A stretch of 64,000 nucleotides of DNA from Prorocentrum cordatum (lineage: Eukaryota > Sar > Dinophyceae > Prorocentrales > Prorocentraceae): positions 53,501 to 117,500 of the forward strand of contig CAUYUJ010020267.1 in assembly GCA_963575745.1 (NCBI GenBank), written 5' to 3'. A program made the position numbers and the translations under genes. Shown here one piece after another: positions 1 to 64,000 of the stretch (position 1 is the stretch's first letter; each line of letters begins with the position of its first letter). The notes under the pieces are model-generated. The model saw only the letters and a list, made by a program, of their open reading frames with translations, was not told the origin of the DNA and searched no databases.

Positions 1-2
1 AA

Positions 3-173
3 GGCGCGGTAAAGCAGGAAACGCTAGAAGCCCCAGGAACCTCCTGGTGCCGCTTGCAGATTTGCGGCCATACAGCCTACGGCTTGGCATGCGACAACCT
101 GGACAAGGAAAGGACGCCCTTTCGGTGCGTGCCTCATCTGCGCCCGGACACACGAAGAATTGAGGAGCATTAA
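3..173 (+). CDS. Possible 3' terminal exon, unknown Cys-rich protein (partial)
   Basis: An open frame enters from the window edge and ends at a TAA (171-173), giving 56 residues. Its composition is more protein-like than the surrounding triplet DNA: it has several Cys and aromatic residues (a WCRLQICGH stretch, then ACDN and RCVPHL). No family is recognised. The upstream part lies outside the window, so neither splice sites nor frame continuity can be tested. The opposite frame is also open, which is common in DNA this GC-rich. It could be a chance frame. Confidence 0.22.
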   Translation, partial: GAVKQETLEAPGTSWCRLQICGHTAYGLACDNLDKERTPFRCVPHLRPDTRRIEEH

Positions 174-314
174 GCCCCTTTCGACACCACAGTTGACCCT
201 GACCCCGCGTATTGACGTACCTGTAAGGCTCTAAAGAGGCGCAAGTGCACCAACCCTGGCCTGGCTCCTGGCAGCAGGTGCTCCTTCCGCAGTCCTCGCC
301 GTCCTGGGGCCGCG

Positions 315-587
315 GTGGTCGTCGCCGCCACTGCCGTCGCCGTCGTCGCCTTCGCCTTCGCCTCCGCCGCCACCGTCGTCGAAAGAGGGTGTACATCTTT
401 AAAGCGGTTTGGGCACCTTTTGGGCTTCCGCGTGCCTCCGGACCCGGGGCTTCAGGCGACCCCGTGGAGATCCCGCAAGCGTCGCCGTTGTCAACGCCGC
501 CGCCGCGGCCGCCTCCGCCGCCGTCGTCATTGCCGTCCGACGTCGTCCGTCGTCGGTGCCCGTCATCGTGACCGTCGTCTGTCTGCG

Positions 588-628
<41 letters not shown>

Positions 629-1110
629 GTAATCGTCTTTGTCGTCGTCGTCGGTCGGGCATCGGTCGCCGTCGTCTATTCTCTACCGTGTCGCCGGTCG
701 CCCATCGTCGTCGTGAGCCGCGCCTTTCGCCGACACGGGAACTTCGCCGAAGAAGGCGGGCCAGGCGCCCGTCCTTGGAGCAAGCCACGGGGTTCTTGCC
801 GCCCCCGCTGCTCACAATGCCGTCCGTGACGGCCTCCTGGTGCCGACGCCGACGCCCCCGCCTTCGTCGGCGTCGCCACCGCCGTCGTCGCGTTTCTCGT
901 CGTATCTCTTATCGGCGCCGTCGCTGTCGTCGCTCCGTGTACTCGCCATCGTCCGTCGCAAAGGTCGTCGCAGCCAGTGGTCCAATGACCAAGACGGTCC
1001 CGCGCGGCTGGCGTGCCGTCGCCACCGCCGCTGTCATTTGCGTCGTCGCATCCACCGCAACCGTCGTTATCGTCGTCGCCGCCGTCATCGTCTTCGCCAT
1101 CACAATTTTT
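315..1110. repeat. CGT/CGC/GTC triplet-rich low-complexity tract
   Basis: The sequence is dominated by CGT, CGC, GTC and CCG triplets, densest at 580-700 and 840-1,080. Frames read as poly-Arg, poly-Ser/Val or Arg/Pro mixtures. The long open frames on both strands here are by-products of the triplet repeat and are not called as genes. 1,111-2,280 holds nothing recognised apart from a 20-bp direct repeat (1,626-1,645 and 1,667-1,686, containing GACGGAATTCGAGCC). Confidence 0.8.
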
Positions 1111-2280
1111 CGCCGTCGAGAACAGAACAGGACAGCGGGCCGCAGGGAGGCGGTTTCCGTCGTCGCAGGAAGGGAGCCATGTTCAGGGGACTCGGTGGTC
1201 TCACGATGTTTCTGATGGGGGTCGCAAGTCTCGGGCGCTTTCCCCAAGTTGCTTGGAGGCCTGCGGATGTCTCGGGTGGTCTCCAAAAGCTTTTGTGGGG
1301 AGGCTGTGGAGGAAGAGAAGAGGAGGGATCGGAGGGCAAGGAGGCAGAAGAGAAACAGGAGAGCCAGGAGTACGCAGCTGTGGGCACACGTGGGGAGCAC
1401 TGGGGCCCTGGGAGCTCGCTTCCTCGGGCGGTTGATTCGTTCTTTACATACCTCCCCGCCGCCGAGGGAGGCCGCGCAGCATCCGCAGGAAGAGCGGCAG
1501 GAACGGCAGCAGAAACAGATGCGGCGGCAGCAGGAGCAGGACGGTGAACGGGCGGAAGGAGACGGGAGGAGCAGCAATGGCGGGGACCCCCGGAGCAAGG
1601 CGGTCCACGGCGACAACACAACCGAACAGACGGAATTCGAGCCAACAAACAGCGAAACCGTGACCGACAGACGGAATTCGAGCCAAGACGCAACATGGGT
1701 TCGAACCTAACCACCCGAAGGCAACCGACTGCGACGCAGCCGGGCTGACCGATCTGCGATCACCTACAACGAAACCCCAAAGATACCTTGAAATGCCCTC
1801 AACACGCGCAATAACTGCAAACAAACTCAACACGATATCCCAAGGCAACACGACGACCATGAAAGTTCTCCGCCTCGACGAACGACATCATCGTCGCACC
1901 ACTTCCCGAATGGCATCGAGATTGCCCTGTCGAGCGTTTTCGGAATATCCGCCAGGGCCCAAGAGAGGCCCAGGAGCTCGCGGGGGACCCTGGTCTCACT
2001 TGGTTCCCTGTCTTCCTATTTTCACGCCTCCTCCTTGTCCTGCTCTCCCGCCCGCTCCCAAACCCGTTTCGCCAAGTGGCAGGATGAAATCCGGATCTCC
2101 CCCTCGAATCTGTTTAGACGCCTGGCTGGCGAGCGTTGGCCTCGCAGGTCGCCCCCGAAAAACAGCGTTCTCTCGGAGGGCCCTCCCCGCCCTGGGAGCC
2201 GGCGCGGCGACCGCCGCCGGATCTCCATCCCCTCGAGCCCTCTTCTTTGGCAAGGGGCTGAATCAGGACTTGCGCAGCGC

Positions 2281-2526
2281 CCGAATACAACGGCAGGAAA
2301 ACCTCGTTCCATTTCCCCAGTTCCGCTTCTATGCAAGCCATGAGGTACGCCCACACATCGCCGCGACCGTTCGCATTTGGGCCCAGGTATTCGCGCGCTC
2401 AGGAGTCCGAGGCCTTGAGCGCTGGAGTCTCCAGCGCTCAAGACTGTCTGCACGACAGGCGCACATGCATGGGCTTCGACTATGAGCGAGTGCGAGGCCG
2501 AGGATGCCACGCAATACACATCTCCT
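2281..2526. repeat. Dispersed repeat family 1, copy 1
   Basis: About 245 bp that aligns with 11,393-11,628 in the same orientation. Shared blocks include CAGGAGTCCGAGG, CAAGACTGTCTGCACGACAGG and a terminal ACACATCTCC. The two copies differ by scattered substitutions and small indels, so they are old dispersed copies rather than an assembly duplication. No coding function is visible. Confidence 0.75.
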
Positions 2527-2792
2527 TGTATTCGTTTGGTGCTGGCCTGGATCTGGCGTCGGGCAAAAACGTTCCCAGGTCAGAGGAGCGGCAGGCGCCT
2601 GACTGTACATTGGAGGTTGGGGGGTGAGATCGAAGTGGAACGGAAAGCCCCCCTACCGGGACATCGATTTCGGTTTCGTGTTCGTGCGTGCCGTGCGGGC
2701 GAAGCGAAGCTGCGTGGGCGGGCGAGAAAAAGTCTCCTGTGGCTGAGGCGCGGCCGGACCAAATGATTCTCCGCCGGGCGGCCGGTGGCGCG

Positions 2793-2990
2793 CGGTGTCC
2801 CGCCGGTGTCCCGCCGGTGTCCCGTCGGTGTCCCGTCGGTGTCCCGATGATGACGTTGATGATGGTTATGATGATGATCATGATGATGATGGTAATGATG
2901 ATGATGATATGATGTTGATGCTGGCGATGATGATGCTGTTGATGCTGATGATGATGATGATGATGACGTCGATAATGATATCGATTGTGA
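2793..2990. repeat. 12-bp minisatellite running into a GAT microsatellite
   Basis: About four and a half copies of a 12-mer of the form GTGTCCCGCCGG / GTGTCCCGTCGG (2,793-2,846) lead directly into a degenerate GAT/GATGAT tract to about 2,990. Long frames across it read as poly-Met/Asp or poly-His and are artefacts. 2,991-3,320 holds nothing recognised. Confidence 0.8.
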
Positions 2991-3321
2991 GATCGGTAGT
3001 GAGACCGAATGAGACAGCGAATGAGGTCTTCTCTCAGGTTCTCCGAAAGCGCCTGCCACCTCCGAAAGCGCCTGCCGACGTGGCCAACCGAGCCAACCGA
3101 ACCGCGGTGCCGGGGCCGGGACATAGCCGCCCACGGGAAACCGCCGCCGACAGGGATGAGGAGCTGATAGGGCTGAGGACCTGCGCCCGTTGCAGAGTCT
3201 ACGAGCCGTTCCAGCGAGTGAGCGACCTTTGCTGTTGGCAAATCAGTGGCCAGGACTGCGTCTTCGGAGTCGTCGTTGCCGACGGCGATTGATTATATCG
3301 ACGCAGACGTGCTATTAGTGC

Positions 3322-3520
3322 TCACGCAGCTGTTCCAGCGGGCACGGGCTGCGCCAGGCTTTGCCAGCGCAGGGGCTTTGCCAGAGGGCAGGGGCTTTGC
3401 TGCAGTGCTATTAGGGGGCACGGGCTTTGCTGCAGCGCACGGGCTTTGCCAGCGCACGGGCTTTCCCAGCGCGCGGGCTTTGCTGTAGTGCTATTAGGGG
3501 GACACGGTGTATGCCAGGCT
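3322..3520. repeat. Minisatellite with GGGCTTTGC core
   Basis: Degenerate tandem units of about 18-20 bp with core CACGGGCTTTGCCAGCG. They are interrupted twice by the same longer insert, GCTATTAGGGGG (3,409-3,418 and 3,491-3,501). This looks like a higher-order minisatellite. No gene is seen. Confidence 0.75.
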
Positions 3521-3659
3521 TTGCCAGCGCTTCGGTATTCTCTGATTGCATGAGGCACGCTTTCGCTGGGCTTCCAGCCGTTTGCGCTGTTTGAGCAAGG
3601 GAAAAAGAGCTATGATGGCGGTGCATCGGTCTCGACCGCCGAAGGGCAGCCGTTGAGCA

Positions 3660-4269
3660 ATATTTTGAAGCGATTCCATCAGTGGCGACAAGAGGGGCTT
3701 CAGCAGGCCTCCCACAAAAAAATCTCCACTGGCATCGTCAGGAGAACAATCACCACTGTTGCCCATTGCTCGGCCCCACCCCCCCCCCCTCCACCCCCCC
3801 AACCTCCTCATCACCCGTAGGGTGGTCGTATAGGTATCCGAGTGTATCCAGAAGGAGCGGGCAGTTGCAGAGCGGGTGGAAACATTCCACCAATTTCAGC
3901 GCACGTGGTTGTCCTGATGTTATCGGCCTGGACATGGGCATCCCGACGTTCGCCACCACTACTGGTTGTGATCTTCGCGGTGCTCCTCGGGTGCGCGGCC
4001 GCGGCAGCCGCGCCAGCGTGGCCACCCCCTTCAGCGCTAGAAACATTGCGAGGACGTTGCCGCGTTGAACGTGTACTTTTTAAGATGATGGCGCGGCAAT
4101 CGGACAGCATGATCACGTGGCCTAACACGACTCCGGGTAAAGTAAGCGCCTCGGTGCGCCTTGCCGAGAGCGAGTCTGCCTGACTATTCTGGAGGAGCCC
4201 CTCGAAAAGACGACCTTTGCAACAAACCAAGTGCATATCACACGCGGGCCACTTCTCTATGGGATGCAA
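3660..4269 (-). pseudogene. Probable Ty1/copia RNase H remnant
   Basis: Read on the minus strand, peptide pieces occur in the order expected of the RNase H end of a Ty1/copia polyprotein. An ADS-LSARR stretch (about 4,179) is followed by GHVIML (about 4,120), ILKSTRS (about 4,085) and NVSSAE (about 4,045-4,030). In copia elements this block reads as ADSDWAG, then a hydrophobic strand, W-K-S-x-RQ and SS-x-EAEY. A VQADN piece follows near 3,960, and DASGDFF-x-KPL near 3,740-3,690 recalls the copia DxxTKPL tail. The pieces lie in two frames and the EAEY box is degraded. No LTR, integrase or reverse transcriptase is visible, so this is at most a fossil; a chance resemblance is possible. Confidence 0.4.
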
Positions 4270-4821
4270 CCTACGAAACTACCAAATGATACTCAAGAAG
4301 CCGACCTGGCACGAAACCATCGGCACGTCGCGTCGCACTGGGGCCCCCTGCGGCCCTCTGCCCCCGCCCCAGCGCGCGGGCTTGCCTGCGCCCCAGCGTG
4401 GCGGGGGACGAGTCCGAAGCTGCGTTTGCTGTGGCATGGCGACAGGCGCCAGATTCGCTTGGAGAACGTGGTTGCGTGTTCATGGGCATTGAGCGACTTT
4501 ACACGGCGCCTTTGGTCCGAGGATGAATCGCCCTGGCAGGGGTCGCTACAACCTCGAGGCGCTTGCTCAGTTCCTCTCTTGTGTCGAGATTTCTGCGCCT
4601 CTAGAGTGCGGCGCAGACGCATGCGCCGAATTTGACGCATACAGACATACTAGTACTGTATGTCCTTCTTGGAGGTGCGCGTCCGATCCGAACACATAGC
4701 ATACCCATATTGTACTATGTCGTTTCTCCAGCGGCGTGGCAAGAAAGCGCCCGCCACAACGCAAGTACTATAAGATTTCTCGGTGCGCGCGTCGCCTCTG
4801 GGGGGCCACGCACACATAGTA

Positions 4822-4862
4822 CTAGAACCACGCGCGCGCTTCGCGCGCGCTTAGGTTCTGTC
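4822..4862. repeat. GC-rich hairpin beside the 386-bp array
   Basis: An inverted repeat with a GAACC/GGTTC outer stem and a GCGCGCGC inner stem closes on a short TTC loop. It lies about 40 bp before the start of the 386-bp array. The flank 4,630-4,820 is richer in AT, with several TAGTACTA-like palindromic words (CATACTAGTACTGTATG at about 4,647). 4,270-4,630 holds nothing recognised. Confidence 0.6.
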
Positions 4863-4899
4863 GAGTCACAGACCCAGGAATCGTTGCGAGAAGAAATTG

Positions 4900-6575
4900 G
4901 TGACGCGAAGCGTCTTGGGGGCGTCCTTGGACGTCTGGGGTCTCCTGGGGCCTCTTGAGGGGCCTCCTGGGGGCCTCCTGGCGGCCTCTTGGGGCGGAAG
5001 GCTCGAGCTTGCGGTTCGTGGTCCCCCTCTGGGCCCCCTCTTGGGCCCGTCTTGGGGCCCTCTTGGGCCATCTTGGGCGCCTCTTGGGCCGTCTTGGGGC
5101 CCTCTTGGGCTGTCCTGGGGCCCTCTGGGAAGTTTTTTGGGCCGTCTTGGGGCGGTCTTGGGCGCCTCTTGGGCCGTCCTGTAACGTCGGAAAGCCCAAA
5201 AGGCGACTTGGTTGAAAATGTACGTTTTACAAACGGAATGGGCAAATTCTTGCGTCTAGGGGCCCTCTTGGGACGCATGTTGGAGGCTTCTTGGGGCGTC
5301 TTGGGGGCGCCCTTGGACGCCTGGGGTCTCCTGGGGCCTCTTGAGGGGCCTCCTGGGGGCCTCCTGGCGGCCTCTTGGGGCGGAAGGCTCGAGCTTGCGG
5401 TTCGTGGTCCCCCTCTGGGCCCCCTCTTGGGCCCGTCTTGGGGCCCTCTTGGGCCATCTTGGGCGCCTCTTGGGCCGTCTTGGGGCCCTCTTGGGCTGTC
5501 CTGGGGCCCTCTGGGAAGCTTCTTGGGCCGTCTTGGGGCGGTCTTGGGCGCCTCTTGGGCCGTCCTGTAACGTCGGAAAGCCCAAAAGACAACTTTGTTG
5601 AAAATGTACGTTTTACGAAGGGAATGGGCCAATTTTTGCGTCTAGGGGCCCTCTTGGGACGCATGTTGGAGGCTTCTTGGGGCCTCTTGGGGGCGTCCTT
5701 GGACGTCTGGGGTCTCCTGGGGCCTCTTGAGGGGCCTCCTGGGGGCCTCCTGGCGGCCTCTTGGGGCGGAATGCTCGAGCTTGCGGTTCGTGGTCCCCCT
5801 CTGGGCCCCCTCTTGGGCCCGTCTTGGGGCCCTCTTGGGCCATCTTGGGCGCCTCTTGGGCCGTCTTGGGGCCCTCTTGGGCTGTCCTGGGGCCCTCTGG
5901 GGAAGCTTCTTGGGCCGTCTTGGGGCGGTCTTGGGCGCCTCTTGGGCCGTCCTGTAACGCCGGAAAGCCCAAAAGGCGACTTTGTGAAAAATGTACGTTT
6001 TACGAAGGGAATGGGCCAATTCTTGCGTCTAGGGGCCCTCTTGGGACGCATGTTGGAGGCTTCTTGGGGCCTCTTGGGGGCGTCCTTGGACGTCTGGGGT
6101 CTCCCGGGGCCTCTTGAGGGGCCTCCTGGGGGCCTCCTGGCGGCCTCTTGGGGCGGAAGGCTCGAGCTTGCGGTTCGTGGTCCCCCTCTGGGCCCCCTCT
6201 TGGGCCCGTCTTGGGGCCCTCTTGGGCCATCTTGGGCGCCTCTTGGGCCGTCTTGGGGCCCTCTTGGGCTGTCCTGGGGCCCTCTGGGAAGTTTTTTTGG
6301 GGTCTTGGGGCTTGGTCTTGGGCGCCTCTTGGGCCGTCCTGTAACGTCGGAACGTCGGACCCAAAAGACAACTTTGTTGAAAATGTACGTTTTACGAAGG
6401 GAATGGGCCAATTTTTGCGTCGAGGGGCCCTCTTGGGACGCATGTTGGAGGCTTATTGGGGCCTCTTGGGGGCGTCCTTGGACGTCGGGTGGCCATCTTC
6501 AGCATCTCGGAGCCCTCTTGGAGGCCTCTTGGAAGTTTCTTGGGCCGTCTTGGGGGCTTCTTGGGCCGTCTTGTC
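4900..6575. repeat. Tandem array of a 386-bp unit, about 4.3 copies
   Basis: The marker GGACGCATGT occurs at 5,271, 5,657, 6,044 and 6,437, giving spacings of 386, 387 and 393 bp. Each unit has an internally repetitive part built from TCTTGGGCCGTCTTGGGG-like words. It also has one unique AT-richer core, AAAATGTACGTTTTACGAAG followed by GGAATGGG. The first unit is partial and the last decays at about 6,480-6,575. All six frames stay open for long stretches because the period is close to a multiple of three and stops are rare. The Trp/Leu/Gly and Arg/Pro proteins predicted here are artefacts. 6,576-7,135 holds nothing recognised. Confidence 0.9.
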
Positions 6576-7135
6576 TGACTGGGGAGGCCCCCGGCAAGCC
6601 CCGACGAGCCTCCGGGCCCCCCGGGGCGCACATTTGTGGTCGAGGTCCCGGCCCCGGGCCCCCGGACCCGGTGCGCCGTTACATGTATATTAATATGTTG
6701 GGGTGACGCCGACCGAGAGAATGGGCCAAACGAATTCCTCGCGGTCTTCCACATGGATGGTTGTGCACTGCGCTGTCGCGACCGCCGGCGGCAAGCAACC
6801 TCTTCTAAACCATCGTCAGGGGGCATCGCGCCGGAGCCATCCTTCTTTGCACCTGGCAACGCGCGCGGCACTGCACACGCGCAATGGAATCACTGTGGAG
6901 TGTACTTGGGCAAAGCTGGGTTGCGCAGGTGTCGTGATCGATCAGGGTAGCTCGAGCGACTGGATGACCATTGCATGGCGATCTTCCAACCGAACACCCC
7001 GGGAGGCAAATCCAACAAATGTTCGCATTTGCGAGAATCCGTGGCATCCTTGTCTATGCTGCCGTGCGCGATGGCAGATTATGACACCAAATTGGCTGCG
7101 GTTGGCATGGCGACTGTCAAGATGGAGCGTCCGTC

Positions 7136-8383
7136 TTGCGACGCCGCTGGGCCCATGGAACTATTCGCACACGGCGCAGCGGAGGAACTTCCATCGCGGC
7201 GCGCGGCATCGCCCGTCATCGTGAAGGCGGCGCGCCACATCAAGCAACACGACCATATGTATTCAACACTGCGCCCAAACATCCGTTAGGCAGCGCGAGA
7301 TTCCAAAAACTGCTGGCTACGCCCATGAATGCCGGCCGCATCTATCGCGAAGTTTACCGTGAACATCAGCGCGTCCATATCGCTGCTCCTGGCTTCAAGG
7401 TGCCAATGTGGCTCTGGCAGCGGGCACGCGCACACGCTTTCCTTCGGTAGCTAACGACGCGGCCCCAGAGGCTGAACATGCCGCGCTGGCAACGGGTGAA
7501 TCTGGCGCATTCCATCTTCAAGGCAGTGGCTGTTGCAGAAGCCCGCTTTCCGCCGCATCAGTTGAAGAAGGTGTCAATGCGTGTGGAACGCTTCTTGAAT
7601 CAGATCGGCTTATCCCTCGCAATACCTGTTAGCGTCAGTATGTTCGGCCTGTGCGGAACTAGTGGGACTGGCGCTGCTCGCCGGCTGCTGTTTCGTGGAG
7701 TTCGGTCAGCACAGCTGGCACCTTGCAGGCAATGGATATTGAACATGCTCTGGATACGCGTGGGCAAGCAGGATCGCTGGAAAGGGATCGTGAAGGCCAA
7801 CCAGCGCTTGCGAACCTTTGTCTCTAACCTGCGCGTGCGCCACGGAATGCCAGTGTGCTATCCGTCTTCGCTCCGACGGCTTGCAGGGCAGTGGTCATTG
7901 CCGAGATGGTCGGATGCCGACAACGTGCGTCGCCAGCTTTACCCAGGACTGCGCGACTGGAGTCGCGCGTTGCAATTGACGTTTCGCGCCCGGGGGCGCG
8001 CGCGGAGCGCGGCCGCTGGGGTGCCTCGGGGGCTCCTCCGGCACGTCGCGCCAGGGCGCCCACCCGCGCGGCGTACCGTGGAGGCAGAGATGGAGGAGCC
8101 CATCGCGCAGTGCGAGGGCGACATGTTTATCGGCGACGACATAGTGCAGGCTGCCGCGTGGAACACGTCCACCGAGGAGGCTGGGCACAACCTCGAGTCC
8201 AGCATCGCGCAGGACGAGTCGTGGAGGCTGAGACGCGACATGACCACGTCAGATGCGGAGCGGATCCAGCCGGCCAAAGCGATCATGGGCATTCCGGCTT
8301 CCATGCGGCCCACAGGCTGCCGCGCGCGGCCAGGTCGCTGCGCCGTCCGCCACTTCTTCGCCCTCGTCAAGGGAAGATGCTGA
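7136..8383 (+). pseudogene. Unassigned protein-like stretch with one in-frame stop
   Basis: One frame is open from 7,136 to 8,383 except for a TAG at 7,448-7,450. Two parts look protein-like: about 7,320-7,447 (GRIYREVYREHQRVH, then VPMWLWQRARAHAF) and 7,478-7,990 (LKKVSMRVERFLNQIG, KANQRLRTFVSNLRVRHGMP). They have mixed hydrophobic and charged residues rather than repeat-like composition. Around 7,990-8,090 the frame becomes Arg/Gly/Ala rich, which may be an intron or unrelated DNA. The sequence after that (EAEMEEPIAQCEGDMFIGDDIVQAA) is again protein-like. No family is recognised. It could be a multi-exon gene, a decayed transposon ORF, or chance openness. Confidence 0.3.
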
Positions 8384-8660
8384 GGAAAAGAAGGGGCGCA
8401 CGCATGTTTCAAGCTGGCGCGAAGTTGCTGGAGGCGCGCGCAGAACTCGACCTACTGCGCGGGTCGACGGGGCTGGAAGCAGCTGGCGCGCGCCCTACGG
8501 GGGCGCTTGCAATTCCTCGGTCTCACAAGCGAGGTCTGGTTTCTCAGATGCACGCGGCGGGAGCTGGACGATCTGTTGTGGAGCTCACGGCCCCTGCGTT
8601 CGAGGAGTGCGTGCGTTGCGGCTGCAATCTTGAACGAAGAATTCAAGTCTTCTTGGTGGC

Positions 8661-9455
8661 GTGGACCGCGCATTCGCGGAGAGGATCAATCACGCCCGCG
8701 CGCGCTCTCGCCCAAAGGAGCGCGCGCGCCTTGAGGATCCTAGAAAGGGCTCGTCGTGCAACACTTTCTCTCTGGAGGCTATTCGGAGGGCTATGGTGTC
8801 CTACTCAACGTGGAGCTGTTCAGGTGCATGTGGTCTGATATTTGAGACGGATGGCATCAGCATCCGAAGTGTCATGAGCAGTGCTATCGTGGCTTTGTCT
8901 CTGGGGGTTCAGGAGATTCGCTGGATTCAGGTCAGGTCAGGTAAGCCTTGCACCAGACGGTGCGTGAGCAGCGTTATACTTGAGCTGCGTCCTGGCGGTC
9001 GGTTGTCTTCAGCATCCGGGCCAGCCTTTGTCTGCCTGCTCCCACGCGCGAGCTGCACCGCCCTCTCGGCGGAAGTATTCAGCAAGACGCTCGTGCGGGC
9101 CAGCGACTTTCAGATAATTGTTCCAAACTCGCCTTGGGTAGAGACAATTCTACGATTTCCAGTGCCCCGCCCACTCGGTCGCGAAATGGAAGAGATGGAA
9201 GCTTGGCTCCCAGGGACTCCGAAGTTGGGACCTGGATGGCCTTCCATCTTTTCGTCGCTGGGCAAATGCCGAAGAATCTCAATCGCTCTTGGCTCCACGG
9301 GTCCGGCGCCCGCGCCAACTGGACCGTGCCCACCCGGCCAGGCGCACCCCCGAGCGGATTTGGGAGGTCTTTTGCGTTCCTTCGGGCCCGCGCAGCTCGA
9401 GCGCGTGACGTGTGACTGGATTCGACTGCGTGTGCCGTGTGGCTCCTGGAGGTAA
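8661..9455 (+). other. Open 264-residue frame, no recognisable protein
   Basis: This is open from ATG to stop and not obviously repetitive, but the minus strand is also open over much of it (9,110-9,706 and 9,079-9,525). At this GC content stops are rare enough for chance ORFs of this length. No domain, signal peptide or membrane segment is seen. It is recorded because nothing else explains 8,400-9,700. Confidence 0.15.
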
Positions 9456-9735
9456 CTCTGAAAATGGTCCTGCTGGGTTTCCCGATCACGTGTCGGCGCA
9501 ACATTCTGCATGGTTTGCCGCGCAACGACGGGGCTCAAAGATCGCGTGCCGTCTTCCAGGCTTTCCAATCTCTGCGTCCCGCCATGGATGGCCGCGCCCA
9601 GCAGCAGCAACAGAAGTGTTCCATCACACTTGCGAGGACTACGACCGCTCGCGCGAGCGGGGCCGGGATTGGGCGGCAAAGGAGCGCTGACCTCCGGACG
9701 AATCAACAGGCTCTGCAGGTCCCTCGAGAAGATCG

Positions 9736-10347
9736 ATGTCGAGTTCCGCCCCAGCAGCAGGAGGCTGCGAGGTGGCCGAGAAGGCCGAACTGCGGCAGAC
9801 GAGCGCGGCGCCCGCCGCCATGATGGGCGATAAGCTCCAAGGTATCATCGGCGATGCGAAGGGCACCGCCAGCCAGGGCGGCGCCTCGCCCGCGCTGGCT
9901 GCCCAGCAGAGACGGCGGCCATCGCCGCTGCAGTCGTGGAGGCCACGAAAGCGGCGGGAGGGAGATAACCCTTCCCGCGCGCTCGCCGGGGCGCGCTTGC
10001 CGCGGGGTGCAACCCGCGCGGCCAGCCCTGACCGTCGCCTCGGCGTGCGGTACGGAGAGAGGACCACGAGCCACCGCACGCTGGAGGGGCAACCACCACG
10101 CTGTCGGGCGCGCCGCGGGGGTTGGCTGCAGTCCGTCATCACGCCCAGCGGCACGATCAAGACGCTCAAGCTTAAGTCCTTCGAGGTAGACGAGGTGGCC
10201 AAGGAGCTCACGAAGCACATGGAGCAGAAGAGGCAGGTCACCGACGCGCCCTCGGGAAGTTCTGGAACAACCACGACCTTCCTGGAAGCCAGCCGAGGTC
10301 GTAAGGAGCGTGCGAATGCGATTGTGGAGTGGTTCAGCCAGCAGTGA
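9736..10347 (+). CDS. Hypothetical protein fragment, possibly two exons or a broken gene
   Basis: The 203-codon frame begins MSSSAPAAGGCEVAEKAELR and ends with an acidic/basic helix-like C terminus (KTLKLKSFEVDEVAKELTKH, then RANAIVEWFSQQ) and a TGA. Both ends look like real protein. The middle, about 9,905-10,125, is Arg-rich and unlike them. An alternative frame at 9,905-9,965 reads as an Ala-rich helix (ETAAIAAAVVEATKAAGG) before a stop. This suggests either an intron between about 9,900 and 10,125 or a frameshift. The family is unknown. No spliced leader or poly(A) remnant is seen nearby. Confidence 0.35.
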   Translation: MSSSAPAAGGCEVAEKAELRQTSAAPAAMMGDKLQGIIGDAKGTASQGGASPALAAQQRRRPSPLQSWRPRKRREGDNPSRALAGARLPRGATRAASPDRRLGVRYGERTTSHRTLEGQPPRCRARRGGWLQSVITPSGTIKTLKLKSFEVDEVAKELTKHMEQKRQVTDAPSGSSGTTTTFLEASRGRKERANAIVEWFSQQ

Positions 10348-10417
10348 CCCGACGACTGCCAGTCTGAGCCGGCGGACACAATCATTTGGATGCCGCACGT
10401 GTGCTGGAACTCGCTGG

Positions 10418-10625
10418 TTGGAGGCCTGGAAATGGGCACCAACACCAACACAGGGGGCTGCTTCCACAAAGGGAAGATGATCCAAAATTCCGGTGTTGGT
10501 GGTAATATTTCGGCCACCTAGGAATCCCGAATATTACCAGCATCACCGAGATCGGGATCTTCCTCCCTCGGTGGAGGCGCACCGCCGAAATTGGTGTTGG
10601 TGTCAACCTCTAGGCCTTCGAGGTT
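10418..10625. mobile_element. Foldback (MITE-like) element with internal hairpin
   Basis: The ends form an inverted repeat: left about 10,418-10,451 (GGCCTGGAAATGGGCACCAA...) and right about 10,590-10,623 (TTGGTGTTGGTGTCAACCTC...), imperfect. Inside, 10,491-10,513 and 10,527-10,548 form a second stem of about 22 bp (GGTGTTGGTGGTAATATTTC against its partner) with a 13-nt loop. It is non-coding. The nested arms suggest a foldback transposon or an RNA able to fold; target-site duplications were not resolved. Confidence 0.5.
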
Positions 10626-10831
10626 GTCGGGTTCGTCGCGGGCGCGGAGGTAGGCCAGGCGACCACCGCCTTGCAAAACGATGTGTTGCGCCATTCGCCG
10701 TACTACAAAAATTCGGCCAGCAAAATTCGAAGAGTGGAGACATCATAATGCATAGGTGGAACTGACTTGGCTGTTTTCCGCAATTGCCCAAGTGTGCGAG
10801 CCGGACACATTGCCCATCCTTAGAGGCATCC

Positions 10832-11035
10832 TAGATGGGTCAAGTAGATGGGGTCGGAGGATCGCGCTGCATCGCCAGTGCATCGGCGATGCATCGTCGA
10901 TGCATCGCCGACGTCGGCGACGCATCGGCGACGTCGGCGTGGAGAAGATCTGGCTCCGCATCGAGCCGCGTTGGGAATGCATCGGTGCTGCGGCGCGATC
11001 CTCCGACCCCATCTACTCCGAACCCATCTGGGAGT
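10832..11035. mobile_element. MITE-like element, copy 1
   Basis: Terminal inverted repeats of about 36-39 bp: left 10,832-10,869 (TAGATGGGGTCGGAGGATCG) and right 10,996-11,035 (CGATCCTCCGACCCCATCTA). Each has a second short block (AGATGGGT / ACCCATCT) at the very end. The interior is made of GCATCGNCGATGC palindromic words. It is non-coding. A related copy lies at 12,477-12,636. The word TCCTAG occurs just outside or at both ends (10,828 and 11,036) and may be part of a duplication. Confidence 0.65.
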
Positions 11036-11392
11036 CCTAGAATCTTGGCCGCCATCGGCACCGCGAACTTCGGGATGGTCTGGAGGCGGCGGGTGATCAC
11101 CGCTCACAGCCCGTTCTCCGACTTTCGTGGGATCGGCGCTTCCCTGACAGTGATGCCCCTCCCTTGGGAGGGCGCTGAGACCAAGGCGGCGGCACGCGCG
11201 TCATGAGAGCCTCCGGAGAGACTCCGCAATTTCTGGGGGATCGGTGTGAGCACTGGCAATGTACCGCTTTGCTTGGGGCGGGGCTCCTCCTCCTCCTCCT
11301 CCTCCTCCTTCCACCTCCCCCCGTTCCTTCCGACTAGCGTGATTCCCGCCACTGCTTAGGAGAACATTGCAAAGAATGGGCCGCGTCTCGCC

Positions 11393-11628
11393 CGAATAGC
11401 ACGGCAGGACAATTTGGCTTCACTTCCCCAGCTCCGATTCCCTTCAGGCCGTCAGGTACGCCCACAAATCGTCGAGACCGCTGGCATTTGGGCTCAAGTA
11501 TCGGTGTGCTCAGGAGTCCGAGGTTTAGACTCGAGCGTTCAAGACTGTCTGCACGACAGGCGCACGTGCACGAACTTCGATCCTGAGCGAGCGTGAGGCC
11601 GAGCTGGCCTCGAAAAACACATCTCCTC
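11393..11628. repeat. Dispersed repeat family 1, copy 2
   Basis: Aligns with 2,281-2,526 in the same orientation (shared CAGGAGTCCGAGG and CAAGACTGTCTGCACGACAGG). It runs straight into a TCC tract (11,617-11,690), whereas copy 1 does not, so the CT tract is outside the element or a later expansion. A separate short CTC tract lies at 11,287-11,317. 11,691-12,470 holds nothing recognised. Confidence 0.72.
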
Positions 11629-12476
11629 CTCCTCCTCCTCCTGCTCCTTCTCCTCCTGCTCCTCCTCTTCCTTCCCCTCCCCCCCTCCCCCTCCCGCGCC
11701 ATGCGCGGCTGCACGCCACGCGCGCGCCAATGCCGCGGCCGTTCCGTTGGCCCAGGCGAGGACCACATTGCAGCCATCGTAGCGCCGAGCGATGAGCGAA
11801 GGGGCTTTTCTGGCCACGGCTAGCCTCGGCTGCGAACAGGTTCCCGACCTTAACATCGGGAACGGCCAGAAAACCAGAGCGCATCCTGGCGCCAAAGTGT
11901 GCATACCCAGGGTCCGCAGCGCGTCGCCGTCAAAACGGTGGTTGAAGATTGGGAGTGCTCTTTTGGTGACCGCGGCGCGGAGCATGCCGCGGTGAGCTGG
12001 GGAGGGCAGGTTGACTCAGCGAGCTGGCACCTGTTGAGGCAGCGGACAGAGGACTCTGGTGCACGCAAGACGGGGGCCAGGAAGAAGGCTTGGGTGCGCA
12101 AAAGGCCCGCGGCGTGTTGAGTAGGGACCGACTGTTCCAGCATTCCTGTAGGCCAACCACGACATGTCCTTAGAAACAAACTGTTCCAAGAACATGAACA
12201 ATGATCTCGGACCATCAACCCACTGTATCATAACAGTACGGTCTCAGCCAACAACGTCCTAAAACCATTTCGTGTAAACCAGAAAAAATGTCTCACTGCA
12301 TTCATTGGTGGCCCTGGGGCGCCTCGCCACTGCTTGAGCGAGTGCGCGGACGAGTTGGTGCCAGGTGATCTGTGTAAAGTTGAATGGAGAGGCATGGTGC
12401 CTGGTAGTTCTACCATGGCCCTGGTCATGATACCCGCCCCCCCCCCTCCCTCTCGGACTAAAGGCCTCACATATCG

Positions 12477-12636
12477 AGTCCGAGCAGCAGTGGTTGGAGT
12501 ATCGCGCCGCATCGCCGATCCGTCGCCGATGCATTGTCGCCGTCGACGTGGAGAACATCGGGAGCCGCATCGAGCCGCATCGCCGATGCATCGGCGATGC
12601 GGCGCGATCCTCCGATCCCATCTACTCCGGCCGCGT
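12477..12636. mobile_element. MITE-like element, copy 2
   Basis: Same family as 10,832-11,035. The right arm (12,599-12,634, GGCGCGATCCTCCGATCCCA) is well conserved. The left arm (about 12,482-12,512, ending GAGTATCGCGCCGC) is more diverged. The interior again consists of CGATGCATCGGCGATGCGG palindromic words. It is shorter than copy 1. Confidence 0.55.
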
Positions 12637-12887
12637 GAACGGGGGTTCAAAGATGGGGTCCTGAGAAATGGGGTCCTAGGGACGAGGTGCCTCAAGTGTA
12701 GATCCACGGTTGGGTCCCTTCGTATCCTCAGGACTGCATCCCCCAGGGCCCATCGTTGAACCACCAACGTGCGGGGGGGGCTGGAGCAAGGCGGAGCGGC
12801 TTCTGTGAGAGTGCTCAGGGAGGAAGGCATCCGAGAAGCCCCGCTGCCCTTTTGGAAGGCAGGCCCCCCTCGCCCTGCCCCCATCTG

Positions 12888-13019
12888 ATGGGCCTGTTTT
12901 CCACCACCACCACCATAAGCTGGAGGGGGGAAGGAGGAGAAGGAGGAGATGGAGGAGGAGGAGGAGGACCCCCTCCCCCTCCAACTTACGGTGGTGGTGG
13001 TGGTGGAAAACAGGCCCAT
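12888..13019. mobile_element. Foldback element with 45-50 bp inverted arms
   Basis: The left arm (12,888-12,930) starts ATGGGCCTGTTTTCCACCAC and continues through a CACCAC run to CTGGAGGGGG. The right arm (12,969-13,019) is its near-exact reverse complement, ending GGAAAACAGGCCCAT. The spacer of about 38 bp is a pure GGA-type purine strand. No coding potential. It is probably a small non-autonomous foldback element or a stable RNA hairpin. Confidence 0.7.
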
Positions 13020-13192
13020 CACCATCAACTCGTGCCCAATCTGGGAGACCATCTCGGACCAAACTCGGGAGGCCCAAACCTCTTGATGGCCCTTTGTGGC
13101 CCGAAGGCGCTCCCCTGGACGCCTAATGTTGAAGACACGGGCAAGATCGGGGGGACAGGTCAAGAATAGTGATTCCCAGAGCTATAGTGCGC

Positions 13193-13450
13193 AGTCCGCC
13201 GACCCTGTCGGCGTGTGCGAGGGGTTCTCCGTTCGAGTTCTCGTCTCTGTCGTCTCCTCGTCGTCTTCGTCGTCGTATCCGTCGTCCCCCGTCCCTTTCC
13301 ATGGGCCCTCCTCAAGAGTGTAGTATTGGAGTCGAAGGGACACCCCTTCCCTTTGACCGCTTCCCCGAGGGGGGGTAGGGTCCTGGGGGGTGGTCCCGGG
13401 GGGGTCCGGGGGGGTACGGGGGGGGTCGCCACCCAGAGTCGTTTTCCCCC
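13193..13450. repeat. Dispersed repeat family 2, copy 1
   Basis: Begins with a perfect small hairpin, CGCCGACCCTGTCGGCG (13,198). A TCGTC-rich stretch follows, then CCTTTCCATGGGCC, GAGTCGAAGG and CCCTTCCCTTTGACCGC..., ending in a G-rich tail of GGTCCGGGGGGG words. The same order recurs at 52,536-52,870 and, without the hairpin, around 14,280-14,465. Confidence 0.65.
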
Positions 13451-13649
13451 GGGCGGCCCGACATATCGAACAGTCCCAAAAAGAGCCCAGAATGCCGAAG
13501 ATGGCTACAAATATTGCTCACAAGAGACCCGAGTCGCTCAAAGATCGGCCCAACACGGCCAAGATGGCCCCAAGACGATCCAAGGTGCCTCCTATCTAGA
13601 CGTCCCAGGAGCTTTTCAAGAACACCCCCACCAAGGCTCCAAGAAGCTC

Positions 13650-14820
13650 CTCCCCTCCTCCTCCTCCTCCTCCTCCTCCTCCTCCTCCTCCTCCTCCTCA
13701 TCTGTCCCCCTCCTCTTCCTCCTCCTGCTCCGTCTACTATTCCTTCTCCTCCTCCGCCTTCCTTTCATCCTCTCCCTCCTCCTCATTATCCGTCTTTTCC
13801 TTTTCCTCCTTATTTTTGTTCCGACCTCTTCCTCTTCTTCCTACTCCTCGTCCTTGTCCTCCTCGTCCTCCTCTCCCTTCTCATCCTCCTAATCCCCTTC
13901 CTCCTCCTCGTTCCCCTCTCCCTCCTGCTGCCCCTCCTCCTCCACCTCCTCCTCCTCCCTCAACATGCCCCGAGGAGGTCCCCAGGAAGCCCGAAGAGGG
14001 CTCCAAGAACCCACAACGAGATCTCAAATACTTCCGAGAGGCCCCCGCCGAAGCCTCGAAGAGTCCTCCAAGTAGCCCTGCGACAAACACGACAGACTTC
14101 CCGAATGCCACGTCGTCGGCGTCGTCATCCTCTTCCTCCTCGACCTCCTCCTCCTCCTACTCCGTCTCGTCGTCGCCGTCCGGCTCTTCATCCTCCTCAT
14201 TCTCCTCATCCTCCTCCTCCTCCTCCTCCTCCTCCTCCTCCTCCTCCTCCTTCTTGTCGTCTCCGTCGCCGTCACAATCGTCTCCTCGCCGTTTCCGTCG
14301 TCCCCCGTCCCCTTTCCTGGGCCTGTCGTCTCAACCGCGCGATCAAAGTCGTTAGTGCAGTCGATTGGAAGCCCCTTCCCTGCACTTCTTTCCCCACGAG
14401 GAGAGGAGTCCCAGGGAGGGTTCCCTTGGTGGGTCCAGGGGGGGAACGCCGCCCAGACACGTTTCCCCCTCGCACCTCCCGAAACCATGCAAAGATGTTC
14501 CCAAAAGAGCCAAGAAAGCCACAGCGCCTCCGCCTCCTCCGCCTCCTCCTCCTCCTCCGCCTCCTCCTCCTCCCCCTCCTCCTCCTCCTCCTCCTCCTCC
14601 TCCCCCTCCTCCCCCTCCTCCTCCTCCAGCCCCCCTTCTCCTTGCCTGCTCCCCCTCCTCCTGCTATCCTCTGCCTCATCCTCCCCCCCCTGCTCCTCCT
14701 CCTCCTGATACTTCCCCCCCCCCTCCTCCTCCCTGATCCACCTCCTACACCCCTTCCTCCTCCTCCTCCTGCCACTCCTCCTCCTCCCCCATGCACCTCG
14801 CCCCCCCTCCCTTTCATGTT
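13650..14820. repeat. TCC/CTCCT polypyrimidine domain
   Basis: Long CTCCTCCT tracts (13,650-13,960, 14,125-14,255, 14,515-14,800) are separated by short mixed sequence. One of the separators (about 14,280-14,465) is a diverged member of dispersed family 2. The frames give Leu/Pro/Ser or, on the other strand, Glu/Arg/Gly homopolymers and are not genes. Confidence 0.85.
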
Positions 14821-15120
14821 TGTCGTCTTCAGGGTCGGCGGCACGTGCTGTAAGGCCTTCGCACTAAAAAAACAAGTAACGGCGGGGCAAACTGGACCGC
14901 CAGGGACGTCCCCGTGACCACCATCTTGAGGCCATCTTGGGCGTCTTGGAGCGCTCTTGGGCTGTCTTGGAGGCCTCTTGGACCGCTCTTGGAGCTGTTG
15001 GAGCTCTCTCTTTGGGGACAGAGGGAGGAGGATAAGCAACACCGTCGTCGACGGTGTCTTCCCCGTCGTCGACGATGTGACGTGGTGTTGCGGTGCTTCA
15101 GGGCGCCGGAGCGGACGGTG

Positions 15121-15392
<272 letters not shown>

Positions 15393-15494
15393 CCCCCCAT
15401 CTGGGGGGGGGGGCCTACGGAACCCTGAGACGCACAGCATCTTGGGGGGGGGCCCTGGGCTCGGAGCCCGGGATCATATATCAATCGCATAATT

Positions 15495-16208
15495 ATGGTC
15501 TCCGTGGACTCTTTCCCAGGGATGACAGCTAAAGAGATGATTATCCGGCGGCAAATTCATGGCAGTCGGGGTCCGGGGAGGGGGGCAGGGGAGGGGGGCA
15601 TCCTTTTGAAACAAGTCTTGGGCATGGCACGCAGAGGACATCAAAAACGCTGGGCTCAGACAAAAGCTGGCGGTTCAGAGATGGGCTGCGCCCCCCGGAG
15701 GAAGCAGCGGCCGCGGAGGGAGACGCTGGCACAAACCCAGGGGTGCACAATGGCCGGCCTGGCGCAACGGCAGACCTCGGGGCCTCGGATCCCCTCGCGT
15801 GGCCGCCAGGCGCCCTGGAAGGCCCGTGCGCCGGCGGCGCGGGGCGGCGGCGCCCAGCCGCTCCTTCGGAGGCCCTGGCCCAAGGACGCTGCAGGTCCAG
15901 TCACGCGTCCGCCCCTGCCGCGCGCCCCCGCCGAGGCCCCCGCCGTCGTCACCGCCGGCGCCGTCGTGGCGGCGGCGACCACAGCACGGAAGCGCCGACG
16001 GCGGCAGCGGGAGGCAGCGAAAGCGGCGGCGGCCCAGAGGAAGCAGGGAGCTTGCTGGCGCGCGCTCAGCGACGCCAAGAATGTGTCCAGGAACGGGCTT
16101 ATGGGCCTGCCCTTTCCTCTTGTTACATTTGCTCCGAGGACATCAGTCATCCTGCCGCAGTCGAACTCGCGAACCCCTGCCCAGGAGCGGGTCCAGGGAC
16201 GTGGTTGA
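15495..16208 (+). other. Open 237-residue frame, basic/Ala-rich, unassigned
   Basis: The reading frame begins ATG GTC TCC and has an Ala/Arg/Lys-rich helical-looking middle (AVVTAGAVVAAATTARKRRR, then REAAKAAAAQRKQGACWRAL). It ends about 150 bp before a GTC microsatellite. The minus strand is open over most of it (15,656-16,432). No family is recognised and no splice signal stands out. It is recorded as an uncertain candidate only. Confidence 0.2.
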
Positions 16209-16356
16209 ACTTGGTCGGACGGCGACGGAAACGGCTGGCGACGACGATGACAGACAACGGCGATGGCGAATAGGAGTATGGAAAACGTTGCATGCCTTTT
16301 TGGGACTTCTGGGCGGTCAACTTCGTCACGGCCAGTTGAGCGTCTGGCCCGATAAC

Positions 16357-16375
16357 GACGACGACGTCGTCGTAT

Positions 16376-16415
<40 letters not shown>

Positions 16416-16418
16416 TGT
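16357..16418. repeat. GTC microsatellite
   Basis: An almost perfect GTC run within ACGACGACGTCGTCGTATTC context, so its left end forms a short palindrome with the ACG run before it. A second ACG-type tract lies at 16,535-16,590. 16,600-17,095 holds nothing recognised. Confidence 0.85.
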
Positions 16419-17099
16419 AGAAGATCACCCACAATTTCTGCAAACTCTCGTAGCCACGGCCGGGCGCGAGTCGAAAAGCTGCCCAGGATGACACTGGGAA
16501 GGGTCTGGTAACCAGTTTAGAGCGGATTGTGGTCGGACGACGACGAAGACGAAGACGACGACAGACGGCGACGACGACGACGACGAGGGTGGAGGGCACG
16601 AGGGTGGAGGGCCGCCGTTTCGCCCTGGGACCTGTCAGAACGCAACACTCGCGATCCTCGATACCGTCGACTCGGGTGTTCGTCAAACGGGGGGGCGGGG
16701 GGGGGCAATACACTCGGGCCGGACGAAAGGAGGGGATAGCAAAGGGGAGGCTTGAGAATCAGCTCACGTAGCTGATTTTTCCGGCGCCTCCCGGCGCCGG
16801 GAACCGCCCAAGCATCGAGGAATGGGCCCGGCGGCGGGGCCGAAACCAGCTGCATGCAGCAGACTTTGTAACCCCCCCTTTCCCTATCCCGCCCTTTCGT
16901 TCGGCCCGATACACGTGCGGTGAGGAGGCGTGCACACTGTGCTCGCCCTCTGAGGGCCGCGGTCTCAGCCTGGGGACCGCTTCGGGCGGCCCGTCCCTCG
17001 GGGACCACCTCCCTGCAGCCCTCGACCACCCCCAAGCGTTTGGCCCTCCCGCGCTGCCGCCCGCCCGATCGACCTCCCCCCGCTCCACCATCCCATAAG

Positions 17100-17265
17100 G
17101 AAGGTGGAGGAAGAGGGAAGGCAAGAGGGAGGAAGAGAGGGGAGAGGGAGGAATAGAGAGGGGAGAGGGAGGAATAGAGAGGGGAGAGGGGAGAGGGGAG
17201 GAGAGGAGAGGAAGGTGGAGGAAGAGGAGAGGAAGGTGGAGGAAGAGGAGAGGGAAGGGAAGGGA
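17100..17265. repeat. Purine minisatellite
   Basis: Units of about 18 bp (GGGAGAGGGAGGAATAGAGA) and then about 21 bp (GGAAGGTGGAGGAAGAGGAGA) in tandem; one strand is entirely purine. The translated Glu/Arg/Gly frames are artefacts. 17,266-17,870 holds nothing recognised. Confidence 0.8.
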
Positions 17266-17870
17266 GGGGTATCATCCCGCCGCTCCCCTCGCTTCACGTT
17301 CCTCCCGCCTGCTGCGCCGTTCCAGACCGTCACCGTGCCCTCTGCCCCCATTCCTCACGGGCGCCGCCGCTGCCGCCCCGCCGCCGCCGCCGTCGGTCAC
17401 AGCAGTTGTCGCAACACTCCTCCCTTCGATCCGCTGACCTCTCATCATCCCTGCCCACTGCCCCACTGGGCTTTCCCCTGAACCGCAGGAACATCTGGTG
17501 GAGAGGTTCGGCACGTCTGTTGTCTCCAGCGCGCATGCTTTGCGCAGGCACAGTCGGTGGCACTCAAAGCGTAGGCCGCAGGGGCTCTGCAGGCTGCCTG
17601 GGCGCATCAATAATTAACTAGGTTTCTGACGCAAGCTCCGCTCAACGACCACGATACGACTATGAGTCCGAAGTCTGCTGGGCGACAGCGCCATGGGGGA
17701 CCCAATAAAAACGGCACCACTGGGGTGACAAATTACAAGCCGAGCGCTCGCAAGCGTCACTGCCAGCGGTTGTAACCCCATGGAAATCCAAGGACATCCT
17801 CCACCTCTGCTCCATCTCCTACTCCTGTTGCTGCTCCTCATCCCCTTCTGACTCTGCTCCTCCCACCGCT

Positions 17871-18480
17871 CCTTTCCATTGCCCCACACTCCGTCCTCCT
17901 CATCCTCCCCCCTCATCCTTCCAAACGCCCCCCCCGCCCACTGTCGCCCCCACTCTCTCATCCTCTTGCTCTGTCCTCCGTCCTGCTCCTCCTGCTCCCT
18001 CCCACTCTTCTTTTCCCGCTCCCATCATCCTTCTCCCTCCTTCCGCTCCCCTCCTCCTCCCTCCTTCTACTCCCCTCCTCCTCCTCCTCCTCCTCCTCCC
18101 CCTTACACTCCCCTCCTTCCTTTCCGCTCCCGTCATGCTTCCCCATCCATCCTACCTCCTTCCACTCCCCTCCTGAACCTCCTGCTGCTCCTCCTCCTCC
18201 TTCTCCTCCTCCTCCTCCTCTTCCTCCTCCTCCTCCTCCTCCTCCTCCTCCTTCTCCTTCTCCTCCTCCACCTCCTACACCTCCTCCTCCTCCTCGTCCT
18301 CCTCCTCCTCCTCTTCGTCCGCCGCGTCGTCCTCCACCTCCTCTTCCTCCTTTTCCTCCCCCTGATCCTCCTACTCGCCCTCCTGCACCACTCCTCCTCC
18401 AGTTCCTCCCTGCACATCATCTACCTTCATCCCTCTTCCCTGCTTCCCTCCACCTCCTCCTCCAAGCCTCCTCTTTCGCA
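17871..18480. repeat. CT-rich domain with TCC microsatellites
   Basis: Polypyrimidine-rich sequence with dense CTCCTCCTCC at 18,050-18,115 and 18,180-18,320. The 303-codon frame across it is a Pro/Leu/Ser artefact. 18,481-18,786 is mixed sequence with no recognised feature. Confidence 0.82.
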
Positions 18481-18786
18481 TCGTCTTCCTCCCTCCCCCC
18501 CTCTTCCTTCACCGACGGCGACGACGATTGCAACAATGACGGCTACGACGCCGGCGGCCGCGACGACGACGATCACCCCCCGCCGACCTCGACCTCGATG
18601 GGGCCCGCCTCGCAGTCGAAACGACAGCGCCCCTCGCCACCCGCTTGCTCGTAGCACTGCTGGCCTGCCCCGCACCGCTCCCGCCGGGCGGGAGGAAAGG
18701 CAAGCACCGTCGTTTTCGTCGTCGACGACGGGACTGCTGCCGCTGCCACCCGCCGCCGCCATTTTCGGCGAGGGAACGCGGGACGA

Positions 18787-18900
18787 GTAGAGGAGGAGGA
18801 GGAGGAGGAGGAGGGGGAGGAGGAGGAGGAGGAGGAGGAGGAGGAGGAGGAGGAGGAGGAGGAGGAGGACGTGGAGGAGGAGGACGTGGAGGAGGAGGAG
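18787..18900. repeat. GGA microsatellite
   Basis: Near-perfect GGAGGAGGA for about 110 bp with two GGACGT interruptions (18,868 and 18,884). Purine on the plus strand. It lies immediately outside the 3' end of the LINE on the minus strand. Confidence 0.9.
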
Positions 18901-19084
18901 CGCCACGCCTCAGAGGGGGGAAAAAAGGTCCAGTCATTATCTGATCAGGTTGCTGATGGCAGCGCTGCGCCTGGCGATCGCACGTAGGCGAGCGTGAGCG
19001 TGCAGCTCCGCGCGTCGTGGGCAGCGCAGTCCGAACGCAAAATCTAGCAGATCAATGGCAATCGCATGTGCAAGGATACCTTCT

Positions 19085-19940
19085 TTAGACGGAACATCCA
19101 GTAACACACACACACACATATATATATATGTGTAAGAATAACCAAAACAAAAAAAAACATGGCTGGACGATGACATGAGCATCAGAGCCCCTAAATTGGT
19201 GGGAAGGGGAAGCGAGCCAGTAGCAGAGGGCGAAGATGGGGCACACAAAATAGTGATTAGTCTGGTCGCCAACCATGTTCTGGCACCCGAAATGACAATG
19301 AGAGGCGGCTTGGCGAAATCTGCGATTGGCGGGACAGCCGTTGAACATTGTACTGGTCACAGCCGTAGCACAAAAGAGAAGCAACAACTTGGAGATGGGG
19401 AGGAGCCTACACTGAATCAGATCGAACTGAGGACGAGCAACCCTCTGGAACTCAATCGTGTACTCTGCAAGTGGTGAAATCTTCGACGCGTACAACGGGT
19501 AGTTTAGCAGTGATGACCTTGGTGGGTGCCTGATGGGGACCACGAGGGGGGAACTCAGCAGGGTAGTTAGACATTAAGACGGCGATCTGATGTTGCTCCA
19601 TCATGTTGTATAGGACGGGGTCGGAGAAGAAAGGGTGTGCGTACCAGGCGGCGATGTTCGCGCCGACAGACTCTAACGGAGCTCGAAGACACTCCCGCAT
19701 CTATTGAAACGCGTTACTTTGCTCAGCGGGTCGAAGCGTTGCAACCTGGAGAGGTGCACTGTAGCGCGCAATAAATTTGCCAAGGCCAAACGCGTTCATA
19801 CGACAAAGCAACCCCGCGTAAAAGCATACCGTGGAGCCCGAACAACAGCTCGATGACACTCTCTCTCCTGGGCCTGTGCAAACTTCGACAACGGCAGGAA
19901 AAGGGAAACGTAACTATACACAGGCATGGCGAAGGCATTG
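19085..19940 (-). pseudogene. LINE C-terminal region with Cys/His motif
   Basis: A post-RT stretch (19,938-19,452, several frames, e.g. LRAPLESVGANIAAWYAHPF) leads to a 152-codon frame, 19,543-19,085. At 19,345-19,243 the peptide FNGCPANRRF is followed by CHFGC-x-GDQTNHYFVCP. This matches the pattern FNG-C-x-x-x-RF...C-x-FGC...D-x-x-x-HY-x-x-C common at the end of dinoflagellate LINE proteins, and may bind zinc and RNA. The frame then runs through VCVCV codons made by the GT/CA microsatellite to its stop. The resemblance is by eye. Confidence 0.6.
19105..19132. repeat. CA/TA microsatellite
   Basis: ACACACACACACAC followed by ATATATATATAT and TGTG, so it is partly self-complementary. It lies inside the C-terminal LINE frame on the minus strand. 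Confidence 0.9.
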
Positions 19941-20019
19941 TAGGCCACGATGTTCTCTGCGAGGCCCTGGTTTATTTTTTGATTTCATGAGCGCAAGAGA
20001 CAAGCGTGAGGACAGGGTC

Positions 20020-20820
20020 ACGCCATGCCTCCAGCGCTGCATTGCGTCCTACGATGACGCCCGGATGCACTGCGCTGCTTTGGATCTGGAGCTTCGATGC
20101 GTTGGCCCTAGTGTCTGCGAACATCTGCATGATGCTGTCATGCTTGGCGTTGTTGATCATCAAAAATATACACTTATGGATGCTCAAGACGGGGCACGTA
20201 CAATGCCCTACGCGAGCAAGCGGCCGCAACGCAAAAGGGACGCCAACAAGCACGTCCGCGCACGCGAGAGCGATATCGTCGGCGAGCGCCGTCAGGCAGC
20301 CCTCGATATGTGTTTTCGGGTGCTAAATCCTTCGTAGGACTGGGTCTAGAATAAGGGCGAAGAGGACACCTGGAAACGAACGAACTTGTTTCATGCCGCG
20401 GGCAGATGGGACACGAAAGGCAGCGGATCTTGCTCGGGGGCCCCAACTTGCCTAACATCTTGAAAAACCACCGGTGGAAGACGCCGGGAAAGGCTTGCGC
20501 AAGCAGCCCCCATCATTCACCTTTCCGAGGGCACCTGCCCAGGCTAAGAAGTGACCATCAAAAAGCGCAACGTTGACCGCCAGGCTTCGACCCCCGATGA
20601 AACCTTTCCGGGCGGGATCGGCGACCTCGGCGGCGACGGCTTCGAGGGGTCGGGCAAGAGCAGAGCGAGCGATTCTGTCGCCCGCGTTCGAGAAGGAGAA
20701 AATACGGGCATCTGTAGGAGACCGTTCTCCCTGACCGCCGCCGCTTGTCGCGTTTTTTTTTTGGGGGGGGCGCGCCCGCAATGATTGAACTCCTCGTCGA
20801 AGGGCTCGTCTGCGAGGGGA
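20020..20820 (-). pseudogene. LINE reverse transcriptase, frameshifted
   Basis: Typical LINE RT blocks follow in order. A PLADEPFDEEFNH-x-PPKK finger (about 20,819-20,755) leads to FSFSNAGDRI (about 20,690). Next comes DPARKGFIGGRSL-x-NV (about 20,620-20,580), the counterpart of the QRGF-x-GR block. The motif A region AFPGVFHRWFFKML follows (20,494-20,460), then motif B GVLFALILDPVLRRI (20,373-20,326) and the catalytic motif C ADDIAL (ADD at 20,283-20,275). The catalytic Asp expected before AFPG in motif A is not seen, because the frame breaks there (GGCLR directly before). A T10-G9 run at 20,750-20,768 lies at the PPKKK codons. Blocks occupy at least three frames, so no active enzyme can be made. 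It would have primed cDNA synthesis at nicked target DNA. Confidence 0.7.
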
Positions 20821-22689
20821 CGGAGGCGCAGGAGGTAGAGCGCCTGCTGCGCAGGCAAGCTGGCGGCCCCCCTGGCCGCGCGCGGAAGAGCGACGGGGCC
20901 CGCGGCAATATCTTTCCTACGCATGAGACCAGCGACGAAACACACGCTCCTCTGAGAGGACCCAATCATGGCGCAAGTGTGACCTAGTTACGCATTGGCT
21001 TTACATGTCATCCATGACCTGTACGTACCTGGTATACACGCTGTCGTCGGTCATCTCCTTGCCAGGGACATCAGTGGAGATCTTGCTCCAGCGCTCGCGC
21101 AGTAGTTCAAGCGAAAAGCGTGATCGCCATGGACTTTGCCTTTGGGATATTTCGCTCCAGCTAATCTTAACGTCGGCCGAGCTGCGGCCCACGCAGATGA
21201 GAGGCGACGAATCCCGACGAGAGCGGCAGCCTGGCGGGCACCTGCGAAACTGGGTGCGCCCAGCACTCGCGTCCCGTCCTGTTCGAGCATATCTCCATGG
21301 ATCTGGCAGTGCATCTTATGGAAGACAAGCCAGCCCGTACACATCATCATATCGCAATCGAAATATTGACGAAGCATGGGGAAGTCACGGCGCGCGCATC
21401 CCGCTCGACCTTCACCGAGTCGACGGTGCGCGCGAAGTAACTGAAGCCAACCGTGGACTTCAGAAGCCAGGCATGCAGCGCTATTCGCCTAGATGTAATT
21501 TAAAATCGGGTGGCTCGCATTCCTCATCAGTGGCTCCATTCCTTTCGTCCGCGCAGTAGGGTTGCTGTCCAAAGAATTCTCAACAATCCGGATGTCCAAG
21601 AACTCGGGGAACTTGGGATGCGTGGCGACCCGAGCCGGTGCAGAAGGAGGCTTCCGCGAAGGCTCATGCGACTTCAAATTGAGAAACGCGGGGGGGAGCG
21701 AGGGCTTTTCGAAGTTCGAGATGTTCCAAAAGGAAGTCCAGTAAAACGACGGCAGGGATATTCGTGTACATCTGATTCAGTCTGGCGCGCGTCGCGTCAG
21801 ATGGGGCGGTGCGACGGCGAGTGTCTTATGTCTGCTAAACTTCGCAAAACCGAAAGAACATCTCGTCGGAAACGTTTGAGAGCCGAATCTGTCCAACACG
21901 GTCAGCACCGCTGCGAACCGAACAACGACATTCACCAGATATGAGGCAATGATTGCCACCAGCTACGAAGCTGGAGTTGAGGGAGGCGCGGCGGGACCTG
22001 ATGTTGTGCGTCATCTGCCCAGTACAACTTCCTGTCGAGTCGGGGTTGAAGTGGAGGTCGTCTATCTGTTTGGGAGCGCAGCGTCTCTGCCAGGATGGAG
22101 AATCTCGAACAGGTGGGTGGAGAGGGGCTGGCACAGCCTCTGTTTGGCGAAGATGGGCAAACCTCCAGCACCTGCGGTCGCGCAGAGAGGACAGGAGACG
22201 CGCGCGTCTTTGAAATCCCTTCCCAAAATATCGAGCCCCCCCCCCATGCCCGCGGATTTCCTGAATGCGGGGGACATCGCGTGATCGGAGTGGAGACGCC
22301 GGCACTTGCCACGCTTGCATGTGCAACAGGTGGCGAGCGAACGCGGGCGCGCCTCAGCGCCCCGCGCGCGGACGGACAGCGCCTCGCCATGCAAGAACGG
22401 ACCGGGGGCGGGCGGCGGCGCATCAGGAGACTGGAGCCCTACTCCAGCAGGATGAGAAGGTACAGGACCGTCTACGATGACCACCTCACTGGTGGGCGGC
22501 CCCATGCCCAGGGAAAGCGCCCCCCGAGCACGGCGACCCAATGGGGGCGCGGTCTGGCTCTCGCCGGGCGGCTGCGCCTTTCAGAGCGCCCGCGGGATCT
22601 TGTCGGAGCTCGCGAGGATGAGGTTCGCGGCGGCGACGTCAAGCCCCCGCTGCTCAATTTGGCCTCGTTGGCGTCGGAATGGTACTCGT

Positions 22690-23436
22690 CGTCATTCACG
22701 TGCGCAAATTGAAATATCGGCCAGATGTCCTGCTGGTCAGTCAGCGGGAGCACTCCTTTGTAGACGTTCGCGCGCATGTAGCAATTCGGTAGCCATGTCT
22801 CCAATGCATTCACGTGGCCTGGATACGCGGGTAGATGCTGGCGAAGATCCTCTTCCTCGCTCGTGCTTCAACTGGTAGGTCGCCCTTGGCACGGATATCC
22901 GCCTGGTTGCCGTCGCGGCTCTTGAAGTTGGGCCACTTGGAGCTCTGCTGCGAGCGCTGCGGTCGGAAACGCTCGGCCGCTTCGACGCTAGGAAACCGGG
23001 TCACGCAGGTTCGGCCCGCCCCGTGGATCTGGGCGGTGACGTTGGCAAGTGCGTCGGCGTAGATGTCGTTCAACTGTTCGAGCTGTTGCTGCACCACCTT
23101 GCCGAGAACAGGTCTCGGCCGCGTGTCCATTGCAACTTTTGTCATATCACTGGCGGCGGGGCGGTCAGGTAGGTCGAGAAGTCGTCGCTTGCCTCCCGAA
23201 CTGTTCGCAGCGGTGGTCGGCGCCGAGCTCGCGAGAGACGGCGTCGCATGATTATTGACCATCTGGCGCCAGAAGCTCTTGATGGTTGCATTTTGCTGGG
23301 CATGTTGCTGGTTTGTCGCGAGGGGGGCAGCTGCCGCGGCGGTGCCGACTCGCGAGTCAGCGGCGGCGCTGAGGGGCGTCTCCAAGTTCCTCTGCAATTG
23401 TTCCAATATGGATGCCATCTCGGCAGCGGGCGCCAT
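22690..23436 (-). pseudogene. LINE N-terminal domain (ORF1-like), frameshifted
   Basis: The 208-codon part from the ATG at 23,436 to a TGA at 22,810 begins MAPAAEMASILEQLQRNLET. It has an Ala/Thr/Gln-rich linker and then a compact domain: VTRFPSVEAAERF, SSKWPNF, DIRAKGDLPVEARARKR. This resembles the RRM-like segment that precedes the endonuclease in many dinoflagellate LINEs, where F-x-S-x-x-A is followed by W and a basic helix. After a frameshift the same protein seems to continue as VNALETWLPNCYMRANVYKG and QDIWPIFQF down to about 22,690. It probably binds the element RNA. The domain assignment rests on pattern memory, not on a search. Confidence 0.6.
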
Positions 23437-23639
23437 GGTCTCTCTCTTGTCGCGGCGCCCCCACGGCCGCGGCAAGAGAGAGAGCGCGCTGTCTTCTCGG
23501 AACGGACCTTGCGCAGTGGCACGAGGGATCGCGCGAGAAAAAGAGCCCAGTGAGCGGGGGCCCAACTCCCGCGGTGCAAGCCGAACGCTGCCAGGCTGAA
23601 CAGCCTTGCCTGCCGCGGACTAGCGGGGTGCGCCCCTCG

Positions 23640-24130
23640 GCAGGGCGAACGGACTATCCGGGCCAAATGGCTACGGGGAGGAGGGGGGGGGGGGCGGAGG
23701 ATTCAAGATGGGGGGGGGGGGGGGGGGGGCGGGAGAGGGAGAGAAGACGCTGTTGGGAAGCAAAGGGGCCCCCCAAGAACGCATCCAGAAGACCCCCTCG
23801 CAGTCCCCGGCTCTCTCGGGGACCAAGATGGTCGCCGCGCGGCCCGAGAGGGCCCCCGAGCGGCCGAGGGGCGCGCAAACATTGCCCAAAGCAGCTCCCG
23901 AGACGGCCCAAGGGGCCCCCGACGCAGCCATGGAGGGCCCCGAAAGCCCCCCCAAGGCGGCCCCGAAGATGTCTGCAACGCGGCCTCCGAAGGGGCCAGA
24001 CGGAACAGTGGCGCCGAGAGAGGGCGCCCGAGAGGTCCCCGAGAACCCTCCCAGTGGCCCACAAGGGTACCAGGAGCCTCGCATATACTGGGCTGCACGT
24101 GGTCCGGACGCGCGCCCCGCGAAGCAAGCG
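23640..24130. repeat. G-run and degenerate GGCCCC(C/A)AAG repeat block
   Basis: Contains two long G runs (about 23,685-23,695 and 23,709-23,730). From 23,760 to 24,060 it consists of degenerate words such as GAGAGGGCCCCCGA and AAGGCGGCCCC, similar in style to the 28.74-28.86 kb and 34 kb blocks. It ends with a partial copy of the CTGCACGTG element (24,089-24,131: CTGCACGTGGTCCGGACGCG, then CCCCGCGAAGCAAGCG). 24,132-24,705 holds nothing recognised. Confidence 0.55.
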
Positions 24131-24708
24131 TAATATGGTCGATGCCGCGTGGCGCCGTTAATCTTGTGCCACAGAAATTACAATTCATGAGCACAGACTC
24201 CGAGACTAGCGTTGCTGCCCTACGTCTACTGCGGCAACGGAAGGCGCAATGAAACTCCTGCCGCTCGCTGCCGCAAGATATCCCGCCACGCCCACTTGGC
24301 GTGCGCGTTCCGCTGGAGAGGTCATTGCGCATTGCGTCGTCGCGGTCTTCCCCGAGCAGACCCACTCAGCATTGCCCCAACAACTCCCGGGAAGACCTCG
24401 AGACGCGCCAACAATGCCCCAAAAGCCCCAAGAGGCGCCAACAATAACCTGGGCTATCCAGTGGGGGGAGGTGCCAGTCAATCGACTTTTCGCTTTGGGC
24501 AACCCCAGGCACGCCCGCGCGCGCCAACATTGCGCACCTCCTTCAGACTGGCGCAACCGAGATGGCCAGATTATCTGGGGGGGTGGGTGGCGGGGCGCAC
24601 GGGCCCGATAAACCGGGCCATCGCTGAACCCCGAAAGAACAATCTCCTTCCGAGACACTAGAAAAAGCCGGGAAGCGCGCTTCACCTGAGGACATCAATT
24701 GATCTGGA

Positions 24709-24790
24709 ACATTGGACTGCACGTTGCCCGAACGTGCGACACGGGAAGCGATAGGAATCCACGTCCGCACCGCAGCGAAGCGTCTCGGCC
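24709..24790. repeat. CTGCACGTG/GCGAAGCGTC short dispersed element, copy
   Basis: An approximately 70-bp motif: CTGCACGTTGCCCGAACGTG, GAAGCGATAGGAATCCACGT, and CGCACCGCAGCGAAGCGTC. It recurs at 34,306-34,378 with the same order and spacing, and in part at 24,089-24,131 and 34,723-34,768. An end-only version (GACGCGAAGCGTC) flanks the 386-bp array at 4,901-4,913. Function unknown. Confidence 0.65.
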
Positions 24791-24876
24791 GCCGACAGGA
24801 CGGGCGCGCGGTGCCAGGGCGGAGTCACGATGCGTCAGAGATTCCCACTTGCGATCCATTGCCGTAATGTCCGTCA

Positions 24877-25029
24877 CAAGTCGATCCGCGCGTGCAAGGC
24901 TTCGACCCCGCCTGTTGCCGACATCGGTGGATGCAGCGCGGGGCGAGGCTGGCCCTTCCTGGGCGGCTGCGACGGGCCCAGGCCCGACGCGCCGCCGCTC
25001 GGGCAGCCTCGCGCCACGCCTGCGCGCAG
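24877..25029 (-). repeat. B2 repeat (3' end of the YR element)
   Basis: The outermost copy of B, shown by the shared TTCCTGGGCGGCTGCGACGG block. The boundary toward lower coordinates is near CAAGTCGATCC (24,877), where similarity to B1 stops. Confidence 0.72.
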
Positions 25030-25080
25030 CAGACAGGGTGGAGGGCGGGGGAAAGCAAGCGCGCAGGGGCCGCGCCCGCG

Positions 25081-25371
25081 GCGCGCGCGGCGCCAGCGCG
25101 CGCGGCGCCTCCTTCAATCTCGACATTGCCTGCGAAACGCACGCGCCACGGTGGGCTGCGCCGCCATTCCGCGGCCCCCCGTGCCTGGGCAATAACGCAC
25201 CTGCGAAAAGCACGCGCCGCGGGGGGCGCCGGCCCCGCCCTGCGGCGGCCCATCCCTGGCGCGCGACGGCGCGATGACCCGCGCCTGCGCAGCGAGGCCA
25301 CGGCGACGGCGCCCTGACGCGCGCGCGACCTACGCGTTATCGTGGCCGACTTGCGCCTGCCCACAATGGTG
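25081..25371 (-). repeat. A2 repeat of the YR element
   Basis: The second copy of A, sitting between B1 and B2 with about 45-50 bp of unaligned sequence on each side. In PAT/Ngaro-type elements this internal A copy is thought to template repair of the termini through a circular intermediate. Confidence 0.8.
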
Positions 25372-25415
25372 TACCTCCGCGTCTACGAGCGCGCGGCACC
25401 GCTGTGTGCCTACCG

Positions 25416-25570
25416 CAAATCGAGCCGCGCGCGCAAGGCCTCGACCCCGCCCGCCACCGCCATCGGCGGGTGCATCGCGGGCTGAGACTGAGACTGGCCA
25501 TTCCTGGGCGGCTGCGACGGGCCAAGGCCCGACGCGCCGCCGCTGGGGCAGCCTCGCGCCACGCCCGCGC
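25416..25570 (-). repeat. B1 repeat of the YR element
   Basis: Aligns with B2 (24,877-25,029) in the same orientation. Shared plus-strand blocks are GCAAGGCYTCGACCCCGCC, TTCCTGGGCGGCTGCGACGG, CCCGACGCGCCGCCGCT and GCAGCCTCGCGCCACGCC. It lies directly after the recombinase end (25,737) on the minus strand. Confidence 0.75.
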
Positions 25571-25824
25571 GCAAACCCAATGCCGCACGGCACGCAGGCC
25601 ACGCGGGCCAGCAACGCGCGCGCGCCCATCGACAATCGCGCGGGGCCGGAGCACAGGCGCCGTCGCACACGCACACGCCCGCGTTCAGAAGCGAACCGTG
25701 GCGGCGCTGGCCACCAGCGCCTAACGTGCGCCCAAATCAGAAGCATACTCGAACATGCGAGCCTGGCGCGCACGGAGCGCCGCAGTGCGGGCGAACGACA
25801 CGTGGCCCCACCTCCACGACCGCA

Positions 25825-27244
25825 TCCGTTTCCACTTCGTCGCGGTCTAGATGCGCCATGAAGGCGCAGGATCGCCGCTCGCCGGCCGCGAAAATTTCGG
25901 CGAGCGTCGCGCCAGAGTTCCGGAGGTCCTCGGCGTTGACGCTGCGGAGGTCACGCAGCCGAAACAACCCCGCCAATTGGACGCCGAGGGCCACGAAGGG
26001 TCCGCAACGCAGCCGCCGCCGAGATGCCTCTAAAAGGCGCGCGACCCGGCTCGCGCCGCGCCGGGTAGGGGCCCAGGATGTGCACGGGGCACGCGACGCG
26101 GCACGATACACACCAGCACCACTGCGACAAGCGACTGCCTGGCGCCCGACTGCGCCGCCGTCGCAGCAGCAGCGCGCCCGGCACGAGCGCCGCTTGAAAA
26201 GGCGGCGCGTCGCAGACGTCGGCCGCGCGCACGGCTGGCAGCGCCTCGCTGGGCACTCAACTGGAACGCGTAGGCGAAGAGGAAAAGCATCGAGGCGCGG
26301 AGCCACTCGGGGCGGCGCGCGCCCAAGCCGACCAGCGCTGCGACTACGCTCCTTCTTGTGAACAATCGCGGGCGCGGAGTCCAGTCGCCCCGCGCCTGGA
26401 CGGTGGCGCGCGCGAGCCCGACATCGGGGCTGTCGAATGCGACGACGCCATCACCTGCCAGGAGACACCCGACTCTGACGTGGCCGCAACTGTTCGCGCA
26501 CGTCGCCCCGCGGCGAAAGAGAACGGCCCAGGCGACCAGGTCCGCGATGGCTGGCGGAATTGCAGCACCCTGACGCAGCGCGCTTCCCAACGCTTGAGGC
26601 CGCTTCTCACGCTCGGGGGCGACCGCGCGCATGGCTGCAGCATGGCGCGAGCGCATTCGACTTCTCGCCGACTGGCCACGTCCGCGGGGTCGCGGAGGCG
26701 CGCGGCGGCCTCGGCGAGCGCCGCCCGGGGCCCGCGCGTCACGGGCAGCGCGCTCGGCGCAGCGGGGCGGTCGAGGACGCTGGAAGAGTGCGCCTCGCGA
26801 GCCAAGGTGCGCGGAATATCTGCGCGCGCGGGGTCAGAGACGCGCGCCCGCGGTCGCTCGGGTAAAAGCGGAGCGCCAGCCGCCGCGCGCGCCGCCGGCG
26901 ACCGGCTGCGGGCGGGCACGCGCCCGCCAGCTGCCGCGCCCGCGGCGACCGGTTCGCCCGCGGGGCGCGCGCGGTGGGGCTGGGGCGGGGGGGGCGGCGC
27001 GCCCCGAACCACCGCGCGCTGCCCCGCCTCGGCGCGCAGCAATCTTCGTGGCCTTGAACTGATCATGCAAGACCTCGACATTAGCCCGCGCAATGTTCGG
27101 CCACCCATCGAGGTCTGCGACCTCCGCGCTGGCGAGGCCGCAAGCCCGCGCAAATCCGTTCTCAGCCAAGAAGTCAGCAGCCCAGGCAACGGCCGTCCTG
27201 GGCGCAGTCTGGAGCAGATAGCACAACTCAACGAAGAGTGACAT
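25825..27244 (-). pseudogene. Tyrosine recombinase (integrase of the YR element), inactive
   Basis: The N-terminal part, MSLFVELCYLLQTAPRTAVA...NGFARACGL (27,244-27,035), is a clean frame. A core-binding domain follows at 26,575-26,260 in another frame (IADLVAWAVLFRRGATCANS, HVRVGCLLAGD, ASMLFLFAYAF). After a break the catalytic domain starts VPSEALPAVRAADV (26,256), with CPVHILGP near 26,090, and ends NAEDLRNSGATLAEIFAAGE...CAFMAHLDRDEVETDAVVE (25,940-25,825). In related recombinases an Arg precedes VPSEALP (Arg I) and the end reads AF-x-x-YLD, with Tyr as nucleophile. Here the Arg codon falls on the frameshift and the Tyr position is His (codon at 25,853-25,851). It would join element circles to target DNA; this copy cannot. 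Confidence 0.68.
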
Positions 27245-27589
27245 ACTACCGCGAGGCGCGTCAGACGATGCGAGCGACGCGCCAGATGCCCTGGCCGCGC
27301 GCTCGTCGTTTGCGAAATGACGCGGGCGGCGCTCCGAAAGCCTTGCCGCGGCGGGAAAACGGAACCGCGACGCCCCGCCGCTCACGACGGCACCCGCGCG
27401 CAGCATGGCGCGCAATTCAGCCGAAGAGGCGCGCCAAAGACGGAGCGCCCCGAGCGTCCGCGCGCCAGAAAGCTCCGTCGAACCACAGGCGCGCGCGCGC
27501 GCCGCGCCGATGCGCAACAAGAGCTCGACGCCCCCCCTGCGCAACGCTGCGTTGGCGGCCAGCCGGCAGCGCGGCGCGGGCTCGCGCGG

Positions 27590-28330
27590 ACTCGCCGCGA
27601 AGGCAGATCGGCGAGATTTTCATCCGTGGGCACGCGGAACTCAGCGAGATCGACGTCGAGCTCGACTGCGCGCTTCCACGTGGATTGAACGATGCAAGAG
27701 TGGCCGAAGGCTTTGGCAGCTCCCTTAGGGGAGCAGGCCTCCGCGCTGGTGTGGTCGCTGTAGACGTGCAAATCGCAGCTTTGCAATGTCCTTGAGCGAG
27801 CGGCGACAGGGGCCTGGATGGCCCGGGGGCGGGCATACGCGTGCGAATGCAGCGCCTGCAAGGGTGCGCATGCCCAGCGCAATGGACAAGAGCTCCAACC
27901 CCTGAGTTCGGTTGTCCCGGCGGCGCTCGAATGCAGCCACCAAGGACGCCGGCGCGCGCATGGATGCGAACTGGATGCCCGAGCGACGAGCACCGCGGCC
28001 GCGCGAGGTGGCTTGCCCGACGCGTCAACGAACAAGGTCGCGCGAGGCCGCGCCTCGTCGACCCGAGACCGCTCCTGGCACAGGTCCATGGCCAAGACCG
28101 CGCGCCGCAACCCTTGGGCAGGCACTAGCGGCACATGTGCCTTCGCTGCCGTTCGATGCGATTGCGCGCACAACGGCCTGCGCGCACGGGGCGCGGCGCC
28201 CCGATCCCGCGCGGACACGCGGGCGCGGCGCCGCGCCTGAGCAGGGCGCGCCCCAGGCGGCGAAGAAGGTGCGACGCAGCCCAGGCCAGGCCCCCGGCCA
28301 GCTCTGACAAAGCGCCTGCACAACAAGTGC
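27590..28330 (-). pseudogene. Retroelement RNase H (GLELLSIALG / YSD / ENLADLPSR type)
   Basis: Four blocks are in order but in different frames: an upstream helix LAGGLAWAASHLLRRLGRAL (about 28,300-28,240); FVDASGKPPRAAAVL (28,032-27,985); DNRTQGLELLSIALGM (27,916-27,868); and HVYSDHTSAEA...KGAAKAFGHS...VPTDENLADLPSR (27,768-27,592). In RNase H folds the catalytic acids fall in D of the first strand, E of the first helix, D of YSD and D near the end. All four positions (VDAS, LELL, YSDH, LAD) are present here, although the frame is broken at least twice. In dinoflagellate genomes this arrangement is seen at the end of RT-RNase H proteins. The RT core expected upstream is missing, replaced by the A1 repeat. 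Confidence 0.65.
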
Positions 28331-28371
28331 ATGGCGCGGAAGAACACTGAGGGGCGCGCGATCCGCCTGGC

Positions 28372-28669
28372 GCGCGCGCGGCGCCAGCGCACGCGGCGCC
28401 TCCGTCAAGATGGAAATTGCCTGCGACGCGCGCGCGCGCCGCGGTGGGCCGCGCCGCCCCGCTCAGCAGCGCCCCGCGCCTGGGCATTAACGCACCTGCG
28501 AAATGCACGCGCCGCGGGGTGGCGCCGACCCCCCCGCGGCAGCCCATCCCTGGCGCGCGACGGCGCGATGATCCATCCGCGCCTGTTTAACGAGGCCGCG
28601 GTCGCGGCGCCCTGACGCGCGCGAGACCTACGCGCAATCGTGGCCGATTTGTGCCCGCCCACAACGGTG
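28372..28669 (-). repeat. A1 repeat (5' terminal repeat of the YR element)
   Basis: Aligns with A2 (25,081-25,371) over its whole length in the same orientation. Shared blocks on the plus strand are CGGCGCCAGCGC, CCCATCCCTGGCGCGCGACG, GCGCGATGA, GGCGCCCTGACGCGCGCG and the end word CAC-AAYGGTG. Outside this span the sequences diverge sharply. Confidence 0.8.
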
Positions 28670-28867
28670 CGCCGACCCGTGCCCGCGCACTTGCAGGAAC
28701 CAATGGGCCCTAAATGAAACATATAAGTTTTGCCTCTCGGGCCTCCCGCGGCCCCGCGAAGAAACCCGGGCGGCCCGGGGAAGCTTCGAGAGGGTTCGGG
28801 GCGGCCCAGGAGGCCCCGAGAGGGCCCCGAGGGGCCCCCAAATATCGCCTCAAGATGCCAAAGAGCA

Positions 28868-29356
28868 CGTTTCCTCTCGAACCCAAGCGCGCGCTCAGCG
28901 CCTTTAGAGGAACCTGCCCACCACCCCGGGGCCGACGGGAAGCCGAGCGGCCCTGTAAATCGAAGTCCGATCACATCTCACAACTTTGCAGAGGGCCAGG
29001 CTGCCTGGCCCCCATCCCCGCCCAAAGATGCCGCCAGCGAGAAAAGACGAGCGCGCAGAAAATCTCTCCCCGGGCTCGGATCGCCCTTTAGGCGAGGGAG
29101 GTTAGCGGGTGGGGGACCTTGAGCGCGCAAGGCAGCATTCCTTTCGAACCCTAGTGCGTGCCCGGAGGCTCTAGAAGAGCCCGCCCGCAAACCTCGGGCC
29201 GACGGGGGTCCGCGAGGCCGCCAGTCGCATTCCGATCACGTCTCGCAATGTCTCAGAGGGCCAGGCTGCCGAGCCTCCATCTGCGCCCAGAGATACCGCC
29301 AGCGAGGAACGATGAGCGCGCAGACAATATCTCTCCGAGCTCGGATCGCCCATATT
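28868..29356. repeat. Tandem duplication, period about 268 bp
   Basis: 28,868-29,095 and 29,137-29,356 align in the same orientation. Shared words are GAGGGCCAGGCTGCC, CGCCAGCGAG and GAGCTCGGATCGCCC (GGGCTCGGATCGCCC in the first). They lie between the RNase H end of the upstream element (about 29,940) and A1 of the YR element, so they could be terminal repeats of that upstream element. Preceding it, 28,740-28,860 is a degenerate GAGAGGGCCCC repeat. 29,357-29,940 holds nothing recognised. Confidence 0.6.
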
Positions 29357-29939
29357 GTCACCCATAGGGCACTCTGGGACATTCGCGCCACGCAGGAGGG
29401 CGGAAGTGCGAGGCCGCAAAAAAACTGCCACTTCGAATCTCGAAGCTGAACCAATGAGCGCGGTCAGTCGCGAGTGACGCACGCACTGGAGAACAGCAGT
29501 GGCCAACTTTGGCGCCGAACGATTCATGCGAGAGATCTAAAACTGACCCAACCTGTTGCACTGTTTAAAAAGTTTGGCTTGGCACGTCGCTCGCACCGCG
29601 CCGCGCTTGGTGTCGTGCGACGGAGCGGCGCGCGCGGCGCGCGGAGTGGTGATCGGGCACTGGTAGCCGAGGCTGTCGGCGGCGATCCTGAAGTCCTTCT
29701 CATACTGGCTGAGGGCCAGCTCCAGAAAGAAACGAATCTTCGGGCCGGTCGCGCCGCTGGGGGCTCCGCCGCCAGGGCGAGGGCAAGGCGCGAGGCCCGC
29801 GCCAGCATGGCTGCCGCGATCTCAGGCGCCCACGGCAAGGAAGGGCTGCCTGGCACCACTGAGTCGCCCACCCGGCGAGTCTCGGCGACGCGACCGAGCT
29901 CGGCGGTCGCGAAGACGACGCCCCAGTCCCATGGGGGGG

Positions 29940-30710
29940 CACCTCGGACGCCCGCGAGCCGGCGTCGGCCATGTTGCCCTTGCTCACAACGCGGCGGCCG
30001 TGCGAGCGGACGCGCGGGGCGATCTGGTTGCTCGCCGCGCGCCGAGCCAAGGCATCGAGGCCCCGCGACTTGGCGCGGGCCTTCTCGAAGGCGCAGATAG
30101 ACACCAAATTGTTTCAAATAGTGGCGACCCGCCCCCCGCGATTCCGCCCCCTCGCACGGGCGGCCCCCCGAGGCCGGAAGAGCGAGGCGCGGCCCTCCTT
30201 GAAATTGATCTGCTCCACGGGCCATCGCCGTCGCCCCGCCCGCAGACGCCTCGGCCCGCTGCGTAAATCCCACCGTCGGTCAATGGGCGGGGCCGCGCTG
30301 GGCACCCCGACCTCGCCGCGCCGCGGCCGCGGCCGAGGCGCGCGGGAGCTGCGCCCCGCGCGCCGGTCTTGCTCAGCCGTTCGGCGGTGCATCTCCTAAT
30401 CCGGCAGCTGCCCGCGCTGAGTCTGCGGGTCGATGGCGCGCGGTCTGGGCCATCGCGCAGCAACGGCAGCGTAGGCGCCATCAGGAATTCGGCAATCTCC
30501 ACCAAGATGACGCCGTCCTCCCATGCAGTCGGCCCACTCGGGCCGCGCCGTGGCCGCGCTCGACAGGACATCCACCAGCATGAACCTCCACCTCTCTCGA
30601 AAGCGCGCAAGGTCACGCAGCTCCTGGTGAGATCCCAAGTCGACAGCAACGCGAACCCGACATCCGACGAGTCCGAGAAGAAGACCTCATGACTGAAGTC
30701 GGCCCCCAGG
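29940..30710 (-). pseudogene. RNase H of the retroelement (SDSSDVGFAL type)
   Basis: HEVFFSDSSDVGFALLSTWD (30,688-30,629) matches the first strand with the catalytic Asp (TDAS in relatives). WPVEQINFKEGRASL (30,218-30,174) matches the helix carrying the catalytic Glu. MVSICAFEKARAKSRGLDAL (30,107) with ARRAAS, followed by VVSKGNMADAGSR (about 29,990-29,950), matches the last block (KGN-x-AD-x-x-SR). The blocks sit in three frames. This RNase H is a different subtype from the one at 27.6-28.3 kb, so the two neighbouring elements belong to different families. Confidence 0.6.
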
Positions 30711-31760
30711 TCGTACTCGCAGCAACAGCAGGCCCTGCGCGAGTCGCATCTCGTTCTTGACCGAGTCGGCGAGTCGAACGCGACGCCCACGCAGTCGAGC
30801 CACGAAGGGGTAGATCTCCTGCAGGCGCGACAGCGCAGGCCGCAGCAGACCCAGGAGCCTGACCACGCGGCCCATCCAGATCTCTAGGACGTTGCCATGC
30901 ACCCAGCGCCGCCGCCTGAGCCCACGAATGGCCAATCACAACCGAATATAACAGCGCTTCCCGTCAAACTCCACGCCGAGACTCTGAGGCCGCGCCCGCC
31001 TCGCCGTCGACGTGGGTGCCGACCCCCTGCTCGGCAGCCGCGCAGCGGAAGCGCTTTGCGGAAGTGGCGGCGGTCTGCTGGTCGCCAGCCCGCGTCGCGA
31101 AGCTGTCGACGCGCGCGCCTGAAACGCCCCCCCCCCCCCCCCCCCCCCCCCAAACCCGCAACCGCGGCGCGGGCGCTCGCTCTCTGACGAGGCACCGAGG
31201 ACGGCCAGCACACTGGAGAGCCAGGTGTGCGACAGCCTCTCTGGCCAAGCGGGGGCCCGCGGCCACCCTGCGGCCGCGCCGTGGATGGCGAGGCACGCGA
31301 CGTCGGACATGCCAACGGAGACGCGCATGCCCAGCTCGTCGTCGCAGATGGGGCCGACGCCCCAGGAGCCGGCTGGACGAGGCAGGTCAACGCCAAAACA
31401 GGACCTGACATCTGGTCAACGCTGAACCATCATCTGGGAGGAGCAATCGTCGACTTCGCCAGTCCCGCCCCGGAGCTCCGCCACGGGCCCAGAGCCGCCC
31501 AGGTCATGGGGCGCCGAATCCAAGAAGTCGAGCTTACCGAACCCACCGGCCGATCCGAGCCGAGTCTTTGGCGGGGACCTGCGGCGCATCTTGGCCTGCC
31601 TCGCGTTGATGATGAGACGAATCAAAGCAGGGTCCTTCTTCTTAACGAAGACGACGCCGATCTTTGCATTGGTCTTCCGACGGAAACCGATGAGGTTGGC
31701 GTCGCACAGTCGGCCGACCAGCCCAGCCAATTCGCCCTTTATCACGAGCATGCTTCAAAT
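30690..31760 (-). pseudogene. Reverse transcriptase fragment of the retroelement
   Basis: The 111-codon frame 31,751-31,416 contains the RT finger block IGVVFVKKKDPALIRLIINA (about 31,661) followed by RQAK...RSPPKTRLGSAG. It then has GEVDDCSSQMM (about 31,457-31,428), which fits motif A (D-x-x-D/S-C-F-x-x-M). After a stop the sequence degrades. The poly-C run at 31,127-31,151 and frameshifts remove recognisable motifs B and C. A VGTHVDGEAG piece near 31,020 may be what is left of the YVDN box. The connection region returns at 30,935-30,690 (EIWMGRVVRLLGLLRPALSR, IYPFVARL, VKNEMRLAQGLLLL), matching the helix pair that links RT to RNase H in this family. Confidence 0.6.
31127..31151. repeat. 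Poly-C run of 25
   Basis: Twenty-five consecutive C on the plus strand (G on the coding strand), inside the degraded RT. It is the longest mononucleotide run seen in the window and a likely site of assembly or replication length error. Confidence 0.95.
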
Positions 31761-32399
31761 CCCGATATGACCGCGAAAAATCACGAGCTGCTCGCAATTC
31801 CCAAATCTGCACCGCATTGCGATCGACGCAGCGCTGGAAGTGCTTGATGAGGCCCACCGACTCGGGCGGGAGAAGCAAGCAAGCTTGCGTCCTTCGCGAC
31901 GGCTCCCGGGCGGCAGGTCTTGAGCCTCGCGAGGGCTCGATCCTCATCCAGGTCTCGAGGCGGCCGCCCATGCCCCCTGACGCGCAGAGCAACGTGGTCG
32001 ATTATATCGCATGGCGTGGGCGTGGTCGGATGCCTCCAAGATCTCCTCGTACTTGAGACGCTCGAGACAGACGTAGTTGCGGCAACGGTCTGGTTAAGAA
32101 ACCTAGCCGCTTCACAGTCTCGCCGATGCCGAGACTTCGCAGGCCGACGCTGTCGCACGTTCTGAGGGGCGCCAAGAGATGAAGCCAATGGAGTAAAAGG
32201 AGCCGGCAACAGGAGGTTCTCACCGTGCCGACGCTGGTCATGCCGGCGACGCCTGACAGCTGCGACTCCACGGTCGCTTGGCGGCGGGGGCGGCCAAACT
32301 GCGCGGCCGCGCCAGCCAAAACCGAGCCGACCCCAGGGGTCAGCTCTTCCCTTCGGACCGGTCGCCAGGTCAGCCTCCCTTCGTGGCTGTCGGTGGTTT

Positions 32400-33866
32400 C
32401 CTGGTCTTCTCGCCGTCCTCGGGGCCCCTGCCCCCCTTCGCACGTCTGTCCTCCTGGTGCCGCTCCTCGCGCAGCCAGCGGGCTTACTTGAGCGCCTGCG
32501 CCCGCTCGCCCTGCCGTTCGTGCGCCCAGCCACGGAAGCTCCTGCTGGCAGCTGCGCCGTCTCGGTCGTGGGCCCACCCATGACCAAGTCGAGCCCTCCG
32601 TAATCCGGATGCCCCAGATTCTTCTTCGACAGCCATCTCCATTTGAACCTGGCGACGCACAAGAAGCAAGCAAAGTTGGGGAGATTGAGCTGGTCCACCT
32701 GGTATGCCAGCCGCAATACCTCCGTTGTTGCGATGCTCGTGCAGGGTAGCTGCGCCGTCTCCCACACCACTCTCCTGCCTCCACTCGCTCTCGCACACCA
32801 CCATCGAACCAAGACCATCCAAGATCGACTCCAAATACTGTCGCGCCGCGCGGGGTGGTGGGAAAAAAAGCTAGTCATCGAACTCCTCCTCCGCATATAG
32901 CGCGACAGCGCCGTGCAACGGTAGGTTACGCTCCCCCTGCTTGCCGTGGACCCCAGGAGCTCGAGAGTCACCCTCAGCCTTCCCGCGATGTTTTTTTCCA
33001 CTCCTCGGCCTGGGCGGTGGCAACCTTCTCGACGAACCTGACCTTGCCGAGCCAGTCCACGACCCTGAGCGAACCCAAACTCTTGAAGCGGCCACCGTCA
33101 TCAAGGCTCGATGGGGACATCCTGCCCGAACCGATCGTCGACGACAGCATGCAACAACCACTTGACATCCTCGGCGTCCTCGACCTCAACGTCGACAAGG
33201 ATCGCGACCTGCACGCGCGCCTCGCGCACGTGCCCGTCCAGGTCGCCAGCGCCCAGCGCGTCGCCTTCGAAGACGTAGGACCGAGCCGCAATGTCCGCCG
33301 GGAAGGCACTGCGCCGTCCCAGCACTCGGTGTCGCTGGGCGTTGAGATCGTGGATCTGCATCCCGGATTCTGGAGTCAGGCACGCCCAGCGGCCACCAGG
33401 AATACAGCATCATCTGGATAGTGAACCAGCACTTGAGGCAGCCCGGCATCGAGCGACGGCCTCCTTCATAAGCCCAGGGGTAGTGGGCCCCTGAGCGGCA
33501 GTCCCCTGTGGAATCGCGATAGCCTGCCGTCCTCCCCCGCTCGATGCAGTCGGCCGTCGCGGGCAGCCCGCCTGGCCTACGCCGTGCGCCGTAGCCGACG
33601 ACGAGATCGCAGCCGACTCCGCAGAGCGCGGAGAGGAGCGCCACCACGGCGCCGGAGAAAGCAGGCTCCCACGACGGGCAGGTGCACTCGCAAGATGCGG
33701 CTGGGCACGTCGGGCCCGCAGCAAAGGTGAGGCTCGGGCACGGAGGACACGCAGTGGCCAGCGAGGCCGCGCTCCAATGCAGCCCCGGAATGTTGAGATC
33801 GCGGGCGGCCCCGAGCAAGGCGGGGGGGGATCGGCCCAGCCTGTCATGAAGAGCTTGAGCACACAA
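32400..33866 (-). pseudogene. ORF1 of the retroelement: Cys-rich membrane segment and conserved domain
   Basis: The 33,866-33,186 frame has a Cys/Pro cluster (ACPPCP...GPTCP...CECTCPSW, residues about 40-66). It is followed at once by a hydrophobic segment (AFSGAVVALLSALCGVGCDL, residues 69-88) long enough to cross a membrane. Further on, in other frames, come RSYVFEGDALGAGDLDGHVR (about 33,275), VKWLLHAVVDDRFGQDV (about 33,160), WLGKVRFVEKVATAQAEEW (about 33,045), ESILDGLGSMVVCESEWRQE (32,830) and LRLAYQVDQLNLPNF (about 32,715). The last two recall the conserved 'ILD...W..Q' and 'DQLNL' blocks of this family, which precede a Lys/Arg/Glu-rich linker and then RT. A membrane segment in a retroelement ORF1 is unusual. 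Function unknown. Confidence 0.55.
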
Positions 33867-33949
33867 GCCAGCAGAACAGCAGACGTCGGGTGATGGAGGA
33901 AAAGCAACAATATTTCACCTTCCCCTGAGGTGTTCCAAGGTTGTTTAGC

Positions 33950-34600
33950 GTTTTCGCATGTTTGGACCCGCGGGGCGCCACGACGTTCCAATCAGCCTTC
34001 AAGATGGCCCCCCCGCACGGCCCAAGAGACATCCAAAAAGGCCCAAAAGCACCCCAAGATGCCCCAAAGAAGCCCACAAGACGGCACAATATGCCCTCAA
34101 GATGGACCAGGACAACCCAAAGAAAGTCCCAAGGCGGACCCAAGAGGTCCCCAAGACGGCCTCCAAGGGTGCCAGTCGGCCAGGGCGACCCAAGACGCTC
34201 CCAACAGGCCCCAAACAGACCCCCAAGATGCCCAACGAGGCCCCCGAGAAGCCCCCAAGAAGCCTCCAAGAAGCCCCCCAAAAGGCTCCCCTCACCGACT
34301 AGGCTGTACGTGCTCTGGACGGGCACTCCGCGAAGCGAGAGGAATCCACGTCTGGAGTGCAGCGAAGCGTCAAGAACCTCCCCAAACCTTCCCAAACCCA
34401 TCGAAGATCAATGGATTGTGCCTCTTGAGGCCCTCTTGGAAGCCTCTTGGAGGCCTCTGGAGGCGCCTTGGAGGCCTCTTGGACCGCCCTGGAGGCCTCT
34501 TGGGCCGTCTTGTAGGCATCACGGGCGAAGTTGGAGGCATCTTGATCCCTCTGGAGCTGTCTTGAAGGCCATCTTCGAACTTCCCAAAATTTCCGACTAA
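33950..34600. repeat. Degenerate CCCAAGA / CTTGGAGGCCT repeat block
   Basis: Words of the type GGCCCCAAGANGCCC on the plus strand (33,990-34,295) switch to the complementary style CTCTTGGAGGCCTCTTGG (34,420-34,560). The block therefore has two arms of opposite orientation flanking a 73-bp CTGTACGTG element at 34,306-34,378. The vocabulary is the same as in the 386-bp array and at 52.9-53.4 kb. Predicted proteins here are artefacts. Confidence 0.7.
34306..34378. repeat. CTGCACGTG/GCGAAGCGTC short dispersed element, copy
   Basis: CTGTACGTGCTCTGGACGGG, CACTCCGCGAAGCGAGAGGA, ATCCACGTCTGGAGTGCAGC and GAAGCGTC in one run. Same order as 24,709-24,790. It sits at the point where the surrounding degenerate repeat flips orientation. 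Confidence 0.65.
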
Positions 34601-34768
34601 CAGATCGCACGCTACGCGCGCTTTCCGTCATCTGGGGCCGCCGAGGCCCACCCCCTCACACTCCCCCCTTGCCAATTCTCCCAACTAACGGATTGCGACG
34701 CTGCGCGCGCTTTCCGTCATGCAAGCCCGAGAACATGAGTCGGGACGCGCACCCCGCGGAGCAAGATA
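34597..34768. repeat. Direct repeat ending CGCGCGCTTTCCGTCAT plus element fragment
   Basis: ACTAACAGATCGCACGCTAC + GCGCGCTTTCCGTCAT (34,597-34,632) is repeated with few changes at 34,684-34,720. It is followed by a partial copy of the short dispersed element (GGGACGCGCACCCCGCGGAG, 34,742). 34,769-35,660 holds nothing recognised. Confidence 0.6.
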
Positions 34769-35659
34769 AACATCCCTCTCGCACAACTTCGAAAAAAGGG
34801 AAAACACTGCTGGCACGGGCGGCGTTCATGGGCCCATGGTTCGTGCGTTGGCAGAACTGGGTTTAGTGGAACCTGGTTTGGTGATGTGTACTGGGGGACG
34901 CCCCCCCCCCGCCCCGTTCCACTCACCGGAACTGCCGTCACTGACTACGGCAGACCTGGTCTAGTGGCTCTGGCAACGGGGCCCTGCCATTGACCGGGTC
35001 CCCTCCCCTGGGGTCCTGGCTATACCCGGATGGCCGCGGAACGCAAACCGGGAGCCCTGCCCCTCGGCAGGGCCGGCGCCAGCGGACGGAGCGCGAGGCG
35101 CCCCGTTGCGCGACCGGGCGTGCGCGAGCGGGCGGCACCACGTCAAGGCACAACGACACCGCGATCGGGGCAGCGCGTCGCGCCAGGCGCGGCGGCGCAG
35201 CTGCGCCGCAGCGCTGCATCGGAGGGGACACCACGCTGCGCGACGTCGACGTCGGTCAGAATGGCTCTCGCAGGGCGCTCCCGCGAAACGTTTGGGACGG
35301 GAGCATCGCTCTGTGGGCGGTGTCGCAACCGACGGGACCTCGCTCCGCGACTGGCGGCGTCTCGCCACACGACGCCCACTTGTACGGAAAAGGGGAGATC
35401 GAGGGGGCGGGTCAAGCGGGCCCCTTCGAAACCTTATCCGCAACGACTAAGGACTCGTCGCGGCCTGTGCAGTGGCGGTGGCGAATTGCGAAATGGAAAA
35501 CGGCCGCGCAGGGAGGAACAGAGAGGGAGCCCCGCTCAACCAGTTAATGTATTGCAGGGCAGCGCAAGCTGCCTCAAATTCGCGCGGGATCGTGCGTAGT
35601 GGGCTGCGCAGAGACGAGGAGCAGGTCAAGCCCCCTTCTCAATCGTCAAAGACGGAAGC

Positions 35660-35995
35660 ATCGCCCTGGCGCAGGTGGGGCCCTCTAGGAAGTGTCTGGC
35701 ATGGCGGCGCGAGCTGGGGGCGCTTGAGGATGCTTGAAGGGCGCCAGAGGGTCCCAGGGAGCCCTCGGCCGCGCCAAGGACCACCTTGAAGTACGCACCA
35801 GACGCTCCCAGGATCGCCTGGGCGCGCGTTAGGGCGCCTGGGGAGCGAGCGGGGGGTGGGCATGCGGAGCGCCTGGGGGGAACCTGCGCACATGGGAGCG
35901 CCTGGAAGCTCCTGGAAGCGCCGAGTGGATGGTGCCTGGGAGCGCCTCGGGAGCACCTTGGAGCGCCTGGACATTCCAAGGGAACGCCTGGCATC
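35660..35995. repeat. Degenerate GGGAGCGCCTGG minisatellite
   Basis: Repeated GGAGCGCCTGGG / GAGCACCTTGGAGCGCC words, most regular at 35,860-35,980. 35,996-36,660 holds nothing recognised apart from a short CGTCGTC stretch at 36,195-36,260. Confidence 0.6.
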
Positions 35996-36660
35996 TGACC
36001 GGGAGCTCCGAGGGCCCAAATTCTGAGGGGTCCTTCTGAGGGCCGCTGGGGGGTGTGTTTACTGAACTCACCTTTGCTACGCGCAGGGGCGAAGGAGGCG
36101 CAACCACCGCCTGTATGTCCTTAGGAGACGGCCAGCAAACCCTCGCCCGTCCCGCAGTCCGGCTGGCGCTCCGCTGAAGGCTCTCACCGACTCGCTCGTC
36201 GTCGTCATCGTGTCGTAGCGACCATCGTCGTAGACGTCGTCACCTCGTCGCCGGTGTCGTCGAGCGAGGATCGAAGCTCGAGGTTCCAAATGTTCGAGAA
36301 ATGATGATATTTCCGAGGACTCTAGGGGCCTCTGGTCCAACCTGATTTGGGCAACATGTGCCCCTGGACTCTACACGAACCTAGCCTGGTCAGCTTTTCG
36401 ATATCTGGCGAGAACCTTCAGAAACAACGTCGTCATCGTCGTCGTGGAGTCGTTGAGTGGAATGAGTCCCCCGCCTGGCTCCGAGCAGCACTTGGACGCG
36501 GAGCAGTCGAAATCGGCTCTGGCGCACGTCATGGGCACCTGCGGGGTTGGCAGGTGCTGCGAGCTGTCGGGCGACTCGGACCTCGCATGTAGAGAACACC
36601 CATGGTTGCCTTCTGTATTTCTGCGGGTTCCGCGCGTGGCTTCTCCAGCACTACTACCAC

Positions 36661-36702
36661 CTCTCTCCTCCTCCTCCTCCTCCTCCTCCTCCTCCTCCTG
36701 CT

Positions 36703-36738
<36 letters not shown>

Positions 36739-36912
36739 CCTGCTCCTGCTCCTTTTCCTCCTCCTCCTCCTCCTCCTCCTCCTCCTCCTCCTCCTCCTCC
36801 TCCTCCTCCTCCTCGGCATCCTACTCATTCCTCAGGCCTACGTCTTCTCCGCTTCCGCTGTTCCTCCTTCTCCTCCTCCTCCTCCTCCTCCTCCTCCTCC
36901 TCCTCCTCCACC
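36661..36912. repeat. TCC/TGCTCC microsatellite
   Basis: CTCCTCCTCC with a GCTCCTGCTCCTGCTCC sub-block (36,700-36,752), then pure TCC to 36,815 and again 36,869-36,910. The opposite strand reads poly-Glu/Arg/Gly. It forms the left genomic flank of the retroposed gene. Confidence 0.9.
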
Positions 36913-37100
36913 TTCTCATCCCTCCAACAACTCTCCTCCCCACCATCTCTTCAACATCGGGGGCGTCCAGAAGGAGGGGTCCGAGAGGGGGTGGCTCAAA
37001 TCATGGCCAGCGGCACGTGCGCGTCTCAAGGGGGGCCAGGGGACGTACTGAAGTGGCCCCCCGCCACGATAGCGCCCCCCCAGTCATCACCCCACTCCTG

Positions 37101-37117
37101 GCCGCTCCCGACAACAC
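37101..37117. other. Target-site duplication, left copy
   Basis: GCCGCTCCCGACAACAC, identical to 39,661-39,677, directly adjacent to the poly(A) tail remnant of the retrocopy. Confidence 0.9.
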
Positions 37118-37333
37118 TTTTTTTTTATACCAGCGCAGACGGAGCCCTGTGGCGCGACACGACAGACGAGCGACGGACGACAGACGAACGAAAAAGAGGC
37201 GGCGCAGAAGAAGGGGGGGAGGGAGGGGAAGAGGGGGAGGGCAGGCAGGGGGCGCCCGCGCCGGCGCAGCCCCGCACTCACCCGAGGGCGCCGCGGCGGC
37301 ACCGCCGCGGCTGCGGCCGGCGAGCAACCACGC

Positions 37334-39502
37334 CTACCTCCGCCTGGCAGCGGCGGAGATGCCGGCAGCCATCTGGCCCATCAGCTCGGCGAGGGCTGGG
37401 CCAGAGAGCTGGCGCAGCGCGACGTCCAGTCGGCGCTGCAATTGCCGCCGCTTCCCCCCCGTGGGGGCCCGCAGCAACGCCGCCAGCTCCTCCTCGGCCG
37501 GCCGTCCGCCCGCCCGGACCAGCGCGCTCACCAACGCCATGTGGTGAACACGAGCCGCCGCCTCCGCGGCCTCCGCACCGCCCGGCACGTCCTCCACCGG
37601 GCCTGGCCCGGGAGGGGGGGCGGGCGGCTCCGCAGCATCGGCCAGCCCCAGCGGGGAGCCGGCCGCCTCGACCTCCACCGGGCCTGGCCCGGGAGGGAGG
37701 GGCGCATCCAGGCCGAGGGGGCGCGCGAGGGCTGGCCCAGCCTCCGGCGCCTCCATCGGGCTGCGCGGCACCTCGACCAGATCGGCGGCTCTGGGAGGGC
37801 AGGTCGGCTCGACCTCTTCTGGCCGAGCCGGTGGGGGAGGCGTCGCGGGGGCAGGGGCCCACCCGCTCCACCGCTGCAGGCAGAGCCGCGCAAGCGCCAC
37901 CTCGTACCCAGCCGCGGCCCTGGCCCCAGCAAGATGTTCCTCGGCTGGCGCCTTCGCAGCCGCCGCGCCCACGCCAGGGGGCGGTCCGACCAAGGCACCA
38001 AGCTCGGCCCCCCCGCGGAGGGCAGAGCAGAGCCGCGCCAGCGTCTCCTCGATGCTGGCCGTGACGCCGGCCTCATGCCCGGGAGGAGCCACCTCCACCG
38101 GAGCCGCATGCCCGGGAGGAGCCACCTCCACCGGAGCGACCTCGACCTCGACCGGGCAAGCGGGCCCAGGAGGGAGGGAGGGATCGACGGAACCGAGGGC
38201 GTCGTCGATGCTGGCCGTGACGCCGGCCGCATGCCCGGGAGGAGCCACCTCCACCAGAGCATCCTCGACCTCGACCGGGCCAGCGGGCCCAGGAGGGAGG
38301 GAAAGACCGACTGAGCCGGGGGCGTTGTCGGTGTTGGCCGTGACGCCGGCCTCCTGCCCGGGAGGAGCCACCTCCACCGGAGCAACCTCGACCTCGACCG
38401 GGCCGACGGGCCCAGGAGGGAGGGAGGGAACGACAGCAGAGCCGAGGGCGTTGTACTCGCCCTCGATGTCGAACTCGCCCTCGTCCATGGGGCAGGCCGC
38501 GCCGCCACCCTGCCACGGGCGAGGGCTGCCTTTGCAGCACTGGCGGCTCGGGGCCTGCGTCGGCTGCTGCCGAGGGGGCGTGGCCACTACGACCGCGCGG
38601 CGCGCTGCCGGCTGCGCCGCGTCATCCGCGTCGCCGTCGTCGACGTCGGCCCACCGCATACGGGGGCTGCCCGAGCCAAGCCACGACGTGCCAGGGCCAC
38701 CCGACTCCGAGCCGGACCGGCTCGCATCCGCCGGCTCCTTCAGGGAGCCCACCGGAGCAGGATGCCCTCGGGGACTGCCTCGGCCTTGTATCCCCGAAGT
38801 CCGGCGACCCGCAGGGCCGCCGCGACCAGCTCCGCCCGCTTGCGGCCGCTCCCGCTGCCGCCGCCCCCGCCGTCGCCGGGGGCCCCGGCTACCGGAGCCT
38901 GGCTCGAAGCCGACGGCGACTCCTCCTTCAGGGGGGGGGTGACTGCGAGCGCAGGTGGAGCCGCAGCGCCTGGGGCGTCGTCCGCGTCCGACGTCGGAGT
39001 GTAGTAGCTGTACTCCACGTCCGCCTCCGCACCTGCCTCCGCCTCCTCCATCCCAGCTCGCTGAGGAAGCGACGCTGGCACCTCGGGGGAGCGGAGACCC
39101 TGGCTGCTGGCCCGCCCCCGCGCCGTGCGCGGCGGCGTCGTGGGCACCCGCCTCGCTGGCGCCGCCAGCGCTGGGCCCCCTGGGGGCGAGCGGCTGTGCC
39201 TCGAGCTTCGAGGCCCCGAGCGACGGCGCCCCTCCGAAGGGGAGCCAGCCCGGCCACGGAGGCTCCGCGAACGCCGCAGGCGGCCATGCGCTGCCCCCGA
39301 CGCCTGCTGCGCTCGGCGCTGCCGCCGACGCTCCGCCTTCTGCGGCCGCAGGCTCTGGCGCTGGCGGCCCCGACCGCACGGCCCAGCACCCGGGTGCTGG
39401 CTCCACGGCGGCCTTGGGCGGCTCCGGGACCGGCACCGCGAGCCATCCCCAGCACCACCCCGGGGGGAGTGGTGGCAGCGCTCCGGGGCCTGGCCACGCC
39501 AT
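37334..39502 (-). CDS. Retrocopied gene, main frame: Ala/Pro/Glu-rich protein of unknown function
   Basis: The 722-codon frame ends at a TGA (37,336-37,334). It is followed by about 207 nt of 3' UTR and the A tail. Roughly residues 250-722 look genuinely coding. They include an acidic stretch (MRWADVDDGDADDAAQ, MDEGEFDIEGEYNAL), then repeats of SLPPGPxGPVEVEVAPVEVA / PPGHAAGVTASIDDAL of exactly 41 residues (123 bp; markers at 38,114, 38,237 and 38,360) plus an 11-residue (33-bp) partial repeat. A helical C-terminal part follows (LVSALVRAGGRPAEEELAAL, KRRQLQRRLDVALRQLSG). Repeat periods divisible by three support selection on this frame. The first 250 codons are Ala/Pro-rich and may or may not be the true frame, because another frame looks coding there. 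No family is recognised. Confidence 0.6.
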   Translation of the reverse strand: MAWPGPGALPPLPPGWCWGWLAVPVPEPPKAAVEPAPGCWAVRSGPPAPEPAAAEGGASAAAPSAAGVGGSAWPPAAFAEPPWPGWLPFGGAPSLGASKLEAQPLAPRGPSAGGASEAGAHDAAAHGAGAGQQPGSPLPRGASVASSASWDGGGGGRCGGGRGVQLLHSDVGRGRRPRRCGSTCARSHPPPEGGVAVGFEPGSGSRGPRRRRGRRQRERPQAGGAGRGGPAGRRTSGIQGRGSPRGHPAPVGSLKEPADASRSGSESGGPGTSWLGSGSPRMRWADVDDGDADDAAQPAARRAVVVATPPRQQPTQAPSRQCCKGSPRPWQGGGAACPMDEGEFDIEGEYNALGSAVVPSLPPGPVGPVEVEVAPVEVAPPGQEAGVTANTDNAPGSVGLSLPPGPAGPVEVEDALVEVAPPGHAAGVTASIDDALGSVDPSLPPGPACPVEVEVAPVEVAPPGHAAPVEVAPPGHEAGVTASIEETLARLCSALRGGAELGALVGPPPGVGAAAAKAPAEEHLAGARAAAGYEVALARLCLQRWSGWAPAPATPPPPARPEEVEPTCPPRAADLVEVPRSPMEAPEAGPALARPLGLDAPLPPGPGPVEVEAAGSPLGLADAAEPPAPPPGPGPVEDVPGGAEAAEAAARVHHMALVSALVRAGGRPAEEELAALLRAPTGGKRRQLQRRLDVALRQLSGPALAELMGQMAAGISAAARRR

Positions 39503-39546
39503 CCCCCCTGCCCGCCGCGCCCCTGCTGGGCACGCCGCTTCCCCAT
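38740..39546 (-). CDS. Retrocopied gene, first AUG frame: 268-codon ORF overlapping the main frame
   Basis: The first AUG after the spliced leader is at 39,546 (MGKRRAQQGRGG). Its frame stays open to a TGA at 38,742-38,740. From about 39,060 to 38,745 this frame looks clearly coding (EAEAGAEADVEYSYYTPTSD, PPLKEESPSASSQAP, RKRAELVAAALRVAGLRGYK, AVPEGILLRWAP). The main frame takes over immediately after the stop with VGSLKEPADASRSGSESGG. The simplest reading is that one protein runs through both frames and that this copy carries one or two indels (a retropseudogene), or that the assembly has indel errors near homopolymers such as the G9 run at 38,931-38,939. Two genuinely overlapping ORFs are the less likely alternative. 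Confidence 0.5.
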   Translation of the reverse strand: MGKRRAQQGRGGQGGWRGQAPERCHHSPRGGAGDGSRCRSRSRPRPPWSQHPGAGPCGRGRQRQSLRPQKAERRRQRRAQQASGAAHGRLRRSRSLRGRAGSPSEGRRRSGPRSSRHSRSPPGGPALAAPARRVPTTPPRTARGRASSQGLRSPEVPASLPQRAGMEEAEAGAEADVEYSYYTPTSDADDAPGAAAPPALAVTPPLKEESPSASSQAPVAGAPGDGGGGGSGSGRKRAELVAAALRVAGLRGYKAEAVPEGILLRWAP

Positions 39547-39611
39547 GAAGCGCCGGGCGCGCCGCGGCCGGCGGGCGCGCCGCGCGCGCCGCTCAAGCCA
39601 CCTCAAGCCAC

Positions 39612-39662
39612 CTTGAGCCAGATGGCTTGAGCCAAAATGGCTTGAGCCAAAATGGCTACGGC
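39612..39662 (-). other. Dinoflagellate spliced leader plus two relic leaders
   Basis: On the minus strand, 39,662-39,641 reads G-CCGTAGCCATTTTGG-CTCAAG, an exact match to the 22-nt dinoflagellate leader with G at its variable first base. It is followed by CCATTTTGGCTCAAG (39,640-39,626), a leader lacking its first 7 nt, and then CCATCTGGCTCAAG (39,625-39,612), an older, mutated one. Tandem truncated leaders arise when an already trans-spliced mRNA is retroposed, transcribed and trans-spliced again. A further weak echo, GTGGCTTGAG twice, follows at 39,611-39,592. Confidence 0.95.
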
Positions 39663-39677
39663 CGCTCCCGACAACAC
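39661..39677. other. Target-site duplication, right copy
   Basis: GCCGCTCCCGACAACAC, identical to 37,101-37,117. The first one or two bases are shared with the 5' end of the spliced leader, so the exact junction is ambiguous by that much. Confidence 0.9.
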
Positions 39678-39699
39678 ACAACCCTCCTCCCATTCTCCT

Positions 39700-40030
39700 C
39701 GCTCTCTTCCTCCTGGTGTTCCTCCTCCTCCTTCCTGTGACAATCGCCTTCTTTACCGACGCCTTGGGCCCCCCGTCTGAGTGCCTTCTCCACATACCTC
39801 CTTTCGGTCCTCCTCCTCCTCCTCCTCCTCCTCCTCCTCCTCCTCCTCCTCCTCCTCCTCCTTCTCATCATCCCTCCAGCAGTCCTCCCCCTCATCATCC
39901 CTCCAGCAACCCTTCTTCTCACCACCCCTCTGGCAACCCTCCTCACCATCATCCCTCCAACGAGCCTTCTCCCCAACATCCTCCAACAACCCTTCCCCTC
40001 ATCATCCCTCCAGCGACCCTCCTCGCTTCT
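39700..40030. repeat. TCC microsatellite and CATCATCCCTCCAGCAAC minisatellite
   Basis: TCC tract 39,808-39,862, then about six degenerate units of 24-27 bp with core CATCATCCCTCCAGCAACCC (39,866-40,020). It is the right flank of the retrocopy. The sequence is continuous in style with 36.66-36.95 kb, as expected if the retrocopy split one CT-rich region. Confidence 0.75.
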
Positions 40031-40239
40031 TCTACTGCTCACACCTCCCTCCTACGTGGTCCCTCCAGACCCTGCGAGAGCCGCGGAGGGTTGCGCGCTG
40101 CGGCGCGCCCATCTCGGCGCGCTGGCGACGCGCACCTTGGCCTGGCGGTGCAACGCCACTGCTGCGGCTCAGCGGCGGGCTGCCGAGGGGAGGCGGGCGC
40201 AGGGCAGGGCAGTAAGGAGGCGGGAGCGAGAGGGGTGAG

Positions 40240-40400
40240 GGAACGGACGAGGATGGGGAAAAAGACGGGGAAGAGTGAGCGGAGACGGGGGGAATGATGC
40301 GAATGAGAATGAGGATGGGACGCAATGAAAGGAGTGAGGAGGCGGACGGGGATGGGGAGAAAGAGGGGGAAGAGTGAGAGGGGATGGGTGGAACGATGAG
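40240..40400. repeat. Short tandem duplication, GA-rich
   Basis: GAGGATGGGGAAAAAGACGGGGAAGAGTGAG (40,243-) is repeated as GGGGATGGGGAGAAAGAGGGGGAAGAGTGAG (40,349-), with a diverged copy of the intervening GGGGGAATGATG word; period about 106 bp. 40,401-41,620 holds nothing recognised beyond GA-rich sequence (40,660-40,900 and 41,270-41,320). Confidence 0.5.
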
Positions 40401-41633
40401 AAATTGGTGAGCCTTCATGGGGGCCTCTGTGGACCTCCATGGCCCTATCATGATTCATGATCATACGGGTGATGTCGATCAGATTTCGTCTAGTGTTCGA
40501 CCACCATATTTCACCCTTTCGTCCAGATTCCGTCCAGTTCTCGTCTGGATTTCGTCCCGATGTCGACCTAATCCGACGAAATCCGAACGAAATGCCCCGA
40601 ACCGCAAGGATTGTTGGGACCCCCTGGGGCAGCCATGGAAAACCACATAAGAAGAGCGAGTGGAAGGATGAGGATGAGGAGATAAAGGAGAAGTGGACGG
40701 CAGCGCCCTTCGGAGGGGCAGTCATGCCGCCAGCGCCCAAAGCCCTAGAAAGAGTACGACGAGGAAGAGGAGGGAAGAGGGAGTGGGAAGAATGGACGGA
40801 AGGAGAGACGTGGGAGCAAGGGGAGGAGGGGGCTGGAGGAGTGAGGGCGACGAGGTGAGAGGGATGGAAGGGGGACGGGGAAACAGAGGGAGCGATGAGG
40901 GATGAGGAAAGGAGAGTGGTAGGCGAAGGCCTGTCTGAGTGCACGAGCGCAGCAAGGTGGCAAAAAGATGGTCGCCCACGGCCTGGGAGGAGGCGCGGGC
41001 TTTGGGCAAGGATGGGTGAAGGCTAGCGGGCACGGGAAACCAGAGCAAGGCGGAAAGGGAGAAAGGGGAAGGGAATCATGTGACGCGTAAGGGGAGGACG
41101 AGAGGGCAAGCTAGGTGCGCTCACGCCCAAATTTACATCCGATCTGCCTCACCCACTCTTCTCCGGTGCGCCGGATTCTTTACCACCCGCTGGCCGTTCT
41201 TGAGTACCTGGAACCCCCACGTGGCCCCTATCGACGGATGCGCAACCAGGTAAATGGGATGCGTACGTCGGAGAAAAAGGAGGAGGACGAGGAAGAGGAG
41301 GAGAAGGAGGAGAGGGTGGCGGATTAGCATGAGCGTGAAGCGAAACGAAGCGAAGCGGAAACCGAGAGGCAGCAGGAATCATAGCGGCCCAAGCGGCCAA
41401 GACAAGCAAGAACACAACCCACACCAGACGACGAAACCGTCAACGTGGAAGTGAGGGCTGCACGCCAGCAAAAGACATCGATCACGCCCCAGTGCCGACC
41501 GAAACCGCCGCGGCCGCAGTGGACCAGGGCCCCCGTGGCAGCCACGCGCCGAGGGCACGCCTCAGGTTTCCACGTGAATGCCCTGCCGATCCCTAGGCAA
41601 GGGCGCAGCGCCCACCGTGAGACCCCCCACGCC

Positions 41634-42029
41634 TCAGGTGGTTTGCCCTCTTGGAGCGCAGGGGCGCGTTGGGCGAGACCCAGGAGGGGGGGTTCGCATG
41701 GATGCGCTGCAACCCCCGCCCGAAACCCACTGGTGAAACGCAACCAGTCCAAGTCCGCGGAGGCCCCGGATCAGCCAGTCGTCGCCCCCGAGGTTGCGCG
41801 CCATGTCACGCTCAGCCCGCCAGATGAAGGCCAATGGGCGTGTACACGTCGCACATACTTGCGGGTCCATCAGCAAGCGTCGTTCATCTGCGAGTAGCTT
41901 GCCCTCGACCAGCCAAACGGCCATTCTCGAACGCATATCGGTCGTAACAACGACCGCAAACCGTGAAATGGGAGAGCGGGGCCCTGCCGTCAACCGCGCT
42001 GCGCCGTAATCGCAGACTGGCCGACGCAC
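41634..42029 (-). other. Unassigned protein-like ORF, 131 codons
   Basis: The central part, SRMAVWLVEGKLLADERRLL, CATCTRPLAFIWRAERDM and GDDWLIRGLRGLGLVAFHQW, has a mixed hydrophobic/charged pattern and a CxxC. It is not repeat-like. No family is recognised. Neighbouring minus-strand frames (42,090-42,347 and 42,388-42,777) are also open, and the stretch may be a decayed transposon ORF. Nothing else is seen between 41,330 and 42,950. Confidence 0.22.
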
Positions 42030-42957
42030 GCACTGGGTTTGTACTTGCCACCGTTAAATTTTGACATGCGCAAACGGGAGCTTGCCGCACTAGCCACTCA
42101 ACAGCCCCGTGCGGCTGGGGAAAACACCCCCGCTCGATGAATGAAGGTGTTCTTGGGGCTCCTGCCTTGTGGATTGGAGAGCCCCGATGCGGAGGGCCCT
42201 TTTCGGAGCGCCCCCTATGTTGGCACGCCAAGTCGATGTGCGCCCATCGAGTCCGTCGATACTGCTACCACCCAGACCCCCACGATATGTTTCCCTGCTG
42301 GGCGGCCCCAGTTCCCCGGGCAAGGGATGCCTGGGGCAGTCCGTCACATCCTAGGAAAGCTCCTGATCATCGCGTAACGATCCGCGCTTATTCCGAGAGT
42401 TTTGCATCGCGCGGTCCGTCGCGACCTGCACCCACATTTTGATACCGAGGATCGCATTGCGAGGGATATTCGCAGTTTGGCGTTTCCCGTATCGCAGGGA
42501 GGCTGACATCGTCGATGAGATTGCAGGTGCTCGCTAAGTTGCAAGTGGCCCCAATGCCCCGACGGGCGGCGATCGGACCGCAGCCGTGGACACGGGCCGA
42601 TTTTCCCAGCGAGGTCCCACTGGGGGCCCGCAGGGAAAAATGCCGGGACGGATGCTCATGCGGCAACTTCCTCGCGTCTGAGCAGGAAGCCCATGGCTCC
42701 CCTTTTTTTCCGTGGGGGGACGTGGCCAGCGCGAGCTGACTATCCGTCAGCCCAGGCCGCTGCCATAATAAAAACATTATAACTCACTACCGGGGGGCGG
42801 TCGCGACTCACCGATGGCCGGGCGCATCCCGGCCTTGGGCCCACGGCCGTCAGAAAACAGCCCATCGCAAATTCACCCCCCTGCTGGGGGGGGGGGAGCG
42901 CAGAGGGGGCGGAATCGGGGGCATCCAGGTCCATCCACTGGGGCCGTAGTCGACCCG

Positions 42958-43075
42958 AGGAGGAGGTGGAGGAGGGGAAGGGAAGGAGGAGATGGAGGAG
43001 GAGATGGAGGAGGAGGGGGAGGAGGAGGTGGAGGAGGAGGAGGAGGAGGAGGAGGAGGAGGAGGAGGAGGAGCAG
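42958..43075. repeat. GGA microsatellite
   Basis: GAGGAGGTGGAGGAG-type sequence that becomes perfect GAGGAGGAG at 43,033-43,072. Confidence 0.9.
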
Positions 43076-43369
43076 GACGCGCACGGCCTGAAGGCGAACA
43101 AAACGCCGTCTCGCCTCGCTGCCGTGCACAGGCACGGCCCGTGGCGACGAGGAGACCCGACGCTGCGTGAGTGCAAGCACCTAACACCCCGCAGCGCGGG
43201 GTGCTGGACACCCGCACTCACCCCCAAGCCCTCGGGCCAGGCGGCACCTCAGGACGGGCCCCGTGGACACCACCTTGGGCCCCACACCGCCAGGATCCGA
43301 GACGAATCTGGCAGCCCGACCAGGCTAGGCCCCACGGGGGCCCCTTGGGTCGGACGCACGCTCGGCCAC

Positions 43370-44960
43370 GGCACCGCTCAGCCCCGCAGCGGCGCAGCCT
43401 CGGCGGTAGGCCGCAAGGAGCGACGCGACCTGGCCACGCACCGCTTCGTTGGTCGCCGCTGCGGCGACGTCCACATCCACCTCACCCCCGTCGGCAGGTC
43501 GGCGAGACCGCGGCAAGGGCCCCTGGTGGCGCCGCACGGGCGGTTCTTCCACCCCTCTGGGCGTCGCCGCGCCCAGCCCTCTCGTCGCCGAGGCCAGGCC
43601 AGGGGGGAGGATGACGACAAGCCGACCTCGCCGAAGGGCTCCTCGGCACCCCAGGAGTTGAACCACTCGGTCCACTCGCGCCAAGCCCGACGCACATGTC
43701 CGCGGCAGGGCCCCCTGGTGGCGCCGCTCTGGCGGCCCTTCCACCCCTCTGGGATCCGCCACGTCCAGCCCTCTGTCCACCGAAGCCAGGCCAGGGGAAT
43801 GATGAATTCGAGCCGAACTCGCTGAATGGCTCCTCGGCGCACCTGAGGTCGATCCATGAGCTGCGACTGCACCGCCTCCAGGCGCGCTCGTCGAGGCGGG
43901 CCTGCCCCGCGCGCTGTTTATCCAATGGGCGCACTGGGGGGCAGGCTCCAGCAAAAACCTTGGCGCCTGAGCCCAGCCCCACGCGCTGTTTACGTCGCGG
44001 GTGCCCCTGGGGGCTGGGACTTGAGTTCTAGCCGCCGCCAGAGTCAGCAGCCCTTGCTCACCTGCATCCTGGTGGGAGCCCCCCTGATGGTGGTGCCCGA
44101 TGCGCGCGCCGATAGCGCCGCTCGGCCCCGCAGCGTCGCAGCCGCGGCGGTCGGCCTCAAGGAACGACGCGGCCTGGCCTCGCACCGCCTCCTTGGACAC
44201 CGCTGCGGCGTCCCGAGCATCCTCCTCGCCCCTGCCTGCAGGTCGGTGAGGCCGCGGCAGGGGCCCCTGGTGGCGCCGCACTGGTGGCTCTTCCTCCCCT
44301 CTGGGAGTCGCCGCGCCCACCCCGCTTGTCACCGAGGCTGGGCCAGGGGGGGGGGGGGCGCTGCCTGCCGAGCCCGACGCACATGTCGAGGTGGTGGGAG
44401 GCCCGCGCGCCGCTCAGCCGCTCATCGGCCGCGCCGCCAGCGCCGCCCCACCATGCAGCGCCATGCGCAAAGCGAGCCTCTGGCCGACGGGGCTCCCGAG
44501 GTGGCGCGGGAAGCTCGTCGCTCGGCTCCGACGACTTCGCCCCGGCGAGCGCCGCTTTGGGGCGGGGGCTTCGCGAGTTCCTTTCGGAGCGCCCACTATG
44601 GCCCCCGCCCCCCACGGATCGACCCTCGGTCTCGGCCGCCACCGGCGCCATGAGCTCCCCGAGCCTCAGGGCGAAGTACCTGTCCAGGGGCGGGCCGACA
44701 GCAGGCCGCCCGCGCCGAGGGGCTCCGAGCAGCGCCGCACGGCTCCGCAGCGGCGCAGCCTCGGCGGTAGGCCGCGAGGGGGGGGACGCGACCTTGCATC
44801 GCACCGCCTCCTCGGTCGCCGCAGCGGCGCCCGCCGCTTCCTCCTCGCCCCCGCCTGCAGATCGATGAGGCCGCGGCAGGGGCCCCTGGTGGCGCCGCAT
44901 GGGCGGCTCCCCCACCCATATGGGAGCCGCCGCGCCGAGCCCGCTCGTCGCGGAGGCCAG
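43370..44960. repeat. Four copies of a GGCCCCTGGTGGCGCCGC repeat beside a LINE end
   Basis: The marker GGGCCCCTGGTGGCGCCGC lies at about 43,516, 43,710, 44,259 and 44,878. The copies at 43,370-43,600, 44,105-44,345 and 44,720-44,965 share about 230-240 bp (GCAGCCTCGGCGGTAGGCCGC, CGCACCGCCTCCTTGG, GGTCGGCGAGACCGCGGCA and CCCCTCTGGGAGTCGCCGCGCC). The copy at 43,700-43,800 is partial. On the minus strand they give repeated ARG-GxEEPPVRRHQGPLPRPHR peptides in one 335-codon frame (44,332-43,325) and, in another frame, the end of the LINE frame. They may be terminal or subterminal repeats of the LINE or an unrelated satellite. Confidence 0.7.
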
Positions 44961-45129
44961 GCCAGACCAGCCGCCTCCGCCACATCCGTGGCCGTGGCCT
45001 CCTCAACTTGAACTGGCAAACAACCGCGATTCCATGCGGCAGCCTGGCTGGGCATCAGTGCAGTGGCATCGCTGCCGCCCTCGACGAGGTCGTGCACCTC
45101 GACGGCCACTCTGCTGGACACCTTGGGCG

Positions 45130-45785
45130 CCTGCTCGTTCTCCAGCCTCGCCAGCACCGCCTTGCCCATAGGTGTCGGTGGCTCGCAGCGCCTGGCGAAG
45201 CTGCTGGCTCGCGCCGCGCCAGTGACCCCGCAGCAGAGGCACGCCACCAGGGGCATCATCCTCTCCAGTTGCGCGCCCATCCGCGGCTCGATGCCCGCGA
45301 GCCGATGGGCTGGCAGTCCTCGGGCCTTCAGCACACCCTTCGCATTCATCGCCTCCTTCAGGATGGAGCCTGGACGCTCGCCTTGCCGACTTTGCCACCT
45401 GCAGCGCGTGCGCCGCTGCTTCTCTGGAGCCCCGCGCAGGTCGCACGCGTTGCTGACGTCATCCTTCCTCGCTGCTCGGCGTTCCATAGCACCATGCGGC
45501 ATCGCCTTCCTGTGACGCGCGTCACTGCCCTGGGCCCCGCTGCCCGCGGCGCGGCACCACATCGCGACCCCGTCCACGAGGCTACGTTCGGCCTGCAGCC
45601 TAGCGCGACCCGCAGCCGCAATCCTGCCTGCCTCCGCTGCTGACCTGGCTGCCACGTCCGCGTACTGGTTGCCCAGACAGTCACGGCAGGTGATCGCTCC
45701 GTCACGCACCTGTCGCTGCGTCTGGCGCGCTCGCACCCAACGCACTCGCGCACCAGCCTCTCCAACGTAGTCGCCGATGAGGTCC
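45130..45785 (-). pseudogene. LINE C-terminal fragment: RNase H end and Cys motif (second LINE)
   Basis: Inside the 443-codon minus frame (45,997-44,666), residues about 73-120 read IGDYVGEAGARVRWVRARQT, then QRQVRDGAITCRDCLGNQYA and DVAARSAAEA. This matches the last RNase H block of dinoflagellate LINEs, where W-x-KAHQT...G-x-IT...D-x-x-GN-x-x-AD is typical. The His of KAHQ is Arg here. Residues about 253-290, CLCCGVTGAARASSFARRCE and MGKAVLARLENEQAP, match the C-x-x-CG...C...G-x-x-x-L-x-R motif that ends many of these proteins. Upstream RT and endonuclease are not present, so this is a 5'-truncated copy, as expected of LINE insertion. The frame is unusually intact over 1.3 kb. It is a different LINE from that at 19-23 kb. 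Confidence 0.6.
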
Positions 45786-46600
45786 CGACGAAAAGAAGGA
45801 GGAGGAGGGGGGGGAATGGGGCGGCCCTCCGAGCCCCTGTCAGGCAATGACCGGCGCGGGGCCCGTTCGTCTGGGAAGTCTCGGGCTAGCGCGTCCTCGC
45901 GACTGCCATGGAGGACCCCCGGGAACCTGCAGGAGGAGAATGGCCAGCACCGACATGGAACTCCCAACGATGTCTCGCCGCCGTCGCGCGTTTGCAAGCG
46001 CGCTCCGCTGCGCCAGCTGCCGAATCAAATCGCAAGCGCCTAATCTGGCAGCCTCGTCTTTCAAGAGGTATAGAAGGGGGCGCTCGAAGCGGTCGCGCCA
46101 GCCTTATGCCCCCATTTCGACGCCCAGACGCCGCGCGCCCCCCCCCCGCGCGCTTCTCGGGGCGAAACTGCACCGCGCGGGCGCGCGACCGGGGAAGGGG
46201 GGGCCGCCGCCCTTCAAGCCGCTGCCCCGCACGCATTCGCAAGGGCAGCCGAGATGGGGCAATTGCGACTGTCCCGCAATGGGCGCCGCGCCCCGATCGC
46301 GCGCGAGCGGCGCCTTCTCCGCGCAATCGCTCAGACGAGCGCAATAGCTTGACCATGAACGCGGGGGCTCGCGAGGGCTCGCCGTGAACGCGCGATGAAA
46401 TCGGCGGAATCGAACTGGCGACTGGCCGCGCAGTCTGCCCACCCCCCCTCTTCCAAGCTGGAACCTGGCCAGGATGAGATGCCGCGCCGTGCGAAAGCTC
46501 CGCCTTCCTCAGGCGCGCTGAGAAAGCCTTCGGACAAATCCTCACGCGGATGTAGCTCTGGCTCCGAGCAGCGGCCGGGCGCAGGGCCGCTGCCTAGCAG

Positions 46601-47356
46601 CTAGCGGCACCCCTGGGCGCCCTCGCGCGCGCCCGCGCCGCTCGCAGAATGCGACGGAGATATCTCTCTGACAGAAAAGATGAATATGCGAATTATTGCT
46701 TGACGGCTAGCGCGCGTGAGCCATTCATTCTCCCATGGGAGGGAGGGCGCGCAACCGCAGCGCGAAAATGCTGCTCTGCCCACGTCGGCCTCCAGGTTCC
46801 AAGCCCCAGCAGAGCAGAACGGCGGGCATGGCGCTCGGGCAATCTCGAGCAGAACCGCCGCAGTCTTGCTTCCCACCCTCGCATTTCCAGACTCGCCGTA
46901 AGCGCAAAGGAAGATCATCGGCGGGCCGCAATTCATGACCCGGGGCACGCCGCTGGATTGCATGATGCGGCAAGAGTGTGCGCGCGAGCGCACATGCGCA
47001 CGTCGCTCGAAGTCGACAGAGCCGCCCGGCGCGTCGTGGGGCGAGTCGCAGACTCGAGCCCACAGCGCGACTGCTTGGCCGAACGAAGATACCAGAACGC
47101 ATGCGCTGTTGTCTTCAGCCCTGAGCCCACTACAAGCCGCAACGTCGCAATGAACTTGTACGGAACAGCTGCAAAGCCTCAGCGCACTGGCAGGCCTCGA
47201 ACCTGCAGTCTGCCACTTGCCCGTTGCAGGGCTGCACGGCAGAGCAGAACTGGCCGCTGCGCCGCCCCTGGGGGTGCGAAGTGAATATTGATGGCCTTCG
47301 CGAGTTTCACAGGAAGCGGACGCAAACGTAATCATGGAATTTACAGGCTCGCGCAT
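46601..47356 (-). other. Unassigned 251-codon open frame
   Basis: Begins MREPVNSMITFASASCETRE and is rich in Cys, Ser and Ala throughout. It is not repetitive, but the plus strand is also open over much of it (46,649-47,284). No domain, signal or membrane helix is convincing. 45,800-46,600 likewise holds only open frames in both directions and nothing recognised. Confidence 0.18.
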
Positions 47357-47491
47357 GAGGGGCCTCTGATAGTGTAGCGCTGCAAGAGGAAGTCGGGATG
47401 CAAAAAACTAATGAGGCTGCGCCGGCACCGACTGCCGCGAGCAAACAACAATTCACCATGTCCCAGACCACCGCGTCGGAGGTCTCACCTG

Positions 47492-47608
47492 TCAGAAAAC
47501 GTCGACCACATCACGGACGAGCTTGAAAAGAATCAGCAGGATGAACACCACCGGGAGCAGTCCCGATCCGAGCATGGCCTGGGACGGCAGCAGCATGGGG
47601 GCTGCCAT
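47492..47608 (-). CDS. 38-residue ORF with a single transmembrane helix
   Basis: Runs from ATG (47,608) to TGA (47,494-47,492). The first residues are MAAPMLLPSQAMLGSG, followed by LLPVVFILLILFKLVRDVVD and VF. A hydrophobic stretch of about 13 residues is bounded by a Pro on one side and Lys/Arg on the other, as in a single-pass or tail-anchored protein. It may be a free microprotein or the last exon of the helical protein immediately upstream on the same strand. In the second case it would be a tail-anchored membrane protein. No homologue is recognised. Confidence 0.35.
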   Translation of the reverse strand: MAAPMLLPSQAMLGSGLLPVVFILLILFKLVRDVVDVF

Positions 47609-48400
47609 TTTTAGTCGGCAACCCCCTCGAGCCCCGCAACTTCGGACTTTTCCTATGTATGGACATCCAGGCCTGGAGCAGCTTGTTCTTTAGCGGACAA
47701 CGTGGCCTGACGCGTTTCTTCACGCTTGTTGTGGCCAACGTTTCGCTCGCGCAGAACGTGCTCAGCCAACTCCGCTGCCACCGTAGCATATCCGAGTTTC
47801 GTCTCAGAGGTGGCCTCTTTAATTCCTCTTTGGCCTTGCTCTTGCGGTCTGCGCCCGCTCGATGAGACATCGCTTGCAACTTAGCAGGCGGAGATACCTC
47901 TTGCGCCCAGCTGCGACCTGAAACAAATCATTTGCTCACGAGGGCACGGCGCACCCGACTGCTCGGAACAGTTGTGTTGCTTCTCGGGGAAGGCAATATC
48001 ATCGAGCAGGGACTGGTCGTCGTCTTCGCCAACCCCAATGACTTCTCCTGCTCGTGCGCCTCGCTTTAGGTTGACACTCTCCTCTCTTGCTTGCGCAGGC
48101 GCGTGGCCATCTGCTCGAGCTCGGGCAAGGAACGCGCGCAGACCAAACGCTGCTCGCAGCGATATTTCGAGGGTCTGTTGCAGTTGAACACAACACCCGT
48201 GTGAATATGTCCATTGGCGCACTGTTCGTTGGCACCCCAAGCGGTGATACAAACAACAATGCCACGAAACATACCAGAAGTTGTACATCTCGTGTTGCTT
48301 CTCCGATGCCCATGGTGGCTTGGGCGTCAGGACCGTGGCTCCTGACGGCTGGGTACCCTGGCAGAACAAACGAACTGGAATCGCTTGATGAAAGAAGTCG
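47492..48400 (-). pseudogene. Probable broken or multi-exon gene ending in a membrane helix
   Basis: Several minus-strand pieces look like one protein in successive frames. The first is RGIVVCITAWGANEQCANGH and HTGVVFNCNRPSKYRCEQRL, with ARSLPELEQMATRLRKQE (48,268-48,066). AGEVIGVGEDDDQSLLDDIA with CPREQM follows (48,040-47,930). A possible intron acceptor TTTGTTTCAG-G lies at about 47,920. Then KLQAMSHRAGADRKSKAKEE (about 47,880) shifts frame to KEATSETKLGYATVAAELAE, HVLRERNVGHNKREETRQAT and LSAKEQAAPGLDVHT, with a stop near 47,650. Finally there is a 38-codon ORF with a membrane helix (47,608-47,492). The middle part is strongly helical. No family is recognised. It could be a real gene with introns and assembly indels, or a pseudogene. 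Confidence 0.4.
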
Positions 48401-49599
48401 CAGCTGGGGCGAACCAGCCGAAGCTCCTGACAAGGGCGAACTGGCTGAAGGCTGGATGCGAGACGACTACAGATGAGCAGGAAGACGAGCGGGCGCAAAC
48501 TGAGGAAGAGCAAGAGTAGGCGGGGGAGGAGGAGGAAGGGGAGAAGGAGGGAGGAGGTGCAGCACCGAAAGCGGGAGGAGTAGGAGCAGGAGCAGGAGGA
48601 CCAGAGGAAGTCGTCATCTCCTTCTTTGTCCTCCATCTGTTTCCTCTTCCTGCTCCTCCTCATCCCAAATCCTTGTCCTCCGATTCCTTCTCCTCCACCT
48701 CCTCCTCCTCCTCCTCCTCTGCCTTTTCCTCCTCCTGTTGCCCATGATAGCGGCCACCCTATCTATAGAGATCCCCCCTCGCCGAAGACCTTACCTTCGC
48801 CATTCTTGGCATCCCTGCTGTCCCACACGCGTAAATACGTCACTCTTCCAGACAACTCTCGTGGGCATAGTTTTTGGATAGGCTGGTGGGGATGCGCGAA
48901 CTGTTGATAATTCGACGCGGATCCGGGCCTTGGACACGAGGGTTCAACAGGAGAACAAAAGGAATCAAACACCCAGAAACTTGATCCTAATACCCTGAGC
49001 GTCTTTCGACGAACGACGACGGCGACGCGGCGGGACGCCTTGCCGGCCGTGCGCACGCCCACTTCCCCGCACGTCCATTTGTCTGGCACGTCCTCGGCTC
49101 GCGCCCACCTCGTCCTCGTGCTCTGCCTCGCCATCTTCGTCGTCGTCGGTATCCGATTCGCTCGACCGAAAGATTTGCCTTGTGTTCGTCGTGATTAGGG
49201 ACTCCGCGTCACGGCCGCGCCAAAGGGGAGGGAGGGGAGACCGCCAGTGCGAGGAGGAAGCCTGAGGGAGGGGGTGAGGAAGCAGGTGGACAGGGATCCC
49301 CGTCGTTGCCGTCGTCGGTTGTACTCGTTGCCTGGACCTGCCCAAGGGTACGGTCTGGCCACCATGTACAACTAAATCCAACCGTGGCTGCGAGGGTGCC
49401 CCCAGAGCCCAGGAGGGTCAAAAAGTCACCCAACCATTCAAAACTTCGACCGTTGATCCTATCCAATCTCACATCTGCCCGAAAAAATGTAAGGGCCCCT
49501 CCTACGGCCCATCCTGGCCAAATTTCGAGCTGTGTCCAAACGTGACGGAGAAAACCTCGAGACACATCCCAAACCCACGGGCCAGCCGGCTTAGTGCGC

Positions 49600-50085
49600 C
49601 CAGATTGCAGGACCCCCTCACTCATGCCCAGACTTGCTCACAACGCGATCCATTCACACTCAGGACTGGTGATACCCATACTCCCATACTCGCTCATATT
49701 CGCCCAAGAACCAAGAACTCAGCCGAGCTCAATCGCACCCAGACCCGTTCACATCCAGGCGTTCATACGCAAACGCGCTCAATCAGACCCATGTTTGGTC
49801 GTGTGATCCATACTTCCACATGGTTCACACCCATTCACGCCCAAGTCCAATCGGATTGAGACATCCTATCTGAGACGCTCAAATTCAAACCCACCAACAC
49901 TCCGAACCACTCACACCCAAACTCTGTCGTGCTCAAGCCGCTCACCCCCCGACTCGCTAATACTCAGAGCAAGCCGCACTCAATCACCTTAGACTTAGCC
50001 CCGCCCAGACTCACCCATATCCAGCCAATACTACTCTGACTCGCTCACGCTCAGAATCACGTACACTCAGACACCCAGAAAGGAA
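49600..50085. repeat. Degenerate CTCACACCCAGA / CACTCAGACTCG repeat block
   Basis: About 40 imperfect 11-13-bp words of the form GCTCACACCCAAACTC, CATTCACACTCAGG, ACTCGCTCATATTCGCCCA. The strand is strongly depleted in G. 48,401-49,599 holds nothing recognised apart from a CTCCTCC tract (48,690-48,735). Confidence 0.7.
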
Positions 50086-50640
50086 CAAGCTAGCCTTCGA
50101 GTAACTACGCTGTAATTGGTTGACGTCGTCGGGTATGAGGGTCCCCCTACTCTCTCTGAGGTGTGTCAGGCGTATCTGGAAATTGCTTCGCCGCGGCTGG
50201 ACGCAACTCGTAACAGCAGCCTGAACCGGCCCCTCGCAACCGCGTCTCCCTGGACGACATGGCCCATATTCAAAAAACAACAAACGAGCCCTGGCATCAT
50301 AAACAAAGGATGCGCAAACACGCGCGACAAACAGTATACCACCACGGAGTTGCACTGATGCTGGTCCGTACGAGACGTTCTGACATGATGCAACTCCAAT
50401 GATGGCGGTCGCTTGTCTGTACCGTAACGCCACAGCGCCATGCGGGAACCGATGTTCACGTTTTGCAGCTTGCGCCTGACGCCTGCCCCTCGCGATGCGC
50501 GCATGTGCTGCTTGTAGACAGTATTGTCGCGTGATTATGACTGCTACGTTGCCCTGATCGCAGCCTCGCGCCACCTAGGACGAGCAATGAAAACAAAAGG
50601 TGACCCAACGCCCAACGCGAAAGGGTGACACGGTGACACA

Positions 50641-50660
50641 CTCACACACACACACACAAC
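50641..50660. repeat. Short CA microsatellite
   Basis: ACTCACACACACACACAC at 50,640-50,658. The surrounding 50,100-51,100 holds nothing recognised; 51,101-51,870 has only GC-driven overlapping frames. Confidence 0.8.
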
Positions 50661-51879
50661 CGGCTAAACAAACTGCACCAAACACATAGGCACATACGGT
50701 GGCACGGAAAGACCCTCCCATGTGAAGAAACCACAGGGGGGCTTCTCCCAAACGCCGACATAATTCTGCTCGGTTGCCTTGTCGCTTGCGATTTTCTGGG
50801 CGAGCTCCCCGGCGCTCCCTCGGGCGGGGGGAGGAGAAAAGGAGGGCACTGCTTAGGGAGGATAAAACAGGCAAGAGAGAACAGCGTGGAGAAGGGACGG
50901 ACATCCATGAACATCTCCCGCCGGATGCCCAAGGAGGCTCGCGACGACCAGGTCGCAGCTGCCCGTCGGAGCGCCTTTCGCCCACGCGCGGCTGAAGAAA
51001 ACACGCGCTCTCCAGGCGAGGACCCCCTCAGCCAAACAAATCCCCGAAATTGAATCAGCCTCGCCTGAAGGAGCAAACCCGAAGCGACCTGCTCATGTGT
51101 CGAAGCATTTGTGCCCCCGTCTTGTTATCAGGGAGCGCCTCGGCAGGGACCGAGGACTGACGCGTCTGCATACCCCGCCTTCCTTTTGAGGCGGCGCGGG
51201 GCCTCAGGGGGCCTGGCGCTTCTGCCTGGAAGGAGCAGAGGCGGGCCCGTGGCGCGTGCGCACCAGGAGGGAGAGGGGGGGGCCCGGCAAAGCTCAGGTT
51301 CTGAGCCCTCGCCCGCTCCGCCCTCCTGCCCCCATTCTCGGGTTCCGGGGGGGGGGGGCGCCCAGGGCCTTCCTGGCCGGAGGCGCCCTCGTAGCCTCGG
51401 GGAGACGAGCCCCGCCCTGCTCCTGCCAAAGCCCAGGCTCACGAGCACTTGCGGTGCAGATTTTTGCCCCGGGACGCCAAGGAGGTCCTGGCCCCGGGCC
51501 CCCCGGGATCGACCCCAGACCCGGCCTGCAGAACGCCCTCCGACCAGGTCCCTGGGGTGGATGATCGCTGTGGCGCCGAGGGCATCCCACAAGGCGCCAA
51601 GAGGCAAAATCCATCGAGATCAACCTGCCCGCTCCTCACTCTCGTGCCGAGGAGGGGGAGGTGGTAGAGGAGCGGCGGGAGGAGCCACAGAGGGAGTCAC
51701 TTCCTGAAGCTCCCCAGGGCCCTGGGCAGCAGGGGGGAGGGGAGGAAGAGGAAGGAGACCTCTCTCCTGCTCATCCCCCCTTCTTCTCAGTCCCCGCGTT
51801 CCTGAAGAGGAAGATGCGGATGATGGAGGATGGAGACAATAGAGGGGAAGGAGAAGCGGGGAAGGAGTGAGAGAGGGAG

Positions 51880-51967
51880 CAGCGTCCTCGAAGAAGCTGG
51901 GGGCGTCGGGTGAGCAGCTGGGCAGGCACTTGCCGTATGTGAGGTTCTTCCGGTAGCACTGGTACCC
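51880..51967 (-). CDS. Probable exon encoding the end of a CBM1-like Cys motif
   Basis: On the minus strand a long CT-rich stretch ends TTGCTCCTCGGCGAG and is followed by a compact peptide, GYQCYRKNLTYGKCLPSCSP, then DAPSFFEDAA. Many secreted dinoflagellate glycosidases and surface proteins contain a small fungal-type cellulose-binding-like motif. Its end has C-Y-x-x-N-x-x-Y/W-x-x-C-x-x-x-C followed by P/D-rich sequence, and this peptide fits that pattern. The pyrimidine tract plus AG just before the first Gly codon fits a 3' splice site. The other Cys of the motif would be in an upstream exon, which I could not find. It could be an isolated relic. A larger frame (52,063-51,620) includes this peptide, but its Leu/Ser-rich start is the CT tract. 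Confidence 0.42.
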
Positions 51968-52535
51968 CTCGCCGAGGAGCAAGAAGATGAGCAAGAGGAG
52001 GAGCGAGAGGAAGAGGCAGGAAGGAGAGGGAGGGGAGAGGACGACGAGAAACAGAGAAGGCAAGGAGGGAAGAGGAGGAATGCTGAGAAGAGGGGGGATG
52101 ATGAGGGCGGGGAATGAAGAGGGAAGGGAAAGGAGGATCTCGGGGAGGGAGCATGTGGCAGCAGCTCGCGGACAGGGAGGGGAACGGAGCGCGTGGACAC
52201 GAACAACGCCCCCAATCCTCCTGCTCCTGCCCCTGCCAGTGCTGCTCCTCCGCCTCCTCCCAACGTCCGCTCCTCTTGCTCCTCCCGCTCGGACGAAGGC
52301 AGGATGCGGATGAGTTCGGAAGAGGGTGAATCGGCGGCGAGCCGAGGGGGGGAAGTGAGAGGAGGCAGGCCTTCTCAGAAGGCGGCGGGGCTTCTCAGAA
52401 GCCCTCGCGCCTTCTGAGAAGTTGTCTGCGTCTTCGGGGATGGTTCAGAGAACTTCTGAGAAGGCCCGGGGCTGTCAGAGCATTCTGACCTGCCCCCTCT
52501 CACTTCCCTCCCCATGCTCGCGCCGAGGGGAGGAA

Positions 52536-52870
52536 ATCCGCCGACCCTGTCGGCGTGTGGGAGACGCACTTCGGTTGGTCGCCGTCGTCATCGTCGTGTC
52601 GTCTCCGTCGTCTCCTTGTCGTGTCCGTCTCCGTCTCCGTCTCTGTCGTCTCCTCGTCGTCTCCGTCAATCGTCGTCTCCTCGTCCCCGGTCTCCTTTTC
52701 CTGGGCTCTCCTCCTTAAGCGCGCCAGTCAAAACGACGTTCAGCAACGTCGCAGCTGAGTCGAAGGGCAGCCTCTTCCCTGTGATCCCTTCCCCGCTGGA
52801 GGGGGGGAGTCGGGGGTGGGTCCTGGGGGGTGGGTCCTGGGGGGTGGGTGTCGGAGGGTGCTTGGGGGGG
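52536..52870. repeat. Dispersed repeat family 2, copy 2
   Basis: Starts with the same CCGCCGACCCTGTCGGCGTG hairpin as 13,197, then a TCGTC/TCCGTC-rich stretch. GTCGAAGG...CCCTTCCCCGCTGG and a G-rich tail of GGGTCCTGGGGGG words follow. Order and spacing match copy 1 (13,193-13,450). Immediately before it (52,355-52,460) are repeats of the word CTTCTGAGAAGG / CTTCTCAGAAGG, which is nearly palindromic. Confidence 0.65.
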
Positions 52871-52904
52871 TCAGATACGCATCCCGCTTGGGCGGTTCCG
52901 GGGC

Positions 52905-53445
52905 CCAGAAAAGCTCCAAGAGGCGGCAGGAGTACCCCAAAAGGCCCCCAAGACGGTCCTCGAGGGCCCCGAATCGCCTAAGTATCGGCCTAAGACGCAA
53001 AAGTAGCCCCCAGATGGCTCAAGAGATTTTCAAAACGCCCCAGGACACCTCCAAGAGCACTCCCAAAAGAGCGCCGAGGGGCAAGACTCGTAGATTTTCC
53101 TCGCGTTCTCGCCCTCTCGCCTTCCCAACGCTCCAAGACAGCCCAAGAGGCCCCCGAGATCGCCAAAGAGGCCTCCTAGGAGGGCCCCAAAACTACCCAA
53201 GAGGGACCCAAGACCGCCCAGGAGGCCTCCAAGACGGCTCCAAGGAGCCCAGACGGTGGACCCGAACGGACACTTCGAGCCCTCGGCCTGAGAGGCGCGC
53301 AAGAGGACCCTGAGGTCCGCAAGAAGCCCCCCCAGGCCCCAAGAGGCCCCCAAGAGACCCCCGGGGAAGCCCCAGGAGGCCCCCACGAGGCCCCCAAAGA
53401 GACCCCCAGGAGCCTCCCAAGAGGCCCCAAAATTACCCACAAAAG
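52905..53445. repeat. Degenerate CCAAGAGGCCCCC repeat block
   Basis: GGCCCCCAAGAGGCCCCCAAGAGAC-type words of 10-15 bp, densest at 53,115-53,260 and 53,315-53,440. Same vocabulary as 33.99-34.3 kb and the 386-bp array (complement). Predicted Gly/Leu/Trp and Arg/Pro proteins are artefacts. Confidence 0.7.
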
Positions 53446-53447
53446 GC

Positions 53448-53450
53448 CGC

Positions 53451-53517
<67 letters not shown>

Positions 53518-53576
53518 GTGTCGTCGGTGTCGTCGGTGTCGTCGGTGTCGTCGGTCTCGTCATCTGCGGTGTCGTG

Positions 53577-53659
<83 letters not shown>

Positions 53660-53690
53660 TATCGTCATCGTCATCGTCGTCGTCGTCGTC
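53448..53690. repeat. Long TCG microsatellite with TCGGTG variant block
   Basis: Perfect TCG for about 65 bp, five TCGGTG units (53,511-53,556), then perfect TCG for about 85 bp and a TCATCG end. 53,691-55,780 holds CT-rich sequence (53,880-54,100) and a degenerate AATCCGCGTCG block (54,420-54,500), but no recognised gene. Confidence 0.92.
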
Positions 53691-55799
53691 GTTCAGGCAT
53701 CGGTCGTAAGGCCTCTCCAATCTCCGGGAGGCTGCGGGTCTGGAGGATGTGTCGGGCGCCGCGGCCGCAGAGCGCTCTGAACGATCTGAGACCACTCGGC
53801 AGCCTTGGTGTATGTGCGTTTTGTGGCAGTGCAGCCGCACGAGCAGGCCGTCTGGCATGCCTCAGGCAACCGCAGTTCCCTCCTCCTCGTCCCTCCCCCA
53901 TCACTCGCTGGCCCCTCGTCCCGCCTCCATCCTCCAGATCTCTCACCTTTCTTCTCCTTCGCTCTCTCGTTCCTCCATCCCTCCGCCCCCCTTTGCTCCT
54001 CCCTCCTCCCTCGTCTTTCATCCCTCCTGCGTCCCCCTGTCCTCCGTCCTCCCTCCTGTCGCACTTCCTCCCCGGTACTCTCCTCTTTGACCCTCGTCTT
54101 CCTCTGCTCCCTGATCCCAGATCCCCTGTCCCCCGAATGATGCTGTCTCGGGGCAATCCCCTCCGGGTCGCAGCAATCAAGGCCCTTGTTGCCCCTCCCT
54201 CGTCCCTCTGTTCTCCCTCCCCCCGCCGTCCTGCCCGACGCCCTTCGGAAGCACTCAGGAGACCCTTCACAAGGGAGAGGATAACGACGCAAGGCAGCCC
54301 CAAACCTCAGACGCACAAACTCTCCCCTCACCCCCGAAACCGATGGTTTTCTGCAATCGTGTTCCACGTTCTGGGGACCCTGTCTGTCCAATCGCGACGC
54401 TGTCCGCGTCGAATGAACGTCGTATCCGTGCCGAGCTTGTCGGATCCGCGGCGAATCCGCGTCGAATCCACGCAAAATCCGCGCCGAACCTGCGCAAGGC
54501 GTAGGTACGGGAGACGACCCCAGTCTGCAGGACAGAAACGGGAATCCCGAAGATGCAACGGAAATGATGACCCCGTGGCCAAACGACCGCCCCCCAAGCA
54601 ACAAGAAAGAAGCATGATCTCAGGATCGAAACGAGCAGTCCGCCAAAGTCCCCAGAGGTCCCCGGAGCTCTCCCGAGGCACCCGCGGTCCTCGGGAGGTC
54701 CAGGAGGCCCTCAAAGAGGCCCAGAAAAGGGCAGACACGTCCATAGCTCGATCATCGATGATCCTCGGTCGCCCCTGCTCGGCAAAGAGCTTCTCCTCGA
54801 TCCTCGATCCTCATCGATCCCGGGAGCGCGAGGCGGCCTCGTCCTTGCAGCATCCCGCGCTCACGCAGTTCTGGCCCCAGGCGGAGCAGTCTGGCGGAGC
54901 AGGCGCAGGGGGTAATGCTGTCGTGATGCGGCTGGCTCAGCATAGCACAGAACATCCAAGGGTACCCTCCCCAGGATACACGAGAACCACTTCCATTAAA
55001 CACAAAGAGCACGAGGTGACCCTCCCCGAATCGACCTCGATCATCTACCGCTCGACTACATGTCAGCCCTCGCTGCTGTAGTAGAAACTGCATTAACACA
55101 AGTGTTCAGAGCTCCGCGCGGGCCTCTGCAAGTCTATGCTTATGCAAGTATAGGCGGAAGTGCCATGCTCCTCCCAGTGGGCGTCGGCGGCGCCAGCAGT
55201 CGGGGGGGGGGGGAGCCGTCGGAGGCGGGGGGGGGCTGTGCTTCCTGATGCTCCCGGGCGGCTCCATGTCCGCCCGCGAAGGCAGGGGCTTGGGCTCGGG
55301 CCCAGGACAGAGCTCGGGCCGGGGCGCTGGCCCTGGAGGGGAGGGGGAGGGCTGTGCCGATGGCACGCTCCGGGAGCGCGGTGTCCAGCAGCCTGATCGC
55401 GCGGGTTACTCATCGCTGGCAGTTGACGTCGTAGTTGCTCTTGTCCCCAGGCACTAGGATCCCCGCAGGTGTCCAACGCGTGCCCAACATTCAGCAGGGT
55501 TGCGGGCCCCGCGTGGGGGAGGGGGTTGCGTGCCCCGCGTGGGGGCGGGGGAGGGGGGAGGCGGATGGCAGCAAAAGAGTGGATGGGGAGGGTGGAGAGG
55601 GAGGGGGATTCCGCAATGGCAATGTTCATGGGCAGAGGATATCTGGAAAACTGCTGGGCCGCGGCATGAGTAGATTTCCGATTGCCTTCCGCCTTCAGCG
55701 GCTTCTGCACATCATCGAACACAACTCCTGATGTGTTCGATCGTTTCCGACCAGTTTGCAAAGGAGGGGGAAGGGGGGGAGCTCGTCTTTCTCCTCTTC

Positions 55800-55918
55800 C
55801 GTCTTTTCCTCCTCCCCCGCCTCCTCCTGAGGAAACTCCTGCTCCGTCGCATCCTCCTCCTCCTCCTCCTCCTCTTCCTCCTCCTCCTCCTCTTCCTCCT
55901 CCTCCTCCTCCTCCTCTT
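55800..55918. repeat. TCC microsatellite
   Basis: CTCCTCCTCC from about 55,847 to 55,916 with CTCTTCC variants. The reverse strand reads poly-Glu. Confidence 0.9.
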
Positions 55919-56267
55919 GAGAGGGCGACGGCGAAGCGGGCAGTAGGTCGGCCACGGAGCACAGCCGAGGCAGAAAGCAAACAATGGAGAACCGAACGTG
56001 CAGAAACGCCTCGATGGGAGCCACGACGCGAGCGGCTTCTCGACACTCGCACCACCGGGGCCGAGGAGGCGCGAAGGTCAGGGCGCGAATGGCGGCAAGA
56101 GAGCCGCAAGAAGCCGCGCGAACATAGCGAGTCCTGTGCTCCCCGAGTGCTGCCCGTGATCCTCAACACGGGGCCCCGGAGAGGCCGAGGCCCTTCGAGC
56201 CACCCAACGGAACTTTCATCATCTCGTGGTCGTGGGCACAGCAAGCTAGCTCAGGGGACTAGGAGAA

Positions 56268-56279
56268 GCATGATGATGC

Positions 56280-56318
<39 letters not shown>

Positions 56319-56435
56319 TGATGATGATGAGGAGGAGGAGGAGGATGATGATGATGATGATGATGACGATGACGATGACGAGGATGATGATGCTGATGCT
56401 GATGATGATGCTGATGATGATGACGATCATGATGG
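56268..56435. repeat. GAT/GAC microsatellite
   Basis: GATGACGATGACGATGACG, then GATGATGATG, a short GAGGAGGAGG insert and GATGCTGATG variants. 56,440-57,240 holds nothing recognised except a GA run (57,121-57,139). Confidence 0.9.
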
Positions 56436-57407
56436 TGTGTTGTTGTTTTGTGTTTTGCTGGGGTGGGAGAAGATGGAAGCGGACAGCATGATTCGACTGT
56501 GGGGCTCAAAGTCGGGCACTTAAAAAGATTGCACAGCCACGGCGCCCCGAGCGGCGGCTCCTCTGAGCCATCAAAAAGCCATAGATGCACCACGGCCGAC
56601 AAGTGGAGGACGAAGGAGACGGGGAGGAGACGAGACGGAGGCAAAAACCGAAAAGTGAAGGTGACGAATGAAACGCCGTTCAAAGGCAACCGCTTTTTGC
56701 TGTCTGCAGTACTGTCTGCAGGACTCGTTGTCCCTTGGCGGTCTTGGCAGCCAGCGCAAACCAAAAAGGAGAAACAACTAGGCACTCAAACTGGTCCCTG
56801 TGGGTCCTCCTTGGCACGACAGAGAAGCGAAGGAGAGGAGGGGGAAACGAGGAAGGGCAAAACAGGGAACTCGGTACACTATCTAATATGTGCGCATAGC
56901 GCCATGGACATAACCGCCGCGTCGCACATTCATGGAAGTTGACCGTGTCAGGAATGCCTTGCGTCTGAGTTCTCGGGGGATCTCGTGTATGTGTTCGGCC
57001 ACTAGCGGCCACTTGAGGAGACCCCCGACGAGAATGCAGGCCAGTGGAATCAACAAACGGTTGACAACGAACGGTTCTCATGCATGTCTTAGTCAGCAGA
57101 GGGAGCGGCGAGAAACCAAAAGAGAGAGAGAGAGAGAGAAACAAACAAACAAAACGAGACGGAGGGGAGGAGAAAAGCGCTGGCCGGGCGACGAGCCAGG
57201 CAAGGCGTGGGAGATAAGAAAAAGCAAAGCAACCTGAAGACCAATGGAAAATGCTGTGTCAAATGCCTCCGCGTGGCTGATCAGATCTGCTTCTTGTTGC
57301 GACCCCTCTCAGCCGTGGACCTCGCCCCGAGATCCAAATTCCAGCAATCGTGCTGCCCAACTGCCTATGCCTAGCTGCAGCGGAAGTGCAACGTTGCGCA
57401 ATGATGT

Positions 57408-57850
57408 CTACGGACATGTTGTCATCCACATGCCTGCGTTGGTTGCGAAGGGTGTTGACAGCCTTGAAAAAACTCCGTGCACAAGTAGAAGGATGTCGTC
57501 GTTGTCCACGGCCCGGTGAAGCCCGAGCGTAACACCATCGCCCAATGCTTTCTCCGCAGGCAGGGGCAGGACGCTGAAGGAAGGTATGTGATACCCTTCG
57601 GGTGACCCTTCAATGGGCGTAGTGCTCAATAGAGTCCTCGTTGCAGATACGGCTGCCGCAACCCAATAGACATGCTGAGGAACCTTGTAAGAAACACCTC
57701 GCCGCTGTCCACCCATTCCGCAAAGTGCGGAGCCATGCTGCCGATATTCTAGGCGGTATCTGGGATCAGAACCAACCCAAATAATGTATAACACTCCGAG
57801 CAGGTCGTGCCCTCTAGCTCCTGCAGCTTACACCTGACGAGCTTGTGACG
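57408..57850 (-). other. Unassigned protein-like stretch
   Basis: The 128-codon frame 57,794-57,408 (LYIIWVGSDPRYRLEYRQHG, GVSYKVPQHVYWVAAAVSAT, GYHIPSFSVLPLPAEKALGD, NDDILLLVHGVFSRLS) has a natural-looking composition. Just upstream in another frame is a Cys-containing peptide (MRMRHKLVRCKLQELEGTTC, SECYTLFGLVLIPDTA, about 57,860-57,745). AT content is higher here than in most of the window. It may be a broken gene or transposon ORF; no family is recognised. Confidence 0.28.
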
Positions 57851-57939
57851 CATTCGCATCTCACCATCGGGGCATCGTGTGCGGCATAGGGCTTGGCGTG
57901 CCGTTTGTTGCAACTTCCTCCGCGCATGTGACAGATGCT

Positions 57940-58034
57940 GCTGGTGATGGTGATGGTGATGGTGATGACGATGACGATGACGATGACGATGATGATGATG
58001 ATGATGATGATAATGATAATGATAATGATGATGC

Positions 58035-58073
<39 letters not shown>

Positions 58074-58097
58074 GGATGAGGATGATGATGATGATGG

Positions 58098-58146
<49 letters not shown>

Positions 58147-58185
58147 AAGGATGATGGTAATGCTGAAGGTAATGATGTTCCTTAG
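57940..58185. repeat. GAT microsatellite
   Basis: GGTGATGGTGAT, GACGATGACGAT, then about 160 bp of near-perfect GATGATGAT with AAT and GAG variants. It reads poly-Asp, poly-Met or (reverse) poly-Ile. 58,190-58,620 holds nothing recognised. Confidence 0.93.
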
Positions 58186-58654
58186 TATGATGATTGAATT
58201 TACACGAGGATGAAAATCAGGAATCTGACGATGAGGATGAGGTTTCGGATGAGATGGGTGACTGCCTCGGCTGGGGCTGGTCCCCTTCCCCACACCCTTT
58301 TCTCGTCGCGCAACGCGCGCCGGGGACGGCGCCAGAGGCGCCGCCCTGTGCTGTTGGGGGAGTAGTCCGACGCCGACCCAAACATATCCGCGCGCACCTG
58401 CGGAAACAGATGGTTCTGCATGTACTGTTGCTCTTCGAATGCAGGTGAGTGAGTGGTTGGCATCCCCTGGAGATCCTGCGAGGGGGAACGTTCGTTACGC
58501 CCGATAACGAATACGAGCGCTCCTGCGTGCTATCGGCCCCCGTCGGTAACGAGTGGTCGGTTGGGGCGGGTCGTTACCCTGATGTGGGTCATAGCTCAAG
58601 CCTCTGTCGTCGGGAATCCACTGACCCGGGTCGGTCCAAAGCCGGGTCAATCAG

Positions 58655-58765
58655 GCCTTGCAAGATCCTGCAGGATCCTGCAAAATCCTTCCGAATCCTG
58701 CGCGATGAACCCGGGACAGTGCAACCCTGGCCCTGCAAGATCCTGCAAGATCCAGCGCTCTGGCT
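58655..58765. repeat. Degenerate GCAAGATCCT repeat
   Basis: TTGCAAGATCCTGCAGGATCCTGCAAAATCCTTCC... and CCTGCAAGATCCTGCAAGATCC: a 10-bp word repeated about eight times with drift, partly palindromic (CCTGCAGG). Confidence 0.7.
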
Positions 58766-58796
58766 GACCCCCGTTTGCACTGACCCCCGGCTCGAG

Positions 58797-58895
58797 AGAG
58801 GAGGAGGAGGAGGAGGAGGAGGAGGAGAAGGAGGAGGAGGAGGAGGAGGAGGAGAAGGAGGAGGAGGAGGAGGAGGAGGAGGAGGAGAGGCCGGG
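58797..58895. repeat. GGA microsatellite
   Basis: GAGGAGGAGG with two GAAGG interruptions. Confidence 0.92.
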
Positions 58896-59084
58896 GGATG
58901 GTGGAGCCCCTCGTCGTTTTCATACGGTTTTTTATCGAATGAAACGCTCTTTTGCCCTTAGACTTAATTTTTCTTTTCGCCGTGATCCCCTCATACTAAT
59001 ATGTTCTCGTTATGTCGTTATCTGGTGCTCTCTTTCTTTTTTTGTCTCTCTCTCTCTCTCTCTCTTTGTCTATGTCCTGCACCA

Positions 59085-62000
59085 GGCCAATGCATGCCGA
59101 TGCGATACAAATCCATCCCCAACCAACACCAATGCCAATGCAATGCCAATGGGGGAATCCTTTCGTTCGGTGGATTTCAATAAGAATACTTTGTGGATGA
59201 TGTCATTACGACTCCTTCTTCTGAGGACTTTAATAGTAATGCCTACGTGTAGGGTTTCGATAGGGATCCTCATGTGGAGGGTTTCACTAGGAATCCTTCA
59301 TGTGGGAAGATTCAGTCGGAGTCCTTCTTGCAGAAGGCCTCGATAGGAGTCCTTCTGTGGAGGGTTCCATTAGGACTCGCCAGCGTAATGCCAACGCAAT
59401 GCCAAAGCTTTGCCATCGCAATGCCAAACCAATGCCAAGACGATCCCAATTCAATGCCAATGCAATGCCAATGGGGGGGGTCCTTTATGGTAGATTCCGA
59501 AAGGAATCCTACCTGTGGAGGGTTTCGATTGGAATCCTTCCGTGGGTGGTTTCAGTATGAATCTTTTATGTGGGTGGCTTTCAGGAGGATCCCTTCTTGT
59601 GGAAGGTAAGGAATCCTTCTGTGGTGTGAGCCATTCGAACTCGCAATGCCGAAACAGTGCCAACGCGATGCCAAACCAATGCCAATGCAATGCATCTGGG
59701 GGGAATTGTTTGTGGTAGATTTCAACAGCAATCCTTCTAAGAACCCTTCTTCGGGGGATTTCAATCGGAAGCCTCATATGGAGGGCTTCGCGTGGAACCC
59801 TTCTGTTGAGGATTTCAATTTGAACCCTTCTTGTGGAGGATTCAATAGACATCCTTTTTGTGGAATGTTCAATATGAATCCTTCTCTGAAGTGTTTTAGT
59901 AAGACTCGCCACCGCAATGTCAACGCAATGCCAACGCACTGCTAACGCACTGCCATCGCAAAGCCAACGCACTGCCAATGCGATGCCAAACCGTTGCCAA
60001 ACCAATGCCAATGCAATGCCGATGGCGGGATTCCTGTCGTCCAATAGATTTCACTAGGAATCCTTATGTGGATGATTTGGTTACAAGTCCTTCTTCGGAA
60101 GATTTCGATTAGAATCCTCCCGTGGAGGGTTTCGATTGGAATCGTTCTGTGGGAGGTTTCGCGTTGAATCCTTCATGTGGGGGCGTTCAAAAGGATCCCT
60201 TCCTGTGCAAAGTTGTCATAGGAATCCTTCTGTGGGGGAAGCCATTAGAACTCGCCAGCGCAGTGCCAACGCAATACCAACGCACTGCCAAACCAATGCC
60301 AAAGCGGTCCCAATTCAATGCCATTGCAATGCCAATGGGGGAAATCGTTTGTGGTCGGGTTCAAGACGAATTCTTCTATGGAGGGCTTCGAATGGTATCC
60401 TCCCGTGAGGGAGTTCAATGTGAACCCTTTCTTCTGGAAAGCTTAAAATGGAATCATTCTTGTGGGGGGTTCAACAGGAATCATTCTGCGAAGGGAGGTG
60501 TTGGAACTCGCCAGCGCAATGCCAGCGTCATGCCAGCGCAGTGCCAATGCAGTGCCACACCCATGCTAAAGCGATCCCCACCCAATGCCAATGCACCGCC
60601 AGTGGGGGAAATCCTTTGTGGTAGATTGCAATAGGAATCCATATGTGGAGGGTGTCGCATGGAATCCTTCTGCGGAGGGTGCCAATATGAACCGTTTTTG
60701 TGGAGGGTGTCAGTCGGAGTCCGTCTTGCAGAAGGCCTCGCTGGGAGTCCTTTTGTGGAGGGTTCCATTGGGACTCGCCAGCGCAATGCTTGCGAAACGC
60801 AAGCATACTAGTAACGCACTGCCAAGCGCATTGCCAACGCAATGCCAATGCGATGCCAAACCATTGCCAAACCAATGCCAATGCGATGCAAAAGGGGGGT
60901 TCTTTCTTTTCCGATGGCGGGATTCCTGTCTTCCAATAGACTTCACTAGGAATCCGTGGAGGGTTTCGATTGGAATCGTTCTGTGGGAGGTTTCGCTTTG
61001 AATCCTTCATGTGGGGGCGTTCAAAAGGATCCCTTCCTGTGCAAAGTTGTCATAGGAATCCTTCTGTGGGGGAAGCCACTAGAACTCGCCAGCGCAGTGC
61101 CAACGCAATACTAACGCAATGCCAAACCAATGCCAAAGCGATCCCAATTCAATGCCAATGCAATGCCAGTGGGGGAAATCGTTTGTGGTCGCGTTCAAGA
61201 ATAATCCTTCTATGGAGGGCTTCGAATGGAGTTCTTCCGTGAGGGAGTTCAATGTGAACCCTTCTTGTGGAATGCCTACAATGGAATCATTCTTGTGGGG
61301 GGTCAACAGGAATCATTCTGCGAAAGGAGGTGTTGGAACTCGCCAGCGCAATGCCAGCGCCATGCAAACGCAGTGCTACACCCATGCCAAAGCGATCCCA
61401 ACCCAATGCCAATGCACTGCCAATGGGGGAAATCCTTTGTGGTATATTTCAATAGAAATCCTTCTGTGGAGTGTTTCGCATCGAATCCTTCTGCGGAGGG
61501 TGTTAATGCAAAAAAATATCAATCCTTCTGTGGGTGATGTCAATAGGAATCCACATGTGGAGGACTTCAATAAGAATCATTCAGTGGAGGGGTTCGATAG
61601 GAATCCTTCTGTCGAGGATTACACCATGAATCCTTCTTGTGGGGGCGTTCAATAGGAACCCTCCTATGGGGGAAGGGCAGGTGATGCCACGCCGCATTCC
61701 TTGGTTTTCGCCGCCGACCCCCCCCCCCCCAAAAAAACATGTTAAACTGTCCAACATGATTATGTGGTTTCTTTTTTTTGGGGGGGGGGTGAAAAAATGA
61801 GGAGGAGGAGGAGGAGGAGGAGGAGAAGGGGGAGGCGGAAGGAGAGGAGGACGCCTCAGAGTACGCACACCACTGAAAGATCAATGCCAAAGCGATCCCA
61901 ACCCAATGCCAATGCACTGCCAATGGGGGAAATCCTTTGTGGTATATTTCAATAGAAATCCTTCTGTGGAGGGTGTCGCATGGAATCCTTCTGCGGAGGG

Positions 62001-62160
62001 TGTCAATGTGAACAATATCGATCCTTCTGTGGGCGATGTTAATAGGAATCCACATGTGGAGGATTTCAATTTAGAATCATTCAGTGGAGGGTTTCGATAG
62101 GAATCATTATGTCGAGGATTTCACTATGAATCCTTCTTGTGGGGGCGTTCAATAAGAATA
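59085..62160. repeat. Alternating array of CAATGCCAA blocks and 27-bp GGAATCCTTCTGTGGAGG units
   Basis: Blocks of CAATGCCAATGCAATGCCAA-type words (59,110, 59,385-59,475, 59,640-59,695, 59,910-60,030, 60,250-60,335, 60,505-60,600, 60,775-60,890, 61,090-61,170, 61,340-61,425, 61,885-61,925) alternate with runs of 27-bp units of form TTTCRATAGGAATCCTTCTG-TGGAGGG. A higher-order repeat of 833 bp is visible: 60,124-60,480 and 60,957-61,310 are nearly identical. Coding frames through it have period-9 peptides (NPSVEGFNR) and are artefacts. A TC microsatellite precedes it (59,045-59,064). Confidence 0.9.
61718..61789. repeat. Foldback with C13A7 ... T8G10 arms, copy 1
   Basis: C13 (61,718-61,730) A7 (61,731-61,737), a 34-nt centre containing CATGTTAAACTGTCCAACATG (itself a CATGTT/AACATG stem), then T8 (61,772-61,779) G10 (61,780-61,789). 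Confidence 0.85.
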
Positions 62161-62208
62161 GGGGGGAGGGCAGATGAGGCCACGTCGCATTCCTTTTTTC
62201 GCCGCCGA

Positions 62209-62286
62209 CCCCCCCCCCCCAAAAAAAGAAGCACCACAAAAAAACAGGTTAAAATGTCCAACATGATTTTTTTTTTAGGGGGGGGG
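62209..62286. repeat. Foldback with C12A7 ... T10(A)G9 arms, copy 2
   Basis: C12 (62,209-62,220) A7 (62,221-62,227), a centre with GGTTAAAATGTCCAACATG, then T10 (62,267-62,276), one A and G9 (62,278-62,286). The centre has gained GAAGCACCACAAAAAAACA relative to copy 1, while both homopolymer arms are kept. Confidence 0.85.
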
Positions 62287-62445
62287 AGGGGGGAGGGGAA
62301 AAAAAGGAGGAGAAGGAGGGGGAGGCGGAAGGTGAGGACGCCAGAGTACGCACACCACTGAAAGACGCACGCGCGAACTCAGTGTGAAAGCCTCGTGCGC
62401 GCGCCCTGGAACCCCGAGGGACTCCACAATCCCCCGTTCTCGACG

Positions 62446-62625
62446 AGGAGGAGGAGAGGGAGGAGGAGAGGGAGGAGGAGGGGAGGAGGACGAGGAGGAG
62501 GAGGGGAGGAGGAGGAGGAGGAGGAGGAGGAGGAGGAGGAGGAGGAGGAGGAGGAGGAGGAGGAGGAATAGGAGGAGGAGGAGGAGGAGGAGGAGGAGGA
62601 GGAGGAGGAGGGAGGAGGCTTCCGA
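62446..62625. repeat. GGA microsatellite
   Basis: GAGGAGGAG for about 175 bp with GGGAGG and one GGAATAGG interruption (62,567). Confidence 0.93.
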
Positions 62626-62694
62626 CGTCGGCCGTTCGGAAAGATCCTGGCACCAAACGGGCGCCCTCCGCGAGGCGCGGCCGCTGGAGTGCGT

Positions 62695-62850
62695 CTCGAG
62701 GCTGAAAAGCCGCCGAGAACCCTCGAAACGCTCGAACACCTCGAACCTCGACCAGGAACAAGGAAACAGGACCTAGAACCTCGAACGCCTCGACCAGGAA
62801 CCTCGAACACCTGGAACCCTAGAACCTTCGAAACATCCAAACCCCTCTCG
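62695..62850. repeat. Degenerate CTCGAACACCTCGAAC repeat
   Basis: CCTCGAACNCCTCGACCAGGAA-type words of 8-12 bp repeated about ten times. A related TTCGGAAC/CTTGGAAC style continues loosely at 63,240-63,345. 62,860-64,000 otherwise holds nothing recognised; open frames there are short and overlap on both strands. Confidence 0.6.
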
Positions 62851-64000
62851 CAGGAAAAGGAAAACCGGTACCACCATCACCAGGGACAACGAGCGGGAGA
62901 AGCCAGGGGTGGCCCCCACGGCTGCGTGTTCCCCCCCCCCCCCTCTCGCTCGAGACATCCCCCATCCCCAGCTTGAGGAGGCATCGTGGACCTCCTCGCT
63001 TGAGGTGGTCACCCTGGTGGCTGTGTCGCTTCTCCTTCCCCCGGTGTCGCTTCCCTCCTGTCTGGGGCGCGCAAGATGCCCAGGTCTCGCCTGAGCCGCC
63101 GTCCAGGCCCTCGGACGTGCACTCCGTGTCCTGCCCGCCGCCGCCCAGACAGGAGGCAGGGAAGCTCGGCTACTCTCCGCGGCCCGCGGGGGGGGGGAAG
63201 CTGTGAAGAGGTGTCATGATGTGAATGCCTCAAGATGCTCTTCAGGAGTTCCGGAGTACCTGGCGGCACTCGATTCTGGAGCCCGTTCGGAACAACAGGA
63301 AGCCCTGGCAATCCTGAGAACCTCGGAACTCTTGGAACCCATCAATTTCATTGTGTCTTGCTCCTCGGAAAAATGGGGATGGGGCAAGCCTTCTCAGAAC
63401 GCGTCGGACCTTTTCGGAAGCCTTCCGCCTTTTAAGAAGCCGCCCGTGGCTCCCGAGGCAGCTCAAGAAACTTCTCATGCGGCTGGAGGCCTCGGCGCGC
63501 CGCCGATACACCCCAAGAGTGGCCCTGGGCAGGGGTGACCCTTGGTGTGCGGACTTCGGGGGAGGAGCGGCGGAACCAAACCCAGGCGCGCAAGCCGTTG
63601 CCCTCGCACCGCACTCAGCAATCGGGGGACCACAACGGGCCCGCACCATGGGTCACTCTGAAGCAGGGTCACCCTGAGGCGGTGTTCATACTATTTCTGG
63701 TCAAAGTCGTTACCGAGGGGGAGGCCTTGGTATGTAATGGTAACGGTTGGGCGGGGTGGGGCACGTCGGGGCGAGGATGCGCTGCGATTGCCACAGTGTG
63801 CGCACGACCATGGGGGGGGGGTCGGCCCCCTCCCCCTGCATACGATCGTGTCCGTGACCCAGGGGTGGGGGGGATGGGTTTGGCCCGGGTGACGACCGTT
63901 ACGATGAAGAAGATAAACAACAATCTCTCTTACCTACACCTCGCCATCGCTCGGACGTTCATGCCCCATGCATTTTGCGATGTCCTGCGTGCACTTGTTC

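Follow-up and report, generated by a model that had tools for sequence, protein, structure and literature searches.

How does a messenger RNA, with a spliced leader at its start and a poly(A) tail at its end, come to stand in the genomic DNA of the dinoflagellate Prorocentrum cordatum, and which class of retroelement has put it there? In the passages of a 2018 review that bear on this question (PMC6050394, citing Slamovits and Keeling 2008), the recycling of dinoflagellate mRNAs is described as leaving relics of the spliced leader (DinoSL); the same passages estimate that leader-tagged retrogenes make up 22-23% of the genes of two Symbiodinium genomes, and treat the retroelement class that mediates them as unknown, leaning to LTR elements (Ty1/copia). 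The words 'target site' and 'direct repeat' occur 0 times in the main texts of PMC6050394 and PMC12014239, and no report of target-site duplications at leader-tagged retrocopies was found in a literature in which subscription journals lay largely outside the search, which is no proof of absence. The locus analysed here lies in a window of 64 kb (the whole stretch of DNA that was studied).

Boundaries of the insert and the leader relics

The mRNA sense of the insert is the minus strand, with the spliced leader at the start and A9 at the end, and its 2,542 bp are flanked by an 18-bp direct repeat, the arms of which (37100-37117 and 39660-39677) are identical. The features at the two ends are as follows:

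37100..37117, no strand: target-site duplication, arm on the 3' side of the mRNA (GGCCGCTCCCGACAACAC; in mRNA sense, GTGTTGTCGGGAGCGGCC)
37118..37126, minus strand: poly(A) tail of the mRNA, A9 (read as T9 on the plus strand; A4 to A10 there in sister copies with a duplication)
39592..39611, minus strand: two units of 10 nt, GTGGCTTGAG, which may be strongly decayed relics of the leader
39612..39625, minus strand: decayed leader relic CCATCTGGCTCAAG
39626..39640, minus strand: intact leader relic CCATTTTGGCTCAAG
39641..39662, minus strand: spliced leader of the dinoflagellate type, 22 nt, of which the first three bases (39660-39662) belong to the duplication as well
39660..39677, no strand: target-site duplication, arm on the 5' side of the mRNA

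The repeat adjoins the leader on one side and the A-tract on the other, exactly. With up to three mismatches allowed, GGCCGCTCCCGACAACAC is found in two places only in the window, which are the two arms, while in the shuffle control (mean 0.13) two places were reached in 0 of 100 cases. Since the genome (4.13 Gb) holds the exact 18-mer in only five places (the focal arms and three further ones), it is not a common repeat, a possibility that an earlier, sequence-only reading had raised against its own proposal. The duplication and tail that this reading described are both confirmed, the former with one base added to the 17-mer first seen and the latter as T9 at 37118-37126. No long terminal repeats stand at the ends of the insert, the 18-bp repeat being the sole sequence common to them; as regards a SINE-type head (tRNA, 7SL, 5S), the window contains no tRNA gene and nothing that reaches the gathering score of an Rfam family. 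The empty site gave 0 matches in the assembly with up to two mismatches allowed.

The leader, which had been described as intact, requires a more careful statement. The 22-nt string GCCGTAGCCATTTTGGCTCAAG is indeed present (39662-39641, minus strand), but its first three bases (GCC) lie inside the target repeat, and outside the duplication the insert starts with GTAGCCATTTTGGCTCAAG (39659-39641), the leader being 19 nt long there and 22 nt with the three shared bases. Because these bases are common to leader and repeat, one cannot claim both a leader of the full 22 nt and, independently of it, a duplication of 18 bp. The genome holds 12,939 exact leaders, nearly all of which, among the first matches listed, start with TCC, and in three sister copies (L009, L010 and L015) TCCGTAG stands outside their repeats, so that the focal GCC is either shared microhomology or target DNA.

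Behind the leader, the focal copy carries one intact and at least one decayed relic. These tandem relics (39612-39640, with the two doubtful units at 39592-39611) were absent from the sequence-only reading. Across the copies described below, such ladders contain from one to at least four intact relics, and they differ among close copies. Given that the relics were already in the mRNA that was copied, its immediate source was an earlier retrocopy; slippage of 15-nt units could be an alternative way for the ladders to grow.

A dispersed family and its junctions

The focal segment is one copy of a repeatedly inserted mRNA family, and not a lone retrogene. The family is dispersed through the genome with at least 59 matches (40 of 364 candidates scored), among which five copies other than the focal one are almost complete (97-99% identity). 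Divergence from the focal copy is 0.5-0.8% in the five nearest sisters, which fits the young age previously attributed to the insertion, although no absolute age can be derived from it. At the other extreme, a distant relative (L083, 37% identity over the long frame) retains two relics, both overlapping reading frames in recognisable form and a CTGGT-A9-GTG end.

Both ends were readable in 19 copies, the focal one included. In 10 of these 19 copies, against 0 of 342 mismatched pairs, a target duplication anchored directly behind the A-tract measures 9 bp or more. LINE-type duplications are taken here as variable in length, about 7-20 bp, and those observed measure 10 (L007), 12 (L012), 14 (L009), 16 (L010), 17 (L008) and 18 bp (L005, L015, L016 and L029), with a longer one in L019 that lies, however, inside a tandem repeat. 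Two of the 18-bp duplications belong to 5'-truncated copies with the common 3' end (L016 and L029); among other truncated copies, L028 has a 7-bp duplication and L021 has none. GTG stands directly behind the A-tract in 13 of the 19 copies (the tail end of L026 having been set by hand). Two observations count against the explanation that we favor: five of the 19 copies (L006, L021, L024, L026 and L027) are without a duplication, and four (L017, L020, L025 and L028) have a short or imperfect one only. A scan of the fetched DNA for an A-run plus repeat returned 15 matches, eight from the family and seven from a tandem array in the window (4 in the T-run control), which is weak support because the fetched DNA was itself selected for the family.

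The insertion was of the LINE type and target-primed, and not an LTR integration. Target-primed reverse transcription had been proposed from the focal copy, and it is supported by the sister copies, which have independent duplications of their own, can be truncated at the 5' end while the 3' end stays the same, and have a target motif in common. Together with the relic ladders and the two conserved frames, all visible in the DNA itself, this makes it very probable that a long-lived family of spliced-leader-tagged, polyadenylated mRNAs has been inserted repeatedly by LINE-type machinery acting in trans.

Encoded proteins and the source of the mRNA

The coding features of the insert are the following:

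37334..39502, minus strand: long open frame of 722 aa, counted from the first ATG (752 codons from stop to stop)
37337..37567, minus strand: conserved domain at the C-terminus (RVHHMALV...GGKRRQLQRR...LAELMGQMA), matched 62 times in the genome
38103..38471, minus strand: three tandem repeats of 123 bp (41 codons) within the long frame
38740..39546, minus strand: short open frame that overlaps the long one, with 268 aa counted from the first ATG behind the leader

Neither frame has a Pfam match at E 0.1, and by Pfam the insert encodes neither a reverse transcriptase nor an endonuclease, and is thus not an autonomous LINE; no kinship of its proteins with LINE proteins was found among the loci searched. 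The 752-aa query found no homologue outside the species among 8000 scored candidates. With residues 600-752 as the query, one protein was matched, predicted from P. cordatum and 801 aa long, in which the C-terminal domain stands at 65% identity and the remainder is unmatched. The last 88 aa at the C-terminus had no match among solved structures. Copies of this domain range in identity from 100% down to about 48%, and in diverged copies the long frame shows constraint close to its 3' end. In the short-frame region of near copies, dN/dS is scattered around 1 (0.45 to 4.5, from few changes).

Damage to the focal copy was rejected as the origin of the frame change, since the short-frame stop is common to sister copies (10 of 10 aligned copies, as well as L020 and L031); the stop comes one codon later in L083 and is missing from L026 and L032, and in L007, L008, L012 and L017 the short frame is interrupted further upstream by indels of one base near mRNA position 720. 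An ATG at mRNA position 1000, considered as the start of a second protein, was rejected because it is not conserved.

A cellular gene family with an often recycled mRNA, whose copies would count as processed pseudogenes or retrogenes and would not form a mobile element of their own, is quite possible as an explanation, if not the one that we would choose; the insertion mechanism would be the same and the source different. The dN/dS values around 1, as in processed pseudogenes, the persistence of both frames in L083 and the 801-aa protein are all in its favor, but a leader-free or intron-bearing source was recognised in none of the 28 loci fetched (of 59 matches), the span of identity among the domain copies points to long repeated amplification, and the immediate source was already relic-bearing. 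The sequence-only reading had seen the complete retroposed mRNA of one intron-bearing gene, inserted once. The leader, tail and duplication, resolved to the base, agree with such an event, which is nevertheless very unlikely given the dispersed family, the relic ladder and the common 3' end with its target motif: a single retrogene is rejected as to copy number by the 59 or more matches, and among the 28 loci inspected none was recognised as a parent with introns. LTR integration produces duplications of about 4-6 bp. Here, the duplications of 10-18 bp, the A-tract at the 3' junction, the loss of 5' sequence from copies that all end alike and the site motif make capture of the mRNA by Ty1/copia-like LTR-retrotransposon machinery highly improbable, in spite of the high Ty1/copia expression cited in PMC6050394, where the role of these elements is an inference. 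That the two 18-mers arose by chance or by a local duplication independent of the insertion has a negligible probability, the three further exact places in the genome being outweighed by the shuffles, by the exact contact with leader and A-tract and by nine further copies of the 19 that are alike.

Proposed mechanism, its reach and related systems

In the LINE-type reading, an endonuclease would nick the strand complementary to Y/GTG, leaving a primer ending in CAC from which the poly(A) mRNA would be reverse-transcribed. A second cut about 10-18 bp away would give the duplication, and the 5' end would be joined at the leader, or inside the mRNA after an early stop. As the mRNA lacks a reverse transcriptase, the enzyme presumably acts in trans. 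The retrocopy could then be transcribed from an upstream start and trans-spliced at the TAG in its own leader (CCGTAG/CCATTTTGGCTCAAG), which would put a fresh leader before the 15-nt relic and yield a product that is insertable again.

More tentatively, and with somewhat less than an even chance of being right, trans-splicing may turn retroposed mRNAs into non-autonomous protein-coding retroposons, a LINE with a CAC/R endonuclease having carried this two-frame mRNA over a divergence to about 37-50% identity. Since a leader would be re-added in each cycle, the 15-nt relic ladder would in that case act as a generation counter in the DNA, and the differing ladders of close copies would let the order of retroposition cycles be read.

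Among unrelated leaders, a duplication within 1.5 kb was seen in 0 of 30; of eight picked for an upstream TGTG, 0 showed one; twelve extended to ~5.8 kb gave none by the anchored scan and one (L061) by a scan without required A-run contact. With 1 of 12 and 0 of 8, generality is unproven. TGTG is ~2x as frequent at duplication distance from leaders as farther away (266 vs 135, overlapping matches and repeated flanks counted), and GTG as a general target at leader sites is shown neither by this excess nor by the scans. Leader scans of viral and prokaryotic contigs yielded L001-L004 only and were uninformative on mechanism. RVT_1 proteins stand behind intact leaders at four loci of the genome (L033, L041, L042 and L043), which speaks for the LINE-type reading; three of the four have Exo_endo_phos as well, and three lie behind trinucleotide arrays. 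Among these four leader-led LINEs, none was identified that uses the GTG target, which counts against our preferred explanation. Insertions that keep both arms, the tail and the site motif settle the retroelement class for the focal family, and offer a concrete test for others.

Compared with dinoflagellate mRNA recycling, the focal copy has the same 5' leader, the truncated relic CCATTTTGGCTCAAG behind it and multiple rounds, but it also keeps both duplication arms and the tail, and belongs to a family whose dispersed members have a target motif in common. Mammalian L1-mediated processed pseudogenes and retrogenes show poly(A), long variable duplications, 5' truncation and action in trans on mRNA; these traits recur here (the action in trans probably so), whereas the target is Y/GTG (with a likely nick at CAC/R) instead of the A/T-rich L1 site, and leader addition marks the cycles. 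HAL1-type half-LINEs are protein-coding retroposons without a reverse transcriptase of their own, as is the focal family, the proteins of which differ in that no LINE-protein kinship was found for them among the loci searched. Finally, the APE-type leader-led LINEs of the same genome share the leader at the 5' end and, unlike the focal family, encode RVT_1 and, in three of four, Exo_endo_phos as well.

The focal insertion and its relics

The focal insert (37100..39677) is a spliced-leader mRNA reinserted on the minus strand. The identical flanking words claimed in the sequence-only reading are borne out at 18 bp, as follows.

37100-37117 and 39660-39677: target-site duplication GGCCGCTCCCGACAACAC, both arms identical

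The arms stand 2,542 bp apart, the window holds no third place for the 18-bp arm at up to three mismatches, and no shuffled control had two places for it (0/100). Read on the minus strand, the insert starts with GTAGCCATTTTGGCTCAAG; its last bases are GGTAT and nine A, which abut the other arm, in agreement with the poly(A) tail described from the sequence. The intact 22-nt leader reported beside the duplication is indeed present, but not as a unit separate from it, its first three bases (GCC) being also the last three of the arm. Since GCC is common to arm and leader, while nearly all genomic leaders among the matches listed start with TCC, the focal arm is, as read from the sequence, either 18 bp followed by a leader without three bases, or 15 bp with a three-base microhomology. 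In the sister copies L009, L010 and L015, TCCGTAG stands outside the arm. No place in the assembly matches the 28-nt empty-site word with two mismatches or fewer, so that none of the three further genomic places of the 18-mer is an empty copy at that similarity. Elsewhere in the window, a tandem array occupies 4913-6486 (386-bp unit, 4.1 copies, 96%).

Behind its leader, the focal copy carries CCATTTTGGCTCAAG, CCATCTGGCTCAAG and then two GTGGCTTGAG units. Comparable relics (15-nt remainders of older leaders) number one in L006 (slightly changed), two in L008, three in L009 (one in its sister L010) and at least four in L007, which is scrambled at its 5' end and lacks a complete leader; in L006-L010 they each precede the decayed inner unit of their lineage. 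Relics lose the leader's first seven bases, according to PMC12014239, and a remainder of this kind is what is left when trans-splicing uses the TAG within the leader. Relics standing behind a leader, as trans-splicing leaves them, indicate that a retrocopy was the source of the copied mRNA; the number of units may also reflect slippage of the 15-nt units. About 95 bases before the match of L007, an inverted leader-like piece lies between its 10-bp duplication and the relic ladder.

A dispersed family inserted by target-primed reverse transcription

The genome searched, the one that the window comes from, is an assembly of 4,128,499,153 bp in 21,875 contigs (one of them, C1, has 3,562,531 bp), and its at least 59 dispersed matches to the insert (40 of 364 candidates scored) contradict the view of a single retroposed gene. 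We examined 28 of these loci (8 and 20, in two retrievals), leaving out L013 (the L012 insertion again, on a different contig), L011 and L014 (N on one side) and L018, L022, L023, L030, L031 and L032 (3' end not reached), so that 19 copies, focal copy included, entered the arm test. An anchored arm was defined as an exact repeat starting directly behind the A-tract and lying in the 220 bases upstream of the match's 5' end. Arms of at least 9 bp occur in 10 of the 19 copies versus 0/342 cross-pairs, and arms of at least 7 bp in 12 versus 9/342; L019, located in tandemly repeated sequence, perhaps should not be counted among the copies with an arm. The mRNA match of L012 sets in only ~185 bases behind its arm. 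Imperfect arms occur in L017 (8 bp), L028 (7 bp), L020 (9 bp, tail missing) and L025 (8 bp then a mismatch, farther away, scoring 3 in the anchored test), and the arm is absent in five of the 19 (L006, L021, L024, L026 and L027).

GTG stands directly behind the A-tract at 13/19 sites (the tail end of L026 was set by hand), and the base before the arm is T or C in eight of the ten clear cases, a pattern that, on sequence, corresponds to a putative nick on the opposite strand, between CAC and a purine. Two copies reach the common 3' end from internal starts, both with 18-bp arms: L016, from ~986 of the mRNA (with two bases common to mRNA copy and arm at the 5' join), and L029, from ~2334. Target-primed reverse transcription by LINEs is characterised by long variable arms, a tail, 5' truncation and a site motif, and their occurrence across the sister copies upholds the LINE-type mechanism proposed from the focal copy. 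LTR integration, favoured for dinoflagellates in section 7 of a review (PMC6050394), does not fit these same four features.

Two overlapping reading frames

The inserted mRNA holds two overlapping frames:

39546-38740, minus strand: short frame, from the first ATG
39502-37334, minus strand: long frame, from the second ATG

Because 4/500 Markov sequences reach 752 codons, the length of the long frame alone is weak evidence. Counts of differences per codon phase, pooled over copies below 90% identity (related ones, not independent), are 66, 21 and 26 at mRNA 2050-2320 (long frame) and 24, 48 and 21 at 760-915 (short frame), with a weaker long-frame leaning at 113-300, 600-760, 925-1180 and 1800-2050, none at 300-600, and flat counts in the untranslated 2330-2500. 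Long-frame dN/dS is 0.39 in L025 (119 codons) and 0.29 in L027 (117 codons), versus 1.57 and 1.84 in the control frame; it is 0.88 in L020 and 0.93 in L026. Among 14 near copies (94-99.5% identical, with few changes) it lies below 0.9 in ten, above 1 in three and is undefined in one. Near copies scatter around 1 within the short-frame region; there, the long-frame value is below the short-frame one in L030, L031 and L032.

Both frames are recognisable in a distant relative, L083 (long frame, 37% identity, E 1e-90; short frame, 34%, E 6e-28, its stop one codon later); with composition correction off, wrong-frame pairs went down to E 5e-10, and only the large gap counts. The C-terminal 77 aa recur at no fewer than 62 genomic places, with identity down to 48% (150/162 candidates scored). 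No Pfam family fits either frame, and the sole protein match of the family is P0001, a predicted P. cordatum protein of 801 aa containing the C-terminal domain at 65% identity, the rest being unmatched; it may represent a copy that became exonised, or an artefact of the gene model.

Leader sites elsewhere and relation to known systems

The assembly holds 12,939 exact 22-nt leaders (6,551 plus, 6,388 minus; reversed control 0), of which the first 30 listed, all on contigs C1-C3, were sampled. By eye, (TCC)n- or (GGA)n-like arrays precede ~21 of the 30, as if leader-led elements preferred microsatellites. Upstream of the leaders, TGTG starts 266 times at a distance of 12-20 bases and 135 times at 32-40 bases, counts that include overlapping matches and repeated flanks. 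No anchored arm was found within 1.5 kb of the sampled leaders (0/30) or in those extended to ~5.8 kb (0/12), and no arm within 3.9 kb of leader loci with such an upstream TGTG (0/8). One of the 12 extended loci, L061 (C3:700066, minus), has a 17-bp arm behind AAAAAAC; it is a retrocopy of a WD40-repeat host gene, unrelated to the focal family, with a leader and a short A-tract, and its arm overlaps the leader's GCC by the same three bases as in the focal copy. Given these counts, the LINE mechanism is shown for the focal family and likely for L061, and leader sites in general lie outside this claim.

Five proteins chosen from the sampled loci were checked against Pfam: four (L033, L041, L042 and L043) match RVT_1, two above the Pfam cut-off, and three of these four also match Exo_endo_phos, again two above it. 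These four loci are thus LINEs whose own mRNAs bear the leader.

Leaders also occur in other records. L001, an AT-rich IMG/VR contig filed as viral, bears leaders at two places: one heads a GC-richer stretch (~1790-2770, minus) whose opposite end has a T-run, by eye a copy of a dinoflagellate mRNA within a virus-like contig, and the other lies at 2893-2913. L003 (JAKUNN010000063.1), binned as Dehalococcoidia, carries a leader and what by eye is eukaryotic ribosomal DNA, and is probably a mis-binned dinoflagellate contig.

Within the portions of the literature searched, no paper was found to describe duplications flanking leader-tagged retrocopies; leader-tagged viral fossils have been linked to LINEs by proximity (PMC10235124).
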